The notes beneath the pieces are model-generated. The model was not told where the DNA came from, ran no database searches, and worked only from the letters and a program-made list of their open reading frames with translations. DNA of 64,000 nucleotides, taken from NCBI RefSeq assembly GCF_900128495.1, contig NZ_LT635801.1, positions 941,997 to 1,005,996 of the forward strand, written 5' to 3'. This document shows positions 1 to 64,000 of the stretch, piece after piece (the first letter of the stretch is position 1; each line of letters begins with the position of its first letter). Origin of the DNA: Bacteroides ilei. GTDB taxonomy: Bacteria; Bacteroidota; Bacteroidia; Bacteroidales; Bacteroidaceae. Both the position numbers and the translations under genes were made by a program.

Positions 1-674
1 CCCTGATCTTCTCCTTTCTTCATGAAAAGTGTAGTGCTGGGGTTATACAGCAGGTCGTATAGAAGGTGTCTCGGGGTGATACATCCGTATGGAATATCCG
101 GGCATTGGTCCGCTTTGGGATACATTCCTACCGGAGTACAATTTACAATGACTTTATATTCGTCCATCATTTCCGGAGTCAGTTCTTCATAAGTGACTGT
201 ATTGTCGTTGTGTCGGCTTCTGGAAACGAACAAGGTTTCCAGTCCTAACTCTTTCAGGGCATGGTTGACGGCTTTCGATGCTCCGCCTGTCCCCAGAATC
301 AAGGCTTTTTTATGGTAAGTTTCCAGCAGGGGTTCGATAGAGCGGCTGAAACCGATGACATCCGAATTGTAACCGGTCAGCTTGACTTTGTTGTTTCTGG
401 CATGTTCTATGCGGATTACGTTGACCGCACCTATTGCGGCAGCATCTTTATCCAGTTCGTCAAGGAAAGAGATGACCTTTTCCTTATACGGGATGGTGAC
501 GTTCAGTCCTGCCAGATTAGGATTGGAAGCGATGACTTTAGGCAGGTCGTCGATGGTTGGAATTTCAAAGTTCACATATTCTGCGTCTATGTTTTCCGAC
601 TGGAATTTCTCATTGAAGAAATTCTTGGAGAAGGAATGACCTAGAGGATAACCTATCAAACCGAATTTTTTCAT
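1..674 (-). CDS. aroE: Shikimate dehydrogenase, 3' end beyond the window
   Basis: Reading the minus strand from an ATG at 672-674 gives an uninterrupted frame to the window edge, about 224 residues of a family usually near 250, so the C-terminus is missing. The N-terminus GLIGYPLGHSFS is the shikimate-binding signature, NVTIPYKE carries the catalytic lysine, and LILGTGGASKA is the NADP-binding glycine loop. AroE reduces 3-dehydroshikimate to shikimate in the cytoplasmic aromatic amino-acid pathway. It starts 21 bp after the ubiE stop codon and is probably the distal gene of the phoH-purC-ubiE-aroE operon. The family call is firm; only the C-terminal end is unseen. Confidence 0.93.
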   Translation of the reverse strand, partial: MKKFGLIGYPLGHSFSKNFFNEKFQSENIDAEYVNFEIPTIDDLPKVIASNPNLAGLNVTIPYKEKVISFLDELDKDAAAIGAVNVIRIEHARNNKVKLTGYNSDVIGFSRSIEPLLETYHKKALILGTGGASKAVNHALKELGLETLFVSRSRHNDNTVTYEELTPEMMDEYKVIVNCTPVGMYPKADQCPDIPYGCITPRHLLYDLLYNPSTTLFMKKGEDQ

Positions 675-695
675 AAGAATATGATTATAAAGATT

Positions 696-1436
696 CTACT
701 TTGTTGCGAAATAAAGGGTACATATACCGAAGGTGAGCCGCTTGAATGTGACCTCGCCAAATCCGGCTTTGCGGATAATTTCCTGCATCAGTTCTCCTTG
801 CGGGAATGCCTTGATGGATTCAGGAAGGTAGGTATAGGCACTCTGGTCTTTGGAAAATAGTTTTCCTAGTGTAGGGATTACTATTTTGGAATAAATGGCA
901 TACAGCTGTTTCATCGGAAACGTCTCGGGAACGGAGAGTTCCAATATGACAAGGTGTCCCCCCGGTGCAAGTACCCGATGCATTTCCTGCAGTCCGAGAT
1001 CCAGGTTCTCGAAGTTACGTACCCCGAAGGCAACGGTTATGGCGTCGAAACTCTTGTCTTTGAATGAGAGTCGGGTACAATCTTCTTTGGCAAAAGAGAT
1101 GCGGTCGGAAAGTCCGGCTTGTCTGACTTTTTCACGGCCCACATTCATCATACCTTCAGAAATGTCGGTTCCTACCAGTTTCCGGGGATGCAGGATGCGG
1201 CAGGCCTGGATGGCAAAATCGCCTGTGCCTGTAGCTACATCCATCATCTGTTGCGGACGGTAGGGTTTCAGAAGATTGATGGCTTGGCGACGCCATATTT
1301 TGTCGATTCCTAAAGAAAGGATATGGTTCAGGTTATCATAAGCCGGTGCTATGTTGTCGAACATTTTTTCAACCTGTACCGCCTTGCTTTCATCTTCATT
1401 ATAGGGCTTGATATTTTCCTGCGGGTAGTGAGGCAT
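696..1436 (-). CDS. ubiE: Demethylmenaquinone methyltransferase (UbiE/MenG)
   Basis: This 246-residue protein is full length for the UbiE/COQ5 family. The SAM-binding motif [13 protein letters not shown] lies near residues 65-76, and the family signature [15 protein letters not shown] follows near 135-150. It transfers a methyl group to demethylmenaquinone, the last step of menaquinone synthesis. Anaerobic Bacteroidales use menaquinone with fumarate reductase and lack ubiquinone, so MenG is the relevant activity. It lies 116 bp downstream of purC and 21 bp upstream of aroE on the same strand. No terminator is visible in between, so cotranscription is likely. Confidence 0.95.
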
Positions 1437-1552
1437 AGATAGGGATTGTCTTGGATATTTGTTCTATATGTCGGAGTTTACCGGTTCCGGGACTGAAAAA
1501 TCTGGTAAAACAAAGTCTGCCATATTCTTTAGTCCCGGGAAACGGTACTCTT

Positions 1553-2500
1553 TTATTTTGTCAGGTATTCTGTAACGTTCTTTTCGATACGGGCAGCCAG
1601 ACTGTCTGTATCAGCCTTGACGAATGTTTCGCCGGTGATATGTTCGTACAGTTCGATGTAGCGGTCACTGATGGAAGCTACGATTTCTGGGGTCATTTCG
1701 GGTACTTTCTGACCTTCTTTTCCCTGAAATCCGTTGGCCATAAGCCATTCGCGTACGAATTCCTTAGACAATTGCTTCTGTGCTTCACCTTTTTCGAAAC
1801 GTTCCTGATAGCCTTCAGAATAGAAGTAACGGCTTGAGTCGGGAGTATGGATTTCATCCATCAGATAGATTTCACCGTTATATTTTCCGAATTCATATTT
1901 GGTATCTACCAGAATCAGGCCACGTTCTGCTGCTATCTGGGTTCCGCGTTCAAACAGAGCCAATGTGTAATTTTCGAGGGTTTCATATTCTTCGGGAGTA
2001 GCGAGACCTTTAGCCAGGATTTCTTCTTTGGAGATATCTTCATCGTGCATACCCATTTCTGCTTTGGTAGTAGGAGTGATGATCGGGTGAGGGAACTTTT
2101 CGTTTTCACGCATACCTTCCGGCAGGCGGACACCGCAGATTTCACGTACTCCGCTGTTGTAGGCACGCCATGCACTTCCACACAGATATCCGCGTACAAT
2201 CATTTCAACAGGAAAGCCTTTGCACATAACTCCTACGGTAACCATCGGATCGGGAGTTGCCAGTTTCCAGTTCGGGCAGATGTCTGTAGTAGCGTCAAGG
2301 AACTTGGCTGCAATCTGGTTCAGCATTTGTCCTTTGTATGGAATTCCTTCAGGTAGTACTACGTCAAAGGCCGAGATACGGTCGGTAGCAACCATCACTA
2401 ATTTTTCATCGTTGATGTTATATACATCACGCACTTTACCATGGTAAACGCTTTTCTGTCCAGGAAAGTGATAATCTGTTTTTGTTAAAGCTTTGCTCAT
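1553..2500 (-). CDS. purC: Phosphoribosylaminoimidazole-succinocarboxamide synthase
   Basis: The 315-residue protein is a SAICAR synthetase. Visible signatures are KVRDVYNI near the N-terminus (nucleotide-binding beta-hairpin), [11 protein letters not shown] (family signature), and LVDTKYEFG with [13 protein letters not shown] in the second half. It condenses CAIR with aspartate using ATP in de novo purine synthesis. The length matches the longer PurC form found in Bacteroidetes and eukaryotes rather than the ~240-residue E. coli form. The ATG at 2498-2500 is the natural start, 53 bp after the phoH stop. It is read with phoH upstream and ubiE downstream. Confidence 0.96.
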
Positions 2501-2553
2501 TTTTCCTATATTTAAATGATTCTATAATTAGGGATATATGTTCAGTCTAAGAA

Positions 2554-3567
2554 TTATTCTTCCTTTCCGTTCTGGTGTGTTTTGGATGCCTTTCTCCCGG
2601 CTTCAGCAGTTGCGGCCTTTTCGGCTTTCATTTTCTCCTCAAACTTTTCATAGGCTTCTACGATGCGGGTAACGAGTTTATGGCGGACAATGTCTTTTTT
2701 GTTCAGTTCAATGAAGCTGATACCTTTTACTCCTTTCAGTATCTTGATGGCTTGTATCAGACCGGAAGCCTGTGATGAAGGAAGGTCAATCTGGGTCATG
2801 TCGCCCGTTACAATCATTTTTGTATTCATACCCATACGGGTGAGGAACATCTTTATCTGCTGGCTTGTAGTGTTCTGGGCTTCGTCCAGAATAACGACGG
2901 CGTCATTCAATGTGCGTCCGCGCATGAATGCTAGCGGTGCAATCTGGATGATATTCAGTTCCATGTATTCTTTCAGCTTGGCTGCCGGAATCATATCCTG
3001 CAGGGCGTCATAGAGCGGTTGCAGGTACGGATCTATCTTGTCTTTCATATCGCCGGGGAGAAAACCCAGTTTTTCTCCGGCTTCAACAGCCGGACGGCTC
3101 AGAATGATTTTCTTTATTTCCTTATTTTTAAGGGCTCTGACGGCTAATGCAATTGCTGTATAAGTCTTGCCCGATCCGGCCGGGCCGATAGCAAATATCA
3201 TGTCATTCTTGTCGAATTCCTTGACCAGTTTCAATTGGTTTGCACTGCGGGGAGTTATAGGTTTTCCCGTTACGCTGTATACGATGGCGTCGCCCACTTT
3301 CTGTGCTTGAGGCTTGTTGCCTTTTACTATGTCAAGTATAGTTTCTTCGTTAAGTGAATTGTATTGGGCACAATATTTCTCCAGAGCCAACACGGCTTCT
3401 TCGAAGGCGCACATTTCTTCTTCGTCTCCCATTACTTTGATGACATCTCCTCTTGCCACGATGCGCAGTTTGGGAAACAATGCCTTGATCATTTGCATGT
3501 TGGCGTTGTTTACGCCATAAAAGATAACCGGATCAATATCTTCTAGTACAATATGTTTTTCAATCAT
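2554..3567 (-). CDS. phoH: PhoH family ATPase
   Basis: This is a 337-residue PhoH-like protein. A small N-terminal nucleic-acid-binding-like domain (about residues 1-90) precedes the PhoH ATPase core. The Walker A motif GPAGSGKT is at 128-135, and VILDEAQNTT carries the Walker B. The C-terminus is lysine-rich and low in complexity. PhoH proteins are cytoplasmic ATPases linked to RNA metabolism, often near ybeY; their exact substrate is not settled. It is the first gene of the minus-strand operon with purC, ubiE and aroE. A -7-like box (TAAATTTG on the minus strand, 3605-3612) lies about 40 bp before the start. Confidence 0.93.
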   Translation of the reverse strand: MIEKHIVLEDIDPVIFYGVNNANMQMIKALFPKLRIVARGDVIKVMGDEEEMCAFEEAVLALEKYCAQYNSLNEETILDIVKGNKPQAQKVGDAIVYSVTGKPITPRSANQLKLVKEFDKNDMIFAIGPAGSGKTYTAIALAVRALKNKEIKKIILSRPAVEAGEKLGFLPGDMKDKIDPYLQPLYDALQDMIPAAKLKEYMELNIIQIAPLAFMRGRTLNDAVVILDEAQNTTSQQIKMFLTRMGMNTKMIVTGDMTQIDLPSSQASGLIQAIKILKGVKGISFIELNKKDIVRHKLVTRIVEAYEKFEEKMKAEKAATAEAGRKASKTHQNGKEE

Positions 3568-3604
3568 TCAATAAATTTAGATAGCTCGTAAGTTTAATTT
3601 CTTG

Positions 3605-3612
3605 CAAATTTA
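3605..3612 (-). promoter_or_regulatory. Candidate -7 box of the phoH-purC-ubiE-aroE operon
   Basis: On the minus strand this reads TAAATTTG, matching the Bacteroidetes -7 consensus TAnnTTTG, 38 bp before the phoH start codon. No clear TTTG -33 box is visible at 19-21 bp, so the assignment is tentative. Confidence 0.4.
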
Positions 3613-3691
3613 ATCAATCCTTTTGATACTTGACGTAAATCAGGTAATTTATTTCAGCTTTTGATTGTTTCACGTTTCAGATTATTATCTA

Positions 3692-3699
3692 TATCTTTG
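3692..3699 (+). promoter_or_regulatory. Candidate -7 box for the DUF5715 lipoprotein and truA
   Basis: TATCTTTG matches the TAnnTTTG consensus exactly and lies 69 bp before the first possible start codon at 3769. The -33 region is weak (TTTC about 20 bp upstream). Confidence 0.45.
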
Positions 3700-3768
3700 T
3701 GTCGGTAAATTTTGAATAAGGACATATCTTGTCCGTGAACGCTAGTTTCTGCGGAACTTAATTTTGAC

Positions 3769-4434
3769 ATGTGCATGAAAAAGCTATTTCTTATGGCTGT
3801 ACTTATATTTCCGGCCTTGCTGGTGGGATGTGGACATAAGGACAGATCCATCCGCCTGAATTATCCTCATAATATCCGTGGGGTAATAAGTTATAAACGA
3901 AGTTTCAATGATTTGAATGATGTGCAGCTTGCTTCTGCAAAACGTTTGGGTATCAAACCTGTATCGTCACGTGAACAGGCGGAAGAGTTGAAAGGCAGGC
4001 TGATGGAGATTTCTTCGTGTGACCGCTATGACGTGGATGAACTGACTCACTCCATACCCTATCTGGTGCCGGAAGCAAGTGCATTACTAGATACTATTTC
4101 GATGAATTTTCTGGATTCATTGGCGTGTAAAGGACTTAATCCTAATAAGCTGGTGGTTACATCGGTATTGAGGACCAAAGACGACGTGAAGAAACTACGC
4201 CGTACGAACGGTAATGCTTCCGAAAATTCGTGCCATTTCTATGGAACGACTTTTGATATCAGCTGGAAACGTTTTACAAAGGTGGAGGATCCCGACGGAC
4301 GCCCGATGCAGGATGTCGGGGCGGATACGTTGAAGCTTGTGTTGTCGGAAGTGCTGCGTGATATGCGTCAGTCCGACCGTTGTTATGTAAAGTATGAATT
4401 GAAACAGGGATGTTTCCATATAACGGTCCGTTAA
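3769..4434 (+). CDS. Lipoprotein with peptidase-M15-like metal site (DUF5715-like)
   Basis: The 221-residue protein begins with a lipoprotein signal ending in LLVGC (Cys21), so it is probably exported and lipid-anchored. The C-terminal half resembles the D-Ala-D-Ala carboxypeptidase (peptidase M15/VanY) fold: [12 protein letters not shown] carries His156 and Asp163, and CFHITVR at the C-terminus carries His217, the expected H-D-H zinc ligand order. A role in trimming peptidoglycan stem peptides is therefore an inference. I place it in the DUF5715-type group from memory. An ATG at 3775 is an equally good start and gives a cleaner signal peptide. The stop codon is 2 bp before truA, so the two are cotranscribed. 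Confidence 0.75.
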
Positions 4435-4436
4435 AG

Positions 4437-5204
4437 ATGGCTAGGTATTTCATTTATTTGGCATACGATGGGACAAATTACCACGGATGGCAGATCCAAC
4501 CGAACGGTAACAGTGTACAGGAGACTTTGATAAAGGCTCTTTCTACGTTTTTGCGCCGACAGGTCGATGTGGTAGGGGCAGGACGTACCGATGCAGGTGT
4601 GCATGCACGTATGATGGTAGCTCATTTCGATTTTGAGGATGGACTGGACTGTCTGTCTGTAACCGATAAGTTGAACCGTTTGCTTCCTCCTGATATTTCG
4701 GTCTATAAGGTCTGCCGGGTAAAGCCGGATGCACACGCACGTTTCGACGCCCTTTACCGTACCTATAAATATTATGTTACTACTCGCAAAAGTCCGTTTA
4801 ACAGGATGTATGCCTGGCGTATCTATCAGCCGTTGGATTTTGAAAAGATGAACGAGGCTGCTGCCACATTGTTTGATTATGTAGACTTTACCAGTTTCAG
4901 CAAGGTACATACCGATGTAAAGACCAATAATTGTAGGATTATGTATGCCCGTTGGGAGCAGACGGGTGATTCGGAATGGGTGTTTACCATTCAGGCCGAC
5001 CGTTTTTTGCGTAATATGGTACGTGCCGTGGTGGGTACGTTGGTAGAAGTGGGACGTGGAAAAATGACGGTCGACGGATTCCGTAAAGTGATTGAAAGAA
5101 AAGACCGTTGCAGTGCTGGATCATCGGTACCTGGACATGCCTTGTTTCTGGTAGATGTGGGCTATCCCACTACATTGTTTCTTGATATTGTCTGTGAGGA
5201 CTAG
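4437..5204 (+). CDS. truA: tRNA pseudouridine(38-40) synthase TruA
   Basis: From ATG 4437 the protein has 255 residues. [13 protein letters not shown] is the usual TruA N-terminus, and [11 protein letters not shown] contains the catalytic Asp52. [17 protein letters not shown] in the C-terminal half is also typical. It isomerises uridines 38-40 in the tRNA anticodon arm. The reading frame is open back to 4410, but that extension overlaps the upstream gene and lacks similarity to the family, so ATG 4437 (2 bp after the upstream stop) is preferred. Its TAG stop overlaps the stop of the convergent gene within a single CTAG at 5201-5204. Confidence 0.96.
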
Positions 5205-5968
5205 TTTTTCTCTGTCAGGTATTTCCAATATCTTACAGGCATGTCTTTCTTGTGTTTTGCCGGATTGAGCCTTTCCTTTATGCAGATAGCTTTGAAGTAG
5301 CTTTTCCACAATGTCTGGAACAGTTTCTCGTCTTTGTCGAGAATATCGTCATTCAGTTTTCCGGTCGTGAAGTGTGCTTCTTTGTGAGATGCAAAGGTTA
5401 TTTCTGCTATTTCCTTGCCGTTATAGTAGTATCCGTAATGTCGTCTTGAATCATAGATGAGCCATTGTTGATCATTGAAACGGTCGCTGAAGTGCCGGAT
5501 GGTAAGGGGGAATACATTATATATAGGATCCATGATGCCATAATAGATTCCTTCGGATGTTTTCTGGAAGCGCATGAACTGGAGTATACGGTGTTTTTCA
5601 TCATTCACTTTCTTTCCCAGCTGTGCTACGGCGAGTATGTCCGGATCAGAGAAATTAGTTTCAACGGAGATAGGTGCATCAACGACTTTTTGCATGAACT
5701 TCAGCAAAAGATAAGGCGCTCCGTCGGTTTCGGAAAGCCAGCAATGGGTCATTGTAGCAAGAGCGGTACGTGACAGTTTCTTTTTCAGTGCTTTCCATAC
5801 TCTTTCGGCTTTTTCATTGTCGGTTGTCACTTCATGAACCTCGTCATAGAACAGTGGGAGAGTTTCATTCCGGTCCAGAAGCATATCAGGAAAAGTTTTC
5901 CGTTTATATGCATCGAACAAGGCAGTCAGCAGTCCTTCGAATGTATGGTCGTACTGGAATATGGTCAT
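5201..5968 (-). CDS. DUF4130 / TIGR03915-family putative DNA metabolism protein
   Basis: The 255-residue protein has features of the TIGR03915 family: an N-terminal [16 protein letters not shown], a central domain with [12 protein letters not shown], and a C-terminal DUF4130 region with [16 protein letters not shown] and [17 protein letters not shown]. Family members usually sit beside a radical-SAM protein (TIGR03916) and are suspected to act in DNA repair or modification; the chemistry is unknown. No radical-SAM partner is present on either side here, which is noteworthy. It converges on truA with overlapping stop codons. Start ATG at 5966-5968. Confidence 0.85.
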
Positions 5969-6075
5969 GGTGGTTATCTGAAATAAAGTCGGGCAAATAT
6001 AATATTTACATACCGGTTACTGTGTCGGGGAAGGAACGGCTTTCCCGCGTGAGTAACCGGTTTTATGGTTCTGTT

Positions 6076-6969
6076 TTATTTCTGTATGGCGACATCTTCC
6101 AGAATGATGGAGTAGCTGGTGCTGAAACTTTTGTCGGGAGCCAGTTGTTGCATCCATTCACGGTTCTGGAATTCACCTTTGTAGCCTATCTTGTCGCACC
6201 GACCGTACCATGGTTCAATGCATACGAAAGGAACATCGGGATGTGCAGTACTCGGCGACCATATAGCCAATAGAGGTGTGCCACATTCTATACTGATGTA
6301 CGGGTTCTTCTGTTTGTCGAGAAGGGTTACTTTCTTTACCTGGTTGTTGTCGAATATATAGGTGTCGCAGTCGAATGTCTGCTGGGTCAGTTCCATATAG
6401 CCGTTATCTAGTTTCAGGATATGCCGGTTATCGGATACGCATCCTTTCTCTACCGGTGAAATATATTCCAGGCTGGTAGCCTTTTTCCCGAAATAGAGGA
6501 ATCCTCGTTCGCTGGTCGAGATATCAAGATCTCTGTAATAGAAGGCCGGGTGTGCACCTATCTGATAATACATGTCGGTTTCTCCCGTGTTCTGGATGCT
6601 CCATATCACTTCAATCCGGTTATCTTTCAGACGGTATCCGACTTCCAGGACAAATGGAAAAGGATAGACCTTGAGCGTATCGCTATTGCTTTCAAGAGTA
6701 TAGATAACAGCGTTGTCCTCTTCATATGTAAGCTGGAATTCCATGTCACGCGCAAAGCCGTGTTGTCCCATAGAATAGGTTTTTCCTTCATAACGGTATT
6801 CGTTGTTCCATAGTCGGCCTACGATAGGAAAAAGGACCGGAGAATGGCGTCCCCAGTATTTGGGGTCGGCTTGCCATAGATATTCTGTTTCGTTTGCACA
6901 GATACTTATCAGTTCAGCTCCATTATCGGATATCTGAATTGTAATGTAGTCGTTCGATAATGTTTTCAT
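6076..6969 (-). CDS. Aldose 1-epimerase family protein (galactose-mutarotase-like)
   Basis: Starting at ATG 6967-6969 the protein has 297 residues. A TTG-initiated extension to 6978 is possible but less likely. It has the beta-sandwich signatures of the LacX/YeaD-type aldose epimerase group: NGAELISI near the N-terminus, WGRHSPVLFPIVGRL, MGQHGFARD (active-site histidine region), and IGAHPAFYY (second histidine). These proteins interconvert alpha and beta anomers of sugars or sugar phosphates. There is no signal peptide, so it is cytoplasmic. It appears monocistronic, with 107 bp to the downstream gene. The specific substrate cannot be read from sequence. Confidence 0.85.
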   Translation of the reverse strand: MKTLSNDYITIQISDNGAELISICANETEYLWQADPKYWGRHSPVLFPIVGRLWNNEYRYEGKTYSMGQHGFARDMEFQLTYEEDNAVIYTLESNSDTLKVYPFPFVLEVGYRLKDNRIEVIWSIQNTGETDMYYQIGAHPAFYYRDLDISTSERGFLYFGKKATSLEYISPVEKGCVSDNRHILKLDNGYMELTQQTFDCDTYIFDNNQVKKVTLLDKQKNPYISIECGTPLLAIWSPSTAHPDVPFVCIEPWYGRCDKIGYKGEFQNREWMQQLAPDKSFSTSYSIILEDVAIQK

Positions 6970-7130
6970 AATATGCAATTAGTTTAATAATAGGTTCACA
7001 TTCAGGATATTGCTTTTATCTTTCGTTTCCGGTTAAGGTAAAATTCTGATTTCTGGATGTTACTTATTTTTATAGTTTCCCCAAAATTAATGATTTTAAT
7101 TGCTTGTTTGTGTTAAAATAATGACTTATT

Positions 7131-7160
7131 TTTGTTTGTTTTATCTTTTTACTATATTTG
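7131..7160 (+). promoter_or_regulatory. Promoter of the TPR kinase/LytTR pair
   Basis: TTTG at 7131-7134 is followed after 18 bp by TATATTTG at 7153-7160, close to the Bacteroidetes TTTG-N19-TAnnTTTG pattern. The start codon follows 22 bp downstream. Confidence 0.65.
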
Positions 7161-7182
7161 CGTCATAACCTAATATGGAAAA

Positions 7183-9216
7183 ATGCAGAAGTTTTTACGC
7201 TTTGTCTCATACATGGGCCTGATATTTTGTTTGATAGGCTGTCATGCTGGTGGTAAGAAACGGCAGTATGACGTATCAAAAGACAATGAGATAATCCGTA
7301 TGTTGGAAGATTCACTGAATTACCATCCTTCGGAAACGGATGATCAGGTTGATTTTTTTTTAGGAAAAGTCAGGGACAGCTTGTCTTATTATCGGTTGCT
7401 TATAGTGAAGGCTAAAGCAAAAATGATCAGTGCGGAGATTGATTCGTCTGTTGCGATTCTGCAACGGATCGAGTCATTCTGTTCGTCTGCATCACTTTCC
7501 GAACACGGGCGTTTCCTGCTGCTGTCCAATGTACATAATATGCGGGGAAACCTTTACGCCCGTCGGGTAGTGATGGATTCTGCATGCATGGAGTTTACCC
7601 GTTCTTATGATTACTGTATAAAGGCAGGCGACCCGGAAAAAAGTCTGGATGTAATGTTGAATCTGGCTGATTCGTATGTGCGGAGCGGAAGGTATGACTT
7701 GAGTTCGTATTGGTATCGCCGGTTTCTGATTGTGGCGGATTCTCTTAAACTTCCGGATGAAAAACGTTTTCCGGCCTATTATGGGCTGGCGCAAGTCAAT
7801 ATGGATCTGCAGAACTTTGAGCAGTGTGACTATTATTTTAATCAGGCAAACAGGTTCTTTGACAAGATGGATCCTTCTGAAAAACAAATTTACTTGAATA
7901 ATAGGGGGAATTCTTATTATTACAGAGGCGACTATAATACAGCCCTGCGTTATTTTAAAGAGTTGATGGCTTTTTTAAAGGAATATCCCGAAATGGAATT
8001 TGAACAGAATCTGGCTATGGTCAATTTGGGTGAATTGTATTTGTTGACAGACAAGATGGATTCTGCTGCATACTATCTGGACCGTTGCCATGACTTTTTC
8101 TTGCGTATAAAGAATAACAGTGCCCTTTACTATATAGATACACAGCTGATAGAACTGGCTTTGAAGCAGGGGAATCTGCCTTTGGCCGAAAAGCGTATGG
8201 AAGAAGCTGTAAAGCCAGACTATGTAGAGCCGAACATGTTGCGTATACGGAATCGGTATTTACAGCATTATTTTGAGGAAAAAGGCGATTACAAGAAAGC
8301 TTATCATTATCTGCTGGAAAATCATCGGATAGATGATTCCACACGGAATGAACGGGTCAAGATGCGTACGGCCGAGGTTATACTGAAATATAGACAGGAC
8401 AGTACGTTGATGAAAAAGGAAGTGCTTATCCGGCAGAAAGAAAACGAGGTGTTGCGGCTTCACCAGTGGATTTATGTGGCAATAGGAGCTGTATTGTTGG
8501 TCGGACTGCTGGTTGCCGGCAGGTTGTTTGTTTTGAAACGTCGGCATGAAAGGAGTGCGTGGAGGATGCGTACTGCCATCATGTCACTCCGTCTGGAGAA
8601 TATCCGTAACCGTATATCGCCTCATTTCATCTTTAATGTCTTGAATAGGGAAGTGACGCTAAACAGGTTGAACCAATCAGATGATATGATGGAATTGATA
8701 AAGCTGATGAGGCGTAATCTGGAACTTACGGAAGGATTGTCTGTCTCTTTGGCCGATGAACTGGATTTTGTGCAGACATATATCAATCTGGAAGGGAAGA
8801 CTTTGGGAGATGATTTTATTTATTGTACAGATGTTGACCCGGATATAGATTTGCAGCAGTTCAAGATTCCTTCCATGTCACTTCAGATACCGGTGGAAAA
8901 CGCCATCAAACATGCCTTGTCGGGAAAGGAAGGCCGAAAATGCTTATGGGTCATAGTGAAGAGGAGAGGGAGGGCTGTTGAACTGTCTGTACGTGATAAT
9001 GGAGGCGGATACGGTCATCATACATCTGGAATCCGGGGAACCGGTACAGGAATGAAGGTGGTGACACAGACCATCCAACTGTTAAATACGTATAATATTG
9101 ATCCGATAGTAATGACAATCAATAATGTAGATATGGAAGAAGATAATGGTATGGGTTGTGAAGTACATTATACTGTTCCATTAAATTATTCATATAAATT
9201 GAATTTGGAAAAGTAG
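7183..9216 (+). CDS. TPR-containing LytS-type sensor histidine kinase
   Basis: This 677-residue sensor has a short N-terminal signal with a lipobox-like LIGC (about residue 20) and an extracytoplasmic region of tetratricopeptide-like helices (about 60-400). A transmembrane helix follows near 428-448, then a cytoplasmic kinase core of the His_kinase (LytS/YehU) type. The phospho-acceptor is His481 in ISPHFIFN. The N-box PVENAIKHAL and glycine-rich DNGGGYG and GTGTGMKV form the ATP lid. It presumably phosphorylates the LytTR regulator 6 bp downstream. The TPR sensor suggests a peptide or protein signal in the periplasm, but none is identifiable. The lipobox plus a second membrane anchor is unusual. 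Confidence 0.88.
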   Translation: MQKFLRFVSYMGLIFCLIGCHAGGKKRQYDVSKDNEIIRMLEDSLNYHPSETDDQVDFFLGKVRDSLSYYRLLIVKAKAKMISAEIDSSVAILQRIESFCSSASLSEHGRFLLLSNVHNMRGNLYARRVVMDSACMEFTRSYDYCIKAGDPEKSLDVMLNLADSYVRSGRYDLSSYWYRRFLIVADSLKLPDEKRFPAYYGLAQVNMDLQNFEQCDYYFNQANRFFDKMDPSEKQIYLNNRGNSYYYRGDYNTALRYFKELMAFLKEYPEMEFEQNLAMVNLGELYLLTDKMDSAAYYLDRCHDFFLRIKNNSALYYIDTQLIELALKQGNLPLAEKRMEEAVKPDYVEPNMLRIRNRYLQHYFEEKGDYKKAYHYLLENHRIDDSTRNERVKMRTAEVILKYRQDSTLMKKEVLIRQKENEVLRLHQWIYVAIGAVLLVGLLVAGRLFVLKRRHERSAWRMRTAIMSLRLENIRNRISPHFIFNVLNREVTLNRLNQSDDMMELIKLMRRNLELTEGLSVSLADELDFVQTYINLEGKTLGDDFIYCTDVDPDIDLQQFKIPSMSLQIPVENAIKHALSGKEGRKCLWVIVKRRGRAVELSVRDNGGGYGHHTSGIRGTGTGMKVVTQTIQLLNTYNIDPIVMTINNVDMEEDNGMGCEVHYTVPLNYSYKLNLEK

Positions 9217-9222
9217 GGAAAT

Positions 9223-9975
9223 ATGGAGAAGATTTGTAAGGCTGTAATTGTTGATGATGAGGAAAGCGCTATTGAGAATTTGCAGCTGGAGCTGCAACGT
9301 TATGATTATATATCGGTAGCCGGAACTGCGAAGAGCGGTGCCATGGGGATGAAACTGATTGAAAAGATTCGTCCCGATCTGGTATTTCAGGATGTGGAAT
9401 TACCGGATATGCTGGGGTTTGATCTGCTGGCAAAATTGCGTGGACGCATTTCCTGGAATATGGATATCATATTCTATACGGCATATGACAGGTATATGAT
9501 CAATGCATTGCGTGAACATGCATTCGATTTTTTATTGAAACCGGTAGACAGTGAGGAGTTGAAAGTTGTTATGGACCGTTTCTGTGAGCATATGCGGACA
9601 AAAGGCAATTTGAATTTCTTTCCACAAAGTGTTGGGGAGCGTCCGTTCATGGTAATGACGCCGACCGGCGACCTGCGTTTTCTCCGGGCTTCGGAAATCG
9701 GTTATTTCCGTTATCTGTCGAACAGGAAAATATGGGAGGTTGCGCTTACCAACGGGACTTTCCTTCCTTTGAGAAGAAGTACCACGGCCGACCAGTTATG
9801 TGCACAGAATCCCGGGTTCATTCAGATACATCAATCGTATATCATAAATATGAGGTACTTGATCATGGTTCAGGATAACCGTTGTATAATGTATCCACCG
9901 TTCGATAAAGTGGATGAACTTCAGGTCTCAAAAAAGTTCAAAAAGGAGATGATGGACCGTTTTTTTCAGTTCTGA
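9223..9975 (+). CDS. LytTR-family response regulator
   Basis: The 250-residue protein has an N-terminal receiver domain (acidic pocket VDDEES at about 10-15, phospho-acceptor Asp57 in LVFQDVELPD, conserved Lys in FLLKPVDS). A C-terminal LytTR DNA-binding domain (about 140-250) includes IHQSYIINMRYL. It is cytoplasmic and is the evident partner of the kinase that ends 6 bp upstream. LytTR regulators bind paired direct repeats, but no target gene is recognisable nearby because the next gene is on the opposite strand. Confidence 0.93.
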   Translation: MEKICKAVIVDDEESAIENLQLELQRYDYISVAGTAKSGAMGMKLIEKIRPDLVFQDVELPDMLGFDLLAKLRGRISWNMDIIFYTAYDRYMINALREHAFDFLLKPVDSEELKVVMDRFCEHMRTKGNLNFFPQSVGERPFMVMTPTGDLRFLRASEIGYFRYLSNRKIWEVALTNGTFLPLRRSTTADQLCAQNPGFIQIHQSYIINMRYLIMVQDNRCIMYPPFDKVDELQVSKKFKKEMMDRFFQF

Positions 9976-10235
9976 AGTAATGTTTTTGTCCACATAGAAC
10001 TTATTTTAGCTCGCATAGTTTCATGATAGCGTCGAATAGTCCGGATTTATCTCTTTTATGGAGTGTAAGTTAATAGATAAATTCTTATTTTTGTTATGTT
10101 CTTTTGATAGATGTTAGTTTCAATTTAGTGAAGTAAGCTCTCAGGATATTGGAAAAGCTGTTTTTTTGGATGTAGTATTATCTTGTCTGTCTCTTACTCT
10201 TACTGCTTCAAGAGCAGCTTTTCCTCTTTTATTTT

Positions 10236-10775
10236 CTATTCTTTTATTTGTTTTAGTAAAGTTCCGTCCAGTTGGAATAAAGAGACCTGTCCGTTTTCAT
10301 ATACGGCGAATGTAGGAACATTACCTCCTTTCGGAAAAGTGACCGATCCTGTATTGCATATGATTTTATTTCCTTCTTTTTCCAGTTTCCACAAATGTGT
10401 ATGCCCATAAAAGAAAAAGTCGGTTTTCACTTTAGGCTGTTTTTCTTCATTATAGATGTGACCGTGTGTAAGGAACAAGCGTTTTCCACTGTCGACAATC
10501 ATCATGTAGTCTGACATTACCGAAAAATCCAGTAGCATCTGGTCTACTTCCGATTCGCAGTTGCCTCTTACGGCAACGATGTTTTCGGCCATGTCATTCA
10601 GGCGCTTGGCGATACCTTGGGGATCAATTCCTTCGGGAATTGTGTTTCGTGGGCCGTAATTTAATATATCTCCCAAAAGGCACAGCATATCGCACCGGTT
10701 GTTTTCATAGAATGTAAGTACCTTCTCCAAGGCTGGAAGAGAGCCATGGATATCGGAAACTATCAGGTATTTCAT
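10236..10775 (-). CDS. yfcE: YfcE/MJ0936-type phosphodiesterase
   Basis: The 179-residue protein is a calcineurin-like metallophosphoesterase with every family motif in order: SDIHGS (residues 8-13), LLGDILNYGPR, VRGNCE, LTHGH and FFYGHTH. YfcE-type enzymes hydrolyse phosphodiesters with Mn2+; the physiological substrate is uncertain. The gene is short and cytoplasmic with no signal sequence, and it stands alone. A minus-strand -7-like box TATTTTTG lies at 10802-10809, 26 bp before the start codon. The 260 bp between its stop and the LytTR gene hold no ORF or clear hairpin that I can see. Confidence 0.9.
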   Translation of the reverse strand: MKYLIVSDIHGSLPALEKVLTFYENNRCDMLCLLGDILNYGPRNTIPEGIDPQGIAKRLNDMAENIVAVRGNCESEVDQMLLDFSVMSDYMMIVDSGKRLFLTHGHIYNEEKQPKVKTDFFFYGHTHLWKLEKEGNKIICNTGSVTFPKGGNVPTFAVYENGQVSLFQLDGTLLKQIKE

Positions 10776-10801
10776 AAGTTCTTCAGTTTAGTTTTGCTTT
10801 G

Positions 10802-10809
10802 CAAAAATA
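10802..10809 (-). promoter_or_regulatory. Candidate -7 box for the YfcE-like gene
   Basis: On the minus strand this is TATTTTTG, an exact TAnnTTTG match, 26 bp upstream of the start codon. No convincing -33 box was found. Confidence 0.4.
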
Positions 10810-10879
10810 GGAATTTTTTTGTTTGGGTGTATTTTTATTTTGTTGAAATCATCCGGATGGACAGAGAAGTCCTTTAATG

Positions 10880-10914
10880 AAAAACGGCTGCCTTATGTAA
10901 TACAAGGCAGCCGT
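10880..10914 (-). terminator. Rho-independent terminator after nifJ
   Basis: An 11-bp perfect stem (ACGGCTGCCTT at 10884-10894 with AAGGCAGCCGT at 10904-10914) has a 9-nt loop. On the minus strand it is followed by TTTT. It lies 40 bp past the nifJ stop. Confidence 0.8.
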
Positions 10915-10953
10915 CTTATCATTTATAGAATATGTGTCAGTTATGCGGAGGCA

Positions 10954-13900
10954 TTATTCATTATTGCTCCAGTCCATAGCAGCCATACGTTTGTATGAAT
11001 CGTAACGTTTCTTAGCCATCTTTTCGCAAGCGTTGAACAAGTCGGCAGCTTCAGCAGGATACTGTTTCATTACAGAAGCAAAACGAACTTCACCCTTCAG
11101 GTAATCCTGGAAGTTATCCCAGTTCGGTTCCTTAGAGTCGAGTGAGAACGGATTCTTACCTTCATCTTCCAGAGCCGGGTTGAAACGCCACAAGTGCCAG
11201 TAACCACATTCTACAGCCTTAGCCTCTTCAGCCTGAGATTTACCCATACCAGCTTTCAGACCGTGGTTGATACATGGAGCGTATGCGATAACCAATGATG
11301 GTCCAGGATATGCTTCAGCTTCGCGGATAGCTTTCAAAGTCTGAGCCTGGTCGGCACCCATTGCAATCTGAGCTACATATACGTAACCGTAAGTAGTAGC
11401 AATCAGACCCAAGTCTTTCTTACGTACACGCTTACCAGAAGCAGCAAACTTAGCGATAGCACCCAGCGGAGTAGCCTTAGAAGACTGACCACCTGTGTTA
11501 GAGTAAACTTCTGTATCCAGTACCAGGATGTTTACATCTTCGCCAGAAGCGATAACGTGATCCAAACCTCCGTAACCGATATCGTAAGAAGCACCATCAC
11601 CACCGATAATCCACTGTGAACGTTTAACCAGATAATCTCTGAATTCATAGATAGTTGCGCAGTTTGCACATTTATCTTTTGCAGCTTCTACCATCGGGAT
11701 GATCTTTTCAGCAGCAGCTTTGCTCTTGTCTGCATCGTTACGGCCGTCAATCCATTTCTGGAATGCTTCCTTGTATTCAGCCGGAGTACCTTCTGCAGCG
11801 ATAGCAGCCTTCATAGCATCTTCGATGCGGTTACGCAGTTTCTTGTTGGCCAATTCCATACCCAAACCAAATTCGCAGAAGTCTTCGAACAATGAGTTTG
11901 CCCAAGCAGGACCCTGACCCTTTTCGTTTGTTGTATACGGAGTTGAAGGAACAGAACCAGAATAGATAGAAGAACATCCGGTAGCATTAGCAACCATTTC
12001 ACGGTCACCGAACAACTGAGAAATCAGTTTCACGTACGGAGTTTCACCACAACCAGAGCAAGCTCCAGAGAACTCGAACAACGGAGTAGCGAACTGTGAG
12101 TTCTTCACGTTAGCCTTGATGTCAACCAGATTCTGTTTAGACTTCACATTTTCTGTACAGTAAGTCCAGTTAGCAGCTTCAGGCAGCTGACTTTCCAGAT
12201 GTTTCATAGTCAAAGCCTTGCCACCCTTCTTCGGGTTACCCGGACATACATCGGCACAGTTACCGCAACCCAGACAGTCGAGAACGTCTACCTGTACGCG
12301 GAATGTCATACCGTCGAACTGTTTGCCCACAGCCTTCAACATCGGGAAGTTTGCACCCTTCTGTTCTTCTGCGTCGAGTACGAACGGACGGATTGCAGCG
12401 TGAGGACAAACATATGCACACTTGTTACACTGGATACAGTTTTCAGGATTCCATTCAGGAACGAATGCAGCTACACCACGTTTTTCGTATTTAGCTGTTC
12501 CCTGATGCCAAGTACCGTCTTCGATACCCTTGAATGCAGATACAGGCAGCAAGTCACCGTCTTGAGCATTGATAGGACGAACAACTTCATTGATGAATGC
12601 AGGATCATTGTTGGTTGCAGGAGCTTCAACTTCGAGGTTAGCCCAAGCCGGATCAACAGTCAGCTGTTTGTATTCACCACCTCGGTCAACGGCAGCGTAG
12701 TTCTTGTTGACAACGTCTTCACCCTTCTTACCGTAAGACTTCACGATGAACTTCTTCATCTGTTCAACAGCCAAATCTACAGGAATAACGCCTGTGATAC
12801 GGAAGAATGCAGACTGCAGGATAGTGTTGGTACGGTTACCCAAACCAATTTCCTGAGCAATCTGTGTTGCGTTGATATAGTAAACAGTAATGTTATTTTC
12901 TGCGAAATATTTCTTAACCTTGTTCGGCAGGTTCTTAGCCAGTTCTTCACCTTCCCAGATAGTGTTCAACAGGAATGTACCGTTCTTGCGCAGACCACGA
13001 GTTACATCGTACATGTGCAGGTAAGCCTGAACGTGGCAAGCTACGAAGTTCGGAGTAGTTACCAGGTAAGTTGAGTGAATAGGATGATTACCGAAACGCA
13101 GGTGAGAACAAGTGAAACCACCAGATTTCTTAGAGTCGTAAGAGAAGTAAGCCTGGCAGTATTTATCAGTATTGTCACCGATGATCTTTACAGAGTTCTT
13201 GTTGGCACCTACAGTACCATCAGCACCCAAACCGTAGAACTTAGCTTCGAATACACCTTCTGCACCGAGAGCGATTTCTTCTTTCTGAGGCAGAGAAGTG
13301 AAAGTAACATCATCCACAATACCGATAGTGAAGTGATCCTTCGGCATCGGGAGTTCCAGGTTTTCGTATACTGACAGAATCTGAGCCGGAGTTGTGTCTT
13401 TTGAACCCAGACCGTAACGTCCGCCTACGATCAACGGAGCGTTTTCCTGTCCGTAGAATACGTCTTTTATATCCAGATACAAAGGTTCGCCGTTAGCACC
13501 CGGTTCTTTGGTACGGTCCAGAACAGCAATACGTTTTACAGTCTTAGGCACTTTAGCCAGGAAGTGCTTGGCAGAGAACGGACGATACAGGTGAACAGCA
13601 ACCAAACCAACCTTCTTGCCCTGAGCAGTCAGGTAGTCGATAGCTTCACGGGTAGCTTCTGTTACAGAACCCATAGCGATGATGATGTTTTCTGCATCTT
13701 CAGCACCATAATAGTCAAACAGACCGTAGTTACGTCCTGTAATCTTATTGATTTCATTCATATATTCTTCTACGATAGCAGGAACTGCATCATAGAACGG
13801 ATTACCTGATTCTCTGTGCTGGAAGAAGTGATCCGGATTCTCAGCCATACCGCGGGCAACCGGTTTGTTAGGTGACAATGCGCGGTTACGGAATTCGGCC

Positions 13901-14505
13901 AAAGCTTCCTGATCGATCAGCGGAGCCAGATCTTCATTGTCCAGCTTTTCAATCTTCTGGATTTCGTGAGATGTACGGAAACCGTCGAAGAAGTTTACGA
14001 AAGGAACGCGAGACTTGATTGTTGCCAGGTGAGCTACACCAGCCAGATCCATTACTTCCTGTACAGATCCTTCGCACAACATAGCGAAACCTGTCTGGCG
14101 TGTTGACATTACGTCCTGGTGGTCACCGAAGATACACAAAGCGTGAGAAGCCAGTGTACGGGCAGATACATGGAATACGCATGGCAGGAATTCACCTGCA
14201 ATCTTGTACATGTTAGGGATCATCAGCAGAAGACCCTGAGATGCTGTATAAGTAGTTGTCAATGCACCTGCCTGGAGTGAACCGTGAACTGCACCGGCAG
14301 CACCACCTTCAGATTGCATTTCCTGTACCAAAACTGTTTCGCCGAAGATGTTTTTACGACCTGCGGCAGCCCATTCGTCTACATGTTCAGCCATTGTAGA
14401 CGACGGAGTGATAGGGTAGATTGCAGCTACTTCTGTAAACATATACGAGATATGTGCAGCAGCTTCGTTACCATCACAAGTGATGAATTTTTTTTGTTTA
14501 GTCAT
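10954..14505 (-). CDS. nifJ: Pyruvate:ferredoxin (flavodoxin) oxidoreductase
   Basis: This is a single-chain 1183-residue PFOR of normal length for the homodimeric form. In order: the N-terminal pyruvate-binding domain with YPITPSSTMAEHVD, the gamma-type domain, an 8Fe ferredoxin-like insert with CIQCNKCAYVCP and CLGCGNCADVCP, and the C-terminal thiamine-diphosphate domain. The last has CSGCGETPYVKL (proximal cluster cysteines), GDGASYDIGYGG and NTGGQSSKATP. It oxidises pyruvate with CoA to acetyl-CoA, CO2 and reduced ferredoxin, the central anaerobic step. Long antisense open frames across it are typical shadows of its biased codon use. A terminator follows; no clear promoter box is seen in the 48 bp before it. 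Confidence 0.97.
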   Translation of the reverse strand: MTKQKKFITCDGNEAAAHISYMFTEVAAIYPITPSSTMAEHVDEWAAAGRKNIFGETVLVQEMQSEGGAAGAVHGSLQAGALTTTYTASQGLLLMIPNMYKIAGEFLPCVFHVSARTLASHALCIFGDHQDVMSTRQTGFAMLCEGSVQEVMDLAGVAHLATIKSRVPFVNFFDGFRTSHEIQKIEKLDNEDLAPLIDQEALAEFRNRALSPNKPVARGMAENPDHFFQHRESGNPFYDAVPAIVEEYMNEINKITGRNYGLFDYYGAEDAENIIIAMGSVTEATREAIDYLTAQGKKVGLVAVHLYRPFSAKHFLAKVPKTVKRIAVLDRTKEPGANGEPLYLDIKDVFYGQENAPLIVGGRYGLGSKDTTPAQILSVYENLELPMPKDHFTIGIVDDVTFTSLPQKEEIALGAEGVFEAKFYGLGADGTVGANKNSVKIIGDNTDKYCQAYFSYDSKKSGGFTCSHLRFGNHPIHSTYLVTTPNFVACHVQAYLHMYDVTRGLRKNGTFLLNTIWEGEELAKNLPNKVKKYFAENNITVYYINATQIAQEIGLGNRTNTILQSAFFRITGVIPVDLAVEQMKKFIVKSYGKKGEDVVNKNYAAVDRGGEYKQLTVDPAWANLEVEAPATNNDPAFINEVVRPINAQDGDLLPVSAFKGIEDGTWHQGTAKYEKRGVAAFVPEWNPENCIQCNKCAYVCPHAAIRPFVLDAEEQKGANFPMLKAVGKQFDGMTFRVQVDVLDCLGCGNCADVCPGNPKKGGKALTMKHLESQLPEAANWTYCTENVKSKQNLVDIKANVKNSQFATPLFEFSGACSGCGETPYVKLISQLFGDREMVANATGCSSIYSGSVPSTPYTTNEKGQGPAWANSLFEDFCEFGLGMELANKKLRNRIEDAMKAAIAAEGTPAEYKEAFQKWIDGRNDADKSKAAAEKIIPMVEAAKDKCANCATIYEFRDYLVKRSQWIIGGDGASYDIGYGGLDHVIASGEDVNILVLDTEVYSNTGGQSSKATPLGAIAKFAASGKRVRKKDLGLIATTYGYVYVAQIAMGADQAQTLKAIREAEAYPGPSLVIAYAPCINHGLKAGMGKSQAEEAKAVECGYWHLWRFNPALEDEGKNPFSLDSKEPNWDNFQDYLKGEVRFASVMKQYPAEAADLFNACEKMAKKRYDSYKRMAAMDWSNNE

Positions 14506-14553
14506 ACAATTACTAATTATATATTAGGTAATAAAATCTTGGTTCTTAACTGG

Positions 14554-15732
14554 TTAGTAGAGGAAACCGAACATCCATAAAGGTATCTGGTTTCCGTGCC
14601 CTATCTCGGCCTTATGGATGGCATAGTAGACGTTCGGGTTACTTTTCAACTTGTTCCCGTCGGTACAGATCCTGAAATGCAGGTCTCCGTCGACCAGAAA
14701 GGAAGTCCCTTTTTCTCCTTTGTTTACTTTATGGTCTTTCCACAGGGAATTGACGAAGAATGTTTCCAAAACATCCTGTTCTTCCACTTTTACCGGATAG
14801 ATGCTGTACATCAGGTTGGTGTTATGCATCATGATCTTGGCCGGTTTTTTTGGAAAGACCTCTCCCTTGGGATATACCATGTTGATGAGGCGTGCGTCGG
14901 CCAGATACTTGATGTAGTTCATGACTGTGGCACGCGATGTCTGTATGTCTGTAGCCAGCTGGCTGATGTTTGGTGCAACAGGTCCGTCAACTGCTAGCAA
15001 ATATAATAATTTTTTAATTTTAGACAGATATTTCAGCTCAATTTGTTTGATTAATAAAATATCCACTTCAATCATCATGTTCATGGTTTTCAGCAGGTTC
15101 TCTGAAAAATTCCGTTTTTCGAGGAAGAACGGGTAGAAACCATGGTGGATATAGTCTTGAAAATAATTCAGTGGATTGATGTGAGGCAGTATGGTCTTGG
15201 CAATATGTTCATGGTTGTCAAGTATTTCTTCCAGTGTGTACGGTGAGAAATGGTTGCCGGTCTGGAGATTCAGAAATTCCCGGAAAGAAAAGCCGCGCAA
15301 GTTGTATGAATGGACAATTCCGTTCAGTTCCGGATTTTCGTCTTTCAGCCGCATGACAGATGATCCGGTGAAGATGATCTTGAGCTGAGGGTAACGTTCA
15401 TAACATGTACGCAGGTCGTGGCTCCAGTGGGGGAGCTTAAATACCTGGTCGATCAGCAGAACTTTTCCTCCCTGCTTTACGAACTCTCCAGCAAAGTCGA
15501 CCAGACTAAATTGGGAGAAATAGAAATTATTCATGTTTACGAACAGGCATGAACGGTCCAGGCCGAACTTTTCCTTTGCGTATTGCAGAAGGAATGTGGT
15601 CTTTCCGACTCCTCGTGTACCCTTGATGCCGATAAGACGGTCATTCCAATTAATCTCATCCATCAGGTCTCTGCGTACAGGGGCGTTTGTATGCTCAACC
15701 AAGTAACTGTGTGTCCTGTAAAATACTTCCAT
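14554..15732 (-). CDS. AAA-family ATPase with DUF4143 C-terminus
   Basis: The 392-residue protein has a P-loop GTRGVGKT at 38-45, a Walker B-like VLLIDQVFKL near 90, and a sensor-type IIFTGSSVMRL. The C-terminal DUF4143 region resembles a winged helix (ATDIQTSRATVMNYIKYL) and ends in a degenerate nuclease-like fold. Such proteins are widespread in Bacteroidales, often variable between strains, and have no agreed function; roles with nucleic acid or as toxin-antitoxin-like elements have been proposed. It has a very good promoter of its own upstream and lies 48 bp before nifJ on the same strand, so read-through into nifJ is possible. Confidence 0.85.
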   Translation of the reverse strand: MEVFYRTHSYLVEHTNAPVRRDLMDEINWNDRLIGIKGTRGVGKTTFLLQYAKEKFGLDRSCLFVNMNNFYFSQFSLVDFAGEFVKQGGKVLLIDQVFKLPHWSHDLRTCYERYPQLKIIFTGSSVMRLKDENPELNGIVHSYNLRGFSFREFLNLQTGNHFSPYTLEEILDNHEHIAKTILPHINPLNYFQDYIHHGFYPFFLEKRNFSENLLKTMNMMIEVDILLIKQIELKYLSKIKKLLYLLAVDGPVAPNISQLATDIQTSRATVMNYIKYLADARLINMVYPKGEVFPKKPAKIMMHNTNLMYSIYPVKVEEQDVLETFFVNSLWKDHKVNKGEKGTSFLVDGDLHFRICTDGNKLKSNPNVYYAIHKAEIGHGNQIPLWMFGFLY

Positions 15733-15752
15733 GAATTTCGGTTTCTTGGTTG

Positions 15753-15783
15753 CAAATATAGTAATACTTCCTTAATTTGCAAA
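15753..15783 (-). promoter_or_regulatory. Promoter of the DUF4143 ATPase gene
   Basis: On the minus strand TTTG (15780-15783) is separated by exactly 19 bp from TATATTTG (15753-15760), a full match to the Bacteroidetes primary-sigma consensus. The start codon is 20 bp further on. Confidence 0.8.
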
Positions 15784-15919
15784 CTGGAGTTAGCAAAAAA
15801 TATATATTTTTACAGCATGGATTTTGATTGTTCCTGATAGCTTTTTCTGAGGTGTACAGGAACTTTCGGATACGGGTTTCTTGTACCGGATCTTTCTATG
15901 TGTATCGTCTGAAAACCAT

Positions 15920-15927
15920 TATCTTTG
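15920..15927 (+). promoter_or_regulatory. Candidate -7 box for the ATP-grasp-like gene
   Basis: TATCTTTG matches TAnnTTTG and sits 23 bp before ATG 15951. This supports the downstream start over an open frame running back to 15828. The -33 box is not evident. Confidence 0.5.
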
Positions 15928-15950
15928 TACTTCAAAAAAGTTCGATCAAG

Positions 15951-17117
15951 ATGGCTGTATATCTGTTTAATCCGGAAAATGACATGGCGTTGGCTAATTT
16001 TACGCCTTATTACAGGCCGCCGGCTGAAATCGGGGTGATGGCTTCAGACCTGGCATTGCTTCCGGCATGGTATGCCGTGACGGGTAGTGTGGTGAAAGTC
16101 GGGGAAGATGAGTCGGAAAAAGAGTTTTTGGAGCGTTGTGGCACCCTTTGTCCTGATGTCCGTCTGTCGGGTTCGTTACTGGATATGCCTTACCGTCCGT
16201 GGGGCTGGTCGCCGGCCCTCGTCCATACCTTGCAGTCGGGAGGTGTTTCTTTGCAGTATCTGCCTGATACCGCGCGGCTGGAAAAGATCCGTCAGCTTTC
16301 ATGCCGGCGCCGTGCCGGGGAGGTCTTGGAGAAGTTGCAAAGTATGGAGGGGTGTTGTGGCTTGTCTGCATATGTCACTTCGCTGGAAAGTGTCCGCTCA
16401 TTTCTAGAGCGGTATGTGCGTGTCATATTCAAATCTCCCTGGTCGGGTAGTGGAAGGGGGCTGGTTACGGTAACTTCCAGGGAATTGTCGGCCTCATATG
16501 AAGGATGGATTTTAAGGATTATCCGAACACAGGGAGGGATTATGGCCGAACCTTTATATGATAAGGTGGTTGATTTCGCTATGGAGTTTTATTCGGACGG
16601 GAAAGGTGAGATGAAATTTGTGGGGTATTCACTTTTTGATACAGATACTCATGGAAACTATAAGGGAAATTTCCTGATGTCGGACCAGGCTATCGTACAG
16701 ACCTTGTCGGCATATGTTTCTCCGGATCTGCTGACTGCAGTCCGTACTTCCCTGCTGGAAATTTTTGTGCCGTTATTGGGCGGGGATTATCTAGGTTATT
16801 TCGGAGTGGATATGATGATATGTCGGGACAACGGCCGGTATCTCCTTCATCCTTGTGTGGAAATCAACTTGAGGATGAATATGGGAGTCGTTTCTCATAT
16901 ATTGTATGAACGTCTTATCTGTCCGGATGTAAAAGGTAGGTTCCATATTGTCCATTTTACGGGGGAAGGGGAATGTCTTGACTTCTATAAGACGCAGTGT
17001 GGAAGTTTCCCTCTGGAATTGGATAAAGACCGCATCGTAAATGGATATTTTGCGTTGACTCCGGTAGGACCGGGTACACGTTATCATGCTTGTCTGCATG
17101 TAGGTGGAAGCTTTTAA
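15951..17117 (+). CDS. Uncharacterised conserved protein, possibly ATP-grasp
   Basis: From ATG 15951 the protein has 388 residues. The N-terminus is MAVYLFNPENDMALANF; an upstream extension to 15828 crosses the likely promoter and is rejected. I do not recognise a named family. Two segments look like the ATP-grasp fold: FKSPWSGSGRGLV (a lysine followed by a glycine-rich loop, as in the ATP-binding flap) and CVEINLRMNMG near residue 305 (the E-x-N metal-binding motif). If so, it would join a carboxylate to an amine or thiol using ATP; the substrate is unknown. No signal peptide is seen, so it is cytoplasmic. It stands alone between the minus-strand ATPase and ppiD genes. Confidence 0.6.
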   Translation: MAVYLFNPENDMALANFTPYYRPPAEIGVMASDLALLPAWYAVTGSVVKVGEDESEKEFLERCGTLCPDVRLSGSLLDMPYRPWGWSPALVHTLQSGGVSLQYLPDTARLEKIRQLSCRRRAGEVLEKLQSMEGCCGLSAYVTSLESVRSFLERYVRVIFKSPWSGSGRGLVTVTSRELSASYEGWILRIIRTQGGIMAEPLYDKVVDFAMEFYSDGKGEMKFVGYSLFDTDTHGNYKGNFLMSDQAIVQTLSAYVSPDLLTAVRTSLLEIFVPLLGGDYLGYFGVDMMICRDNGRYLLHPCVEINLRMNMGVVSHILYERLICPDVKGRFHIVHFTGEGECLDFYKTQCGSFPLELDKDRIVNGYFALTPVGPGTRYHACLHVGGSF

Positions 17118-17267
17118 TGAAGAAGATTGTAGAGTCTGCAAAAAGATGAAGGTATTTTAGAAAAACTCCAGCATCTTTTCATGAAAATGCTAAGGACTTC
17201 GGATTCAAACTTCTTGGTCTTTAAGATGAAACTCCTTCTTGTTTTTCGTCAAATGTCCATGAGACAT

Positions 17268-17303
17268 AAAAAAAGCCTGCAAATTTGACTTGCAGGCTTT
17301 TTT
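17268..17303. terminator. Bidirectional terminator between the ATP-grasp-like gene and ppiD
   Basis: The 8-bp stem GCCTGCAA (17275-17282) / TTGCAGGC (17290-17297) is flanked by an A-run on one side and a T-run on the other, so it can stop transcription from both convergent genes. Confidence 0.85.
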
Positions 17304-17320
17304 CGTTGGAAATATTTTTA

Positions 17321-19456
17321 TCAGAAGAACAAGTAGCGTTTGTCTTCTACGTTGTTCTTGAGTTGTAATTCAAACAGACATTGCTGTGCATAGCGCGGAG
17401 CCATTGCCTTGACAGATTCTTCTTCTTTCTTGACGTCGAATGTCTCGGCTCCCTTTTCCTTGCTGTACGGCTGTATCATGTACACGCCAGAGAATCCCTT
17501 GATAGGACCGGATACTTTGTTGACTTCCGTTTTTGAAGCGTAGGCGCTGACAGCCGGTTCACTGCCGCGTGTTACACTTACATAGGCCGGTGCCGAGAAT
17601 GTCACGTGTTTTACACTGTCGCTTACAGCATTCTGCATGCCTTTGACCTGATCAAGTGAAGTGAATCCCTTCATCTGGTCCATAATCTTTGCTGCCTTTT
17701 TGTCGCGGATAACTTCCGGTCTCAGCATGTCGGCTACCTGATTCAGGCTTGCATATCCTTTCGGGTTGACAGCCTCGAGAGCGACTACCAACAGATGGTC
17801 GTTTTCACCACATTCATATAAAGGAGAAACTTCTCCCGGTTTTGCGTCGAAAATCCATTTTAAGGCTTCGCGGGTAGATTTTACACCACCTACATAATGT
17901 TCGCTGCTTCTCAGATTAGTTCTTGGGGTAATGGTGTAGCCTGCTTCTTCGGCATTCTTTTCCATATTTTCCAGCGTCGTGTTCTGGGCAACGAACTGGC
18001 TGAATTTGTTATAAGCGTTACTGTAGGTTTCCTTGCTGAATTCTACAGGACGTTTTACGATGGCAACCTTATATTTGTCTTTCATTGCCTTTTTGTCCAT
18101 GACCTGAAGAATCAGGTTTCCCTGGCCCAGTTTTACGTTGGCCAGTTCATTGACCGGCTGGCTGATCAGTGTATTGATGAACTTGGCATTTTCATTATCA
18201 AGATTTGCACCTTCCCAGCTCATTGCGTTAACCCAGGTTGACTCTCCTGTCTGGCCGTATTTCTTGGCGATTTCAGCAAAGTCGGCTCCACTCTTCAGGG
18301 CATTGTAGATACTGTCGGCCAAAGTTGTAGTCTTAGCTTCAGTGTCTGCATAGACCTGTATCTGACGGAACTGGATTGAATCAGGTGCTGTAGTCTTTGC
18401 TACAATTTTGAATGCATTGTAAGAATCATCAGCCTGATTATAGTAAGGACCGTACACCTCATTGATGGCTGTAGAATCCAGACGGGCTGCTACATCAGAC
18501 GGAAGTACTGTCTTTCCGACGGGTACGTCAGAATAGGAAACAGATGAACCGGTAGAACGTACGAATGTAGGGAAATCACTGTTGACAGTGGCCAGTTGGT
18601 TGCTGTATTCTGTTACTTCTTTCTGAACTTCCTGACGGTCGGCATCGGAAGGAACTACATGGACATCGATGAATTTGATGTCGCGGGTTTCAACCAGCTG
18701 CTTGAATGATTCTTTTCTTGTGTCATACAATTTCTTCAGGTCATCGTTTGTAACCGTGATGGTGGAATCACTGATAGAAGAGTAGGGGACACCGGCCAGC
18801 AGCAGGTCTGTCTGGTCGTTACGTCCGTTAAAGTTGTCTTCGGCCTGTACCGGATTGGATATTAAGGATTTGGCAATCAGGTTCTGGTATTTCTGTGCCA
18901 ATGTAGTCTGTCTCAGGGTCTTTTCTACAAACTTCCAGAAGCTGTACATCTTTTGGTAATATTCAACATACTGGGCCGGCATTTTGCTGGCGTCCAGGTT
19001 TGCATAGTCGACCAGGAATTTCTTCAGCATGTCTTTATCGAAAGCGCCTGTCTGTGGGTTACGGAACGGAGTCTGCATCAGCAGTTGGTTGGTACCTTCG
19101 TCAATGATGGACTGTAATTCGGCGTCTGTAACTTTCAATCCCAGCTTTTTTGCTTCGTTAGCCAGCAGTTCGTTCGTTACATAATTGTCCCAAACCTGGT
19201 CCTTGATGTTATTCAACTGATCTTCATTCAATGAGCTCAAGTTATTTGTCATCTTGATCACTTCACTTAGCTCATCTACCATCTGCTGGTAATCTTGTGC
19301 AGAAAGTGTTTTTCCATTAACTTCTCCCACTTCTTGTTTGCCTTGGTGTGGCTGGAGTATTTTCCAGGCGTCACCTGCTATGAAGGCAAAAAGAGCAAGA
19401 CCGATTACAATGACCAAAAGCGGTCCTTTGCTTCTAATTGTTTGTAAAGTTGCCAT
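17321..19456 (-). CDS. ppiD: Peptidylprolyl isomerase, PpiD/SurA-like
   Basis: The 711-residue protein has one N-terminal transmembrane helix (about 12-32) and a SurA_N-type chaperone domain beginning VGEVNGKTLSAQDYQQMV. Parvulin-like domains occupy the middle and C-terminal half (IQFRQIQVYADTEAKT; LKSGADFAEIAKKYGQTGES). It is the Bacteroidetes equivalent of PpiD: anchored in the inner membrane, facing the periplasm, assisting folding of outer-membrane and secreted proteins. It is the last gene of the envelope operon, 217 bp after the CNNM/CBS gene. That gap holds no supported gene, and a near-consensus TATCTTCG on the minus strand may give it a promoter of its own. Confidence 0.9.
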   Translation of the reverse strand: MATLQTIRSKGPLLVIVIGLALFAFIAGDAWKILQPHQGKQEVGEVNGKTLSAQDYQQMVDELSEVIKMTNNLSSLNEDQLNNIKDQVWDNYVTNELLANEAKKLGLKVTDAELQSIIDEGTNQLLMQTPFRNPQTGAFDKDMLKKFLVDYANLDASKMPAQYVEYYQKMYSFWKFVEKTLRQTTLAQKYQNLIAKSLISNPVQAEDNFNGRNDQTDLLLAGVPYSSISDSTITVTNDDLKKLYDTRKESFKQLVETRDIKFIDVHVVPSDADRQEVQKEVTEYSNQLATVNSDFPTFVRSTGSSVSYSDVPVGKTVLPSDVAARLDSTAINEVYGPYYNQADDSYNAFKIVAKTTAPDSIQFRQIQVYADTEAKTTTLADSIYNALKSGADFAEIAKKYGQTGESTWVNAMSWEGANLDNENAKFINTLISQPVNELANVKLGQGNLILQVMDKKAMKDKYKVAIVKRPVEFSKETYSNAYNKFSQFVAQNTTLENMEKNAEEAGYTITPRTNLRSSEHYVGGVKSTREALKWIFDAKPGEVSPLYECGENDHLLVVALEAVNPKGYASLNQVADMLRPEVIRDKKAAKIMDQMKGFTSLDQVKGMQNAVSDSVKHVTFSAPAYVSVTRGSEPAVSAYASKTEVNKVSGPIKGFSGVYMIQPYSKEKGAETFDVKKEEESVKAMAPRYAQQCLFELQLKNNVEDKRYLFF

Positions 19457-19673
19457 TTAAAGTTATGATTTTGTTTATTGTTTTTTCTTTAGCGCACGAA
19501 GATACAAAAAATGTACTTAGAAGTTCCTTTTTTACTGAAAAATTTTTAGAATATGCAGTCTCCAGAATCATTTATGTTCAAACAACCGGACTTGTTGATC
19601 TGCTTCCGGAATCTGATTCTGTCAATAAATTTGCCGTACATTTTGGGAAAGGCAGGTGGGTGCCGGGCATTCT

Positions 19674-20930
19674 TTACGATAGGACTTTCAGCTTCACCAG
19701 TTCGATTTTAGTATTGGTGACTTTGATGATTTTGAACTGGTATTTGTCGATCGTAATGATTTCGTGCACTTGCGGGAAACTTTGGTATTCGTGTAGGATG
19801 AGTCCTCCAATCGTTTGATATTCATCACTTTCAGGGAGGTTCAGATTGAATTCTTCATTGGCTTTTTCTATTTCCAGCCTTCCTGAGAATATGTATTCGT
19901 TTTCTCCTATGGATTTGGCGACAGTCGAATTGGTGTCATGTTCGTCTTCAATGTCGCCGAAAATTTCTTCCACCAGGTCTTCCATTGAAACGATGCCCGA
20001 TGTTCCTCCGAATTCGTCGACGACCACAGCCAATGTACGTTTCTGCTGCATGAATATTTTCATCATCTTGTGTGCACTCATCGTTTCGGGTACGATAGGA
20101 ATGCTGCGGATATTTTTCCTCCAGTCGGTCAACGGCTTGAACATTTCGGACGAATGGATGTATCCGACAATGTTGTCGATGTTCTCTTTATAGACGATTA
20201 CCTTGCTGATTCCGTTCTCTATGAATTCTTCCTTCAGGCCTTGCAGGGAAGTGTCGGTATCTACGGCGATGATTTCTGTCCTTGGAATCATGCAGTCGCG
20301 CACCTTGATGTTGGAGAAGTCAAGGGCATTCTTGAATATTTCGATTTCGGTACCGATGTTTTCCTGGCCTTGTGATTCTTCAATGCTGCTCTGGATAAAG
20401 TAATCCAGATCTACTTTTGAGAAAGCCTTTTCGGTTGCATCCTTATTGATTTTGGTTCCGGTAAGATATAGGATACATCCTGATAAAGATGATGCGAGCC
20501 GGCTGATAGGATAAAGTATTACATAGCAGATGAAGGCCGGAACAGCGAAGATGCGCAGGGTACTGTTCGGATTGATTTTGAATACCGTTTTGGGAAGGAA
20601 CTCTCCGGTAACCAGGATGATGGCAGTCGATATGATCGTTTCCAGAACGAGTAAGGCTGCCCCGTTGATGGGGATTCCTACCAGAAAATATTGCTCGATG
20701 AGTTGTGCCATCCAGATGCCATACACGACGAGGGCTATATTGTTCCCCACAAGCATGGTAGAGATGAAATTATTCGGGTTGTGGTAGAAGATGGAAAGTA
20801 TCCGGGTGGAAACGTCGTTCCCTTTCTCCATTTCAAACCTCAGTTTGTTTGATGAAACAAAGGCGATTTCCATGCCTGAAAAGAAGGCCGAAAACGCCAT
20901 TGATATTAGCAAGCTTATAATTAGTCCCAT
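19674..20930 (-). CDS. CNNM/CBS-domain membrane protein (HlyC/CorC family)
   Basis: The 418-residue protein has an N-terminal DUF21/CNNM transmembrane domain (four helices, roughly 1-150, opening with AFSAFFSGMEIAFVSSNKLR). Two CBS domains (about 205-325; VRDCMIPRTEIIAVD, TLAVVVDEFGGTSGIV) and a C-terminal CorC_HlyC domain follow. Family members are linked to Mg2+ or Co2+ efflux, and the GldE gliding protein has the same architecture; the old name hemolysin is misleading. It lies 18 bp after lptC on the same strand. The operon context suggests an envelope role, but transport has not been shown for this type. Confidence 0.9.
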   Translation of the reverse strand: MGLIISLLISMAFSAFFSGMEIAFVSSNKLRFEMEKGNDVSTRILSIFYHNPNNFISTMLVGNNIALVVYGIWMAQLIEQYFLVGIPINGAALLVLETIISTAIILVTGEFLPKTVFKINPNSTLRIFAVPAFICYVILYPISRLASSLSGCILYLTGTKINKDATEKAFSKVDLDYFIQSSIEESQGQENIGTEIEIFKNALDFSNIKVRDCMIPRTEIIAVDTDTSLQGLKEEFIENGISKVIVYKENIDNIVGYIHSSEMFKPLTDWRKNIRSIPIVPETMSAHKMMKIFMQQKRTLAVVVDEFGGTSGIVSMEDLVEEIFGDIEDEHDTNSTVAKSIGENEYIFSGRLEIEKANEEFNLNLPESDEYQTIGGLILHEYQSFPQVHEIITIDKYQFKIIKVTNTKIELVKLKVLS

Positions 20931-20948
20931 AACCAGGTACAGAATTTT

Positions 20949-21563
20949 CTAGTTGTTGTTGGTTGCGGTATCGGCCGGTGCAGTGTCTTCTACCGTAAAG
21001 ATACCGGTGTTGTTGTATATCTGGTATTCGGTCATCTGTTGGTTCGACTCGAAACCATAGCCAGTAAGAATCTTGTCCGGTTGTTCGATACGTATGAATT
21101 TGTCGGAATAGATTTTTTCTTTTCCTTGGTCCCAGTACATGAGCTGGGTATCAAATTTGTCGCCCCGCTGGCTGCGGATATGGACATTGCTTTTCAGAAC
21201 CCACAATTTCTTAGGTTCATAGAAATAGGCTGTATCAGCCTTGATGGTAGCGTCGATGTGGAACAATGTGTCGAATTTTTCAAGGTAAATGCCTTTTTCG
21301 AACGCCCAGAACGGAGTATCTACCTGATTATATACCAGCCATTCGGCCGTTATGATTTTGTAGCGGATCAGGCCCGAATCGGAAATAAGGGTGGTGACTC
21401 CCGTGGTTCTCATATCAGGTATGGAATCATCTTTGCCAATCGCATCGGCCAGTTCTTTCTTTTTGCTACATGATGATAAAAAGATAAACATAACAGTTGC
21501 CAGGACGGCAACTGTTATGTTTAAAGTCGTTATATAATTTTTCTTCAACTGTCTATATAACAT
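20949..21563 (-). CDS. lptC: LPS export ABC transporter periplasmic protein LptC
   Basis: The 204-residue protein has an N-terminal hydrophobic segment ending in a lipobox-like FLSSC, then the LptC beta-jellyroll with IRYKIITAEWLVYN, ADTAYFYEPKKLWVLKSNV and TGYGFESNQQMTEYQIYN. LptC is the inner-membrane-anchored bridge that passes lipopolysaccharide from LptB2FG to LptA. It sits 8 bp after the TPR gene and 18 bp before the CNNM/CBS gene. Sequence identity to the E. coli protein is typically low in Bacteroidetes, so the call rests on architecture and synteny. Confidence 0.87.
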   Translation of the reverse strand: MLYRQLKKNYITTLNITVAVLATVMFIFLSSCSKKKELADAIGKDDSIPDMRTTGVTTLISDSGLIRYKIITAEWLVYNQVDTPFWAFEKGIYLEKFDTLFHIDATIKADTAYFYEPKKLWVLKSNVHIRSQRGDKFDTQLMYWDQGKEKIYSDKFIRIEQPDKILTGYGFESNQQMTEYQIYNNTGIFTVEDTAPADTATNNN

Positions 21564-21571
21564 GAATCGTA

Positions 21572-22933
21572 TTATCTGATTGTTGTAGTTTCACCGATCC
21601 AGCCGCCGATTGTAACGGAAGCTCCTTTCTTCAGACCGAGGAAGAACAAGTCTTCATCTTTCGGAGTATGGGCAGCGTAAGTACTGATCAGTTTGTTGGC
21701 TTCTTCTGCAACGCTCGGGTCTACAGATTTGGCTCTCTGCAATTTGTCGATTACTGCAAAATAAGTACATTTGTTCAGTGCAGCTTCATCGCTCCAGTTA
21801 GGACTTGACGCATACATCTGCGCAATCAGGATATATGGTTTTCCGTTTGATCCGTTGTATGAAATGGATTTCAGGGCATATTGTTTTGCACGGCTCAATT
21901 GTTTCTTGCTGAACAAGACAACAGCGGCGTTGTAGCAGTATTCTGCCTTTTGTGCCTGATCTTGTTCCAATTGGATAGCCTGGTCGAAGTATTCCATACT
22001 CTTGTCCATATCGCCTTTCTTGTAATACATGTAACCGCAACCGGCGGCAGTAGCAGCTGTCGGTTCAATCAGATGGGCAGCTTCAGATGCTTCGAAGTAG
22101 GCTTCTTCATTTGTACATTTCAGGAATTGCATTACAGAGATAACCTGTTTCAGGTAATCCAGGTTTGTCTTGTTCTGGGCGACCTTCGGGCCATAGATTG
22201 CCTGCAGGTTTTCACAAGTGGCGGTACCGCTATTGATGAAATAGGCGTCTACGTTATCTTTGGCGGTCTTCAACAACTTTTTGTCCTTGTCTTTGGTAGC
22301 TGCCTTGTATGCGGCATCGGCATAACCGGATGCGGTAAGATAATCTTGGATGAATTGTTCCTTGTAGTTCGCATCGGCTTTCAGTTTACGGGATGCAATG
22401 TCCATGAAATCCTGGAACATGAAATAGTCTGCTTTATCTTTTTCCAGATCGAGGCCTTCTTTGGCAATGGCATATGCAGTATTGGCATCAAAGTTGTTTC
22501 CGGAGAATGCGATATAGTCATGAGCTTTCATTCCCAAGATAGATCCTTTGGTTGTAGGAGTCTTTACAAGTCCGTTCAGCTGGTCAAGGTATTTGATGCG
22601 CTGATCATGAACAGCCATCAGTTCATCAAAATACGTTTTCTGCTGTGCAGCGTCTTTAGATGATGCAATCAGTGCACGAAGTATCTTTGCTCCGTTAGTA
22701 TAAGTACCTACCTGAGCAATAGGCGCTTCAGTAAATACAGCCTTCCAAGGATTGTATGCATCCTTGAAATTGTCCGTTTTTACATATTCAGTATAAATAC
22801 TGATGTTCTGGAGACAACGGAGACTGTCTTCACCGTGTCCAAAACGTGATCCGTCTTCTACTCCTTTTTGAGCAAAAGCAGCTGTTGTACCTAATGTAAG
22901 TGCAACCAGCATTGTAAACATCTTCATTTTCAT
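21572..22933 (-). CDS. Exported tetratricopeptide-repeat protein
   Basis: The 453-residue protein has a signal peptide (cleavage near LGTTAAFAQ) and several TPR motifs. The clearest is around 300-375, with AAGCGYMYYKKGDMDKSMEYF and AVVLFSKKQLSRAKQYAL. It is predicted to be periplasmic or outer-membrane-associated. Its place between the outer-membrane barrel (22 bp upstream) and lptC (8 bp downstream) suggests a scaffold role in envelope assembly, but no specific function is known to me. Confidence 0.8.
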   Translation of the reverse strand: MKMKMFTMLVALTLGTTAAFAQKGVEDGSRFGHGEDSLRCLQNISIYTEYVKTDNFKDAYNPWKAVFTEAPIAQVGTYTNGAKILRALIASSKDAAQQKTYFDELMAVHDQRIKYLDQLNGLVKTPTTKGSILGMKAHDYIAFSGNNFDANTAYAIAKEGLDLEKDKADYFMFQDFMDIASRKLKADANYKEQFIQDYLTASGYADAAYKAATKDKDKKLLKTAKDNVDAYFINSGTATCENLQAIYGPKVAQNKTNLDYLKQVISVMQFLKCTNEEAYFEASEAAHLIEPTAATAAGCGYMYYKKGDMDKSMEYFDQAIQLEQDQAQKAEYCYNAAVVLFSKKQLSRAKQYALKSISYNGSNGKPYILIAQMYASSPNWSDEAALNKCTYFAVIDKLQRAKSVDPSVAEEANKLISTYAAHTPKDEDLFFLGLKKGASVTIGGWIGETTTIR

Positions 22934-22955
22934 CGTATATAAATTAGTTGTTCTA

Positions 22956-24215
22956 TTAGTTAACTTTCCATTTCATAAACCAACGTTCGTTGAAGGTAAG
23001 TCCGATTTTTAAAACAAAGCGGTTTTCCGACAACATATTGGAAATCGAAGGTGAAACACGTACATACTGTCCGGTTATATTCAGTATCGTGTTCCGTTGG
23101 AACAGGTACAAGGGCAGTCCGAATCCGGCGCTGACACCGTATTCTTTCGGACCGTCGTATTGGGGAAGCCTTAGATACGGAGTGGCGTAGTAGGCACCGA
23201 CCCGGTACCGGATCCGTTCCAGGTAGCTTCTTCCTATTGCGTTAGGCAGGTATTCCGCTCCTGCCGCTACGCGGGTACGGTCGTTGTAACAGTCCGTCCG
23301 GTTATCATATTTCACGTCCGACCATTTCTGCAAAGAGTAGTCTATTCCTACAGTCAGGTTATTCTTATGCTTATAGGCAAGTCCGGCACCGAAGGAATGA
23401 GGGACACCGTAACCGTTTTGGAATACCTCTTCTTTGGTAGAATAATAGTTGGAGTTGTCTGTCACCTGTATTCCCTTGGTAGACGTGCTGTTCAATGTAT
23501 GTCCAAGATCATAGACCAGTCCTAATGTAATGTTGTCGTTTTTGTTGATCTTTTGGGTATATTGTAGACCAAAGTTGACAACATAGCTTTTCACATCGGT
23601 AGTGTTATATACATTGGTCTGGTCGCTTGTCGTGTTGAACCCTATACTTGACTGATATGTCATGGAACCATACAGATAGCCTCCGTTGACTCCGATCGAA
23701 AGGTTGTCCAGAATCTTGAATCCCAATCCGGCTGTAATCTGCTGCAGGCCTCCATCTCCTGAAAAAGCATTTGTCGCAGTAACGTCACTTACTCCTTCTA
23801 CCGGTGAAGTTGTCGAAAAACTGTAGCCTACGGTTGAATAGGGTGTAAAGGCAATCACCATACCCAGTCGGGGATGTAAGCGGAACTGCATAGCCAAATT
23901 ATCGAAACTGGCATTCTTTGCATTACTTTTGAATCCGTTTTCCTGGTAATTAGAACTTTTCAGACTCATTGCAACGTCAAACATAAAGGATAATGAATCT
24001 ACGGCCGAATAAGATGCCGGGTTCATCATATTGATGTGGCTCTGGTCCCTTAATCCGTAGCCGATTCCTCCCATTGCGACATTGTTCGTAAATGCATTGT
24101 TCGATAAATCACCTAGTCCGTATCGTGTATAAGGAGAATTCGTACTCGATTGGGCTGCAGCTGCCATGGTCCCTGCCACCATCAGTACGCTTATAATTGC
24201 TCTATTGTTTAACAT
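22956..24215 (-). CDS. Outer-membrane beta-barrel protein (FadL/OmpP1-like)
   Basis: The 419-residue protein has a signal peptide ending near AAAAQS. The sequence then alternates polar and aromatic residues as in a barrel of about 14 strands, with YTRYGLGDL at the mature N-terminus, [26 protein letters not shown] and many G-x-x-Y turns. The pattern resembles the OmpP1/FadL group of transporters for hydrophobic molecules. The last strand ends in WKVN rather than the usual terminal aromatic residue. Its start overlaps the end of coaX by 14 bp, so the two are translationally linked. Confidence 0.78.
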
Positions 24216-24930
24216 TGTAGTCCAATATTCTGTTTAAACCTTTCAAAACTAAAAATCTATCTGCAAATATGATACTTTTTAAATTTGTATCAAAAGAAAA
24301 TTTATCTCCTCCAGTTAAAAAAACCAAAAGATTAGGATATTTCTTTTTCATATTGCTTATATAGCCGGCTATTTCAAATTCCATGCCTTTGATGACTCCC
24401 GTTCTTATAGCGGTTTCTGTACTATAACCGAATTCGGGGGTGTCTCCGTTTTTTTCTACAAGAGGCAGCTTGTCGCAGCAGGCGTTCAAGGCTTTGAAAC
24501 GTGTGTATATCCCAGGAGAAATGTTCCCTCCGTAGTAGCGGCCTCCGGCATCGATAAATTCATAGGTGAGTGCGGTTCCGGCATCGATTACCAGCAAATC
24601 TTTTCCAGGAGAAAGGTAGTTGGCGCCTACTACGGCGGCCAGGCGGTCCATACCTAATGTCTGTGGGGTTTTATACAGGTTTTGTATCGGGACCGGTGTC
24701 TTGTAAGTCAGTTCCATTACGGGAAAGTCCAGTTTACCAAGCTGCCGGCGGATGGTGTTGCTTAGTGTGATGACTGAAGCAATGATCCCATTGGTGATGG
24801 GATATTTGTTGCAGAGCATTCCAAGGCAGTCTAGTGAGTGGTTGGAGCTTCTTATTATTTCGATGACTTCTCCTTGGTTGAATACAGCAACTTTTGCTAC
24901 TGTATTTCCTATGTCGATAACTAAATTCAC
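24202..24930 (-). CDS. coaX: Type III pantothenate kinase
   Basis: The 242-residue protein has the CoaX signatures: [14 protein letters not shown] at the N-terminus (phosphate-1 loop), [12 protein letters not shown] (pantothenate binding), and [15 protein letters not shown] (second phosphate loop). [16 protein letters not shown] and LTGGD follow. It phosphorylates pantothenate in the first step of CoA synthesis. The start codon appears to be GTG at 24928-24930, because no in-frame ATG lies further upstream in the family context. It is the first gene of the minus-strand envelope operon and overlaps the barrel gene by 14 bp. Confidence 0.94.
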
Positions 24931-25002
24931 TTCTTTTATTCTGTTTTGTGATGCAAAGTAAAATAAAAAATAAATAGGAATGACAATAAAAGAGTGATTT
25001 TA

Positions 25003-25034
25003 TTTAGAAGTTATCGATTATAGGTGTACTTTTG
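25003..25034 (+). promoter_or_regulatory. Promoter of the DUF4105 operon
   Basis: TACTTTTG (25027-25034) matches the -7 consensus. TTTA (25003-25006) lies 20 bp upstream at the -33 position with one mismatch. The first start codon is at 25110. Confidence 0.55.
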
Positions 25035-25109
25035 TGCTGAAAAACTGAATTTGGACGGATGAAGGTTGCTGGGGTGTAACTCTGTGTTTGTAACTATCTT
25101 TCTTTCCGT

Positions 25110-26303
25110 ATGAAAAATTGGATTTGTATGAGAAGCTTAAAATATTTTTTTCTGGGTCTGTTTACAATTCTTACACTCTCTGTATGCGCACAGAGGCAGG
25201 ACAGTATCCGTTTCAGTCTGTTGACGTGTGCGCCAGGACAGGAAATATACGCATTGTTCGGACATACGGCAATCCGTTATGAAAACTATACGCAACATAC
25301 GGACATTGTATTCAATTATGGGATGTTCAGTTTCAGGACTCCTCATTTTGTAATGCGGTTCATATCCGGACAGACCGATTATCAGCTGGGTATTACTCCC
25401 TATAATTATTTTGAAGCGGAATATGCTTTCCGTGGATCTTCGGTTTATCAGCAAGTACTGAATTTGACTCAGGAGGAAAAGCTGCGTCTGCTGGCTTTGC
25501 TGGAGGAGAATTACCGGCCCGAAAACCGGACTTACCGCTATAATTATTTTTATGACAATTGTACTACCCGTGCGCGTGACCGGATTGAAGAGGCTATTGA
25601 AGGTAGTGTAGTATATCCTGATTCGATAGCCGGACTTTCATTCCGTAAAATAGTCCATGAGTTTACGGCCGGTTCCGATTGGGATGAGTTGGGTATTGAT
25701 TTGTGTCTGGGTAGGCAAGCTGATGAGGAAATAGGTAAAAGACTGCAGATGTTTGCTCCGTTTTATATGTTCCGTTATGCATCGGATGCTTATATTATAG
25801 ATAAAAACGGTGAGAAACGTCCGTTGGTTCTGCAAGAGACAAAAATTGTAGAGGCCGAGGCAGAACCTGCGGAGCCAGGTTTCTTTATGTCTCCGTTTTT
25901 GTGTGCGGCATGTTTTCTCTTTTTGTGTGTGCTGATAGGCTGGTTGCAATGGCGGAACCGTAAGATATACTGGGGATGGAGTGTGTTCCTGAATGTTGTT
26001 CAGGGAGTGGCGGGGTGTATCATTGCTTTCCTTTTTTTCTTCTCTGTCCATCCTACGGTATCATCCAACTGGCTACTGATGTTTTTGAATCCGGTACCTC
26101 TTTTCTATATTCCTTTTATGATTTATTTTAGTTTAAGGGGTAAAAAAGACCCTTATCATCGGATAAATGTCGTGTATTTAACACTTTTTATGGTGATAGT
26201 GCCGGTTTGTGGCCAAAAAATTAATTTATCAGTATTACCTTTGGCACTCGGTTTGCTGGTGAATTCAGTAAGCTATGTATTAGTTTGGAATAAAAGGAAA
26301 TGA
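25110..26303 (+). CDS. DUF4105 domain-containing membrane protein
   Basis: The 397-residue protein has a signal peptide (ending near LSVCAQR) and a DUF4105 domain (about 30-240) with CAPGQEIYALFGHTAIR, FNYGMFSF and YDNCTTRARDRI. About four C-terminal transmembrane helices follow (270-395). The conserved GHTAIR and YDNCTT motifs resemble the His/Cys pair of NlpC/P60- or LRAT-like lipid or peptide hydrolases, so an enzymatic role in the periplasm is possible but unproven. Start could also be ATG 25128, which shortens the signal. Its last 4 bp (ATGA) overlap the next gene. Confidence 0.85.
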   Translation: MKNWICMRSLKYFFLGLFTILTLSVCAQRQDSIRFSLLTCAPGQEIYALFGHTAIRYENYTQHTDIVFNYGMFSFRTPHFVMRFISGQTDYQLGITPYNYFEAEYAFRGSSVYQQVLNLTQEEKLRLLALLEENYRPENRTYRYNYFYDNCTTRARDRIEEAIEGSVVYPDSIAGLSFRKIVHEFTAGSDWDELGIDLCLGRQADEEIGKRLQMFAPFYMFRYASDAYIIDKNGEKRPLVLQETKIVEAEAEPAEPGFFMSPFLCAACFLFLCVLIGWLQWRNRKIYWGWSVFLNVVQGVAGCIIAFLFFFSVHPTVSSNWLLMFLNPVPLFYIPFMIYFSLRGKKDPYHRINVVYLTLFMVIVPVCGQKINLSVLPLALGLLVNSVSYVLVWNKRK

Positions 26304-27886
26304 AAGGACGCATACTGACATCTTTTTTACTTACAGCTGTAGTGATAACTGGTCTTCAGGCTCAGGCGGCTTCCCCTGTTCCGAAACTGGTTGTGGGGTT
26401 GACTATCGACCAGTTGCGCAGTGATTATATAGAAGCTTTTTCTGCATTGTATGGTGAGCGTGGTTTCAAGCGTCTGATGAAGGAAGGACGTGTATATTAT
26501 AATGCAGAGTATGACTTTGTGAATGTGGACCGTTCTTCGGCTGTTGCTTCCATCTATACCGGAACAACACCTTACTATAATGGAATAACGGGCAACCGTT
26601 GGATGGACCGTTCTACATTGTGTCTGATAAAGAGTGTAGACGATCCGGCTTATATGGGGGTATATTCATCTGAAAGTACTTCTCCGAAGTATCTGCAGGC
26701 GTCGACTCTGTCGGATGAACTGATGGTGGCTACCGGAGGAGCGGCTGAAGTCTATTCCATTGCTCCGACCCGTGAAATGGCGGTTCTGGCTGCCGGACAT
26801 TCTTCGAAGGGGGCGTTCTGGCTGAATGATGAAACAGGAAAATGGAGTGGCACGACTTATTACGGTGCTTTTCCTGAATGGGTGGCGACTTACAATGATA
26901 AGGAGGGACTGGATTTCAGGATTGATAACCTTTCGTGGGGACCCTATCTGCCTGTTACATCTTATAAATATGTGACTTCGGATGCAAAGCAATTGACCTT
27001 TACACATGATTTTGCCGACGAGCGTGCAGAAAAATACCGTAGGTTCAAGACAAGTCCGTATGCTAATGATGAAGTTAACCGTCTGGTCAATGCCTGCCTT
27101 ACAGCTACTCAGATCGGTAAGGACAATGTCCCTGACCTGTTGACAATTTCTTATTATGCCGGAAACTATGCTCATCGGTCTAATTCGGAATATGCGATGG
27201 AGATACAGGATATGTATGTCCGTCTGGATAACAGTATAGGCGATCTGCTGGATCTGATAGACCGTAAGGTTGGGTTGAGCAATACTTTGTTCTTTATTAC
27301 CTCTACCGGATATACCGATCCAGATCCAAAGGATCCGGATACTTACAGAATACCGGGGGGAGAGTTCCATATCAAACGTTGTGGAGCTTTGCTGAACATG
27401 TATTTGATGGCTATATATGGTCAAGGTAACTATGTGGAGACTTATTATAACCGCGAAATATACCTGAACCATAAATTGATTGAGGAGAAAAAACTTAATC
27501 TGACAGAGGTACTTAACCGTTCGTCCGATTTTATTGTGCAGATGAGCGGCGTGCGTGAGGCATATACTTCCCAACGCTTGATGTTGGGAGCGTGGACTCC
27601 TAAGATTGACCGGATCAGGAATGGATATAACATCAATTGTTCAGGCGATATTTATGTGGAAGTCATGCCTGGGTGGTCGTTCGTGGATGAATATTCCAAT
27701 AATTCGTATGTAGTACGTGATATCTATGCTTCGGCCCCACTTTTCTTTATAGGCAATAATGTCAAACCAGAGATTCTTTATACCCCGGTGAAGGTGACAG
27801 CCATTGCGCCTACAGTGGCTCATTTCATGCGTATCCGTGCTCCTAACGCTGCTTCTTCGGCTCCTTTGAGCAATATCTGTAAATAA
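26300..27886 (+). CDS. PafA-like alkaline phosphatase family protein, catalytic residues apparently lost
   Basis: The 528-residue protein has a signal peptide ending at QAQA and the overall alkaline phosphatase/type I phosphodiesterase fold of PafA. The metal-site motif around Asp37 (VVGLTIDQLRSDY) and ASIYTGTTPYYNGITGN are preserved. The nucleophile position, usually Thr in TCPGHA, falls in VDRSSAVA (residues 76-82). The usual D-x-x-x-H metal pair is G288-x-x-x-H292. The usual TADHG is TSTGY (334-338). The late histidine is also absent. I infer a periplasmic pseudoenzyme. It overlaps DUF4105 by 4 bp and precedes secA by 101 bp. Confidence 0.8.
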   Translation: MKGRILTSFLLTAVVITGLQAQAASPVPKLVVGLTIDQLRSDYIEAFSALYGERGFKRLMKEGRVYYNAEYDFVNVDRSSAVASIYTGTTPYYNGITGNRWMDRSTLCLIKSVDDPAYMGVYSSESTSPKYLQASTLSDELMVATGGAAEVYSIAPTREMAVLAAGHSSKGAFWLNDETGKWSGTTYYGAFPEWVATYNDKEGLDFRIDNLSWGPYLPVTSYKYVTSDAKQLTFTHDFADERAEKYRRFKTSPYANDEVNRLVNACLTATQIGKDNVPDLLTISYYAGNYAHRSNSEYAMEIQDMYVRLDNSIGDLLDLIDRKVGLSNTLFFITSTGYTDPDPKDPDTYRIPGGEFHIKRCGALLNMYLMAIYGQGNYVETYYNREIYLNHKLIEEKKLNLTEVLNRSSDFIVQMSGVREAYTSQRLMLGAWTPKIDRIRNGYNINCSGDIYVEVMPGWSFVDEYSNNSYVVRDIYASAPLFFIGNNVKPEILYTPVKVTAIAPTVAHFMRIRAPNAASSAPLSNICK

Positions 27887-27926
27887 AATAATATAATAAT
27901 ATACCGAAGATAATCAGCAAATTGGT

Positions 27927-27934
27927 TATCTTTG
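27927..27934 (+). promoter_or_regulatory. Candidate -7 box for secA
   Basis: TATCTTTG is an exact TAnnTTTG match 53 bp before the secA start codon, in the 101-bp gap after the PafA-like gene. The -33 box is not evident. Confidence 0.45.
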
Positions 27935-27987
27935 TGCACAAATTTTCTGAAAATATAATTTTGAAATAATAAAAACAACAATATACA

Positions 27988-30900
27988 ATGGGATTTAACG
28001 AATTTATCAGCAAACTTTTCGGGAACAAGGCTACCCGCGATATGAAAGAAATTCAGCCGTGGGTAAATAAGGTGAAGGAAGTCTATCCTGAAATTGCCAA
28101 ATTGAGTAATGACGAACTGCGCGCCAAGACTGAAGAATTGAAGAAATATATCAAAGATTCGGCCGCAGAAGAAAACAAGAAGATCGAGGAATTGAAAGCC
28201 GGCATCGAAGCCGTTGATATAGAAAAGCGTGAGCCGATTTTCAGCCAGATTGACAAGCTTGAAAAAGAAGTTCTCGATAAGTATGAAAAAGCACTGAATG
28301 AGGTGCTTCCCACTGCATTTGCTATAGTAAAGGACACGGCTCGCCGCTGGACGGAAAATGAAGAAATAGAGGTGACTGCTACCGATATGGACCGTGAACT
28401 GGCTGCTCAAGGAAAGGATTTTGTCCGTATTGACGGAGACAAGGCATATTGGAAAAATCATTGGATGGCAGGCGGTAATGAAGTAACTTGGAATATGATT
28501 CATTACGACGTCCAGCTGTTCGGTGGTGTTGTCTTGCATCAGGGGAAAATTGCTGAAATGGCAACCGGTGAAGGTAAGACACTTGTAGCTACTCTTCCGG
28601 TATTCCTGAATGCTTTGACCGGTAACGGTGTACATGTGGTGACGGTTAATGACTATCTGGCTAAACGTGACTCCGAGTGGATGGGACCGTTATATCAGTT
28701 CCATGGCTTGAGCGTTGATTGTATAGATAAACACCAGCCGAACTCTGTAGCCCGCCGTAAAGCATATATGGCCGATATTACATTCGGTACTAACAATGAA
28801 TTCGGTTTCGATTATCTGCGTGACAATATGGCTACCAGTCCGAAAGATCTGGTACAGCGCAAACATAATTATGCGATTGTCGATGAGGTCGATTCTGTAT
28901 TGATTGATGATGCGCGTACTCCGTTGATTATTTCTGGTCCGGTACCTAAAGGAGAAGACCAGTTGTTTGAAGTGCTGCGCCCGTTGGTTGAACGTCTGGT
29001 TGAAGCCCAGCGTAAGTTGGCTACCCAGTATCTGGCTGATGCAAAACGTCTGATTGCATCCGATAAAAAAGAAGATGTAGAGGCCGGATTCCTTGCTTTG
29101 TTCCGTAGTCATAAGGCTCTTCCGAAAAACAAGCCGCTGATCAAGTTCTTGAGTGAACCGGGTATCAAGGCTGGTATGTTGAAGACGGAAGAAATTTATA
29201 TGGAGCAGAATAACAAACGTATGCCGGAAGCTGTAGAACCGTTGTATTTCGTTATTGATGAAAAACTGAAGAGCGTGGATCTGACAGACAAGGGTATCGA
29301 TTTGATTACCGGTAAATCGGATGATCCTACATTGTTTGTTCTGCCCGATATCGCTGCCCAGATGTCTGAATTGGAAAACGACAAGAGTTTGAGTGATGAA
29401 GCGAAACTGGCCAAAAAGGATGAGTTGATGACCAATTATGCCATTAAGTCGGAACGTGTGCATACCATCAATCAGTTGTTGAAAGCTTATACGATGTTCG
29501 AAAAGGATACGGATTATGTCGTGATGGACGGTCAGGTCAAGATTGTTGATGAGCAGACGGGCCGTATTATGGATGGACGTCGTTGGAGTGATGGTTTGCA
29601 TCAGGCTGTCGAGGCCAAGGAAGGGGTTGAAGTACAGGCCGCTACTCAGACTTTTGCTACGATTACATTGCAGAACTATTTCCGTATGTATCACAAGTTG
29701 TCGGGTATGACCGGTACAGCCGAAACCGAAGCCGGTGAGTTCTGGGATATATATAAGTTGGATGTAGTGGTTATTCCTACCAACCGTCCGATAGCCAGAA
29801 TTGATATGAACGACCGTGTTTACAAGACCAAACGTGAAAAATATAAGGCGGTAATTGAAGAAATTGAAAAGATGGTTGCTGCCGGACGTCCGGTTCTTGT
29901 CGGAACGACTTCCGTCGAAATTTCAGAAATGTTGAGTAAGATGCTTACCATGCGTAAGATTCCACATAATGTGTTGAACGCCAAGTTGCATCAGAAGGAA
30001 GCTGAAATTGTGGCCAAGGCAGGACAGAGCAGTACGGTAACCATTGCTACAAATATGGCAGGTCGTGGTACCGATATTAAGTTGAGCGATGAGGTTAAGG
30101 CTGCCGGTGGTTTGGCGATTATCGGTACCGAACGTCATGAATCACGCCGTGTCGACCGTCAGTTGCGTGGTCGTGCCGGACGTCAGGGTGACCCAGGTTC
30201 TTCTGTATTCTTTGTTTCTCTGGAAGATGACCTGATGCGTCTGTTTGCTTCCGACCGTATTGCCCATTATATGGATAAGCTGGGATTCAAGGAAGGTGAG
30301 ATGATTGAGCATAGTATGATTTCCAAGTCAATTGAACGTGCTCAGAAGAAGGTTGAAGAAAATAACTTCGGTATCCGTAAACGTTTGTTGGAATATGATG
30401 ACGTTATGAATAAGCAACGTACCGTAATCTATACGAAGCGCCGTCACGCATTGATGGGTGAACGTATCGGAATGGATATTGCTGACATGATTTGGGACCG
30501 TTGTGCCAATGCCTTAGACCAACCTACCTATGAGGATTGCAAGATGGAAATTTTGCAGACTTTGGCTATGGAAGCTCCGTTCTCTGAAGAAGATTTCGAC
30601 AATAAGAACAAGGATGGTCTGGCCGAAAAGACATTCCAAGAAGCAATGGCTGCATTCAAGCGTAAGACAGAACGGATGGCTCAGATTGCAAATCCGGTAA
30701 TCAAGCAGGTTTATGAGGCTCAGGGACGGATGTATGAGAATATCATGATTCCTATTACAGACGGGAAACGTATGTATAACATTGCCGTGAATTTGAAAGC
30801 GGCTTATGAAAGCGAGTCAAAGGAAATCGTGAAGGCTTTCGAGAAGGCAATTCTACTCCATACCATTGATGATGCGTGGAAAGAAAACTTGCGCGAGTTG

Positions 30901-31290
30901 GATGAACTGAAACATTCCGTACAGAATGCAAGCTATGAACAGAAGGATCCGTTGTTGATCTTCAAACTGGAGTCTGTAAACCTGTTTGACGCAATGGTCA
31001 ACAAGATAAACAACAATACGATTTCTGTATTGATGCGTGGACAGATTCCAGTACAGGAACCGGAGCAGGTGAAAGAGGCTGCTCCCGAACCTCAACGTCC
31101 CCGTCAGCAGTATAAGGAGGAGAAACAGGATTTGGACGATCCTGCTCAGGAAGCTGCAGCTGGGCGTGATACCCGTGAGGCTAAACAGGAACCTTATCGT
31201 GCCGAAAAGACTGTAGGCCGTAATGATCCTTGTCCATGTGGCAGTGGATTGAAATATAAGAACTGTCACGGTCGTAATATAAATAATTAA
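27988..31290 (+). CDS. secA: Preprotein translocase ATPase SecA
   Basis: The 1100-residue SecA is longer than the ~900-residue E. coli form because of inserts typical of Bacteroidetes, including the lysine- and glutamate-rich stretch at about 60-100 and the region around 330-480. Walker A ATGEGKT is at 192-198 and DEVD at 299-302. DYLRDNMA, the helicase-like AGRGTDIKL and [16 protein letters not shown] are all present. The C-terminus carries the zinc-binding [12 protein letters not shown] that contacts SecB or phospholipid. It drives proteins through SecYEG. A strong terminator follows at 31314-31351. Confidence 0.98.
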
Positions 31291-31313
31291 TGACCGTTAG
31301 GCAGTTTGGACCT

Positions 31314-31351
31314 AAAAAACACTTGTATGTTTGACGTACAAGTGTTTTTTT
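31314..31351 (+). terminator. Rho-independent terminator of secA
   Basis: A 10-bp perfect stem AACACTTGTA (31318-31327) / TACAAGTGTT (31337-31346) has a 9-nt loop and runs into a T-tract, 23 bp after the secA stop. Confidence 0.9.
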
Positions 31352-31403
31352 GTTTTTTAACCTGGAGAATCCCATGTTCTATATTTCATGTGATAATTTT
31401 CTG

Positions 31404-31411
31404 TATCTTTG
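31404..31411 (+). promoter_or_regulatory. Candidate -7 box for the DUF6340 lipoprotein
   Basis: TATCTTTG matches TAnnTTTG exactly and is 24 bp before the start codon at 31436. The -33 position carries no clean TTTG. Confidence 0.5.
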
Positions 31412-31435
31412 TTTCGGTAGGAGATAGATAAATAA

Positions 31436-32434
31436 ATGAAAATCATGAAAGCATATAAATTTCTAGTTTTGTTGATTGGTGCAGTCTTTGTGTCCTGCAG
31501 TTCGGTGAAAGTAATCTCGTATGATGAGTTGAAGCCTGCACAGGTCAGTTTTCCTCCTCAGGTGAGAAATATTGCTGTGGTAAATAATATGCCTCCGGTC
31601 CCTCAGGCCAGACAGGGAGTTGTTACCATTGGGGATTTAGATGGTGACGGGAAACTTTCGGCCGAAAGTTTGGCTTCGTCGTTGGCCGACACGCGATATT
31701 TCCGTCAGGTGATGATTTGTGACTCAGCCTTATATGCTTCTGATTCCAGTGAAGTAAGATATCAGCTTGATATGAATACAGTTAACGAACTTTTGCAAGA
31801 TCTTGATGCTGATATGTTGTTTTCGTTGGACAGGGTTTTTATCCAGACAAAAAGAGTGGAATTGTTATACCCGGATATGCCGGTTGCATGGCCTGTCTTG
31901 AATGTAAAAATGGCTCCGGTGTTGAGCCTGTATATTGCAAACAAGGAACGTCCTGTACAGATAATAACTAAAACGGACAGTCTGCAATTGGATCTTAATG
32001 GCCTGTTGAGTGACAATGATATCCGTCAGGCGGTAGCGTCGGCTGCAGCATCTATGTTGTCCAGGCAGTTGGTTCCTTATTGGGTTTCTACCGAACGCCT
32101 TTATTTTGATGGAGGTGGTGTGGAGATGCGTGATGCCGGTGTATATGTCCGTGAAAATGACTGGAAAAATGCATTGGACATCTGGCAATCATTGTATGAT
32201 CATTCCAAATCGAAGAAGATAAAGGCACGTACAGCATGTAACATTGCTTTGGCATATGAGATGCTGGGTAATCTGGAGGATGCCCAAAAATGGCTGGATA
32301 GTGCGGAATCAAGTGCTTCCGAAGGGTCCGATGAGGCTAGGGTAATACAGATTTATAAGGTAAAGTTGATGGAGAGATTGAAAGAGACCCCTTATCTTAA
32401 TATGCAAATGGGACGTTTCGGTAACAAATTCTAG
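31436..32434 (+). CDS. DUF6340-like lipoprotein
   Basis: The 332-residue protein has a signal peptide with lipobox FVSCSS. The N-terminal half (RNIAVVNNMPP, LASSLADTRYFRQVMICD) is typical of the DUF6340 group. The C-terminal third (about 230-330) has TPR-like helices (DWKNALDIWQSLYD, CNIALAYEMLGNLEDAQKWL). It is predicted to be an outer-membrane or periplasmic lipoprotein; no activity is known. It has its own promoter box and stands 60 bp before the small acidic protein. ATG 31445 is an alternative start. Confidence 0.8.
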   Translation: MKIMKAYKFLVLLIGAVFVSCSSVKVISYDELKPAQVSFPPQVRNIAVVNNMPPVPQARQGVVTIGDLDGDGKLSAESLASSLADTRYFRQVMICDSALYASDSSEVRYQLDMNTVNELLQDLDADMLFSLDRVFIQTKRVELLYPDMPVAWPVLNVKMAPVLSLYIANKERPVQIITKTDSLQLDLNGLLSDNDIRQAVASAAASMLSRQLVPYWVSTERLYFDGGGVEMRDAGVYVRENDWKNALDIWQSLYDHSKSKKIKARTACNIALAYEMLGNLEDAQKWLDSAESSASEGSDEARVIQIYKVKLMERLKETPYLNMQMGRFGNKF

Positions 32435-32442
32435 CAATATTT

Positions 32443-32472
32443 CTTGTACGAATGATTTTTTTTGTACATTTG
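32443..32472 (+). promoter_or_regulatory. Promoter of the small acidic protein gene
   Basis: TACATTTG (32465-32472) matches the -7 consensus, with CTTG 18 bp upstream at the -33 position. The start codon is at 32495, 22 bp downstream. Confidence 0.55.
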
Positions 32473-32494
32473 AAGTAGTTAAAATAATGAAAGC

Positions 32495-32947
32495 ATGATG
32501 AATCTAAGTGAACAATCACATTCTTCTATAGCTTCCACTTTACGGGAAGCTGTCAGCCGTTATAAGGTCGGTGGTGAAAATTCTGTAATAACCGATATTC
32601 ATTTGCTACCTAAACAGGATAGTGGCGAACTTCTTGTTTATGATGATGACGATCATGAACTTGCCAGGACTATTATAGATGAATGGATTGATTATGAGGG
32701 AGATGACTTTTATCAAGAGGTGGAAACGTTGCTTCGTACCGCAGTAACGGGTTTAAAGACTGAGGGTATATTGGATAGTCTTTGTCTAATGAAACCGTAC
32801 TCGTTTGTGTTGGTTGATGAAGATAAAGAGACTATTGCCGAGCTGTTGCTTGTGGATGAAGAAGAGACAATGTTACTTAATGATGAATTGTTGAAAGGAC
32901 TTGATGAAGAGCTTGATGCTTTTCTAAAGGATCTGCTGGAAAAATAA
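32495..32947 (+). CDS. Small acidic protein of unknown function
   Basis: The 150-residue protein is strongly acidic (runs such as YDDDDHE and VDEEETMLLNDE) and has no signal peptide or membrane segment, so it is cytoplasmic. I do not recognise a family. Its C-terminus (LLKGLDEELDAFLKDLLEK) looks helical and amphipathic, suggesting a protein-protein contact. Its acidity could mimic nucleic acid, but nothing in the sequence shows that. It has a promoter and is separated from the metallo-hydrolase by 138 bp. ATG 32498 is an alternative start. Confidence 0.7.
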   Translation: MMNLSEQSHSSIASTLREAVSRYKVGGENSVITDIHLLPKQDSGELLVYDDDDHELARTIIDEWIDYEGDDFYQEVETLLRTAVTGLKTEGILDSLCLMKPYSFVLVDEDKETIAELLLVDEEETMLLNDELLKGLDEELDAFLKDLLEK

Positions 32948-33085
32948 ACATAACGGAATAGTTTACTCTGCCCGGTTGCGGATACTGCGGAGGAATATGG
33001 TATAGGCGAGGAATCATCATGTGTATCAGGACGGTTCTTCGTCATTCTCTTTTATAGATGAGCCTTTTATTAAAATTTGTATGTT

Positions 33086-34084
33086 ATGGGCGAGCGTATT
33101 ACATTCAGAAAGAACGAGCAGTTGCGTACGGTTAATCCGCGATGGCGTGGTAATCCTACGGCTAATGGAAAATTTTTTAACCGTCAGCATCGTTGGAGGC
33201 CCGGTATGGGGAGCGTCTTGAAATGGAGATTCTCACCTAATCCCCAAAGAAAAGAGAAACGTATGGTGAAGTGGAATCCGAAAGTCCATTTTTTACGCTC
33301 ATTGGAAGGTGTCGTTGGAAATTCATTGATTTGGTTGGGGCATAATTCCTTTTTTATCCAGTTGGGAGGAAAGCGTATGATGATAGATCCGGTTTTTGGC
33401 AGTATTCCGTTTGTAAAACGCCGTAGCCAGTGCCCGGCCAATCCTTCCATTTTCAAGAATATCGATTATCTGCTGATCAGTCATGACCATTTTGATCATC
33501 TCGACAAGCCTAGCGTATCTTTGCTGGTAAAGGAAAATCCGCAGATGAAACTGTTTTGCGGTATCGGTACAGGTGAACTGATACAGAGCTGGTTCCCTTC
33601 ACTGACCGTCATAGAGGCTGCATGGTACCAGCAGCATAGTGAAGGAGATTTTCGTCTGACTTTTCTTCCTGCACAGCATTGGAGTAAACGGGGAGTGAGT
33701 GATGGGGGGGAACGTTTATGGGGAGCATTCATGATTCAGGCTGATGGCATTACCATTTATAACAGTGGTGATACCGGTTATGCACATCATTTTTCTGAAT
33801 TGCCGGAAATGTTTCCTCATATTGACTATTGTATGATCGGGATAGGGGCTTATAAGCCCCGCTGGTTCATGAAACCGAACCATATATCTCCTTATGATGC
33901 CTTGACTGCTTCTTCGGATATGAACGCTTTTCTGACTATCCCTATGCATTACGGTACTTTCGACCTTTCAGATGAACCTTTGTTCGACCCGCCGCATGTG
34001 TTTGCAAGGGAAGCAAAATTGAGAAATAAGAAAGTGCTGATTCCTGAATTGGGGGAAATTGTGAAATTGCAGCCTCAACACTAA
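33086..34084 (+). CDS. Metallo-beta-lactamase-fold hydrolase (NAPE-PLD/UlaG-like)
   Basis: From ATG 33086 the protein has 332 residues; a TTG codon at 33077 is less likely. It starts with a basic, proline-rich segment (about 1-60) and then the MBL fold: NSLIWLGHNSFFIQLGGKR, MIDPVF, the zinc motif LISHDHFDHLD (HxHxDH), and PAQHWSKRG. NSGDTGYAHHF and IPMHYGTFDLSDEP follow. The combination resembles NAPE-phospholipase D and UlaG lactonases, acting on phosphodiester or ester bonds; the substrate is unknown. It has no signal peptide. A run of seven G (33704-33710) lies in the coding sequence. The TPR-AraC gene starts 17 bp later. Confidence 0.88.
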   Translation: MGERITFRKNEQLRTVNPRWRGNPTANGKFFNRQHRWRPGMGSVLKWRFSPNPQRKEKRMVKWNPKVHFLRSLEGVVGNSLIWLGHNSFFIQLGGKRMMIDPVFGSIPFVKRRSQCPANPSIFKNIDYLLISHDHFDHLDKPSVSLLVKENPQMKLFCGIGTGELIQSWFPSLTVIEAAWYQQHSEGDFRLTFLPAQHWSKRGVSDGGERLWGAFMIQADGITIYNSGDTGYAHHFSELPEMFPHIDYCMIGIGAYKPRWFMKPNHISPYDALTASSDMNAFLTIPMHYGTFDLSDEPLFDPPHVFAREAKLRNKKVLIPELGEIVKLQPQH

Positions 34085-34101
34085 AAAATAAGGAGTAAAT
34101 A

Positions 34102-35877
34102 ATGATGTTAAAAGGTAATTTCTGGATATGTCTTGTGGTGTTGTTTATAATTCCTTGGTCGGGTTGGGCCAAGAATGACGGTAATATGGAATCTGTCAGT
34201 GGACAATTGGAGCAGTTGCGACATAATCCTGATAATTTACCTGCTTTACATGATGTCTGTTTCTATTATCTGAAAAAGAGTGATTATAATAAGGCTATTT
34301 TGTATGCCGGTAAGTTATTGACTGCATCTTCGTCGGCTGGTAATGACAGATACAGGGTTTATGCTGAAATTTGTCTTGGGCAGGCTTATACTATGACCGG
34401 TAATATAAAGGAAGCATTTCGGAATTTGAGTCATGCCGAACTGATGGGAGTAGAAACAAAAAATGATTCGGCTCTCTGTTCTGTATATAATGGATTAGGG
34501 CTGTATGCGCTGAATATTCAAAATGATTACTACCGTTCTCTTGACTATTTTTTCAAGGGGATAGATATAGCCAGACGTTTGTCGTATGACAGGCTTTATT
34601 CTATTCTGCTGAACAATATAGCGGGAGTCTATTACCTGAAGAATGATATTACTGGGCTGAAGTATGCGATAGAATGCCGTGATTTGGGCCGGAAATGGAA
34701 TGATATTTATTTGTTGTATACCGGTTCTATAACTATGGCCTATATGTATTCGTTAGGCAAGAATTATCAGATGGCCTTGAAATCTGCCGGAGAGGCTGAA
34801 GAAATCATGGTTCGGAATGATTTTTATGACAAAGCAAATATTTATAATGTCTATGGGGCCATTTATGCGGATATGGGAAAGGATGAACAGGCTATCGCTT
34901 ATTTTAAGAAATCGTTGAAACCGGGTGAAGCCAATAATATAACGTCGGTAATGGGTGCTTATTTGGGATATGCCCGAATTCTTATGAAGCAGCATAAATA
35001 CGATCGGGCCGTCACTCTTTTGGAAAAGGGGCTTCAAATTTCTTACGAGAATGCAATGGTGGTATTCCGGAGTGATCTGCTGAAAGAGCTTTCCGAATGT
35101 TATGAAAGGAGGGGGGTGTTGTCGGAGGCCTTGAAATACCATAAGATATATAATAGGGAGACCGACAGTCTTTATAATGCCGAACGTGAACGCGCCTCGA
35201 TGGAGGTACGGGTAAAATATGATATGGACAAACAGGAGAATGAAATCCGTAACAGCCGGATGGAACTTCTGAAAAAGGAAAACAAGATGAATTTGCTTGT
35301 CATCGGGTTGATTTGTTTCATTATCATAGCATCATTATTGTATTATCTGTATTACCGGAAAAATAAGTTGTACCTGGCTATTGTACGACAGAATCAGGAC
35401 GCAATCGGGCGTGAGAATCAGTTACGTTTAATTATCAGCAAGCAGAAAGAAAAGCTTGATTCCTGTACTGTGTCAAATTTTCAGTCGGAAAAGTATGCGG
35501 CTTCTTCCCTTAGTGACGAGAGGAAAATGGACTTGTTCCAACGCCTTGAGAAACTTTTGGCTGAAGACAAGATTTATTCCGATAACTTGTTGACTAAAGA
35601 GAAGGTGGCTGAGATGTTAGGGACAAACCGGACTTATCTTTCACAGATCATTAATGAGCATACGTCACAGACATTTACTCAGTTTGTCAATGGATTCCGT
35701 ATACAGGAAGCTGTACGGATATTGTCAGACCCGGAAAATTCAACGCCCCTGAAGGCTGTTTCGGCCGAATTGGGATTTAATTCTACAACTACTTTCTATA
35801 ACCAGTTTCAGGCGGTTACAGGTATGACACCTACCCAATACCGGAATAAGGTAAAGAATTTACATAAAAATTCATAA
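34102..35877 (+). CDS. Membrane-bound TPR-AraC transcription regulator
   Basis: The 591-residue protein has a signal or first membrane segment (WICLVVLFIIPWSGWA) and tetratricopeptide helices (about 40-360). A transmembrane helix near 395-415 (LLVIGLICFIIIASLLYY) is followed by a short coiled linker and a C-terminal AraC-type helix-turn-helix domain (about 475-590; LGTNRTYLSQIINEHTSQTF, TTTFYNQFQAVTGMTPTQY). This is a single-chain version of a TPR sensor with a DNA-binding output, so it may sense a periplasmic ligand and bind DNA at the membrane. It lies directly upstream of the susC-susD-thioredoxin genes and is their obvious candidate regulator. Confidence 0.87.
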   Translation: MMLKGNFWICLVVLFIIPWSGWAKNDGNMESVSGQLEQLRHNPDNLPALHDVCFYYLKKSDYNKAILYAGKLLTASSSAGNDRYRVYAEICLGQAYTMTGNIKEAFRNLSHAELMGVETKNDSALCSVYNGLGLYALNIQNDYYRSLDYFFKGIDIARRLSYDRLYSILLNNIAGVYYLKNDITGLKYAIECRDLGRKWNDIYLLYTGSITMAYMYSLGKNYQMALKSAGEAEEIMVRNDFYDKANIYNVYGAIYADMGKDEQAIAYFKKSLKPGEANNITSVMGAYLGYARILMKQHKYDRAVTLLEKGLQISYENAMVVFRSDLLKELSECYERRGVLSEALKYHKIYNRETDSLYNAERERASMEVRVKYDMDKQENEIRNSRMELLKKENKMNLLVIGLICFIIIASLLYYLYYRKNKLYLAIVRQNQDAIGRENQLRLIISKQKEKLDSCTVSNFQSEKYAASSLSDERKMDLFQRLEKLLAEDKIYSDNLLTKEKVAEMLGTNRTYLSQIINEHTSQTFTQFVNGFRIQEAVRILSDPENSTPLKAVSAELGFNSTTTFYNQFQAVTGMTPTQYRNKVKNLHKNS

Positions 35878-35910
35878 TATTCCTATAAATCCCTTATTTG
35901 ATACTTTATT

Positions 35911-35944
35911 TTATCCAAAAACGGCAATTGCCGTTTTTGGATAA
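35911..35944. repeat. Perfect 34-bp palindrome upstream of susC
   Basis: The half-site TTATCCAAAAACGGCAA (35911-35927) is followed immediately by its exact reverse complement (35928-35944). It lies 33 bp after the TPR-AraC stop and 118 bp before the susC ATG. It may terminate the upstream gene (CTTTTTTG follows 3 bp later), bind a dimeric regulator, or both. Confidence 0.85.
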
Positions 35945-36062
35945 GGCTTTTTTGTACAAATCTGAAACATTTTCTATTATTTTGTTTTCACAAGCTACGG
36001 AAAATAGACGTAAGTTGTGACGTTTGGCAAAGAAATTTTCTTTAATTAATGCGAAAAGAAAA

Positions 36063-39000
36063 ATGAAAGATTTAGGTTGTTGCAGACTTGTGACCCTAAA
36101 GGCTGTGTTATTTATCATAGCGTGTCTTTGGGGGGGATTTGTTTGGGGACAGGCAGAACGGACCGTTAATGGTATCGTTGTGGATGAGAACGGTGAGCCT
36201 TTACCGGCAGCTCATGTCCGTCAGGTATCCCAGTCGGAAACAGGATCGGTCACTTCTGTCATTACAGATTTGAACGGTCATTTTAGAATTTTGCTTCCTT
36301 CGGTCACGAAAGAGATTGAAGTCTCTTTTTTAGGGTATGAAACATCGAGGGTGAAGTTGACTGGAGATAATAATTACAGAATTCAAATGAGACCGACTTC
36401 CGAATTACTGGAGGAAGTGGTTGTTACCGGGTATCAGACCATATCACGTGAACGGTCTACAGGATCGTTTGTCAAGGTAGATAACAAGAAATTGGAGCAG
36501 GTACGTTTGAATTCTCTTAATACCTTGCTCGAAGGTAGGGTATCCGGATATACGGACGGATTGATACGCGGTACAACTTCCATGAATGGGATGACTACTC
36601 CTTTATATGTAGTAGATGGATTCCCTATCGAGAATACACGTTATGATTCGGACGGGAACCTAAACGAGAATCTGCCGTTATTGAATATGGAAGATATAGA
36701 AAGCATTACTGTATTGAAAGATGCTGCGGCTGCTTCCATTTATGGGGCCCGTGCCGCTAACGGAGTGATAGTCATTACTACCAAAAAAGCTGCGAAGGGA
36801 AAGACAAATGTTTCGTTTTCCAGTACTTTTACGCTGACTCCTTACTCTTATTATAAAGATAATATTGCTGATGCCGCTACTATCATCGGTCTCGAAAGGG
36901 AATGGGCACAGAATAATCCTAACCTTCAGGGAAGTGGGGCTGCAGAATATGCCGCTTCTGCATTGTCGAATTCACTTTATACCAGTGGAGGTATCCGCAC
37001 TATTCTGAAAGGATATGCAGGACTGATGTCACAGTCTGAAGTCGAGGACCGACTGAACAATATGGCATCCCAGGGATACCGCTACTTCAATGACGTAGAA
37101 AAATATACCAAGCGGAATCCTTTTGCCCAGCAATATAACCTCAGCGTAGGTAAGGGTACCGAGAATAATGTGTTCAATGCTTCGGTTACTTACCGGAACA
37201 ATAAGCTGGAGGATAAGTATTCCGGTAATGAGTCATTAGGCCTGAATATCATGAACAGTCTGCAGATTACTAAATGGCTGACATTGGACCTGGGAAGTTA
37301 CCTGAATTATGGTACCAGTACGACACAAACCTATTCGGCTTTATCGCCAGGATATACATATATGCCGTATGATGGTCTGGTAAACAGTGATGGCAGTTAT
37401 TATACCAGTCCGGCGGCCGACCGTACCAGTGAGAGTTACCAGCATACGTTGGCCCAGTATGGCTTATATAGCATGGATATAACTCCGTTGGATGAGATAG
37501 GATGTAACTTGAGTAACGGAAAAGACCTTTCATCTCGTTCATATGCGAAATTAAATATTCAGTTTGCTCCATGGCTGAAATATAACGCAATGTTCCAATA
37601 TGAGTATGGAAGTTTCCGGACCGATGAACTTATGGATAAGAATTCGTATACTGTGCGATCAAAAGTAAACAGTTTTGCTTCGTTGGACAATAACGGTGAT
37701 GTGGTTTTCAATTTGCCTTACGGTAATATCTATTATACGGAAGACCAGTACAGCAATGCGTATAATTTCCGCCAACAGCTGGATTTCAACAAGGTTTTTG
37801 CCGACAAGCATGATGTAACGGTCATTGTCGGTTCGGAGACCCGTCATACTAAAATAGAATATACTAGTAATTATCTTTATAATTATGATCCGGATATGCT
37901 GACCTATACCGCAATCGACGGTAATAATCTTTCTACTATTCAGGGAATTTTGGGCGGGAGTTCGTGGACCAGCCGTGATATGACGTATAAGCGTGAAATT
38001 ATAAACCGTTTCGTTTCGTTCTACGGGAATGCCGGATATACTTACGATGGCCGTTATACGGCTACTGCCAGCTTGCGTTGGGACCGTTCCAATCTGTGGG
38101 GGACAAATTCAAAATACCAGAACAAACCTTTATGGTCTGTGGGGGGAAGCTGGAATGTCCAGAATGAAGAATTTTTTAAAGTTCCTTGGATCAATATGCT
38201 GAAGGTACGTTTTTCATATGGTATAGGAGGAAATATCGCCAAGGATTCGGCTCCGTATATGACAGCTAATTATTATCCCAACTATAATGTGGGTGGTATT
38301 TACGGAACCATCAGTCGCCGTCCTAATCCGGAATTGTCATGGGAAAAGACTATAACGACCAATGTGGGTGTTGATTTCGCTCTGTTCAACAACCGTTTGA
38401 ATGGTTCGGTAGATTTCTATAACAAATCGGGAAAAGATTTGCTTGCCAATACAATGGGAGTTCCGACAGAAGGTTTCGGCTATTCTACTTATTCCATCAA
38501 TAACGGTGAGATGATAAATCGGGGAGTGGATATATCCTTATCGGGAGATGTCATTGCAACCAGAGATTTCAGCTGGAACATATCATTGTTATATAGCCAT
38601 AACAAGAATGAAGTCACTTATGTTAATGTAGAAGCTCCTGTGAGCTATTTGCTGCTCGATTATCCGGAAGCATATCCCCGTATAGGAAATCCGTATAATG
38701 CGATTTACGCTTACCGTTGGGCTGGGTTGAGTGAGGATGGTTTGCCTCAGGTGTATGACGAGAACGGTGAAAAGGTTCTTTCTCAGCCGACATCATTGGA
38801 TGCGATTGTATATGCTGGATCCACAATTCCCACCTATAGCGGTTCTGTAGGCAGTACTTTGCGTTACAAGAATCTGGAATTCTCATTTCTGTTCATTTAC
38901 GAAGGCGGACATAAGGTACGTAATACCTTCCTGCCATATTTGAACAATATTTATTCAAGTATTACCTATGGTTATCTGGCTACCATTCCGTCTACCTTAA

Positions 39001-39341
39001 GTGCGAATGTTGCCGACCGCTGGCAGAAACCGGGCGATGAGTTGTATACCGATGTGCCCCGTGTGGTATTTTCAGAAAGTCCCGATTATATGTATGATTC
39101 CGGTTCCATTTATAGTTACGCCGATATCAACGTTCTTGATGCCAGCAACATCCGTTTGAGTAATCTGTCGCTGGCCTGGAGGATCCCTTCTTCCTGGTGT
39201 GCCAAAGCTTTTCTGAAGAGTGCCAGGGTACAGTTCAATGTAGAAAATCTGTTTACCATAGCGAAGAGCAAGGAAGCTAAATACATGATAGGCGGATATG
39301 AGAATCCCAATCTGGTGTGGGGAATTTATTTGAATTTTTAA
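36063..39341 (+). CDS. susC: SusC/RagA-family TonB-linked outer-membrane protein
   Basis: From ATG 36063 the protein has 1092 residues; an open TTG-initiated frame to 36024 is not favoured. In order: signal peptide (ending near GFVWGQ), an N-terminal carboxypeptidase-regulatory-like domain (RTVNGIVVDENGEPLPAA), a TonB box-like region, and a plug with EEVVVTGYQ and PLYVVDGFPIEN. IYGARAANGVIVITTKK follows, then the 22-strand barrel. It imports a ligand captured with the SusD partner 12 bp downstream, using TonB energy. A run of seven G (36129-36135) lies in the signal-peptide codons. The TonB-box and FecR-like STN domain found in ECF-regulated relatives is absent, which fits control by the TPR-AraC protein. 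Confidence 0.93.
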   Translation: MKDLGCCRLVTLKAVLFIIACLWGGFVWGQAERTVNGIVVDENGEPLPAAHVRQVSQSETGSVTSVITDLNGHFRILLPSVTKEIEVSFLGYETSRVKLTGDNNYRIQMRPTSELLEEVVVTGYQTISRERSTGSFVKVDNKKLEQVRLNSLNTLLEGRVSGYTDGLIRGTTSMNGMTTPLYVVDGFPIENTRYDSDGNLNENLPLLNMEDIESITVLKDAAAASIYGARAANGVIVITTKKAAKGKTNVSFSSTFTLTPYSYYKDNIADAATIIGLEREWAQNNPNLQGSGAAEYAASALSNSLYTSGGIRTILKGYAGLMSQSEVEDRLNNMASQGYRYFNDVEKYTKRNPFAQQYNLSVGKGTENNVFNASVTYRNNKLEDKYSGNESLGLNIMNSLQITKWLTLDLGSYLNYGTSTTQTYSALSPGYTYMPYDGLVNSDGSYYTSPAADRTSESYQHTLAQYGLYSMDITPLDEIGCNLSNGKDLSSRSYAKLNIQFAPWLKYNAMFQYEYGSFRTDELMDKNSYTVRSKVNSFASLDNNGDVVFNLPYGNIYYTEDQYSNAYNFRQQLDFNKVFADKHDVTVIVGSETRHTKIEYTSNYLYNYDPDMLTYTAIDGNNLSTIQGILGGSSWTSRDMTYKREIINRFVSFYGNAGYTYDGRYTATASLRWDRSNLWGTNSKYQNKPLWSVGGSWNVQNEEFFKVPWINMLKVRFSYGIGGNIAKDSAPYMTANYYPNYNVGGIYGTISRRPNPELSWEKTITTNVGVDFALFNNRLNGSVDFYNKSGKDLLANTMGVPTEGFGYSTYSINNGEMINRGVDISLSGDVIATRDFSWNISLLYSHNKNEVTYVNVEAPVSYLLLDYPEAYPRIGNPYNAIYAYRWAGLSEDGLPQVYDENGEKVLSQPTSLDAIVYAGSTIPTYSGSVGSTLRYKNLEFSFLFIYEGGHKVRNTFLPYLNNIYSSITYGYLATIPSTLSANVADRWQKPGDELYTDVPRVVFSESPDYMYDSGSIYSYADINVLDASNIRLSNLSLAWRIPSSWCAKAFLKSARVQFNVENLFTIAKSKEAKYMIGGYENPNLVWGIYLNF

Positions 39342-39353
39342 TTGTAGACAGAA

Positions 39354-40778
39354 ATGGATATGAAGAAATATATATCAAAAATTGTTATGGCAGGACTGCT
39401 GGCCGGAGGTGTAATGCTTTCGTCCTGCAATGATTATCTGTCTGTTGTACCGAAAGGTGAAAAGATCCCGACTACTCTGGCCGATTTCGAAGCTTTGTTG
39501 CGTGACGAATATAATTGCCAGCGTGTGGATGTACTTCAAGAACTGATTTTACTGAACGACCGTTATGTGTCATCGTCTAATCTGAGCTATTATCCGTTGT
39601 ACAGTGCCAATTATAATTGGGATGAAAGTGCCGACCGCATTAAACTGAACGATGAGGACGAGGGAACATATTACACGACTTATAGTTCTATTTCCACTTG
39701 TAACCTGATAATCGAGAATGCCGCTTCTATGACCGAGACGACCGATACCGAACGAAAAGCATTGGTAGCTCAGGCGAAGGTGTTGCGTGCGATGAACTAT
39801 TTTACGCTGGTCAATTATTATTCTGATACCTATACTGATGAAACTGCTGCACAAAAAGGGGGAGTACCGGTTATTCTGAGTGCGAACATTAATGCCCCTT
39901 ATACGCAACCTTCTGTCAAAGAAGTGTATGATTTCATGCTGGAAGATATGGAAGAAGCTTATAATGACTTGCCTGAAAAGGCACAGACAATCCTTCATCC
40001 CGACAGAGCTACGGCCGATGCCTTTTATGCACGCCTGTATCTGCAGATGGGCAACTATGACAAGGCATTGGAATATGCCGATAAGGCTCTGGAAGCGAAT
40101 GATGCATTGTTTGACTGGGTGGATTTTTACCGGCAGTATGAATCTGTTATTGAAGATTCTACTGATTTCAATACTAGCTTGCCGTCGCCGATGGGTTTCG
40201 ATTATGTGGAGAATTATGATTTCCGTCATGGAAGTACCAGCTATTCTACTACAGAAAGTGGTTTGACGCTGGATAGGGCTTCACGTTTTGAAAAAGGTGA
40301 TGCCCGTATGGCAGCCCGTTGGAAATTAAGGGATATGGGTGACGTAGGTTCATATTACGTAAGTACTATGAGGGGATATTTCAACTATGGTGGAATGACA
40401 ACCGTAGAAGTTTATTTTATCAAAGCCGAATGTCTGGCGCGTGAAGGACAGTATCAAGAAGCCATGGATTTAGTAAACAAGGTCCGTCAGACACGTATAC
40501 TGCCCGAGGTCTATACTCCATTGTCGGCCTCTGGAACAGATGAGGCAGTTCGCCTGATTATCCGTACAAAGGCGAATGAGATGATACAGACACAAGTGCC
40601 GTTCATTGATGCCCGGCGCCTCAATGCAGAAGGGAAATACCCTGTGACACTGACCAAGACAGTGGACGGAAAGACTTTGACATTGTCGCCTGATTCTCAT
40701 TTGTGGACGATGCCTTTCCCTCAGGGAGCTGTCAAGAATCCGGGTAATGGTTCGATAACTCAGAATGTTTCAAAATAA
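39354..40778 (+). CDS. susD: SusD/RagB-family outer-membrane lipoprotein
   Basis: The 474-residue protein has a lipobox (MLSSCNDYL, Cys25) and a SusD fold built of TPR-like helix pairs. Visible are VPKGEKIPTTLADFEALL, TCNLIIENAASM, ALVAQAKVLRAMNYFTLVNYYS, VKEVYDFMLEDMEEAYNDL and ADAFYARLYLQMGNYDKALEYADKAL. It is the surface ligand-binding lid of the SusC barrel. It starts 12 bp after susC. The ligand is not predictable; the absence of glycosidases and the thioredoxin-like neighbour point away from a typical glycan system. Confidence 0.92.
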   Translation: MDMKKYISKIVMAGLLAGGVMLSSCNDYLSVVPKGEKIPTTLADFEALLRDEYNCQRVDVLQELILLNDRYVSSSNLSYYPLYSANYNWDESADRIKLNDEDEGTYYTTYSSISTCNLIIENAASMTETTDTERKALVAQAKVLRAMNYFTLVNYYSDTYTDETAAQKGGVPVILSANINAPYTQPSVKEVYDFMLEDMEEAYNDLPEKAQTILHPDRATADAFYARLYLQMGNYDKALEYADKALEANDALFDWVDFYRQYESVIEDSTDFNTSLPSPMGFDYVENYDFRHGSTSYSTTESGLTLDRASRFEKGDARMAARWKLRDMGDVGSYYVSTMRGYFNYGGMTTVEVYFIKAECLAREGQYQEAMDLVNKVRQTRILPEVYTPLSASGTDEAVRLIIRTKANEMIQTQVPFIDARRLNAEGKYPVTLTKTVDGKTLTLSPDSHLWTMPFPQGAVKNPGNGSITQNVSK

Positions 40779-40791
40779 AAAGTAAATTGAT

Positions 40792-41973
40792 ATGATGATA
40801 TTGAAAAAATTAGTGTGCCTTGTAGGTTGGGGTTTGTGCAATGCAAGTCTTTTGTTTGCCCAAAGTACGTCATTCGGTATAGAAGGTTCGGTCAAAGGAC
40901 TGTCCGATGGAACTTGTCTGCAATTGGTTCCGGTAAGTCACATCGATACATCTCCGGTTGCGGAGGCGGTTGTAAAAAACGGAGCTTTCAGTTTCTCGGG
41001 CAAGATAAATCCTCCGTTTGCCGTGCGAATGGTAGTAAAGGAAGGAGCCGGATTTTTACCGTTAGTACTCGATAGTTCTGTCGTGATGAAGATTGAGGGA
41101 GAAATTGTGAAGGAATCCCATCCAACCTATACTTCTTATGATTTTTCTAAAGTGGTAGTATCCGGATCTCCATTGTCTGATAAATACAGAAGTATATTGA
41201 AGGTACGCGATGCACTTGATTCCCTCTATAATGCCAATAACATGAAATATGGTCCGATAAGAGAGGCTTTTGGTAAGGCTTATTCCCGGAAGGATAAGGT
41301 GTTGATGGATTCTTTAAGGGCTACGACAGAGTATAAGGCTTCTGCTGAGGCCGATAGCTTGTTTTTTGTTAAGGTAGAACATACCTATTACGATGCAGTG
41401 ATGCAGAACAAGGATTCATTTTGGGGGCCATTGACCATGATCAGTCTTTTTACTTATCTCGGAAAAGAACAGGCCGACTGGTATAATGCCTTGTCGCAGG
41501 AGGCCAAGGATTCCTATTATGGAAAATTGGTGAAAGATGAGATATGGCCTCCCAGACAGGAAGGCTTGAAAGTTGCTGATTTTTCGGTCAAGGGCCAGAA
41601 TGGGGAAGATATTTCTTTGACTGAGTTATGTCAGGGGAAAAAATATATATTGATTGATTTCTGGGCTTCCTGGTGTAATCCTTGCCGGAAAGAAATTCCG
41701 AATTTGAAGAACTTATATGCTAAATATGCGGATAAAGGTTTTCAGATAATAAGTATCTCTATCGATAAGAAGAAGGCCGATTGGGAAAAGGCCTTGCAGG
41801 AAGAGCAGTTGGCATGGCCCAATTATTTGGATACAGAGGGTATAGCTTCTTTATATAAGGTAAGGTTTGTTCCTACCATGTATCTGATAGATATGAATAA
41901 AACGATTATAGGAGAGAATGTTCGAGGTGAGGCTTTGGCAGAGAAGCTGGCTGAACTTTTCCAATCAAAATAA
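40792..41973 (+). CDS. TlpA-like thioredoxin with DUF4369 N-terminus
   Basis: The 393-residue protein has a signal peptide (ending near LLFAQ), an N-terminal DUF4369 beta-domain (about 25-110), a helical linker, and a C-terminal thioredoxin/AhpC-TSA domain. The redox site is WCNPC (Cys295, Cys298) and the cis-proline is in VPTMYLID. It is periplasmic or tethered to the outer membrane and probably reduces or exchanges disulfides. It follows susD by 13 bp and is clearly in the same operon. Such susCD-thioredoxin trios are common in Bacteroidales, but their substrates are mostly unknown. Confidence 0.88.
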   Translation: MMILKKLVCLVGWGLCNASLLFAQSTSFGIEGSVKGLSDGTCLQLVPVSHIDTSPVAEAVVKNGAFSFSGKINPPFAVRMVVKEGAGFLPLVLDSSVVMKIEGEIVKESHPTYTSYDFSKVVVSGSPLSDKYRSILKVRDALDSLYNANNMKYGPIREAFGKAYSRKDKVLMDSLRATTEYKASAEADSLFFVKVEHTYYDAVMQNKDSFWGPLTMISLFTYLGKEQADWYNALSQEAKDSYYGKLVKDEIWPPRQEGLKVADFSVKGQNGEDISLTELCQGKKYILIDFWASWCNPCRKEIPNLKNLYAKYADKGFQIISISIDKKKADWEKALQEEQLAWPNYLDTEGIASLYKVRFVPTMYLIDMNKTIIGENVRGEALAEKLAELFQSK

Positions 41974-42070
41974 CGTTATCTGTTAATTAATTCTGACCTG
42001 ATGTATGAGGCTATTCTGGCAGTGATGTTGGGATAGCCGCTTTTTTTATTCTTTCCGTAGGGATTGTCTA

Positions 42071-42112
42071 TAAAAAAGAGCACGGCTTTTATGAATTTTC
42101 ATAAAAGCCGTG
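42071..42112 (-). terminator. Rho-independent terminator of valS
   Basis: The 15-bp perfect stem CACGGCTTTTATGAA (42081-42095) / TTCATAAAAGCCGTG (42098-42112) is followed on the minus strand by CTCTTTTTTAT, 38 bp past the valS stop. Confidence 0.85.
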
Positions 42113-42149
42113 TCGATAATATGTTGCCGTTTTCAAGGTATTCTGTCGT

Positions 42150-44828
42150 TTATTTTTTCAAAGCTGCAATGCTTTCTTTCAAGGCTGCAATCTTCGTTTC
42201 TGCGTCGGCTTGCTTCTTACGTTCCATTTCGATGACATTTGCCGGAGCTTTGCTTACAAACTTTTCATTGCCCAGCTTCTTCATGACACTCTGGAGGAAA
42301 CCTTCTTGGTATTTAAGATCGGCTTCAAGTTTTTTCAGTTCTTCTTCCACATTAATCAGGTTACCCAGAGGTACTGCGTATTCGGTTGTTCCCACCATGA
42401 AGGCTGCAGCACCTTCTGCCTTGTTGCCTACCATATTGATGGATGACAGGTTGCACAGTTTGGCTATGACCGGATTGAATGTGGCAACCGGGCTTTCACC
42501 TATCACTTCCAGTGACAGGGCTTCTTTCTGTGCGATGTTCTTCTGCAGACGGATGGTACGGATACCACCGATCACTTCTTTTACGGCTTCGAACTGTGCA
42601 ATGATCTTCTCATCGTATTTGTCGGAAATCTGCAAGAGCTGTACCATGATGCTTTCTCCCGGTTTACGATCGTAGATATGCTGCCACAATTCTTCGGTGA
42701 TGAACGGCATGAACGGATGCAGCAGTTTCAGCAGGGTGTCGAAGAATTCCAAAGTCTTTTCATACGTTGTCTTGTCGATAGGCTGGCCATAGGCCGGTTT
42801 CACCATTTCGAGGTACCAGCTTGAGAATTCGTCCCAGAACAGTTTGTATACAGCCATCAGGGCTTCGCTCAGACGATATTTGCCGAAGAGGTCGTTTACT
42901 TCGGCTGCCGTCTTGCACAGCATGGCATCAAACCATTCTGTAGCCAGTTTGGCATATTCCGGCTGTTCCATGTCGGCTACATTCCATCCCTTGACCAGGC
43001 GGAAGGCATTCCAGATCTTGTTGTTGAAGTTACGTCCCTGTTCGCAGAGTGCGTCGTCGAACAGAATGTCGTTACCGGCCGGAGCCGAGAGCATCATACC
43101 CATACGTACACCGTCGGCACCGTATTTGTCGATCAGTTCCAGCGGATCGGGTGAATTACCCAGTGACTTTGACATCTTGCGTCCCAGCTTGTCGCGTACG
43201 ATACCGGTAAAGTAAACGTTCTTGAACGGCATGTCGCCCATGTATTCGTAGCCAGCCATGATCATACGGGCTACCCAGAAGAAGATGATGTCCGGACCGG
43301 TTACCAGGTCGGAAGTAGGGTAGTAGTATTTTATTTCTTCATTGCCCGGATTGTTGATGCCGTCGAACAGGGAGATCGGCCACAGCCAGGATGAGAACCA
43401 GGTATCCAGACAGTCGTCGTCCTGACGCAGGTCTTCCGGTTTCAGGTTCTGGTTACCTGTTTTCTGTTTTGCCAGTTCGAGAGCCTGTTCCGGGGTTTCG
43501 GCTACCACATAGCCGCCTTGCGGCAGGTAATAGGCCGGAATGCGGTGTCCCCACCACAATTGACGGCTGATACACCAGTCTTTGATGTTTTCCAGCCAGT
43601 TGCGGTACGTATTCTTGTATTTGGCCGGATAGAACTTCAGCTCGTCGTTCATTACGGGCGGCAAGGCCATATCGGCAAAGTGTTTCATCTTCAGGAACCA
43701 CTGCATGGAAAGCTTCGGCTCAATGGCCACGTTGGTACGTTCGGAGAAACCCACCTTGTTGGTATAGGCTTCCACCTTTTCCAGCAGTCCGGCAGCGTCC
43801 AGGTCCTTTTCAATCTGTTCACGTACATCGAAACGGTCCATGCCCACATACATGCCGGCAGCTTCGCTCAAAGTACCGTTGTCATTGAAGATATCGATCG
43901 ATTTCAGGTTGTATTTTTCACCCAGCATGTAGTCGTTCACATCGTGGGCCGGAGTAACTTTCAGACATCCTGTACCGAATTCGATGTCTACATAATCGTC
44001 TTCGATAACCGGAATAACACGGTTTACCAGCGGTACGATGACCTGTTTGCCTTTCAGCCAGTGGTTTTTCGGATCGTTTGGATTGATACACATGGCGGTA
44101 TCACCCATGATGGTTTCCGGACGGGTTGTGGCCACTACAGCGTAACGGCGTCCCTGGGCATCACGGTGGACTACTTCGCCTTCTTCACCGGTTTCACCGC
44201 TCATATCGTCATTGGCCACGTAGTAACGGAGATAGTACAGCTTGCTGTGTTCTTCCTTGTAGATTACTTCCTCATCGCTCAGGGCTGTCAGGGCTTTCGG
44301 GTCCCAGTTTACCATACGTACGCCTCGGTATATCAGGCCTTTGTTGTATAGGTCAACAAAAACTTTGATGACGCTTGCACTACGCTTCTCGTCCATGGTG
44401 AAGGCGGTGCGATCCCAGTCACATGAAGCACCCAGTTTGCGGAGTTGTTTCAATATGATACCTCCGTGCTCTTCGGTCCATGCCCATGCATGTTTCAGGA
44501 ATTCCTCACGGGTAAGGTCGGTCTTCTTGATTCCCTGCTGGGCAAGCTTGTTTACTACTTTGGCTTCTGTGGCGATAGAAGCGTGGTCGGTTCCCGGTAC
44601 CCAGCAGGCGTTCTTACCCATCATGCGGGCGCGGCGGACCAGAATATCCTGAATGGTATTGTTAAGCATGTGTCCCATGTGGAGCACTCCGGTAACGTTT
44701 GGCGGCGGAATGACGACGGTGTAAGGTTCACGTCCGTCGGGTTTAGAACTGAAAAGTTTGTTGTCCAGCCAATACTGGTACCATTTTCCCTCCACGTCAG
44801 CGGGATTGTACTTACTTGCTAATTCCAT
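42150..44828 (-). CDS. valS: Valine-tRNA ligase
   Basis: Starting at ATG 44826-44828, the 892-residue protein begins [17 protein letters not shown]. An upstream open frame to 44879 lacks family similarity. The class I HIGH motif is HMGH at 50-53, in [16 protein letters not shown], and KMSKS is at 551-555. The CP1 editing domain (about 200-345) includes [13 protein letters not shown]. The C-terminus ends in the ValRS coiled-coil arm. It charges tRNA-Val and edits mischarged Thr. It is monocistronic, with its own terminator and a possible -7 box TAATTTTG (minus strand, 44877-44884). Confidence 0.97.
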
Positions 44829-44876
44829 TTTTCTATTTCGTTTGTTAATACTAATCAATATATACGGTTTAGGTTG

Positions 44877-44884
44877 CAAAATTA
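44877..44884 (-). promoter_or_regulatory. Candidate -7 box for valS
   Basis: On the minus strand this is TAATTTTG, an exact TAnnTTTG match, 48 bp upstream of the valS start codon. No clear -33 box is present. Confidence 0.4.
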
Positions 44885-44974
44885 ATAAAAGTAGTTGAAT
44901 TACTTACATTGTAAGAGATGAAAATCCGTCCTTTGTCGGTAAAGGTGAACCTGTGCCGCAGGCCGGATGGAAAT

Positions 44975-45096
44975 CTTCAAGTTCTTTTGTCTGGAAGTTC
45001 AAGTCCTTTTAACTGGTCCGTCAAGGCGTTTTCATTGACATTTCAAATTCTTTTTTCAGAAAATTCAAGTTCTTTTGGCAGAATATCAAGTTCTTT
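44975..45096. repeat. Six-copy tandem array of a ~22-bp unit
   Basis: The core TTCAAGTTCTTTT or a close variant starts at 44975, 44997, 45019, 45041, 45063 and 45084, that is with spacing 22, 22, 22, 22 and 21 bp. The third copy is the most diverged (GTCAAGGCGTTTT) and the fourth has A for G. Together with 68 bp to a downstream -7 box, it fills most of the 384-bp gap between divergent valS and the peptide transporter. No protein-coding frame is convincing here. Confidence 0.85.
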
Positions 45097-45163
45097 TTTG
45101 CCGTTCCGGATGTTTATACGGCTTAAATTCCGACAAAATGTGTAAATATTCGCCACTTTATTA

Positions 45164-45171
45164 TATATTTG
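45164..45171 (+). promoter_or_regulatory. Candidate -7 box for the first POT transporter
   Basis: TATATTTG matches TAnnTTTG exactly, 41 bp before the start codon at 45213 and 67 bp after the tandem array. The -33 region is weak. Confidence 0.5.
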
Positions 45172-45212
45172 CGGATAAATAATTATTAATCCTTAAAAAA
45201 ATTCATTGACTT

Positions 45213-46778
45213 ATGTTCAAAAATCATCCTAAAGGTTTGCTGGCAGCAGCAATATCCAACATGGGCGAACGTTTTGGCTATTACATCATGAATGCCGTGC
45301 TGGTGTTGTTTCTCTGTTCCAAGTTCGGCTTGAGTGACGAAACCAGTTCCATCATCTATTCGGTATTTTATTGTGGCATCTATGTATTGAGCCTGGTTGG
45401 GGGTATCATTGCCGACAAGACACAAAATTATAAGGCTACTATCATGTCCGGGCTGATAGTGATGTCCTTGGGATATGTAATCCTTTCTGTTCCGGTATTG
45501 TCTACCGAAAACAATATCGGCTGGCTGTTGCCGCTTACCTGTGTGGCATTATTCCTGATTGCTTTCGGTAACGGTCTGTTCAAGGGGAACCTGCAGGCTA
45601 TTGTGGGCCAGATGTATGACAATTATGAAAAGGAAGCTGCCGAAAAGGGTCCCGAGGCCCTCAAGGTTGCCAGAAGTCGCCGTGATTCCGGTTTCCAGAT
45701 ATTCTACGTATTCATCAATGTGGGTGGTCTGGTAGCCCCGTTCGTGGCTCCGTTGCTGAGAGAGTGGTGGCTGAAAGCACACAGTCTGGCTTATAACGCC
45801 GATCTTCCTGCATTGTGTCACCAGTATCTTAAGGAAGGTGCAGGTATGGCCGCCGAAAGTTTCCAGAACATGTCTGAGCTGGTAGTCAAGGTAGGAGGTA
45901 CCATGACAGGCGATATGACTGCGTTCTGTACGGAGTATCTTGATGTGTTCAACACCGGTATCCATTATTCCTTCATCGCTTCGGTACTGGCTATGCTCAT
46001 TTCCTTGTTTATCTTCATCATCAACCGGAATGTGTTCCCTACCCCGGGCAAGAAGACAGCCCAAAGTGCTGCCGGTTATACTCCGGAAGAGAAGGCTGCC
46101 ATGGCCAAGGAAATCAAGCAGCGTATGTATGCCTTGTTCGCCGTGCTGGCCATCGTAATCTTCTTCTGGTTCTCATTCCATCAGAACGGTCAGTCGCTTT
46201 CCCTCTTCGCGCGTGACTTTGTGGTGACCGAAAGTATCGCTCCCGAAATTTGGCAGGCAGTGAATCCATTCTTCGTGATTGTGCTGACTCCGATCATCAT
46301 GTGGTTCTTCGGGATGTTCACACGCCGCGGCAAAGAGATTTCTACTCCTAGAAAAATTGCCATCGGTATGGCTGTAGCGGGTATCGCTTACTTGTTCCTG
46401 GCTATTTATTCCGGTGTTATGGACTATCCTTCCGCCACCGATTTCAAGGCGTTGTCCGACTCGGCCAAAGCAGGTGTAAAGGCAGGTCCATGGGTCTTGA
46501 TTGTGGTTTATTTCTTCCTCACCGTTGCCGAGCTGTTCATTTCTCCGCTGGGGCTTTCATTTGTTTCGAAAGTTGCTCCAAAGAATGTGCAGGGATTGTG
46601 CCAGGGATTGTGGCTGGGAGCTACCGCTGTTGGTAACATCTTCCTGTGGATCGGTCCGCTGATGTATAACAAACTTCCTATCTGGGAATGTTGGGCAGTT
46701 TTCTTTGTGGTATGTCTGATTTCGATGGGCGTTATGCTTGGAATGGTCAAATGGCTTGAACGTGTAGTGAACTGTTAA
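45213..46778 (+). CDS. POT-family proton-dependent peptide transporter (first copy)
   Basis: The 521-residue membrane protein has the POT/PTR signatures: GMGERFGYYIMNAVLVLFL at the N-terminus (the E-R-F-x-Y-Y motif of helix 1), GGIIADK, and the helix 4-5 region DSGFQIFYVFINVGGL. About 14 helices are predicted, with a large central insert (about 180-260). It takes up di- and tripeptides with protons. It is divergent from valS and convergent with a second POT gene that differs clearly in sequence, so this is not a recent tandem copy. Confidence 0.92.
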   Translation: MFKNHPKGLLAAAISNMGERFGYYIMNAVLVLFLCSKFGLSDETSSIIYSVFYCGIYVLSLVGGIIADKTQNYKATIMSGLIVMSLGYVILSVPVLSTENNIGWLLPLTCVALFLIAFGNGLFKGNLQAIVGQMYDNYEKEAAEKGPEALKVARSRRDSGFQIFYVFINVGGLVAPFVAPLLREWWLKAHSLAYNADLPALCHQYLKEGAGMAAESFQNMSELVVKVGGTMTGDMTAFCTEYLDVFNTGIHYSFIASVLAMLISLFIFIINRNVFPTPGKKTAQSAAGYTPEEKAAMAKEIKQRMYALFAVLAIVIFFWFSFHQNGQSLSLFARDFVVTESIAPEIWQAVNPFFVIVLTPIIMWFFGMFTRRGKEISTPRKIAIGMAVAGIAYLFLAIYSGVMDYPSATDFKALSDSAKAGVKAGPWVLIVVYFFLTVAELFISPLGLSFVSKVAPKNVQGLCQGLWLGATAVGNIFLWIGPLMYNKLPIWECWAVFFVVCLISMGVMLGMVKWLERVVNC

Positions 46779-46807
46779 GACATTAACCAGTATATTACAG
46801 AATAAAA

Positions 46808-46862
46808 TATCCATAAAAAAGAGTCGCTTCGGCCGGTGCCGGGCGACTCTTTTTTATGGATA
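46808..46862. terminator. Bidirectional terminator between the two POT genes
   Basis: A perfect 20-bp inverted repeat (TATCCATAAAAAAGAGTCGC at 46808-46827 and its complement at 46843-46862) has a GC-rich 15-nt loop. The stem itself holds A/T runs on both sides, so it serves both convergent transporters. Confidence 0.88.
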
Positions 46863-46874
46863 AATAGCAGAGGA

Positions 46875-48425
46875 TTATTCAGTGCCTTTCATCATTCCGT
46901 TGAGCTTGCCTGAAAGCAGGAAGAGGATGACGGCTGCCGTACCGCTCATGAATACGAACAGCATGAAGAATTCATACAGGTTGGTGATCTGGTATCCCAT
47001 AAAGCTTCTGGCCATACCTCCTTCCGGATAATAACCGCTTAATACACCTGCAAACTTGTTGGCCGCCGATGTGCTGAGATACCATACTCCCATGAGCAGG
47101 GAAGAGAAACGGAGCGGGGAGAGCCTGTATACGAGCGACAGTCCGATTGGGGCCAGGCAAAGTTCACCGATGGTGTGTATGAGGTAAAGTCCGGTCAGCC
47201 ACAGCATGCTTACCTTTACTCCCGGAGCCACGTCCTTTACTCCGTATGCGATAAACAGGTATCCCATAGATAGCAGGAACAGTCCGATAGCCTGTTTGCG
47301 GGGTGAACTCGGCTCAATCCCTTTCCGGCCCAGGAAGGACCAGAATGAAGCCAGTATAGGAGCCAGTACAACAATCATGATGGGGTTGAACGACTGGAAA
47401 TAGGCCGCTGGCATTTCCCATCCACCTATCATACGGTCGGTCTGTTCGTCGGCGAAAAACGTCAGTGAAGCTCCTGCCTGTTCGTAGGCGGCCCAGAAGA
47501 AGATGACGAAAAAGGCTATGATATAGATTACTCCGATGCGTGTCTTTTCGGTTCTTGTCAGGCTCCGGTCGGTAATGATTGTTATCGGAATTACAATGGT
47601 TGTGGCATAGATGATGGAGCCTATCCAGTCGGCTCCGGTAAAAAGTCCTTCACCTGTATTTCCCCAGTTGACGGAAAACAGGACTGTAAGAATGACGGTT
47701 CCCGCCACCATCCAGGTTGTCCGTTTGTTCCCGTTCTTGTCTTTGGGTGTCTGCGCTTCGGAATCTGCCGGTTTCCGCTTGGGAGCGATTCCTACAGGAT
47801 TCCCTTCGGGGTCATGAATGTATCTGTTCTTAAAGATAGAGAATACGGCTGCTCCCAGAATCATACCTATGCATGCCGAGAGGAACCCCCATTTGAAATC
47901 TTCCGGATGTCCGGTATTCCCCACAAGTCCGCATACCAGCGGGGCCAGCATCGAACCTGCGTTGACGCCCATGTAGAAAATGGTGAATGCCGAGTCTTTC
48001 CGTGTATCGTTGTCGGTATAGAGGCGGCCTACCATGGTGGAGATGTTTGGCTTGAAAAAACCGTTTCCTAAGATCAGCAGACCGAGGCCGCAGAACATGA
48101 GCCATTTGGCTAGTCCTATCTGGTGGAAATAGCAGGCGCTCAGGAAGAGGAAGAATTGTCCTACTGCCATGGTCAGTGCCCCAACTACGATAGAACGCCG
48201 GTTTCCCCAGTAGCGGTCGGCTATATAGCCACCTATCAGCGGAGTCAGATAAACCAATCCGGTATAACTTCCGTATACTTGCGATGCGAATTCTTTGTCG
48301 AAAAGAAGTGCCTGTACCATATACAGCATGAACAATGCACGCATGCCGTAGTAACTGAAACGTTCCCACATTTCGGTTACGAAAAGGAGATAAAGTCCTT
48401 TTGGATGTCCTTTTGTTGGATTCAT
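46875..48425 (-). CDS. POT-family proton-dependent peptide transporter (second copy)
   Basis: The 516-residue protein has the helix-1 motif EMWERFSYYGMRALFMLYM, GGYIADRYWGNR, the helix 4-5 motif DSAFTIFYMGVNAGSMLAPL, and about 14 helices. It is closer to the classical DtpT-like form than its convergent neighbour. A positively charged stretch near 210-235 (IAPKRKPADSEAQTPKDK) is the central cytoplasmic loop. It has a consensus promoter upstream. With the first POT gene it suggests reliance on peptide uptake. Confidence 0.93.
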   Translation of the reverse strand: MNPTKGHPKGLYLLFVTEMWERFSYYGMRALFMLYMVQALLFDKEFASQVYGSYTGLVYLTPLIGGYIADRYWGNRRSIVVGALTMAVGQFFLFLSACYFHQIGLAKWLMFCGLGLLILGNGFFKPNISTMVGRLYTDNDTRKDSAFTIFYMGVNAGSMLAPLVCGLVGNTGHPEDFKWGFLSACIGMILGAAVFSIFKNRYIHDPEGNPVGIAPKRKPADSEAQTPKDKNGNKRTTWMVAGTVILTVLFSVNWGNTGEGLFTGADWIGSIIYATTIVIPITIITDRSLTRTEKTRIGVIYIIAFFVIFFWAAYEQAGASLTFFADEQTDRMIGGWEMPAAYFQSFNPIMIVVLAPILASFWSFLGRKGIEPSSPRKQAIGLFLLSMGYLFIAYGVKDVAPGVKVSMLWLTGLYLIHTIGELCLAPIGLSLVYRLSPLRFSSLLMGVWYLSTSAANKFAGVLSGYYPEGGMARSFMGYQITNLYEFFMLFVFMSGTAAVILFLLSGKLNGMMKGTE

Positions 48426-48470
48426 TTTTGTTATATTGATAAAATGTTATAGTTTTCTGTAAAAACATTG

Positions 48471-48501
48471 CAAAAGTAACAAAAAGATTCTTCTTGGCAA
48501 A
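48471..48501 (-). promoter_or_regulatory. Promoter of the second POT transporter
   Basis: On the minus strand TTTG (48498-48501) is followed after 19 bp by TACTTTTG (48471-48478), a full consensus match. The start codon lies 45 bp downstream. Confidence 0.75.
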
Positions 48502-48540
48502 ATTCAGGACATTCTCTGTATTGTAGCGGATTACAGAAAT

Positions 48541-48570
48541 AAAAAAAGGCAGCAATTTGCTGCCTTTTTT
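48541..48570. terminator. Terminator of the exported TPR gene
   Basis: The stem GGCAGCA (48548-48554) / TGCTGCC (48558-48564) is bordered by an A7 tract and a T6 tract, 33 bp past the stop codon of the minus-strand gene at 48604. The symmetry would let it act in both directions. Confidence 0.82.
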
Positions 48571-48603
48571 CCCCTTACGGGCTGATACTGATGATGATAC
48601 TAT

Positions 48604-49206
48604 TTAGCGTTCGGCCGTTATTCCCTGATAGCTTGTTGTAACCCGGTCCATGAATGTCGGGTCCGGATTGGCCATGATAAGCTGTTGCATCAGGTCGAAT
48701 ACATCGGCTTGGCTGTCAAGTTTCAATGCAGACTGAATATCGGCAAGCGAAGCTTCGTAGTTACCGCTGTTGAGATAGATTTCCGCACGGGTCCGATAGT
48801 TTTCAGCGTCATTGGGTGTCAGGCGGATAGCTTCGCTCAGATCTTTTTCAGCATCGGCGTAGTCCTTTGCGTTCATGAGGAGGGAACCCCGTGTAAAATA
48901 GGCGAATGAGCGGTATTCGGCATCATTTTCCGGAATCAGTTCAAGGCTGGTGTTGGCAGCTTGGAGGGCCAGTTTCATATCGCCCGCCACGTTGCAGATC
49001 AAAGCCATATAACAATGTGCATATCCGTTGTTCGGGTTCCGGTTGATTTCTTCGTTCAGGTATTTGTAGGCCTTTTCTACATCTCCGTTGTTCAAGGCTT
49101 CTACGCCTTTGATATAATTGTCTCCTTGCGGTCGGTTAAGGGATTGTCCGGACAGCAGGTTAATGCTCATCAGACAACATAATAGTGTAACAAATAGTGT
49201 TTTCAT
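48604..49206 (-). CDS. Exported tetratricopeptide-repeat protein
   Basis: The 200-residue protein has a signal peptide (ending near NLLSGQS) and four TPR units covering almost all of the mature chain (YIKGVEALNNGDVEKAYKYL; GYAHCYMALICNVAGDMKLAL; FAYFTRGSLLMNAKDYADAE; AENYRTRAEIYLNSGNYEASL). It is periplasmic and probably a protein-binding scaffold. It has its own terminator and no cotranscribed neighbour. Confidence 0.8.
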   Translation of the reverse strand: MKTLFVTLLCCLMSINLLSGQSLNRPQGDNYIKGVEALNNGDVEKAYKYLNEEINRNPNNGYAHCYMALICNVAGDMKLALQAANTSLELIPENDAEYRSFAYFTRGSLLMNAKDYADAEKDLSEAIRLTPNDAENYRTRAEIYLNSGNYEASLADIQSALKLDSQADVFDLMQQLIMANPDPTFMDRVTTSYQGITAER

Positions 49207-49307
49207 AATAGTTATTAAATTTTTGAGTTGTCGGTTGCAAATCTAATCAGTTTTTAGGAAAGAGAATAATCTGCAAGAATATATTTTTTATGTTTAAAAT
49301 CAGTTTT

Positions 49308-50756
49308 TTAACATTTCCGAAAACTGGACAGGTATAATCCGAAGAAGGTCAACAGTCCGTTCAACATCAAAATTTCATATCCGAACTGGTATCCGGTAGT
49401 GAGGTATACGCTCCGGTAGATGGCGTAACAGATGATGGGAGAGGCTATGGCTATATAGGGGACAAGGCGGTCGCGCGTGTGTCTTTTGGTAAACAGGCCG
49501 AAAGTGAAAAGTCCCAGTAGAGGTCCGTAGGTATAGGACGCCAGCGTATAGATGGAATCTATGACACTTTGGCTTCCGACAGCTTCGAAAGCCAGTATGC
49601 ATCCGATGAATACGGCCGAAATCAGAAGATGGGCCTGTTTCCGTATGCGTTGTGCGTCGGGTTCGGAATATTTACGTATGTCAATGATATCAATGCAGAA
49701 ACAGGTGGTGAGGGCTGTCAGGGCCGAGTCGGCACTGGAGAATGCGGCGGCAATGATACCTATTGTAAAGAGTATCAGTACTGTTGGTCCCAAATAACCT
49801 TCTGCGGCAAACAGTGGCAGTATATCGTCTCCTTTTTCGGGTAAGGTTATCCCCATCTGAGGGGCGGCGGCAAGCAACAGTATTCCCAGAATCAGAAAAA
49901 GGAAGTTGACCGGGACGAATGAACAGCCGTAACAATACATGTTTTTCTGTGCATCTTTCAGGTTGCGGCAGGTCAGGTTTTTCTGTATCATGTCCTGGTC
50001 CAGGCCAGTCATGACAATTGTGATGAAGATACCGCTGAAAAACTGTTTGAAGAAATTCTGTTTTGAACCCCAGTCATCGAAAACGAATATACGGTTATGA
50101 CCGCTTTCCTGTATTGTCCTGATTACTCCGCCGAAGTTAAGATCCATGCTCTTGGTTACTTGTACGATAATGAGGACAAGTGCCAGCAGCAGGCAGAAGG
50201 TCTGGAGACTGTCGGTCCATACGATGGTACGGATGCCGCTTTTGCGTGTATAGAGCCAGATAAGGATTACGGTTCCGATGGCGGTGACGGCAAACGGTAT
50301 CCGATAGGCGTCGAATACATAATGCTGCAGGATGATGCATACCAGATATAGCCGGGCAGCGGCTCCCAGCATTTTGGACAGAAGGAAAAAGGTTGCTCCG
50401 GTCTTGTAGGAATGTCGTCCTATCCGTTCTCCCAGGTAGGTATAGATTGATGTCAGGTTAAGCCGGTAATAGAGCGGCAGCAATACATGGGCGATAATCA
50501 GGTAGCCGAACAGGAATCCGAGACAGGTCTGCATATAGGTCATGTCGATGCTTCGTACCATACCGGGTACCGAGACGAATGTGACTCCGGAAAGTGAGGC
50601 TCCTATCATACCGAAGGATACGATATACCAGGGGGATTGCCTGTTCCCGCGGAAGAATGCGTCGTTGTCACTGTGCTTTTCGCCGGTGAAACGGGCTATT
50701 AGAAGAAGGATACTGAAGTAGGCAAGTATGGTTACAAGGATATAAATTCCATTCAT
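49308..50756 (-). CDS. Sodium:solute symporter family protein
   Basis: The 482-residue protein has about 13 hydrophobic helices. Features of the SSS family include [15 protein letters not shown] (first conserved motif near 55-70), [18 protein letters not shown], and the sodium-site helix [22 protein letters not shown] (about 335-360). It couples Na+ entry to uptake of an unknown organic solute. It diverges from recR across a 64-bp region with mirror-image promoter boxes, and starts at ATG 50754-50756. Confidence 0.88.
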
Positions 50757-50770
50757 GATTTTTCTTTTGT

Positions 50771-50805
50771 CGGCAAATATACGTGAATTTTATCTATATT
50801 TGCCG
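50771..50805. promoter_or_regulatory. Mirror-image divergent promoter between the symporter and recR
   Basis: A 10-bp perfect inverted repeat (CGGCAAATAT at 50771-50780, ATATTTGCCG at 50796-50805) places a TATATTTG -7 box on the minus strand (50774-50781) for the symporter and another on the plus strand (50795-50802) for recR. The start codons are 18 bp and 19 bp beyond their boxes, so both leaders are very short. Confidence 0.65.
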
Positions 50806-50820
50806 GCAAATAAGGAAACA

Positions 50821-51441
50821 ATGAATCAACAATATCCGTCTGTTTTATTGGAAAAGGCTGTAGGCGAGTTTGCCAAACTTCCCGGAATTGGCCGTAAGAC
50901 AGCCATGCGGCTGGTTCTGCACCTGTTGCGGCAGGATACCCAGACGGTGGAAGCTTTCGGGAATGCGGTCATCAAGCTGAAGCATGAGGTGAAATATTGT
51001 AAGGTATGTCATAATATATCCGATACGGAAGTGTGCCAGATCTGTTCGAACCCTTCGCGTGATGCTTCTACGGTTTGTGTGGTGGAGAACATCCGTGACG
51101 TAATGGCTGTGGAGAATACGCAGCAGTACCGCGGACTGTATCATGTACTGGGAGGAGTGATTTCACCTATGGAAGGAATCGGTCCTTCCGATCTGCAGAT
51201 TGAAAGTCTGGTTGAAAGAGTGAAAAGCGGAACGGTCAAGGAAGTGATCCTTGCGTTGAGCTCTACAATGGAAGGTGACACGACCAATTTCTATATTTTC
51301 CGGAAACTGGCTCCTTATCCTGAGGTCAAACTGACGATGATAGCACGGGGAATCTCCATAGGCGATGAGCTGGAATATACGGATGAAGTGACATTGGGGC
51401 GCTCTATAGTGAACCGTACCTTATTTACAGGAACTATGTAA
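50821..51441 (+). CDS. recR: Recombination mediator RecR
   Basis: From ATG 50821 the protein has 206 residues; the open frame back to 50755 crosses the promoter and is rejected. It has the RecR order: helix-hairpin-helix ([17 protein letters not shown]), a C4-type zinc finger ([16 protein letters not shown]), and a Toprim domain ([32 protein letters not shown]). It helps RecO load RecA onto SSB-coated DNA. It is followed at 18 bp by a small membrane protein gene and probably cotranscribed with it and the acetyltransferase. Confidence 0.96.
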
Positions 51442-51459
51442 AAACATGAGAGAAAGAAG

Positions 51460-51915
51460 ATGGAAAAGGAAATTAGCCGGCTGCTTAATTGCCTGAGAAT
51501 AGAATACGGCGTGTTCTGGTTTGCCAGCCTCTTGCTGGTTGTGTTGTATGAGTCTGATATTTTGCCGCAGGGGATAATGGCAGGCGATGTCCGTATGGAA
51601 TATATGTTGGAGGTTGTCGGCATATTGATGGCCGTTGCATTGATACCTTTGTCGTTACGTCTCTTCAGCCTTTCGCTCACCAGGTATGTGCGCAGCCTGG
51701 CCCTGGAGGAGGCCTTGCGGAGTTACCGACGCTGGAATGAAGTGCGCATAGCCTTGCTCCTCGTTCCGGCATTGTTGAATCTGTCGGTCTATTACTGGAC
51801 GATGAACACCACCGGGGTGCTGTGTGGCTGTATGGTCATGGTGGCTGCATTGTTCTGTGTCCCTACCCGTGAACGTATGCTGGAAGAGCTTGATTTGCAG
51901 AATTTAAATCAATAA
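51460..51915 (+). CDS. Small integral membrane protein of unknown function
   Basis: The 151-residue protein has about four hydrophobic helices in two hairpins (near 16-32, 48-68, 96-113 and 116-133), joined by a charged loop (LRSYRRWNEVR), and an acidic C-terminal tail. I recognise no family. It lies 18 bp after recR and 3 bp before the acetyltransferase gene, so it is translated from a shared message. This neighbourhood does not reveal its role. Confidence 0.75.
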   Translation: MEKEISRLLNCLRIEYGVFWFASLLLVVLYESDILPQGIMAGDVRMEYMLEVVGILMAVALIPLSLRLFSLSLTRYVRSLALEEALRSYRRWNEVRIALLLVPALLNLSVYYWTMNTTGVLCGCMVMVAALFCVPTRERMLEELDLQNLNQ

Positions 51916-51918
51916 AGT

Positions 51919-52452
51919 ATGGCGGCTGCTTTATATACCGATAAAATCCGCTTGCGGGCTCCGGAGCCGGAAGACCTGGATATCATGTTTTCGTTCGAGA
52001 ATGATGAAGAGTTGTGGGAAAACGGAATTGCTACAGGACCGTATTCTCGTTATCAGCTAAAGCGGTATATAGCCGAATCACAGAACAACCTCTTTACCGA
52101 CGGACAGCTTCGCCTGATGATAGAAATGGATTCGGGGGAGGTTGCCGGTATTGTAGACCTGTTTTCATACGATAACCGTCACCGCCGTGCCGAGGTGGGA
52201 ATGGTAATCCGTCGGGAATACCGTAGACAGGGGATAGCACAGACAGCCTTACAGCTGTTGGAAAAGCATTGTTTTATGTTGCTGGGTATCCATCAGCTGT
52301 ATGTCTATGTCTGTAAGGATAATATAGCCGGTATGGCTTTGTTTGAATCGGCAGGATATAAATTATCGGGGATATTGACCGACTGGTTACATTCCGGTTC
52401 CGGTTATAGGGATGTCTGCATTCTGCAGAAGATCGCTTCTTCAATTACATGA
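51919..52452 (+). CDS. GNAT-family N-acetyltransferase
   Basis: The 177-residue protein has the RimJ/RimL-type GNAT fold: KIRLRAPEPEDLDIMF at the N-terminus, AEVGMVIRREYRRQGIAQTAL (motif A with the acetyl-CoA loop RRQGIA), and LYVYVCKDNIAGMALFESAGY (motif B). It transfers acetyl from acetyl-CoA to an amino group of an unknown substrate, possibly an N-terminal or antibiotic amine. Its last 12 bp overlap the end of the convergent yqgE gene. Confidence 0.92.
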   Translation: MAAALYTDKIRLRAPEPEDLDIMFSFENDEELWENGIATGPYSRYQLKRYIAESQNNLFTDGQLRLMIEMDSGEVAGIVDLFSYDNRHRRAEVGMVIRREYRRQGIAQTALQLLEKHCFMLLGIHQLYVYVCKDNIAGMALFESAGYKLSGILTDWLHSGSGYRDVCILQKIASSIT

Positions 52453-53037
52453 CGGGTATTGTGGATATTTGGCCCATAAGGCATAAGAATTTCCTAAAGT
52501 GAACATGCTGGCCTGCCATAGCCTTTTATAGTTATAGTCCAGTAATAGATGTTTGTCGGTAACACCGGTAAACCAGGAATTGTCTTCTATTTCCCTTTCC
52601 AGTTGCTCATGTTCCCATCCGGCATAGCCGGCAAAGAAGCGGATATTCCCTTCAATGGGGTTTCCTTCAAGAATGTAGTTCTGCAATTCATTGAAATCAC
52701 CGTTCAGGTACAATCCGTTTCCAAGGTTGATTGCACCGTTAAGGTCCTTTAGCGTATGAATAAAGAATAGAGTATCCCTACCTACCGGTCCTCCTTTATA
52801 GACTGGAATGGAGGGGACGGAATGTAGGTCCGGAACCAGTTGGTTGAGGGTTATATGGTACCGGAAATCTTTATTCATGACAATGCCCATACTTCCTTCT
52901 CTGTCATGAGTTACCATCAATACAACAGTCCGTGCGAAATGGTAATCATACAGCAATGGAGATGCAATAAGGATGCTTCCTACATGTGGAAGTACCTTAT
53001 TCGATTCAACCTGAAAGATATGCATGTTCATGCTCAT
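52441..53037 (-). CDS. YqgE/AlgH family protein (UPF0301)
   Basis: The 198-residue protein shows the family signatures: GSILIASPLLYDYHFARTVVLM, REGSMGIVMNKDF, YKGGPVGRDTLFFIHT, and RFFAGYAGWEHEQLEREI. The family fold is known but its biochemical role is not; AlgH has been linked to regulation of alginate and other genes in Pseudomonas. ATG 53035-53037 is used; internal methionines at codons 3 and 5 are alternatives. A box TTACTTTG (minus strand, 53065-53072) is one mismatch from the -7 consensus. It converges on the acetyltransferase with a 12-bp overlap. Confidence 0.92.
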   Translation of the reverse strand: MSMNMHIFQVESNKVLPHVGSILIASPLLYDYHFARTVVLMVTHDREGSMGIVMNKDFRYHITLNQLVPDLHSVPSIPVYKGGPVGRDTLFFIHTLKDLNGAINLGNGLYLNGDFNELQNYILEGNPIEGNIRFFAGYAGWEHEQLEREIEDNSWFTGVTDKHLLLDYNYKRLWQASMFTLGNSYALWAKYPQYPSCN

Positions 53038-53130
53038 TAGTGCTATATGATTTGTTTATCATACCAAAGTAATAATTATTATTGAAATATGAAACATTTA
53101 GGCGTTTTTTCTAAAAATAATTCGAGAAAA

Positions 53131-53161
53131 TTTGTGTGAATCGAAATTTGTTGTACCTTTG
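53131..53161 (+). promoter_or_regulatory. Consensus promoter of the tRNA-Asp gene
   Basis: TTTG (53131-53134), a 19-bp gap, then TACCTTTG (53154-53161): a full match to the Bacteroidetes primary-sigma promoter, 43 bp before the tRNA. Confidence 0.85.
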
Positions 53162-53204
53162 CACCCACAATCAGGAAAGATTGCAAGTGAAACAAAAACA
53201 TATT

Positions 53205-53278
53205 GGTGCGTTAGTTCAGTTGGTTAGAATACATGCCTGTCACGCATGGGGTCACGGGTTCGAGTCCCGTACGCACCG
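53205..53278 (+). tRNA. tRNA-Asp (GTC anticodon)
   Basis: The 74-nt sequence folds as a tRNA: acceptor GGTGCGT / ACGCACC, anticodon stem CATGC / GCATG enclosing loop CTGTCAC with anticodon GTC, and T-arm ACGGGTTCGAGTCCCGT. The CCA end is not encoded. The promoter upstream and terminator downstream show a single-gene transcription unit. Confidence 0.97.
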
Positions 53279-53316
53279 CAATAAATATTGAAAATCAATG
53301 TTTTATAAAATAAGCA

Positions 53317-53356
53317 CCCGATTTTACACCCCAAAATGTAAAGTCGGGCGTTTTTT
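53317..53356 (+). terminator. Terminator after tRNA-Asp
   Basis: A 12-bp stem (CCCGATTTTACA at 53317-53328 with TGTAAAGTCGGG at 53337-53348; one G-T pair) has an 8-nt loop and is followed by CGTTTTTT. Confidence 0.85.
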
Positions 53357-53444
53357 ATTTTTTAGGAAAAACACCAAGCGAAAAAACACTTGATTTTGTA
53401 ACATTCCACATGGTTTCGTATCTAAATGGAAAAAGACTAAAGTT

Positions 53445-53741
53445 ATGAAGAATTTAATTTGTATAGTCGGTCTGCTGTGTGTCGTGTTATTGGGTATCAT
53501 AGATACGGGCTTTGCTCAATCCTTTTCTGTGCAACGTGTAGGTGATGGAAAACAAGCCATTATTCTGATTTCAGGCTTCGCGTGTTCTGGTGAGGTATGG
53601 AAACATACCGTTGATAACTTACAAAACAATTTTGCTCTAAATTGGTTTGTACTTCGGCCGCGTATAATAAGAAAACGCAATCGCAAGTCCAATGAATCTG
53701 TGAAGTACATTGAAAGTCATAGGGAACAGCTATTAGAATAG
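53445..53741 (+). pseudogene. Truncated alpha/beta-hydrolase remnant
   Basis: The 98-residue open frame begins with a signal peptide (ending FAQ) and matches the N-terminus of exported alpha/beta hydrolases up to about residue 64 (VGDGKQAIILISGFACSGEVW, the strand before the oxyanion region). After the segment NLQNNFALN the similarity stops and a basic tail follows. Family members normally have about 270-300 residues with a GHSLGG nucleophile elbow, which is absent. I read this as a deletion remnant next to the tRNA. Expression of a short secreted peptide cannot be excluded. Confidence 0.65.
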
Positions 53742-53868
53742 GTATTGTCTTTTTGGGCAAATACATAAAATACTTCTTAAAGATAAGGAGTTCTTTACTT
53801 TATTATAGGGCTTTTTTATGTAATTTTGCGGCCGATTTTAAAAACCATCAAAAACGAGTTAAATTTAA

Positions 53869-54570
53869 ATGAAAAAATTATTTCTTTTCGTTCTTCTCCT
53901 GTCTGCCTTTGTGGGAGAAGTCGTGTCGCAGAACATTCAGTTACACTATGATTTGGGACGTGCCTTGTATAAATCACTTGACGAACGCCCTTGGGTAACT
54001 ACTACTGTCGAAATGTTCAAGGCCGACAAGTGGGGAAGCACGTATTTCTTTGTCGATATGGATTATACGGATAAGGGAGTGGCTTCAGCCTATTGGGAGA
54101 TTAGCCGGGAACTGAGATTCTGGAAAGCTCCTTTTTCTGCGCATGTAGAATATAACGGTGGTCTGAATTTCGTCAACAATGCTTTTTTGGGTGGTGCCAC
54201 TTATTCCTGGAACAACAGTGACTTCTCGAAGACGTTCGGTATTCAGGTGTTGTATAAATACATCCAGAAGAATGTGAAACCACATAATTTCCAGTTGACC
54301 GGTACCTGGACCTTGAATTTTTGGCAGGAAAAGTTCACCTTCAGCGGATTTGCCGATTTCTGGCGGGAAAAGCATACGGATGAAAAGGGACAGAATCATA
54401 ACTTCGTTTTCGTCAGCGAACCGCAGTTCTGGATTAACCTGAACAAGTTCAAGCATGTGAATGACAACCTGAATCTGAGCGTCGGTTCAGAGTGGGAGTT
54501 AAGTACGGACTTCGCCACACGCGACGGTTTTTATTTTATTCCGACACTGGCCATGAAGTGGACTTTCTGA
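53869..54570 (+). CDS. DUF5020-family outer-membrane protein (Tsx-like barrel)
   Basis: The 233-residue protein has a signal peptide (ending EVVSQ) and then beta-strand alternation across the whole chain (HYDLGRALYKSLDERPWVTT, WGSTYFFVDMDYTDKG, WISxEW-type turns near the end). It resembles small nucleoside-channel-like barrels. It ends in TLAMKWTF, with a terminal phenylalanine typical of barrels recognised by BamA. It lies 31 bp upstream of an NCS2 purine permease, so a role as the outer-membrane channel for purines or nucleosides is a reasonable inference. A TAATTTTG -7-like box lies at 53821-53828. Confidence 0.8.
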   Translation: MKKLFLFVLLLSAFVGEVVSQNIQLHYDLGRALYKSLDERPWVTTTVEMFKADKWGSTYFFVDMDYTDKGVASAYWEISRELRFWKAPFSAHVEYNGGLNFVNNAFLGGATYSWNNSDFSKTFGIQVLYKYIQKNVKPHNFQLTGTWTLNFWQEKFTFSGFADFWREKHTDEKGQNHNFVFVSEPQFWINLNKFKHVNDNLNLSVGSEWELSTDFATRDGFYFIPTLAMKWTF

Positions 54571-54601
54571 AAAACTGATATAGACTTAAAGCAATTATAA
54601 A

Positions 54602-55894
54602 ATGAAAATGCTGGAAAAATTATTTGGCTTTAATCCCCGTGAAACCCGTGTGCGTACGGAGATTCTGGCAGGTATTACTACCTTTTTGACCATGGCCTAT
54701 ATTTTGGCGGTCAATCCGAATATCCTGTCGGCTACTGGGATGGATAAGGGAGCCTTGTTTACGACAACGGTCGTGGCTTCTGCTTTTGCCACCTTGCTGA
54801 TGGCGGTGTATGCTAAACTTCCTTTCGGACTGGCTCCAGGAATGGGACTGAATGCGTTCTTTGCCTATACGGTATGTCTGACATTGGGATATTCCTGGCA
54901 ATTCGCCCTGACGGCTGTTTTGTTGGAAGGTATTATCTTTATTCTATTGACGATTACCAATCTGCGTGAAAAGATAGTGGATGCACTTCCGCTCACGCTT
55001 CGAAATGCCATTGGAGCCGGCATCGGTCTGTTCATTGCATTTATCGGTTTGCAGAATGCCGGTATCATTGTGAACAACGATGCTACACTGCTTTCATTGG
55101 GTGACATCACTTCAGGCTCTGCGTTACTGGGTGTGATTGGTCTGCTGGTTACTTCCATTCTGCTGATCAAGAAGGTACGCGGTGCCTTGCTGATCGGTAT
55201 CCTGTTGACAACCATCATTGGTATTCCGATGGGACAGACCCATTTGAATGAGGTATTCAGTACACCACCTTCTATGGCTCCGATTTTCTGTCAGTTCCAG
55301 TGGGAACATATCTTTACCAAGGAAATGGTCATTGTGGTATTCACTTTCCTGTTTGTGGATATGTTTGATACCATTGGTACCCTGGTTGGAGTGACAACAA
55401 AGGCCGGGATGGTGACAAAAGACGGAAAAATTCCTCATTTGAAGCAGGCCTTCCTGGTGGATGCAATCGGCACGACGGCTGGGGCCGTATTGGGTACCAG
55501 TACCATTACCACCTTTGTGGAGAGTGCTTCGGGAGTAGGAGAAGGAGGACGTAGCGGACTGACTTCATTTGTTACGGCCGTTTGCTTCCTGTTGTCTTTG
55601 TTTTTGGCTCCTTTCTTTTTGGCTGTTCCGGGAGCGGCTACTGCTCCGGTGTTGATATTGGTGGGACTGATGATGATGTCGTCTGTCAAGAAAGTGGATT
55701 TTCTGGATTATTCTGAGGCTATTCCTGCCTTTATCTGTATCATTTTCATGCCGCTGGCCTATAGCATTTCTGATGGTATTGTGTTGGGAATGATCAGTTA
55801 TGTATTGATTAATTTGTTGTGTGGACATGTCAAGAAGCTGACACCGGCCATGTATATCTTGTCGGTTATTTTTGTCTTTAAGTTTTTCCTGTAA
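54602..55894 (+). CDS. NCS2-family purine permease (AzgA/GhxP-like)
   Basis: The 430-residue protein has about 13 hydrophobic helices and the hypoxanthine/guanine permease signatures: RTEILAGITTFLTMAYILAVNP at the N-terminus, FGLAPGMGLNAFFAY, LGTSTITTFVESASGVGEGGRSGL and VDMFDTIGTLVGV. It imports purine bases with protons. It follows the DUF5020 barrel by 31 bp and ends at a strong terminator. Together they look like a purine uptake module across both membranes. Confidence 0.92.
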   Translation: MKMLEKLFGFNPRETRVRTEILAGITTFLTMAYILAVNPNILSATGMDKGALFTTTVVASAFATLLMAVYAKLPFGLAPGMGLNAFFAYTVCLTLGYSWQFALTAVLLEGIIFILLTITNLREKIVDALPLTLRNAIGAGIGLFIAFIGLQNAGIIVNNDATLLSLGDITSGSALLGVIGLLVTSILLIKKVRGALLIGILLTTIIGIPMGQTHLNEVFSTPPSMAPIFCQFQWEHIFTKEMVIVVFTFLFVDMFDTIGTLVGVTTKAGMVTKDGKIPHLKQAFLVDAIGTTAGAVLGTSTITTFVESASGVGEGGRSGLTSFVTAVCFLLSLFLAPFFLAVPGAATAPVLILVGLMMMSSVKKVDFLDYSEAIPAFICIIFMPLAYSISDGIVLGMISYVLINLLCGHVKKLTPAMYILSVIFVFKFFL

Positions 55895-55922
55895 TTTAAG
55901 TCTGTTTTGATATATAAGTAGG

Positions 55923-55964
55923 TGGAAATACCGGTGTAATGAATACCGGTATTTCCATTTTTTT
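55923..55964 (+). terminator. Terminator of the purine permease
   Basis: A 13-bp perfect stem TGGAAATACCGGT (55923-55935) / ACCGGTATTTCCA (55945-55957) is followed by TTTTTTTG. It is 28 bp past the stop codon. Confidence 0.9.
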
Positions 55965-56099
55965 GTATAAAATCTTACCCGTTTTTTGTTGTCTTTTTTA
56001 TTTTTAAGTTTAATTCGTTGTCTTATATTTGTCGAGTTCTGCATACTTATTTGGAAAATATTTGTTTTATTTTCGTATTGATATAATGGGGTATTTATA

Positions 56100-56137
56100 T
56101 ATCTGAAAGTATAAAGGATGTATCTGAAAGTGAAAGG
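56100..56137 (+). promoter_or_regulatory. Paired 21-bp-spaced direct repeat upstream of the first GH43 gene
   Basis: TATCTGAAAGT occurs exactly at 56100-56110 and 56121-56131, 21 bp apart. A one-mismatch -7 box TAATTTAG lies at 56158-56165, 37 bp from the start of the second copy. The same arrangement is found at 61429-61460, so this is a candidate binding site for the HTCS regulator. Confidence 0.7.
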
Positions 56138-56191
56138 TAGTTTGAAGAGGTCTGTGTTAATTTAGCAACATCACAGATAAGATAATATTAT

Positions 56192-57514
56192 ATGAAAAAA
56201 ACACTTCTTTTGCTTGCTACGGTAATGGCAGGTGTCCTTCAGGCACAGAACCCCATTATCCGAGACCAGTTCACTGCCGATCCTACGGCACGAGTATTCA
56301 ACGGTAAGGTATATCTCTATCCTTCGCATGACATTCCCAGTCCCGTAGATAGGTTGGATAAATGGTTCTGTATGGCGGATTATCATGTCTTTTCTTCTAC
56401 TAATCTGACGGATTGGACCGATCATGGTGTGATTCTCGATCAGAATAATGTGCCTTGGGTACAGCCTGATTCTTATTCCATGTGGGCTCCCGATTGTGTA
56501 TATAAAGACGGCAAATATTATTTTTATTTTCCCAGTACTCCGAAAGGGGAGGGACGACGTGGATTTAATATTGGTGTAGCTACGGCCGACAATCCTGAAG
56601 GTCCGTTTACTCCGGCAGCCGAACCGATAAAGAATGTTTTCGGAATAGATCCTTGTGTATTGGTCGATACAGATGGAGAATCCTATATATATTGGTCGGG
56701 AATGGGTATATCAGTTGCCAAACTGAAACCGTCCATGATGGAACTGGCTTCAGAACCGATACGTGTTCAGGGACTTCCTGAAGGTTTTAAAGAAGGTCCT
56801 TTTGCATTCAAGAGAAATGATAAATATTATCTGACCTTTCCATGGGTAGAGAACCAGACTGAAACATTGGCCTATGCCATGAGTGACAGTCCTACCGGTC
56901 CGTTTGAATTTAAAGGGGTGATTATGGAGGAATCTCCTGTGGGTTGTTGGACCAATCATCATTCTATTGTGGAATATAACGGACAGTGGTATCTGTTTTA
57001 TCATCATAATGACTATTCACCGAATTTCGACAAGAACCGTGCGGCGCGTGTTGATTCGCTTTTCTTCCGTGAAGACGGTACAATCAAGAAGGTAAAAGCT
57101 ACTTTGCGGGGAGTCGGTATTACTGCTGCGAAAAACAAAATCCAGTTGGACCGTTATACGTCTTTGAGTCCTTATGGAGCATTTATCGACTATTTGAATC
57201 CTGCAAATCCGTTTGAAGGATGGTTTTTGCAGATTAATCGTCCGGAAGCATGGGTAATATATAATACGGTAGATTTTGGATCTGATACCGTGAAGAAAAT
57301 GAAGGCACGTGTGCGTTCTGAAAAAGGAGGAAAGATTGTTGTGCGGACTTCTGGAGAGAACGGAAAACCGATAGCCGAACTTCCGGTAAAGGCTACAAAC
57401 GGATGGGTAGAAATGAATGCGGACGTAAGTTATGCGCCTGCGGGTATCCAGAACCTTACTGTTGTTTCAGAAGGAGAATACCCGGTGGCCATTGACTGGA
57501 TCAGTTTTGAGTGA
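56192..57514 (+). CDS. Glycoside hydrolase family 43 with C-terminal CBM6-like domain
   Basis: The 440-residue protein has a signal peptide (ending LQAQ) and a five-bladed beta-propeller (about 20-310). The GH43 triad is visible: general base Asp30 in ADPTARV, pKa modulator Asp153 in GIDPCVL, and acid Glu201 in FKEGPFAF. The C-terminal 120 residues (YGAFIDYLNPANPFEGWFLQ ... VAIDWISFE) resemble a CBM6-type carbohydrate-binding module. Arabinofuranosidase or xylosidase activity is likely, but the subfamily cannot be fixed here. It converges with the HTCS gene with a 14-bp overlap. Confidence 0.92.
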   Translation: MKKTLLLLATVMAGVLQAQNPIIRDQFTADPTARVFNGKVYLYPSHDIPSPVDRLDKWFCMADYHVFSSTNLTDWTDHGVILDQNNVPWVQPDSYSMWAPDCVYKDGKYYFYFPSTPKGEGRRGFNIGVATADNPEGPFTPAAEPIKNVFGIDPCVLVDTDGESYIYWSGMGISVAKLKPSMMELASEPIRVQGLPEGFKEGPFAFKRNDKYYLTFPWVENQTETLAYAMSDSPTGPFEFKGVIMEESPVGCWTNHHSIVEYNGQWYLFYHHNDYSPNFDKNRAARVDSLFFREDGTIKKVKATLRGVGITAAKNKIQLDRYTSLSPYGAFIDYLNPANPFEGWFLQINRPEAWVIYNTVDFGSDTVKKMKARVRSEKGGKIVVRTSGENGKPIAELPVKATNGWVEMNADVSYAPAGIQNLTVVSEGEYPVAIDWISFE

Positions 57515-60500
57515 GATTCCCTGATTTCTGGCCCGACATGATTTCTGTCGGTGTTTTCCCAAAATATTCTTTAAAGACTTTACTGAAGTAAGCCAGACTG
57601 CTGAATCCGCACATCTCGCTTACTTCAGTTGCGTTGAATTCGCCTGAACTGAGTTTTTCCATGGCATAGTTGAGACGGATGGATCGGATAAACTCTACTA
57701 CAGAAAGATTGGTCAGAGCCTTGATTTTCTTATAGAGCAGTGAAGGGCTTAATGCCAGTGTGGAAGCAAATTCTTCTTTCCCGAATTTTTCATTGGCTAT
57801 GTTGGCACGTACACATTCTATGGCTTTCTGGATGAATTCGTCATTGATATGATTATTATGGGTTATGGTATGTATATCATTCTGTTTTGTCTGGATGGCT
57901 TTCTGGAAGACGGTTCGTCGGTTACGGATGATAGAATCAATACGGCTTGCCAGCAATGCCATGTCGAAAGGTTTGACCAGATAGTTGTCGGCTCCCAATC
58001 CTAGTCCGTGCAACTGGTCGGTCTTGTCGGAAAGTGCCGTAAGCAGGATTATAGGAATATGGGAAGTCTCGTATGTGGATTTTATTTTCCGGCACAGTTC
58101 GAATCCGTCCATGTGGGGCATCACTATGTCGGAGACTACCAGGTCGGGTTGTAGGGTGGCAATCATTTCCCAGGCTTCTTGTCCGTCATGGGCGGTTGTT
58201 ATATGGAACCGGTCGTGTAGTGACCGACTCATAAATTCACACAAGTCTTGATTGTCTTCAACGATAAGGATATCGTATACGTTTTGTCCGCTATTTTCGG
58301 AACTGTCAGGGTCGTCTAGGGAAGGATGTGTGATTTTACATTCTGCCATTTCCTTGGATGAGGCTGCCTGTAGAGGGACGGTAACGTCAAAAGTAGTTCC
58401 TTTGTCGAGTTCACTTGTGACAGTTATTTTGCCATGATGGAGTGCGATGTACTTTTGGCTCATCAGCAGGCCGACTCCGGAACCGATAATCTGTGCATTG
58501 ATAGCGTTGTCACTGCGATAAAACTCATGAAAAAGTTTACGTTGTGCTTTTTTGCTCATACCTATGCCGTAATCTTTGATACGCAAGTCCCAGCTTGCAG
58601 ATAGTCCGGTAAAGGTGATTTCAACCTGTTCTCCTGGTCGGGAGTATTTTACGGCATTGGACAGCAGGTTGTCTATGACCCTTTCCATCATACGTATATC
58701 GGCCTGTATCCAATAATCTTCCGGTGAGAAACCGGCTTTGATATCTATCTGTTTTCCCATTGCATAGGCTTTGTATACTTCAATACGCCGTCTTATCAAG
58801 TCGGCTATGTTTACATTGCTGAATGAGGCTTGTTCACGTCCTATGTCAAGTTTTTCGAAATCAAGTAGTTGGGTGGCCGTATCCGATAGACGTTTGGTCT
58901 GTTCGGAGGCCAGTTGCAGGCATCTGTTACCCCATGGAGAAAGTCCTTTTTCTTTGTAAAGTTCTTCAATCGGTGCTTTTATAAGCATGAGTGAAGTACG
59001 TATGTCGTGAGCCATTTGGGTAAAGAAGCGTATTTTTTCATCGGCATATCGGCGGTGCAGGCGCTGCATGTAGTAGCGTATGCTTAACCATAATATGCCG
59101 ATGATTACAGCTAGGATAGATATCCGGAACCATATGGTATTCCAGAATGGAGGCTTGACTATGATATCCAGTTGCCGTTGTGCCAGAATATTTCCGTCGT
59201 AGAGCCGGATGCAGAGCGTATATTTTCCCGCTGGAAGATTGGTATAGTTGATATACCGGTTTGAGTTGTATGTACTCCATTTTTTATCTTGACCTGTAAG
59301 TTTCCATGAAAATGTAGCCGAGTTGCTGACATATCCTATTGGAAGGACGGATAGAGTGAAAGAATTTTGTGGATAGTCCATCTGGAGGGTAGATAGATGG
59401 TCGACAGGAACCGAGAGGTTAAAATCCTCTATATCACGGATGGAACGTCCTGCCAATTGTATGTCGGAGAAATAGATACGTCCTGAAGAGGGGGTCGGAT
59501 CTATTATATGAGGATTGAACATGATAACTCCTTTGTTGCATCCGAAGGCCAGTCTGCCGTCAGGCAGCCGGTAAGCAGAATTGGCATTAAAGGATTCGTC
59601 GGCCAGTAATCTCTGGTTGGCAAATGTCTGTACTTTCTTATCGGTAAGGTTAAGACGACATAGCCCGTTGTCGGTACCTATCCACAGCTCATTTCCTTCT
59701 AACAGCATACTTTGGGTACAATTGCTGGGAAGACCTTGTTGGGTAGTGATATGTGTCTGTTTGCCGTCGTGTCTGTCTAAACCGATGATGCCGTCACCGG
59801 AGGTGCATATCCATATTGTTTGTCTGGTGACGATAATGTTATGTACGGTGCGGTCAGACAGGAGTGTATTGGTCTTCCCTGTTTCCTTATTTATCTGAAT
59901 CAGTCCATGGGCACATCCCAGTAGTATTTTTCCAGGAGAGAGTTCGGCAAAGCAATAGACATCTTGTGGCACATATGTGTTCAGTTTTCCACTTTCTGGA
60001 TGATAGCAATGTACGTTGCCTTTGACTCCTCCTAACCATACATCGCCTTCACTGTCGGTGTAAGTGGCAAATACAAATCCACCGGGACTAAAAATGCCCC
60101 CCTTGTTGTCGCTATAATGACGGATTTCATGTCCGTCGGATTCATCCAATACATAGAAACCTTCTCCGTATGTGCCGGCATAAATCTGTCCTTTCTTATC
60201 GGTTGTAAGTGACAGGAAGGTGAGCTGGCGTCCTCCATATAGCTGTTTCCATTCATGTGTGCGGGCATTACGGTAACTGAGACCGTTGTTTGTCGCTATC
60301 CATAGGTTTCCTCTGGAGTCGGTAATAATATGGTTTACCTCGTTGTTGTGTAGGGACTGTGGATTGTTGATTTCATGTATCAGATGTTCGATTGCTGATG
60401 GCTTTGCATCTGTATATTGTAGTCCTCCGCTGGTAGTGGCTGTCCATATTCTGTTGTAATCATCGAGTAATAAGGCATAGACACTGTTTCCACGCAGAGA

Positions 60501-61370
60501 AGATGGATCATCTGGATTTTCATGCAGTTTATTCCCTACTTGGTTGGTTTGTCGGTCAAGTATCCAGATACCTGCCCCGTCAATTCCTATCCATATGGAA
60601 TGGTTGTCCGGTATCAGTATGGACCGTACAATGAGTGCCGGAAAATCTGTGATAGTAACTTTTTTGAGTTTTTGTTCCTTCAGTCCATATTGCCATACTC
60701 CGGCATCGTAAGTTCCGATCCATACTTTCTGATTGACAACATCATAGCTGGAGGAAGATATAAGATGGGGCATTGTTCCTTTTAATTCCTTTAATGCATA
60801 GTTATGCGTATCAATCTTGTAGAAAGATGATTGTATGCAGGCCAATATTTCGTGTCCGTCCAGGGTTGTAACATATGACATACCTGCTTTTTGTACTAAA
60901 ATAGGTATTGTTTCTTCTCCTTTCCGGATATAGATTCCCCGGCTGGTACTTATCCATACTTTACCGTCGGTATCTATGAGCAGGTTGGTTACCCAGTTTT
61001 CTTTTTGGAGTAGGAGTGAAAGGGTAAACCAGTATTCGAATTGGTCAAGAATAGGATTGTATCGAAATATCTCTCCGTTTTGTGTAGCAGCAATCAGTTG
61101 GCTGTCACGGCAAGCCAGTTTGATCTGCATGACGTTTGTTGTAACGGATGGAAGGCTATAAAGGCGATAATCATTGGACGCTACACGTAGGATGCCAGTG
61201 CGGGAGGCTGCCCAGATAAATCCGTTGTTGTCACGTACCACTGCTGTAATTCCTTTTACAGGCAGTCCTGAGAGGTCATTGATATTGTTGAATGCAAAAT
61301 CCTGAGATACTGCATGAACAGGTAAAAGGAGTATTAAAATACTTGTTATTAATAATATTGTGTTTTTCAT
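57501..61370 (-). CDS. Hybrid two-component system regulator (HTCS)
   Basis: The 1289-residue protein has a signal peptide, a periplasmic double beta-propeller of about 14 Reg_prop repeats (about 25-650; for example IWIGIDGAGIWILDRQ, NLWIATNNGLSYRN), and a Y_Y_Y domain (about 660-735). A transmembrane helix (about 750-770) is followed by a HisKA core with His788 in MAHDIRTS. HATPase (NLLSNAVKYS, GSGVGLLMSQ), a receiver with Asp1081 in VVSDIVMPHMDG, and a C-terminal AraC helix-turn-helix complete it. HTCS proteins sense oligosaccharides and activate their PUL. A -7 box TATCTTTG (minus strand, 61403-61410) precedes it. Confidence 0.96.
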   Translation of the reverse strand: MKNTILLITSILILLLPVHAVSQDFAFNNINDLSGLPVKGITAVVRDNNGFIWAASRTGILRVASNDYRLYSLPSVTTNVMQIKLACRDSQLIAATQNGEIFRYNPILDQFEYWFTLSLLLQKENWVTNLLIDTDGKVWISTSRGIYIRKGEETIPILVQKAGMSYVTTLDGHEILACIQSSFYKIDTHNYALKELKGTMPHLISSSSYDVVNQKVWIGTYDAGVWQYGLKEQKLKKVTITDFPALIVRSILIPDNHSIWIGIDGAGIWILDRQTNQVGNKLHENPDDPSSLRGNSVYALLLDDYNRIWTATTSGGLQYTDAKPSAIEHLIHEINNPQSLHNNEVNHIITDSRGNLWIATNNGLSYRNARTHEWKQLYGGRQLTFLSLTTDKKGQIYAGTYGEGFYVLDESDGHEIRHYSDNKGGIFSPGGFVFATYTDSEGDVWLGGVKGNVHCYHPESGKLNTYVPQDVYCFAELSPGKILLGCAHGLIQINKETGKTNTLLSDRTVHNIIVTRQTIWICTSGDGIIGLDRHDGKQTHITTQQGLPSNCTQSMLLEGNELWIGTDNGLCRLNLTDKKVQTFANQRLLADESFNANSAYRLPDGRLAFGCNKGVIMFNPHIIDPTPSSGRIYFSDIQLAGRSIRDIEDFNLSVPVDHLSTLQMDYPQNSFTLSVLPIGYVSNSATFSWKLTGQDKKWSTYNSNRYINYTNLPAGKYTLCIRLYDGNILAQRQLDIIVKPPFWNTIWFRISILAVIIGILWLSIRYYMQRLHRRYADEKIRFFTQMAHDIRTSLMLIKAPIEELYKEKGLSPWGNRCLQLASEQTKRLSDTATQLLDFEKLDIGREQASFSNVNIADLIRRRIEVYKAYAMGKQIDIKAGFSPEDYWIQADIRMMERVIDNLLSNAVKYSRPGEQVEITFTGLSASWDLRIKDYGIGMSKKAQRKLFHEFYRSDNAINAQIIGSGVGLLMSQKYIALHHGKITVTSELDKGTTFDVTVPLQAASSKEMAECKITHPSLDDPDSSENSGQNVYDILIVEDNQDLCEFMSRSLHDRFHITTAHDGQEAWEMIATLQPDLVVSDIVMPHMDGFELCRKIKSTYETSHIPIILLTALSDKTDQLHGLGLGADNYLVKPFDMALLASRIDSIIRNRRTVFQKAIQTKQNDIHTITHNNHINDEFIQKAIECVRANIANEKFGKEEFASTLALSPSLLYKKIKALTNLSVVEFIRSIRLNYAMEKLSSGEFNATEVSEMCGFSSLAYFSKVFKEYFGKTPTEIMSGQKSGNLTQN

Positions 61371-61402
61371 ATCTTTGGTCTTTTCCTTTGGTAAAGGTGT
61401 TA

Positions 61403-61410
61403 CAAAGATA
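61403..61410 (-). promoter_or_regulatory. Candidate -7 box for the HTCS gene
   Basis: On the minus strand this is TATCTTTG, an exact TAnnTTTG match, 32 bp upstream of the start codon. The direct repeat at 61429-61460 starts 18 bp beyond it, so the HTCS could affect its own expression. Confidence 0.5.
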
Positions 61411-61428
61411 AATAAAAATGCGTCATAT

Positions 61429-61466
61429 TATTTAAAAGTGCAAGGAAAGTGTCTGAAAGTGCAAGA
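61429..61466 (+). promoter_or_regulatory. Paired 21-bp-spaced direct repeat upstream of the accessory/GH43 operon
   Basis: TATTTAAAAGT (61429-61439) and TGTCTGAAAGT (61450-61460) start 21 bp apart. Both are followed by GCAAG, as AAAGTGCAAG at 61435 and 61456. A -7 box TATATTTG lies 36 bp from the start of the second copy. Spacing and sequence match the pair upstream of the first GH43 gene. Confidence 0.7.
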
Positions 61467-61485
61467 TTGAGAGTGTATATCTGGT

Positions 61486-61493
61486 TATATTTG
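61486..61493 (+). promoter_or_regulatory. -7 box of the accessory/GH43 operon
   Basis: TATATTTG matches TAnnTTTG exactly, 61 bp before ATG 61555. The -33 position falls inside the direct-repeat region, as expected for an activator-dependent promoter. Confidence 0.6.
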
Positions 61494-61554
61494 TGACAAA
61501 ATCAGAAACCTTAAAGGATTGATATGGTGTAGACTTATCCATTTTTATATAATA

Positions 61555-62271
61555 ATGAAAAACACAATTTTGATGAAGACTTTTTATTTCAGATCAATGC
61601 TGGCGATTTGTTTCGCCGTGCTGTCGGGTGTGTATGGATATGCCCAGAAAAAGGCAACGGATTATAGCTTGTCTCCTTATTTTTCACCGGGTACAACCCA
61701 AGTCATGTCGCCTGACCAAGATGGTTTTATCCGACGTTGGTTATTATTGGACCCTATTGACAAGCCAAACCGTAGCAATACAGTTTTTACAGACAGTTAT
61801 CTTCGTGAAGTACTTACGGCCAAATATTATTCCGAACAATTTACGAAATTGCCTAAAGATGGTGAAAAGGTAAAGGTCGGAAAACAGAAACTGACATGGC
61901 ATGCACTTGAGAGCAATATGTTTAATGTGAAACTTTTCCGTTTTGCCTCTAGACGTGATAAGCAGGTATATGGTGTATTGTTTCTTGCAGCTACTGTAAT
62001 TGAGTGTCCGGAAGATTTGTCTGGCGTCAGAATGTCTGTAGGTTCGAATTCTGCTTCCATGTGGTGGCTCAACGGGGAGGAGGCTGTTCTGTTGTCTGGT
62101 GACCGTCGAATGGTAGTGGATGATTGTCTTTCAAGACGGCTTACATTGAAAAAAGGCAAGAATGTTATTTGGGGGGCTGTTATCAACGGACCGGGAATGA
62201 GTGATTTTTGTCTTCGTTTCCTGGATGAAAATGGAAATCCCATCAAAAATATTACTGTCAGTTACAAATAA
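61555..62271 (+). CDS. Exported PUL accessory protein of unknown function
   Basis: From ATG 61555 the protein has 238 residues; an open frame to 61519 crosses the leader and ATG 61573 is also possible. A signal peptide ends near YGYAQ. The rest looks like a beta-sandwich, with MWWLNGEEAVLLSGDRRMV and LTLKKGKNVIWGAVINGPG resembling the N-terminal sugar-binding domain found in some acetylxylan esterases and glycosidases. No catalytic domain is attached. It may be a surface or periplasmic glycan-binding protein. It precedes the second GH43 gene by 35 bp in the same operon. Confidence 0.7.
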   Translation: MKNTILMKTFYFRSMLAICFAVLSGVYGYAQKKATDYSLSPYFSPGTTQVMSPDQDGFIRRWLLLDPIDKPNRSNTVFTDSYLREVLTAKYYSEQFTKLPKDGEKVKVGKQKLTWHALESNMFNVKLFRFASRRDKQVYGVLFLAATVIECPEDLSGVRMSVGSNSASMWWLNGEEAVLLSGDRRMVVDDCLSRRLTLKKGKNVIWGAVINGPGMSDFCLRFLDENGNPIKNITVSYK

Positions 62272-62306
62272 ACACTATATACTATCTACTACTTACAAAT
62301 AAAATT

Positions 62307-63758
62307 ATGAAAACAAAAGTTATATTTTGGGGTATGGCTGCCCTTTTACCTTTTATGATTTCAGAAAAAGCCGTAGCACAGATTGGTGAACCTTATATAC
62401 ATGATCCTTCTACTATAATGGAATGTGATGGAAAGTATTATACTTTCGGTACAGGTGGCGGTGGATTGATTTCTGAAGACGGGTGGACATGGAAAGGTGG
62501 AGGTGTAAGACCGGGCAGAGGAGCAGCTCCCGATGCTATAAAAATAGGAGACCGGTATCTTATTGCTTACAGTGCTACCGGGGGAGGCTTGGGTGGAAGC
62601 CATAGAGGGGAAGTTTTGACTATGTGGAACAAAACGCTGGATCCTGCTTCTCCTGATTTCAAATATACTGATGCGGTGGTGGTTGCTATGTCGGAAGATG
62701 GTGATGACTGTGATGCCATTGATCCGGGATTGTTGCTTGATCCCACAGATGGACGTCTGTGGTTGTCGTATGGTACATATTTTGGTTTTATCCGGCTGGT
62801 TGAACTTGATCCTGCTACCGGTAAGCGGATAGAGGGAAATGAACCTATCAATATAGCTATCGATTGTGAAGCTACTGATCTTATCTACCGTAACGGTTGG
62901 TATTATCTGCTTGGTACGCATGGAACATGTTGTGATGGTCCTAACTCTACTTATAATATCGTAGTTGGACGTTCACGTAAAGTTACGGGACCTTATCTTG
63001 ATAATATGGGTCGGGATATGTTGGAAGGCGGTGGAAAAATGGTACTTGCTGCTGGAAACCGTCAGACCGGTGCCGGTCACTTTGGCCGCTTTATCGAGAC
63101 AGAAGGCGTGGAGAAGATGTCGTGTCATTTTGAAGCGGATTTCGACCGTGGAGGTCGTAGCGTGCTTGCCATACGCCCGCTTTTATGGAAGAATGACTGG
63201 CCGGTGGCCGGTGAAGTCTTCAAGGAAGGTACTTATGAAATAGAATCAGAGCGAAGAGGTTATGGACTTGAACTGTGTGTTGACTTCATACGTATGGAAG
63301 GAGGAATGCATCGGTTCTGGGAAAAGACAGAAGAGCCTATTGTGCCGTTAAAATCGCAGACACTGGAAGATGTGATTGATACATGGCCGAAGGGTAATAT
63401 AGACGTAAGGATCGGTGACTATATGTTCCGGCCTCATCAAAGATGGACTATTACTGCTGTACCCGATGCCGGCGGATATCTGGGAGCTCCTTATTATAAG
63501 ATTGTGATTGAAGGCACAAACCGTGCTTTGGCGGCTACGTCTGATGCGGAAGTAGTGACTGTTCCTGAATTTACGGGGGCTCCTGAACAACTTTGGCGGA
63601 TAGAACAACTGACCGATGGAACTTATCGTATTATGCCGAAAGAGATACCGGGTGTAGACGAAGAATTAGTATTGGTGTCTGTTGGTGATAGTACTCCTTC
63701 ATTGGGTAAGTTCGATATGAACAGTGATAATTCCAAATGGAATTTCCGTGACCATTGA
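62307..63758 (+). CDS. Glycoside hydrolase family 43, arabinanase-like, with C-terminal lectin-like domain
   Basis: The 483-residue protein has a signal peptide (ending AVAQ) and a GH43 propeller (about 28-330) with base Asp33 in IHDPSTIM, pKa modulator Asp139 in AIDPGLLL, and a probable acid Glu188 in DCEATDLIYR. The segment GTHGTCCDGPNSTYNIVVGRS is typical of endo-arabinanase-type members. The C-terminal part (about 390-483, EQLWRIEQL with a Q-x-W motif) resembles a ricin-type lectin. It likely cuts alpha-1,5-arabinan or arabinoxylan side chains; the exact specificity is an inference. The PUL probably continues beyond the window. Confidence 0.9.
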   Translation: MKTKVIFWGMAALLPFMISEKAVAQIGEPYIHDPSTIMECDGKYYTFGTGGGGLISEDGWTWKGGGVRPGRGAAPDAIKIGDRYLIAYSATGGGLGGSHRGEVLTMWNKTLDPASPDFKYTDAVVVAMSEDGDDCDAIDPGLLLDPTDGRLWLSYGTYFGFIRLVELDPATGKRIEGNEPINIAIDCEATDLIYRNGWYYLLGTHGTCCDGPNSTYNIVVGRSRKVTGPYLDNMGRDMLEGGGKMVLAAGNRQTGAGHFGRFIETEGVEKMSCHFEADFDRGGRSVLAIRPLLWKNDWPVAGEVFKEGTYEIESERRGYGLELCVDFIRMEGGMHRFWEKTEEPIVPLKSQTLEDVIDTWPKGNIDVRIGDYMFRPHQRWTITAVPDAGGYLGAPYYKIVIEGTNRALAATSDAEVVTVPEFTGAPEQLWRIEQLTDGTYRIMPKEIPGVDEELVLVSVGDSTPSLGKFDMNSDNSKWNFRDH

Positions 63759-63819
63759 TGCCGGGTTGTAGCGTCAGATTAAAGAACCTTGTTAACCTTA
63801 AATGCTATTTAAAAAATAC

Positions 63820-63836
63820 CGGAAATGGGATTTCCG
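63820..63836 (+). terminator. Weak hairpin after the second GH43 gene
   Basis: A 7-bp stem CGGAAAT / ATTTCCG has a GGG loop 62 bp past the stop codon. No T-run follows, so it may be an attenuator or a 3'-end stabiliser rather than a full terminator. The remaining 164 bp to the window edge hold only an A/T-rich leader with a repeated GTTAACCTTAA (63791 and 63977). Confidence 0.35.
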
Positions 63837-64000
63837 CATTCCATTTTGTGCTGTTTTGTCAGATGTTTTATTTGACTATTATATGTGTTATACGATTCAA
63901 AAGAACCAGAGGGTTCAGGTCATTGTAATCGGATAGTTATTATTAAAATGATATAGAGACAGATAAATGTTTTAATGTTAACCTTAATAATTAAAGATTA

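Follow-up and report, generated by a model that had tools for sequence, protein, structure and literature searches.

Intergenic 22-bp pseudo-dyad arrays: a dispersed family in Bacteroides ilei and related Bacteroidales

The region between valS and a gene for a POT-family peptide transporter in Bacteroides ilei carries six imperfect copies of a short unit in tandem, and the locus raises the question whether such an array belongs to these two genes or to a more general type of element, and whether it is read as DNA, folds as RNA or is a product of repeat spread. We report that the array belongs to a family of intergenic arrays dispersed through the genomes of B. ilei and relatives, and that the family and its geometry, not the valS/POT copy, are conserved.

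The array at the valS/POT locus

The relevant features in the window (the whole stretch of DNA that was analysed, 64 kb) are as follows.

42150..44828, minus strand: valS, valine--tRNA ligase (NF004349, TIGR00422)
44972..45099, plus strand: whole array, spacings 22, 22, 22, 22 and 21 bp
44972..44987, plus strand: unit 1, AATCTTCAAGTTCTTT (core search with shuffles, lattice position)
44994..45009, plus strand: unit 2, GAAGTTCAAGTCCTTT (core search with shuffles, lattice position)
45016..45031, plus strand: unit 3, GTCCGTCAAGGCGTTT, the most degenerate of the six (lattice position)
45038..45053, plus strand: unit 4, ACATTTCAAATTCTTT (core search with shuffles, lattice position)
45060..45075, plus strand: unit 5, AAAATTCAAGTTCTTT (core search with shuffles, lattice position)
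45081..45096, plus strand: unit 6, terminal, preceded by a 21-bp interval (5-nt linker) and followed by TTT to 45099
45164..45171, plus strand: TATATTTG, presumably a -7-like box of Bacteroides type serving the POT gene (motif match by eye)
45213..46778, plus strand: POT-family oligopeptide:H+ symporter (TIGR00924)

That a six-unit tandem array is present between the two genes, as given in a preliminary description of the window, was borne out by TRF (period 22, 5.6 copies, score 72 at 44976-45097) and by a core search against shuffled sequence. Specifically, the core TTCAAGTTCTTTT with at most one mismatch occurs five times in the window, every time inside this array, and 100 shuffles gave a mean of 0.20 and a maximum of 2 occurrences. 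The spacings had been given correctly, with coordinates that were one base too low; the 13-base core described as conserved does recur along the array but is exact in only two of the six units (44976 and 45064), while three others carry one mismatch and the third unit has largely diverged, its core GTCAAGGCGTTTT retaining only TCAAG and TTTT. Each unit is built as a 16-bp pseudo-dyad, AAA-N10-TTT, and the linkers between units are 5-6 bp.

Since valS is on the minus strand and the POT gene on the plus strand, the region is divergent; with the ATG at 44828 taken as the valS start, 143 bp separate this codon from the array, and the array end lies 116 bp from the POT ATG. By eye, what we take to be Bacteroides-type promoter boxes are present both between the array and valS and between the array and the POT gene, and because these promoter-like boxes separate the array from each gene it probably lies outside both transcripts. 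DNA matches of this array to other B. ilei arrays mostly stop where it ends on the right (at query 499-500 in four of six). A coding function was rejected, the overlapping 75-aa ORF (44918-45145) having no match to any NCBIfam family, as was a known RNA family: Rfam at the gathering threshold, applied to the window and 14 B. ilei loci, gave five tRNAs only. We also note that two POT-family symporter genes are adjacent here (45213-46778 and 46875-48425) and convergent.

Census, spacing rule and unit number

In the B. ilei genome there are 19 exact matches to the core, mostly within arrays, compared with three for a reversed control. A two-unit sequence model (R1) built from 36 B. ilei dimers gave at least 110 matches at E ≤ 1 in this genome, in 54 clusters on contig 1 and at one place on contig 3. 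Among 53 loci examined, 46 yielded a total of 47 arrays under a rule that required a score of 13 for two or more units, and seven had no chain that passed the rule. This census is an undercount because R1 derives from TCAAG-type units and 150 of 2767 candidates were scored; even in the window one array was missed by R1, as well as by the preliminary description:

17141..17244, no strand assigned: second array of the lattice, five units at 22 bp, different unit cores

It sits between convergent ORFs ending at 17117 (plus strand) and 17321 (minus strand). Gene contexts predicted with a simple ORF caller were co-directional for 20, convergent for 12 and divergent for 11 of 43 B. ilei arrays. The array is not specific to the valS/POT promoter; the genome has dozens, and they occur in every gene context. 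Nor did a common class of neighbouring gene emerge: the 237 proteins flanking the arrays give only small clusters of two to four, some of which are one locus counted twice, and no flanking gene is shared beyond a few loci.

The 163 spacings in the 47 B. ilei arrays are 22 bp (113), 21 bp (43), 44 bp (5) or 43 bp (2), the latter two corresponding to one skipped unit, and none is 20 or 23 bp. Inner intervals (n=72) are 22 bp in 69 cases, 21 bp in one and 44 bp in two, and a 21-bp interval is found at an end in 37 of the 44 arrays having at least two intervals. When 37 arrays were aligned on this 21-bp end, the lattice signal (the fraction of arrays with at least four of six A/T) was 0.97, 1.0, 0.97, 0.78, 0.81 and 0.57 at six positions and fell to background beyond these (0.05-0.08; flanks 0.074); the unit score includes the A/T positions, so that the signal at detected units, not the fall after position six, is partly by construction. 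The B. ilei arrays stop after about six units: 18 of the 37 have six, ten have five, six have four and one has three, and the remaining two scored eight under the rule, which allowed a missed unit. Units occur in either orientation, yet one lattice is kept about the CAAG axis. Neither the direction in which the 21-bp end points nor the genomic spacing of the arrays showed a clear pattern by eye; for 46 arrays the gaps averaged 84 kb (CV 0.83).

Slippage during replication, or unequal crossing-over between copies of a short repeat, giving a functionless minisatellite, would account for direct-orientation units being more alike within a B. ilei array than between arrays (z up to 4.4), for an array of seven units in the relative G112 (L356) of which five are identical, and for an orthologous pair of arrays in G206 and G248 that differs by 43 bp, or two units. 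We nevertheless regard this origin as very improbable, given the lack of 20- and 23-bp spacings, the sharp upper unit number, the mixed orientations and the recurrence of one geometry in species whose unit sequences are unrelated. The preliminary description had likewise noted the spacing of two helical turns and judged the array to be unlike slippage, and this holds for all 163 spacings, each being 21 or 22 bp or a skipped unit. Moreover, a minisatellite has near-identical units in varying copy number, whereas 186 of 204 B. ilei units are distinct (three near-identical copies excluded) and array length is limited.

Similar arrays in other Bacteroidales had been anticipated, and they are present in the genus and in some genomes of the order. 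The exact two-unit pattern was found in one of 201 family genomes, that of B. ilei itself, and AAA-N10-TTT-N6 repeated three times matched in 32 of 60 genus genomes (B. ilei included), at up to 184 places in one. The reversed-pattern control gave 0 in 43 of the 60 and otherwise up to 33 (G216 33, G233 31, G247 25), its non-zero values arising because a second array kind exists with A and T exchanged. This second 22-bp kind, TTT-N10-AAA, was seen in G216 (L297, L303, L309, L314) and G211 (L278, L286, L287), and both kinds coexist in G211. Across the order, the pattern is found in 29 of 148 genomes; by eye, those of G002, G274, G376 and G307 include real arrays (in G002 the reversed control, 36, exceeds the pattern, 11), while G320, G302 and G258 merely have A+T-rich sequence. 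Outside the order, a YR form of the pattern matched none of 117 other genomes, a form that is too strict in that B. ilei also gave 0.

Three relatives were analysed unit by unit. The spacing is 22 bp in all 65 cases in G112 and in 44 of 45 in G202, and in G207 (n=62) it is 22 bp in 56 and 21 bp in six. Unit number and unit sequence are typical of each species. Unit sequences differ genome by genome, and 15 of 20 G202 arrays have three units and five have four, 19 of 20 G207 arrays have four and one has six, and, more loosely, the 18 G112 arrays have five (nine), four (seven), three (one) or seven (one); because the G112 and G202 loci were chosen by an exact three-unit pattern and those of G207 by a two-unit model, the minimum in these genomes is set by the search, the maximum not. 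The flanks of L355 and L357 in G112 contain further degenerate units by eye. In G206 and G248 together, ten real-looking arrays have 3-7 units, with five units in six of the ten.

Half-site symmetry and folding

The preliminary description had called the units binding-site-like, and as pseudo-dyads with a shared half-site consensus they do look the part. Half-sites inside units share this consensus with little Watson-Crick covariation (z -0.3 to 1.5 in G112 and -2.0 to 0.1 in G207), which is expected from contact with a symmetric or pseudo-symmetric protein and not from hairpins. In B. ilei, covariation is seen at unit pair 7 (z 2.8), but pairs 6 and 8 show anti-symmetry (z -4.0 and -10.8, respectively), and the units are therefore pseudo-dyads. 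In G207 the linkers and unit positions keep the Y/R class over the base (linker position 1: T 35, C 21; n=56), which hints at DNA deformability; wobble pairing would fit too.

Bidirectional intrinsic terminators have the order A-tract, core, T-tract, and the arrays resemble them in this respect. Tandem units could act through RNA hairpins and U-tracts as such terminators, or as antisense insulators. In G202, a stop codon is no more than 40 bp away from 13 of 20 arrays, and unit 1 is complementary to unit 3 (7.55 of 10 versus 4.69, z 5.9); G207 arrays have a median distance of 34 bp to stops and 60 bp to starts. Together with the complementary outer units, covariation at one G202 unit pair (z 3.0) and at one G207 linker pair (z 2.2) is consistent with hairpins. 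Moreover, between L381 in G202 and L271 in G237, two outer-unit pairs have changed on both sides and still pair, one has become a wobble and one is broken. Among 37 B. ilei arrays compared with lattice-matched mosaics, convergent (mean fold z -0.71, 11 arrays) and co-directional arrays (-0.80, 16) fold better than divergent ones (+0.58, 10). For divergent versus other arrays the Mann-Whitney p is 0.0065 with all included (four near-identical copies among them), 0.011 and 0.018 without three and four near-identical copies, respectively, 0.016 without the window array and 0.045 without all of these.

As a general account, however, termination is unlikely. Complementarity between units does not exceed chance within the 37 B. 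ilei arrays (largest z +0.5, several negative) or in G207 (19 arrays) and G112 (15 arrays), and hairpin formation would not call for a strict 22-bp pitch. An intrinsic terminator has a stable hairpin with a T-tract and lies downstream of a gene, while 11 of the 43 B. ilei arrays with assigned contexts, the window array included, lie between divergent genes, and the window array shows no more folding than shuffled sequence (z +0.96 and +1.23) and is the least folded of the 37, with the highest mean z against mosaics (+3.0 and +2.5). The arrays differ from bidirectional terminators in that they also occur in divergent regions, the hairpin is optional and the pitch is fixed. The lattice is maintained regardless of an array's ability to fold as RNA, and hairpins seem to be an added role at some places and in some species.

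Little base-pair covariation and a lattice independent of folding favour arrays that work as DNA and are recognised by a symmetric protein, and we tentatively prefer a lattice for a candidate symmetric DNA-binding protein, with a likelihood approaching even, over both terminators and a mobile element; these readings can be combined. We infer protein binding, a dimeric state, bending and function in the following model. Dimers of a putative DNA-binding protein would fill the dyads side by side on one helix face, A/T tracts flanking each dyad would aid DNA bending, and the resulting nucleoprotein patch of defined length could have an architectural, insulating or regulatory role where one transcription unit borders the next. 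Arrays directly behind genes would often have gained complementary units; these arrays, often hairpin-forming, may double as transcription terminators. Counted against the protein-read lattice are the lack of a recurrent flanking family, poor positional conservation and the hairpin signals in G202 and G207; in addition, the core diversity within one genome argues against one sequence-specific protein, which would usually tolerate less. An extended and improbable version would be a Bacteroidales system in which a fast-evolving DNA-binding machine reads whole arrays, its module number and half-site specificity co-evolving with the species-set number of three to six dyads, so that the chromosome-wide arrays would form an architectural code peculiar to each species.

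Turnover, spread and comparison with known elements

Conservation in relatives with the same flanking genes, whose absence the preliminary description had named as refuting, could not be upheld for the valS/POT copy. The two genes are not neighbours in G112 and G240, which have the two best POT matches, and in 25 of 27 genus valS upstream regions the first 700 bp lack a lattice that reaches a score of 8. The exceptions are G233, with five units of its own type at 166 bp, and G216, with three units of its own kind at 174 bp; below the threshold are a two-unit piece in G168 (L130, score 6, at 174) and a four-unit chain (L118, score 7.5, at 600). No lattice was detected at 14 flanks of genes orthologous to neighbours of nine B. 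ilei array loci, in unselected stretches of G211, G216, G206 and G248, where two more flanks lay at stretch ends and were unjudged, and no sampled relative retains both flanks of a B. ilei array together. Between other pairs of genomes arrays do persist: two orthologous arrays of G206 and G248 are kept unit by unit, in addition to the pair that differs by two units, and three units are kept at one place with altered sequences both in L381 (G202) and L271 (G237) and in L376 (G202) and L249 (G126).

Array-confined homology of 34-130 bp is shared by 20 pairs of B. ilei arrays; in the pair L178 and L195 it spans 130 bp at 81.5%, is bounded by the array within 2-3 bp and does not continue into the flanks. 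Some copies have therefore also spread. This homology, the turnover of positions between species (0 of 14 orthologous flanks with an array) and the near-fixed unit number per species would all suit a small non-autonomous mobile repeat of MITE- or REP-like type, in which a transposase or recombinase would recognise the lattice and arrays would spread as fixed-length blocks. We consider this rather unlikely: gene conversion between arrays could also give block homology, and the B. ilei arrays lack terminal inverted repeats (first unit versus reverse complement of the last, z -0.34), the composition being near background past the terminal unit and its T-tract. Furthermore, unit orientation varies at each array position, and most copies are thus not simple copies of one master. 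Finally, the Y1 transposase family PF01797 has no match in the B. ilei genome (completeness 99.98), compared with five positive genomes among 14 controls, which rules out a RAYT/REP system.

We found no description of such arrays in the literature searched, most subscription papers lying outside its reach, and the nearest element was BrickBuilt of P. gingivalis, a MITE/minisatellite with dispersed intergenic arrays of a 23-nt unit (PMC4596501, PMC5771137). In BrickBuilt, leader and tail segments carry small inverted-repeat ends, the number of repeats runs from 1 to 22.8 and the length is 84-991 nt, at 19 loci (PMC4596501). The likeness covers a dispersed, intergenic, species-restricted element in Bacteroidales with one conserved and one variable half per unit, whole-unit gain and loss and spacerless tandem repetition at about 23 nt (here a 22/21-bp period with a conserved core and variable linkers). 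The B. ilei arrays differ in having no leader or tail with terminal inverted repeats, in their 22-bp pseudo-dyad lattice, in a unit number of three to six that is near-fixed per species (mostly 4-6 in B. ilei, four in 19 of 20 G207 arrays) in place of 1 to about 23, and in their occurrence in many species.

REP and BIME elements with RAYT are short palindromic intergenic repeats that are species-specific and clustered, features in which the arrays resemble them. REP elements carry a GTAG/CGTC-type tag at the stem foot (PMC3733652; for REP/BIME-RAYT see also PMC6006769). The arrays differ in their strict lattice and near-fixed unit number, in a genome that has no Y1 transposase. Plasmid iterons and multi-site operators (ARG and MET boxes, for example) are dyads or direct repeats about two helical turns apart that are bound cooperatively. 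The B. ilei arrays have such in-phase dyads or direct repeats, with binding itself putative, but they are chromosome-wide, occur in all gene contexts and have a unit number set per species, not per gene. CRISPR arrays have identical repeats and unique spacers, 20-40 bp; a CRISPR array was rejected on account of the degenerate units and linkers of just 5-6 bp.

If a protein reads the arrays they could lead to nucleoid or regulatory proteins in Bacteroidales, and if they are mobile they represent a repeat element of very small size and unusual construction. The annotation of terminators and intergenic regions would be affected, and a unit number typical of each species gives a sharp prediction for which strain data would be a direct test.

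Near-identical arrays were also observed upstream of the 16S rRNA gene in L208 and in three loci with parts of the same leader. In L208 the array lies at about 2450-2600 and the 16S rRNA gene at 3228-4755; L200 and L216 share with the L208 leader about 789 bp up to the 16S start, and L177 shares 213 bp. The shared sequence starts within about 6 bp of the left end of the array, and a GC-rich palindrome, TGCGCATTGCGCATGCG, is found directly behind these arrays. In two other species, arrays (L218 in G080 and L219 in G062) adjoin a similar GC-rich inverted repeat, which is perhaps a separate mobile repeat.
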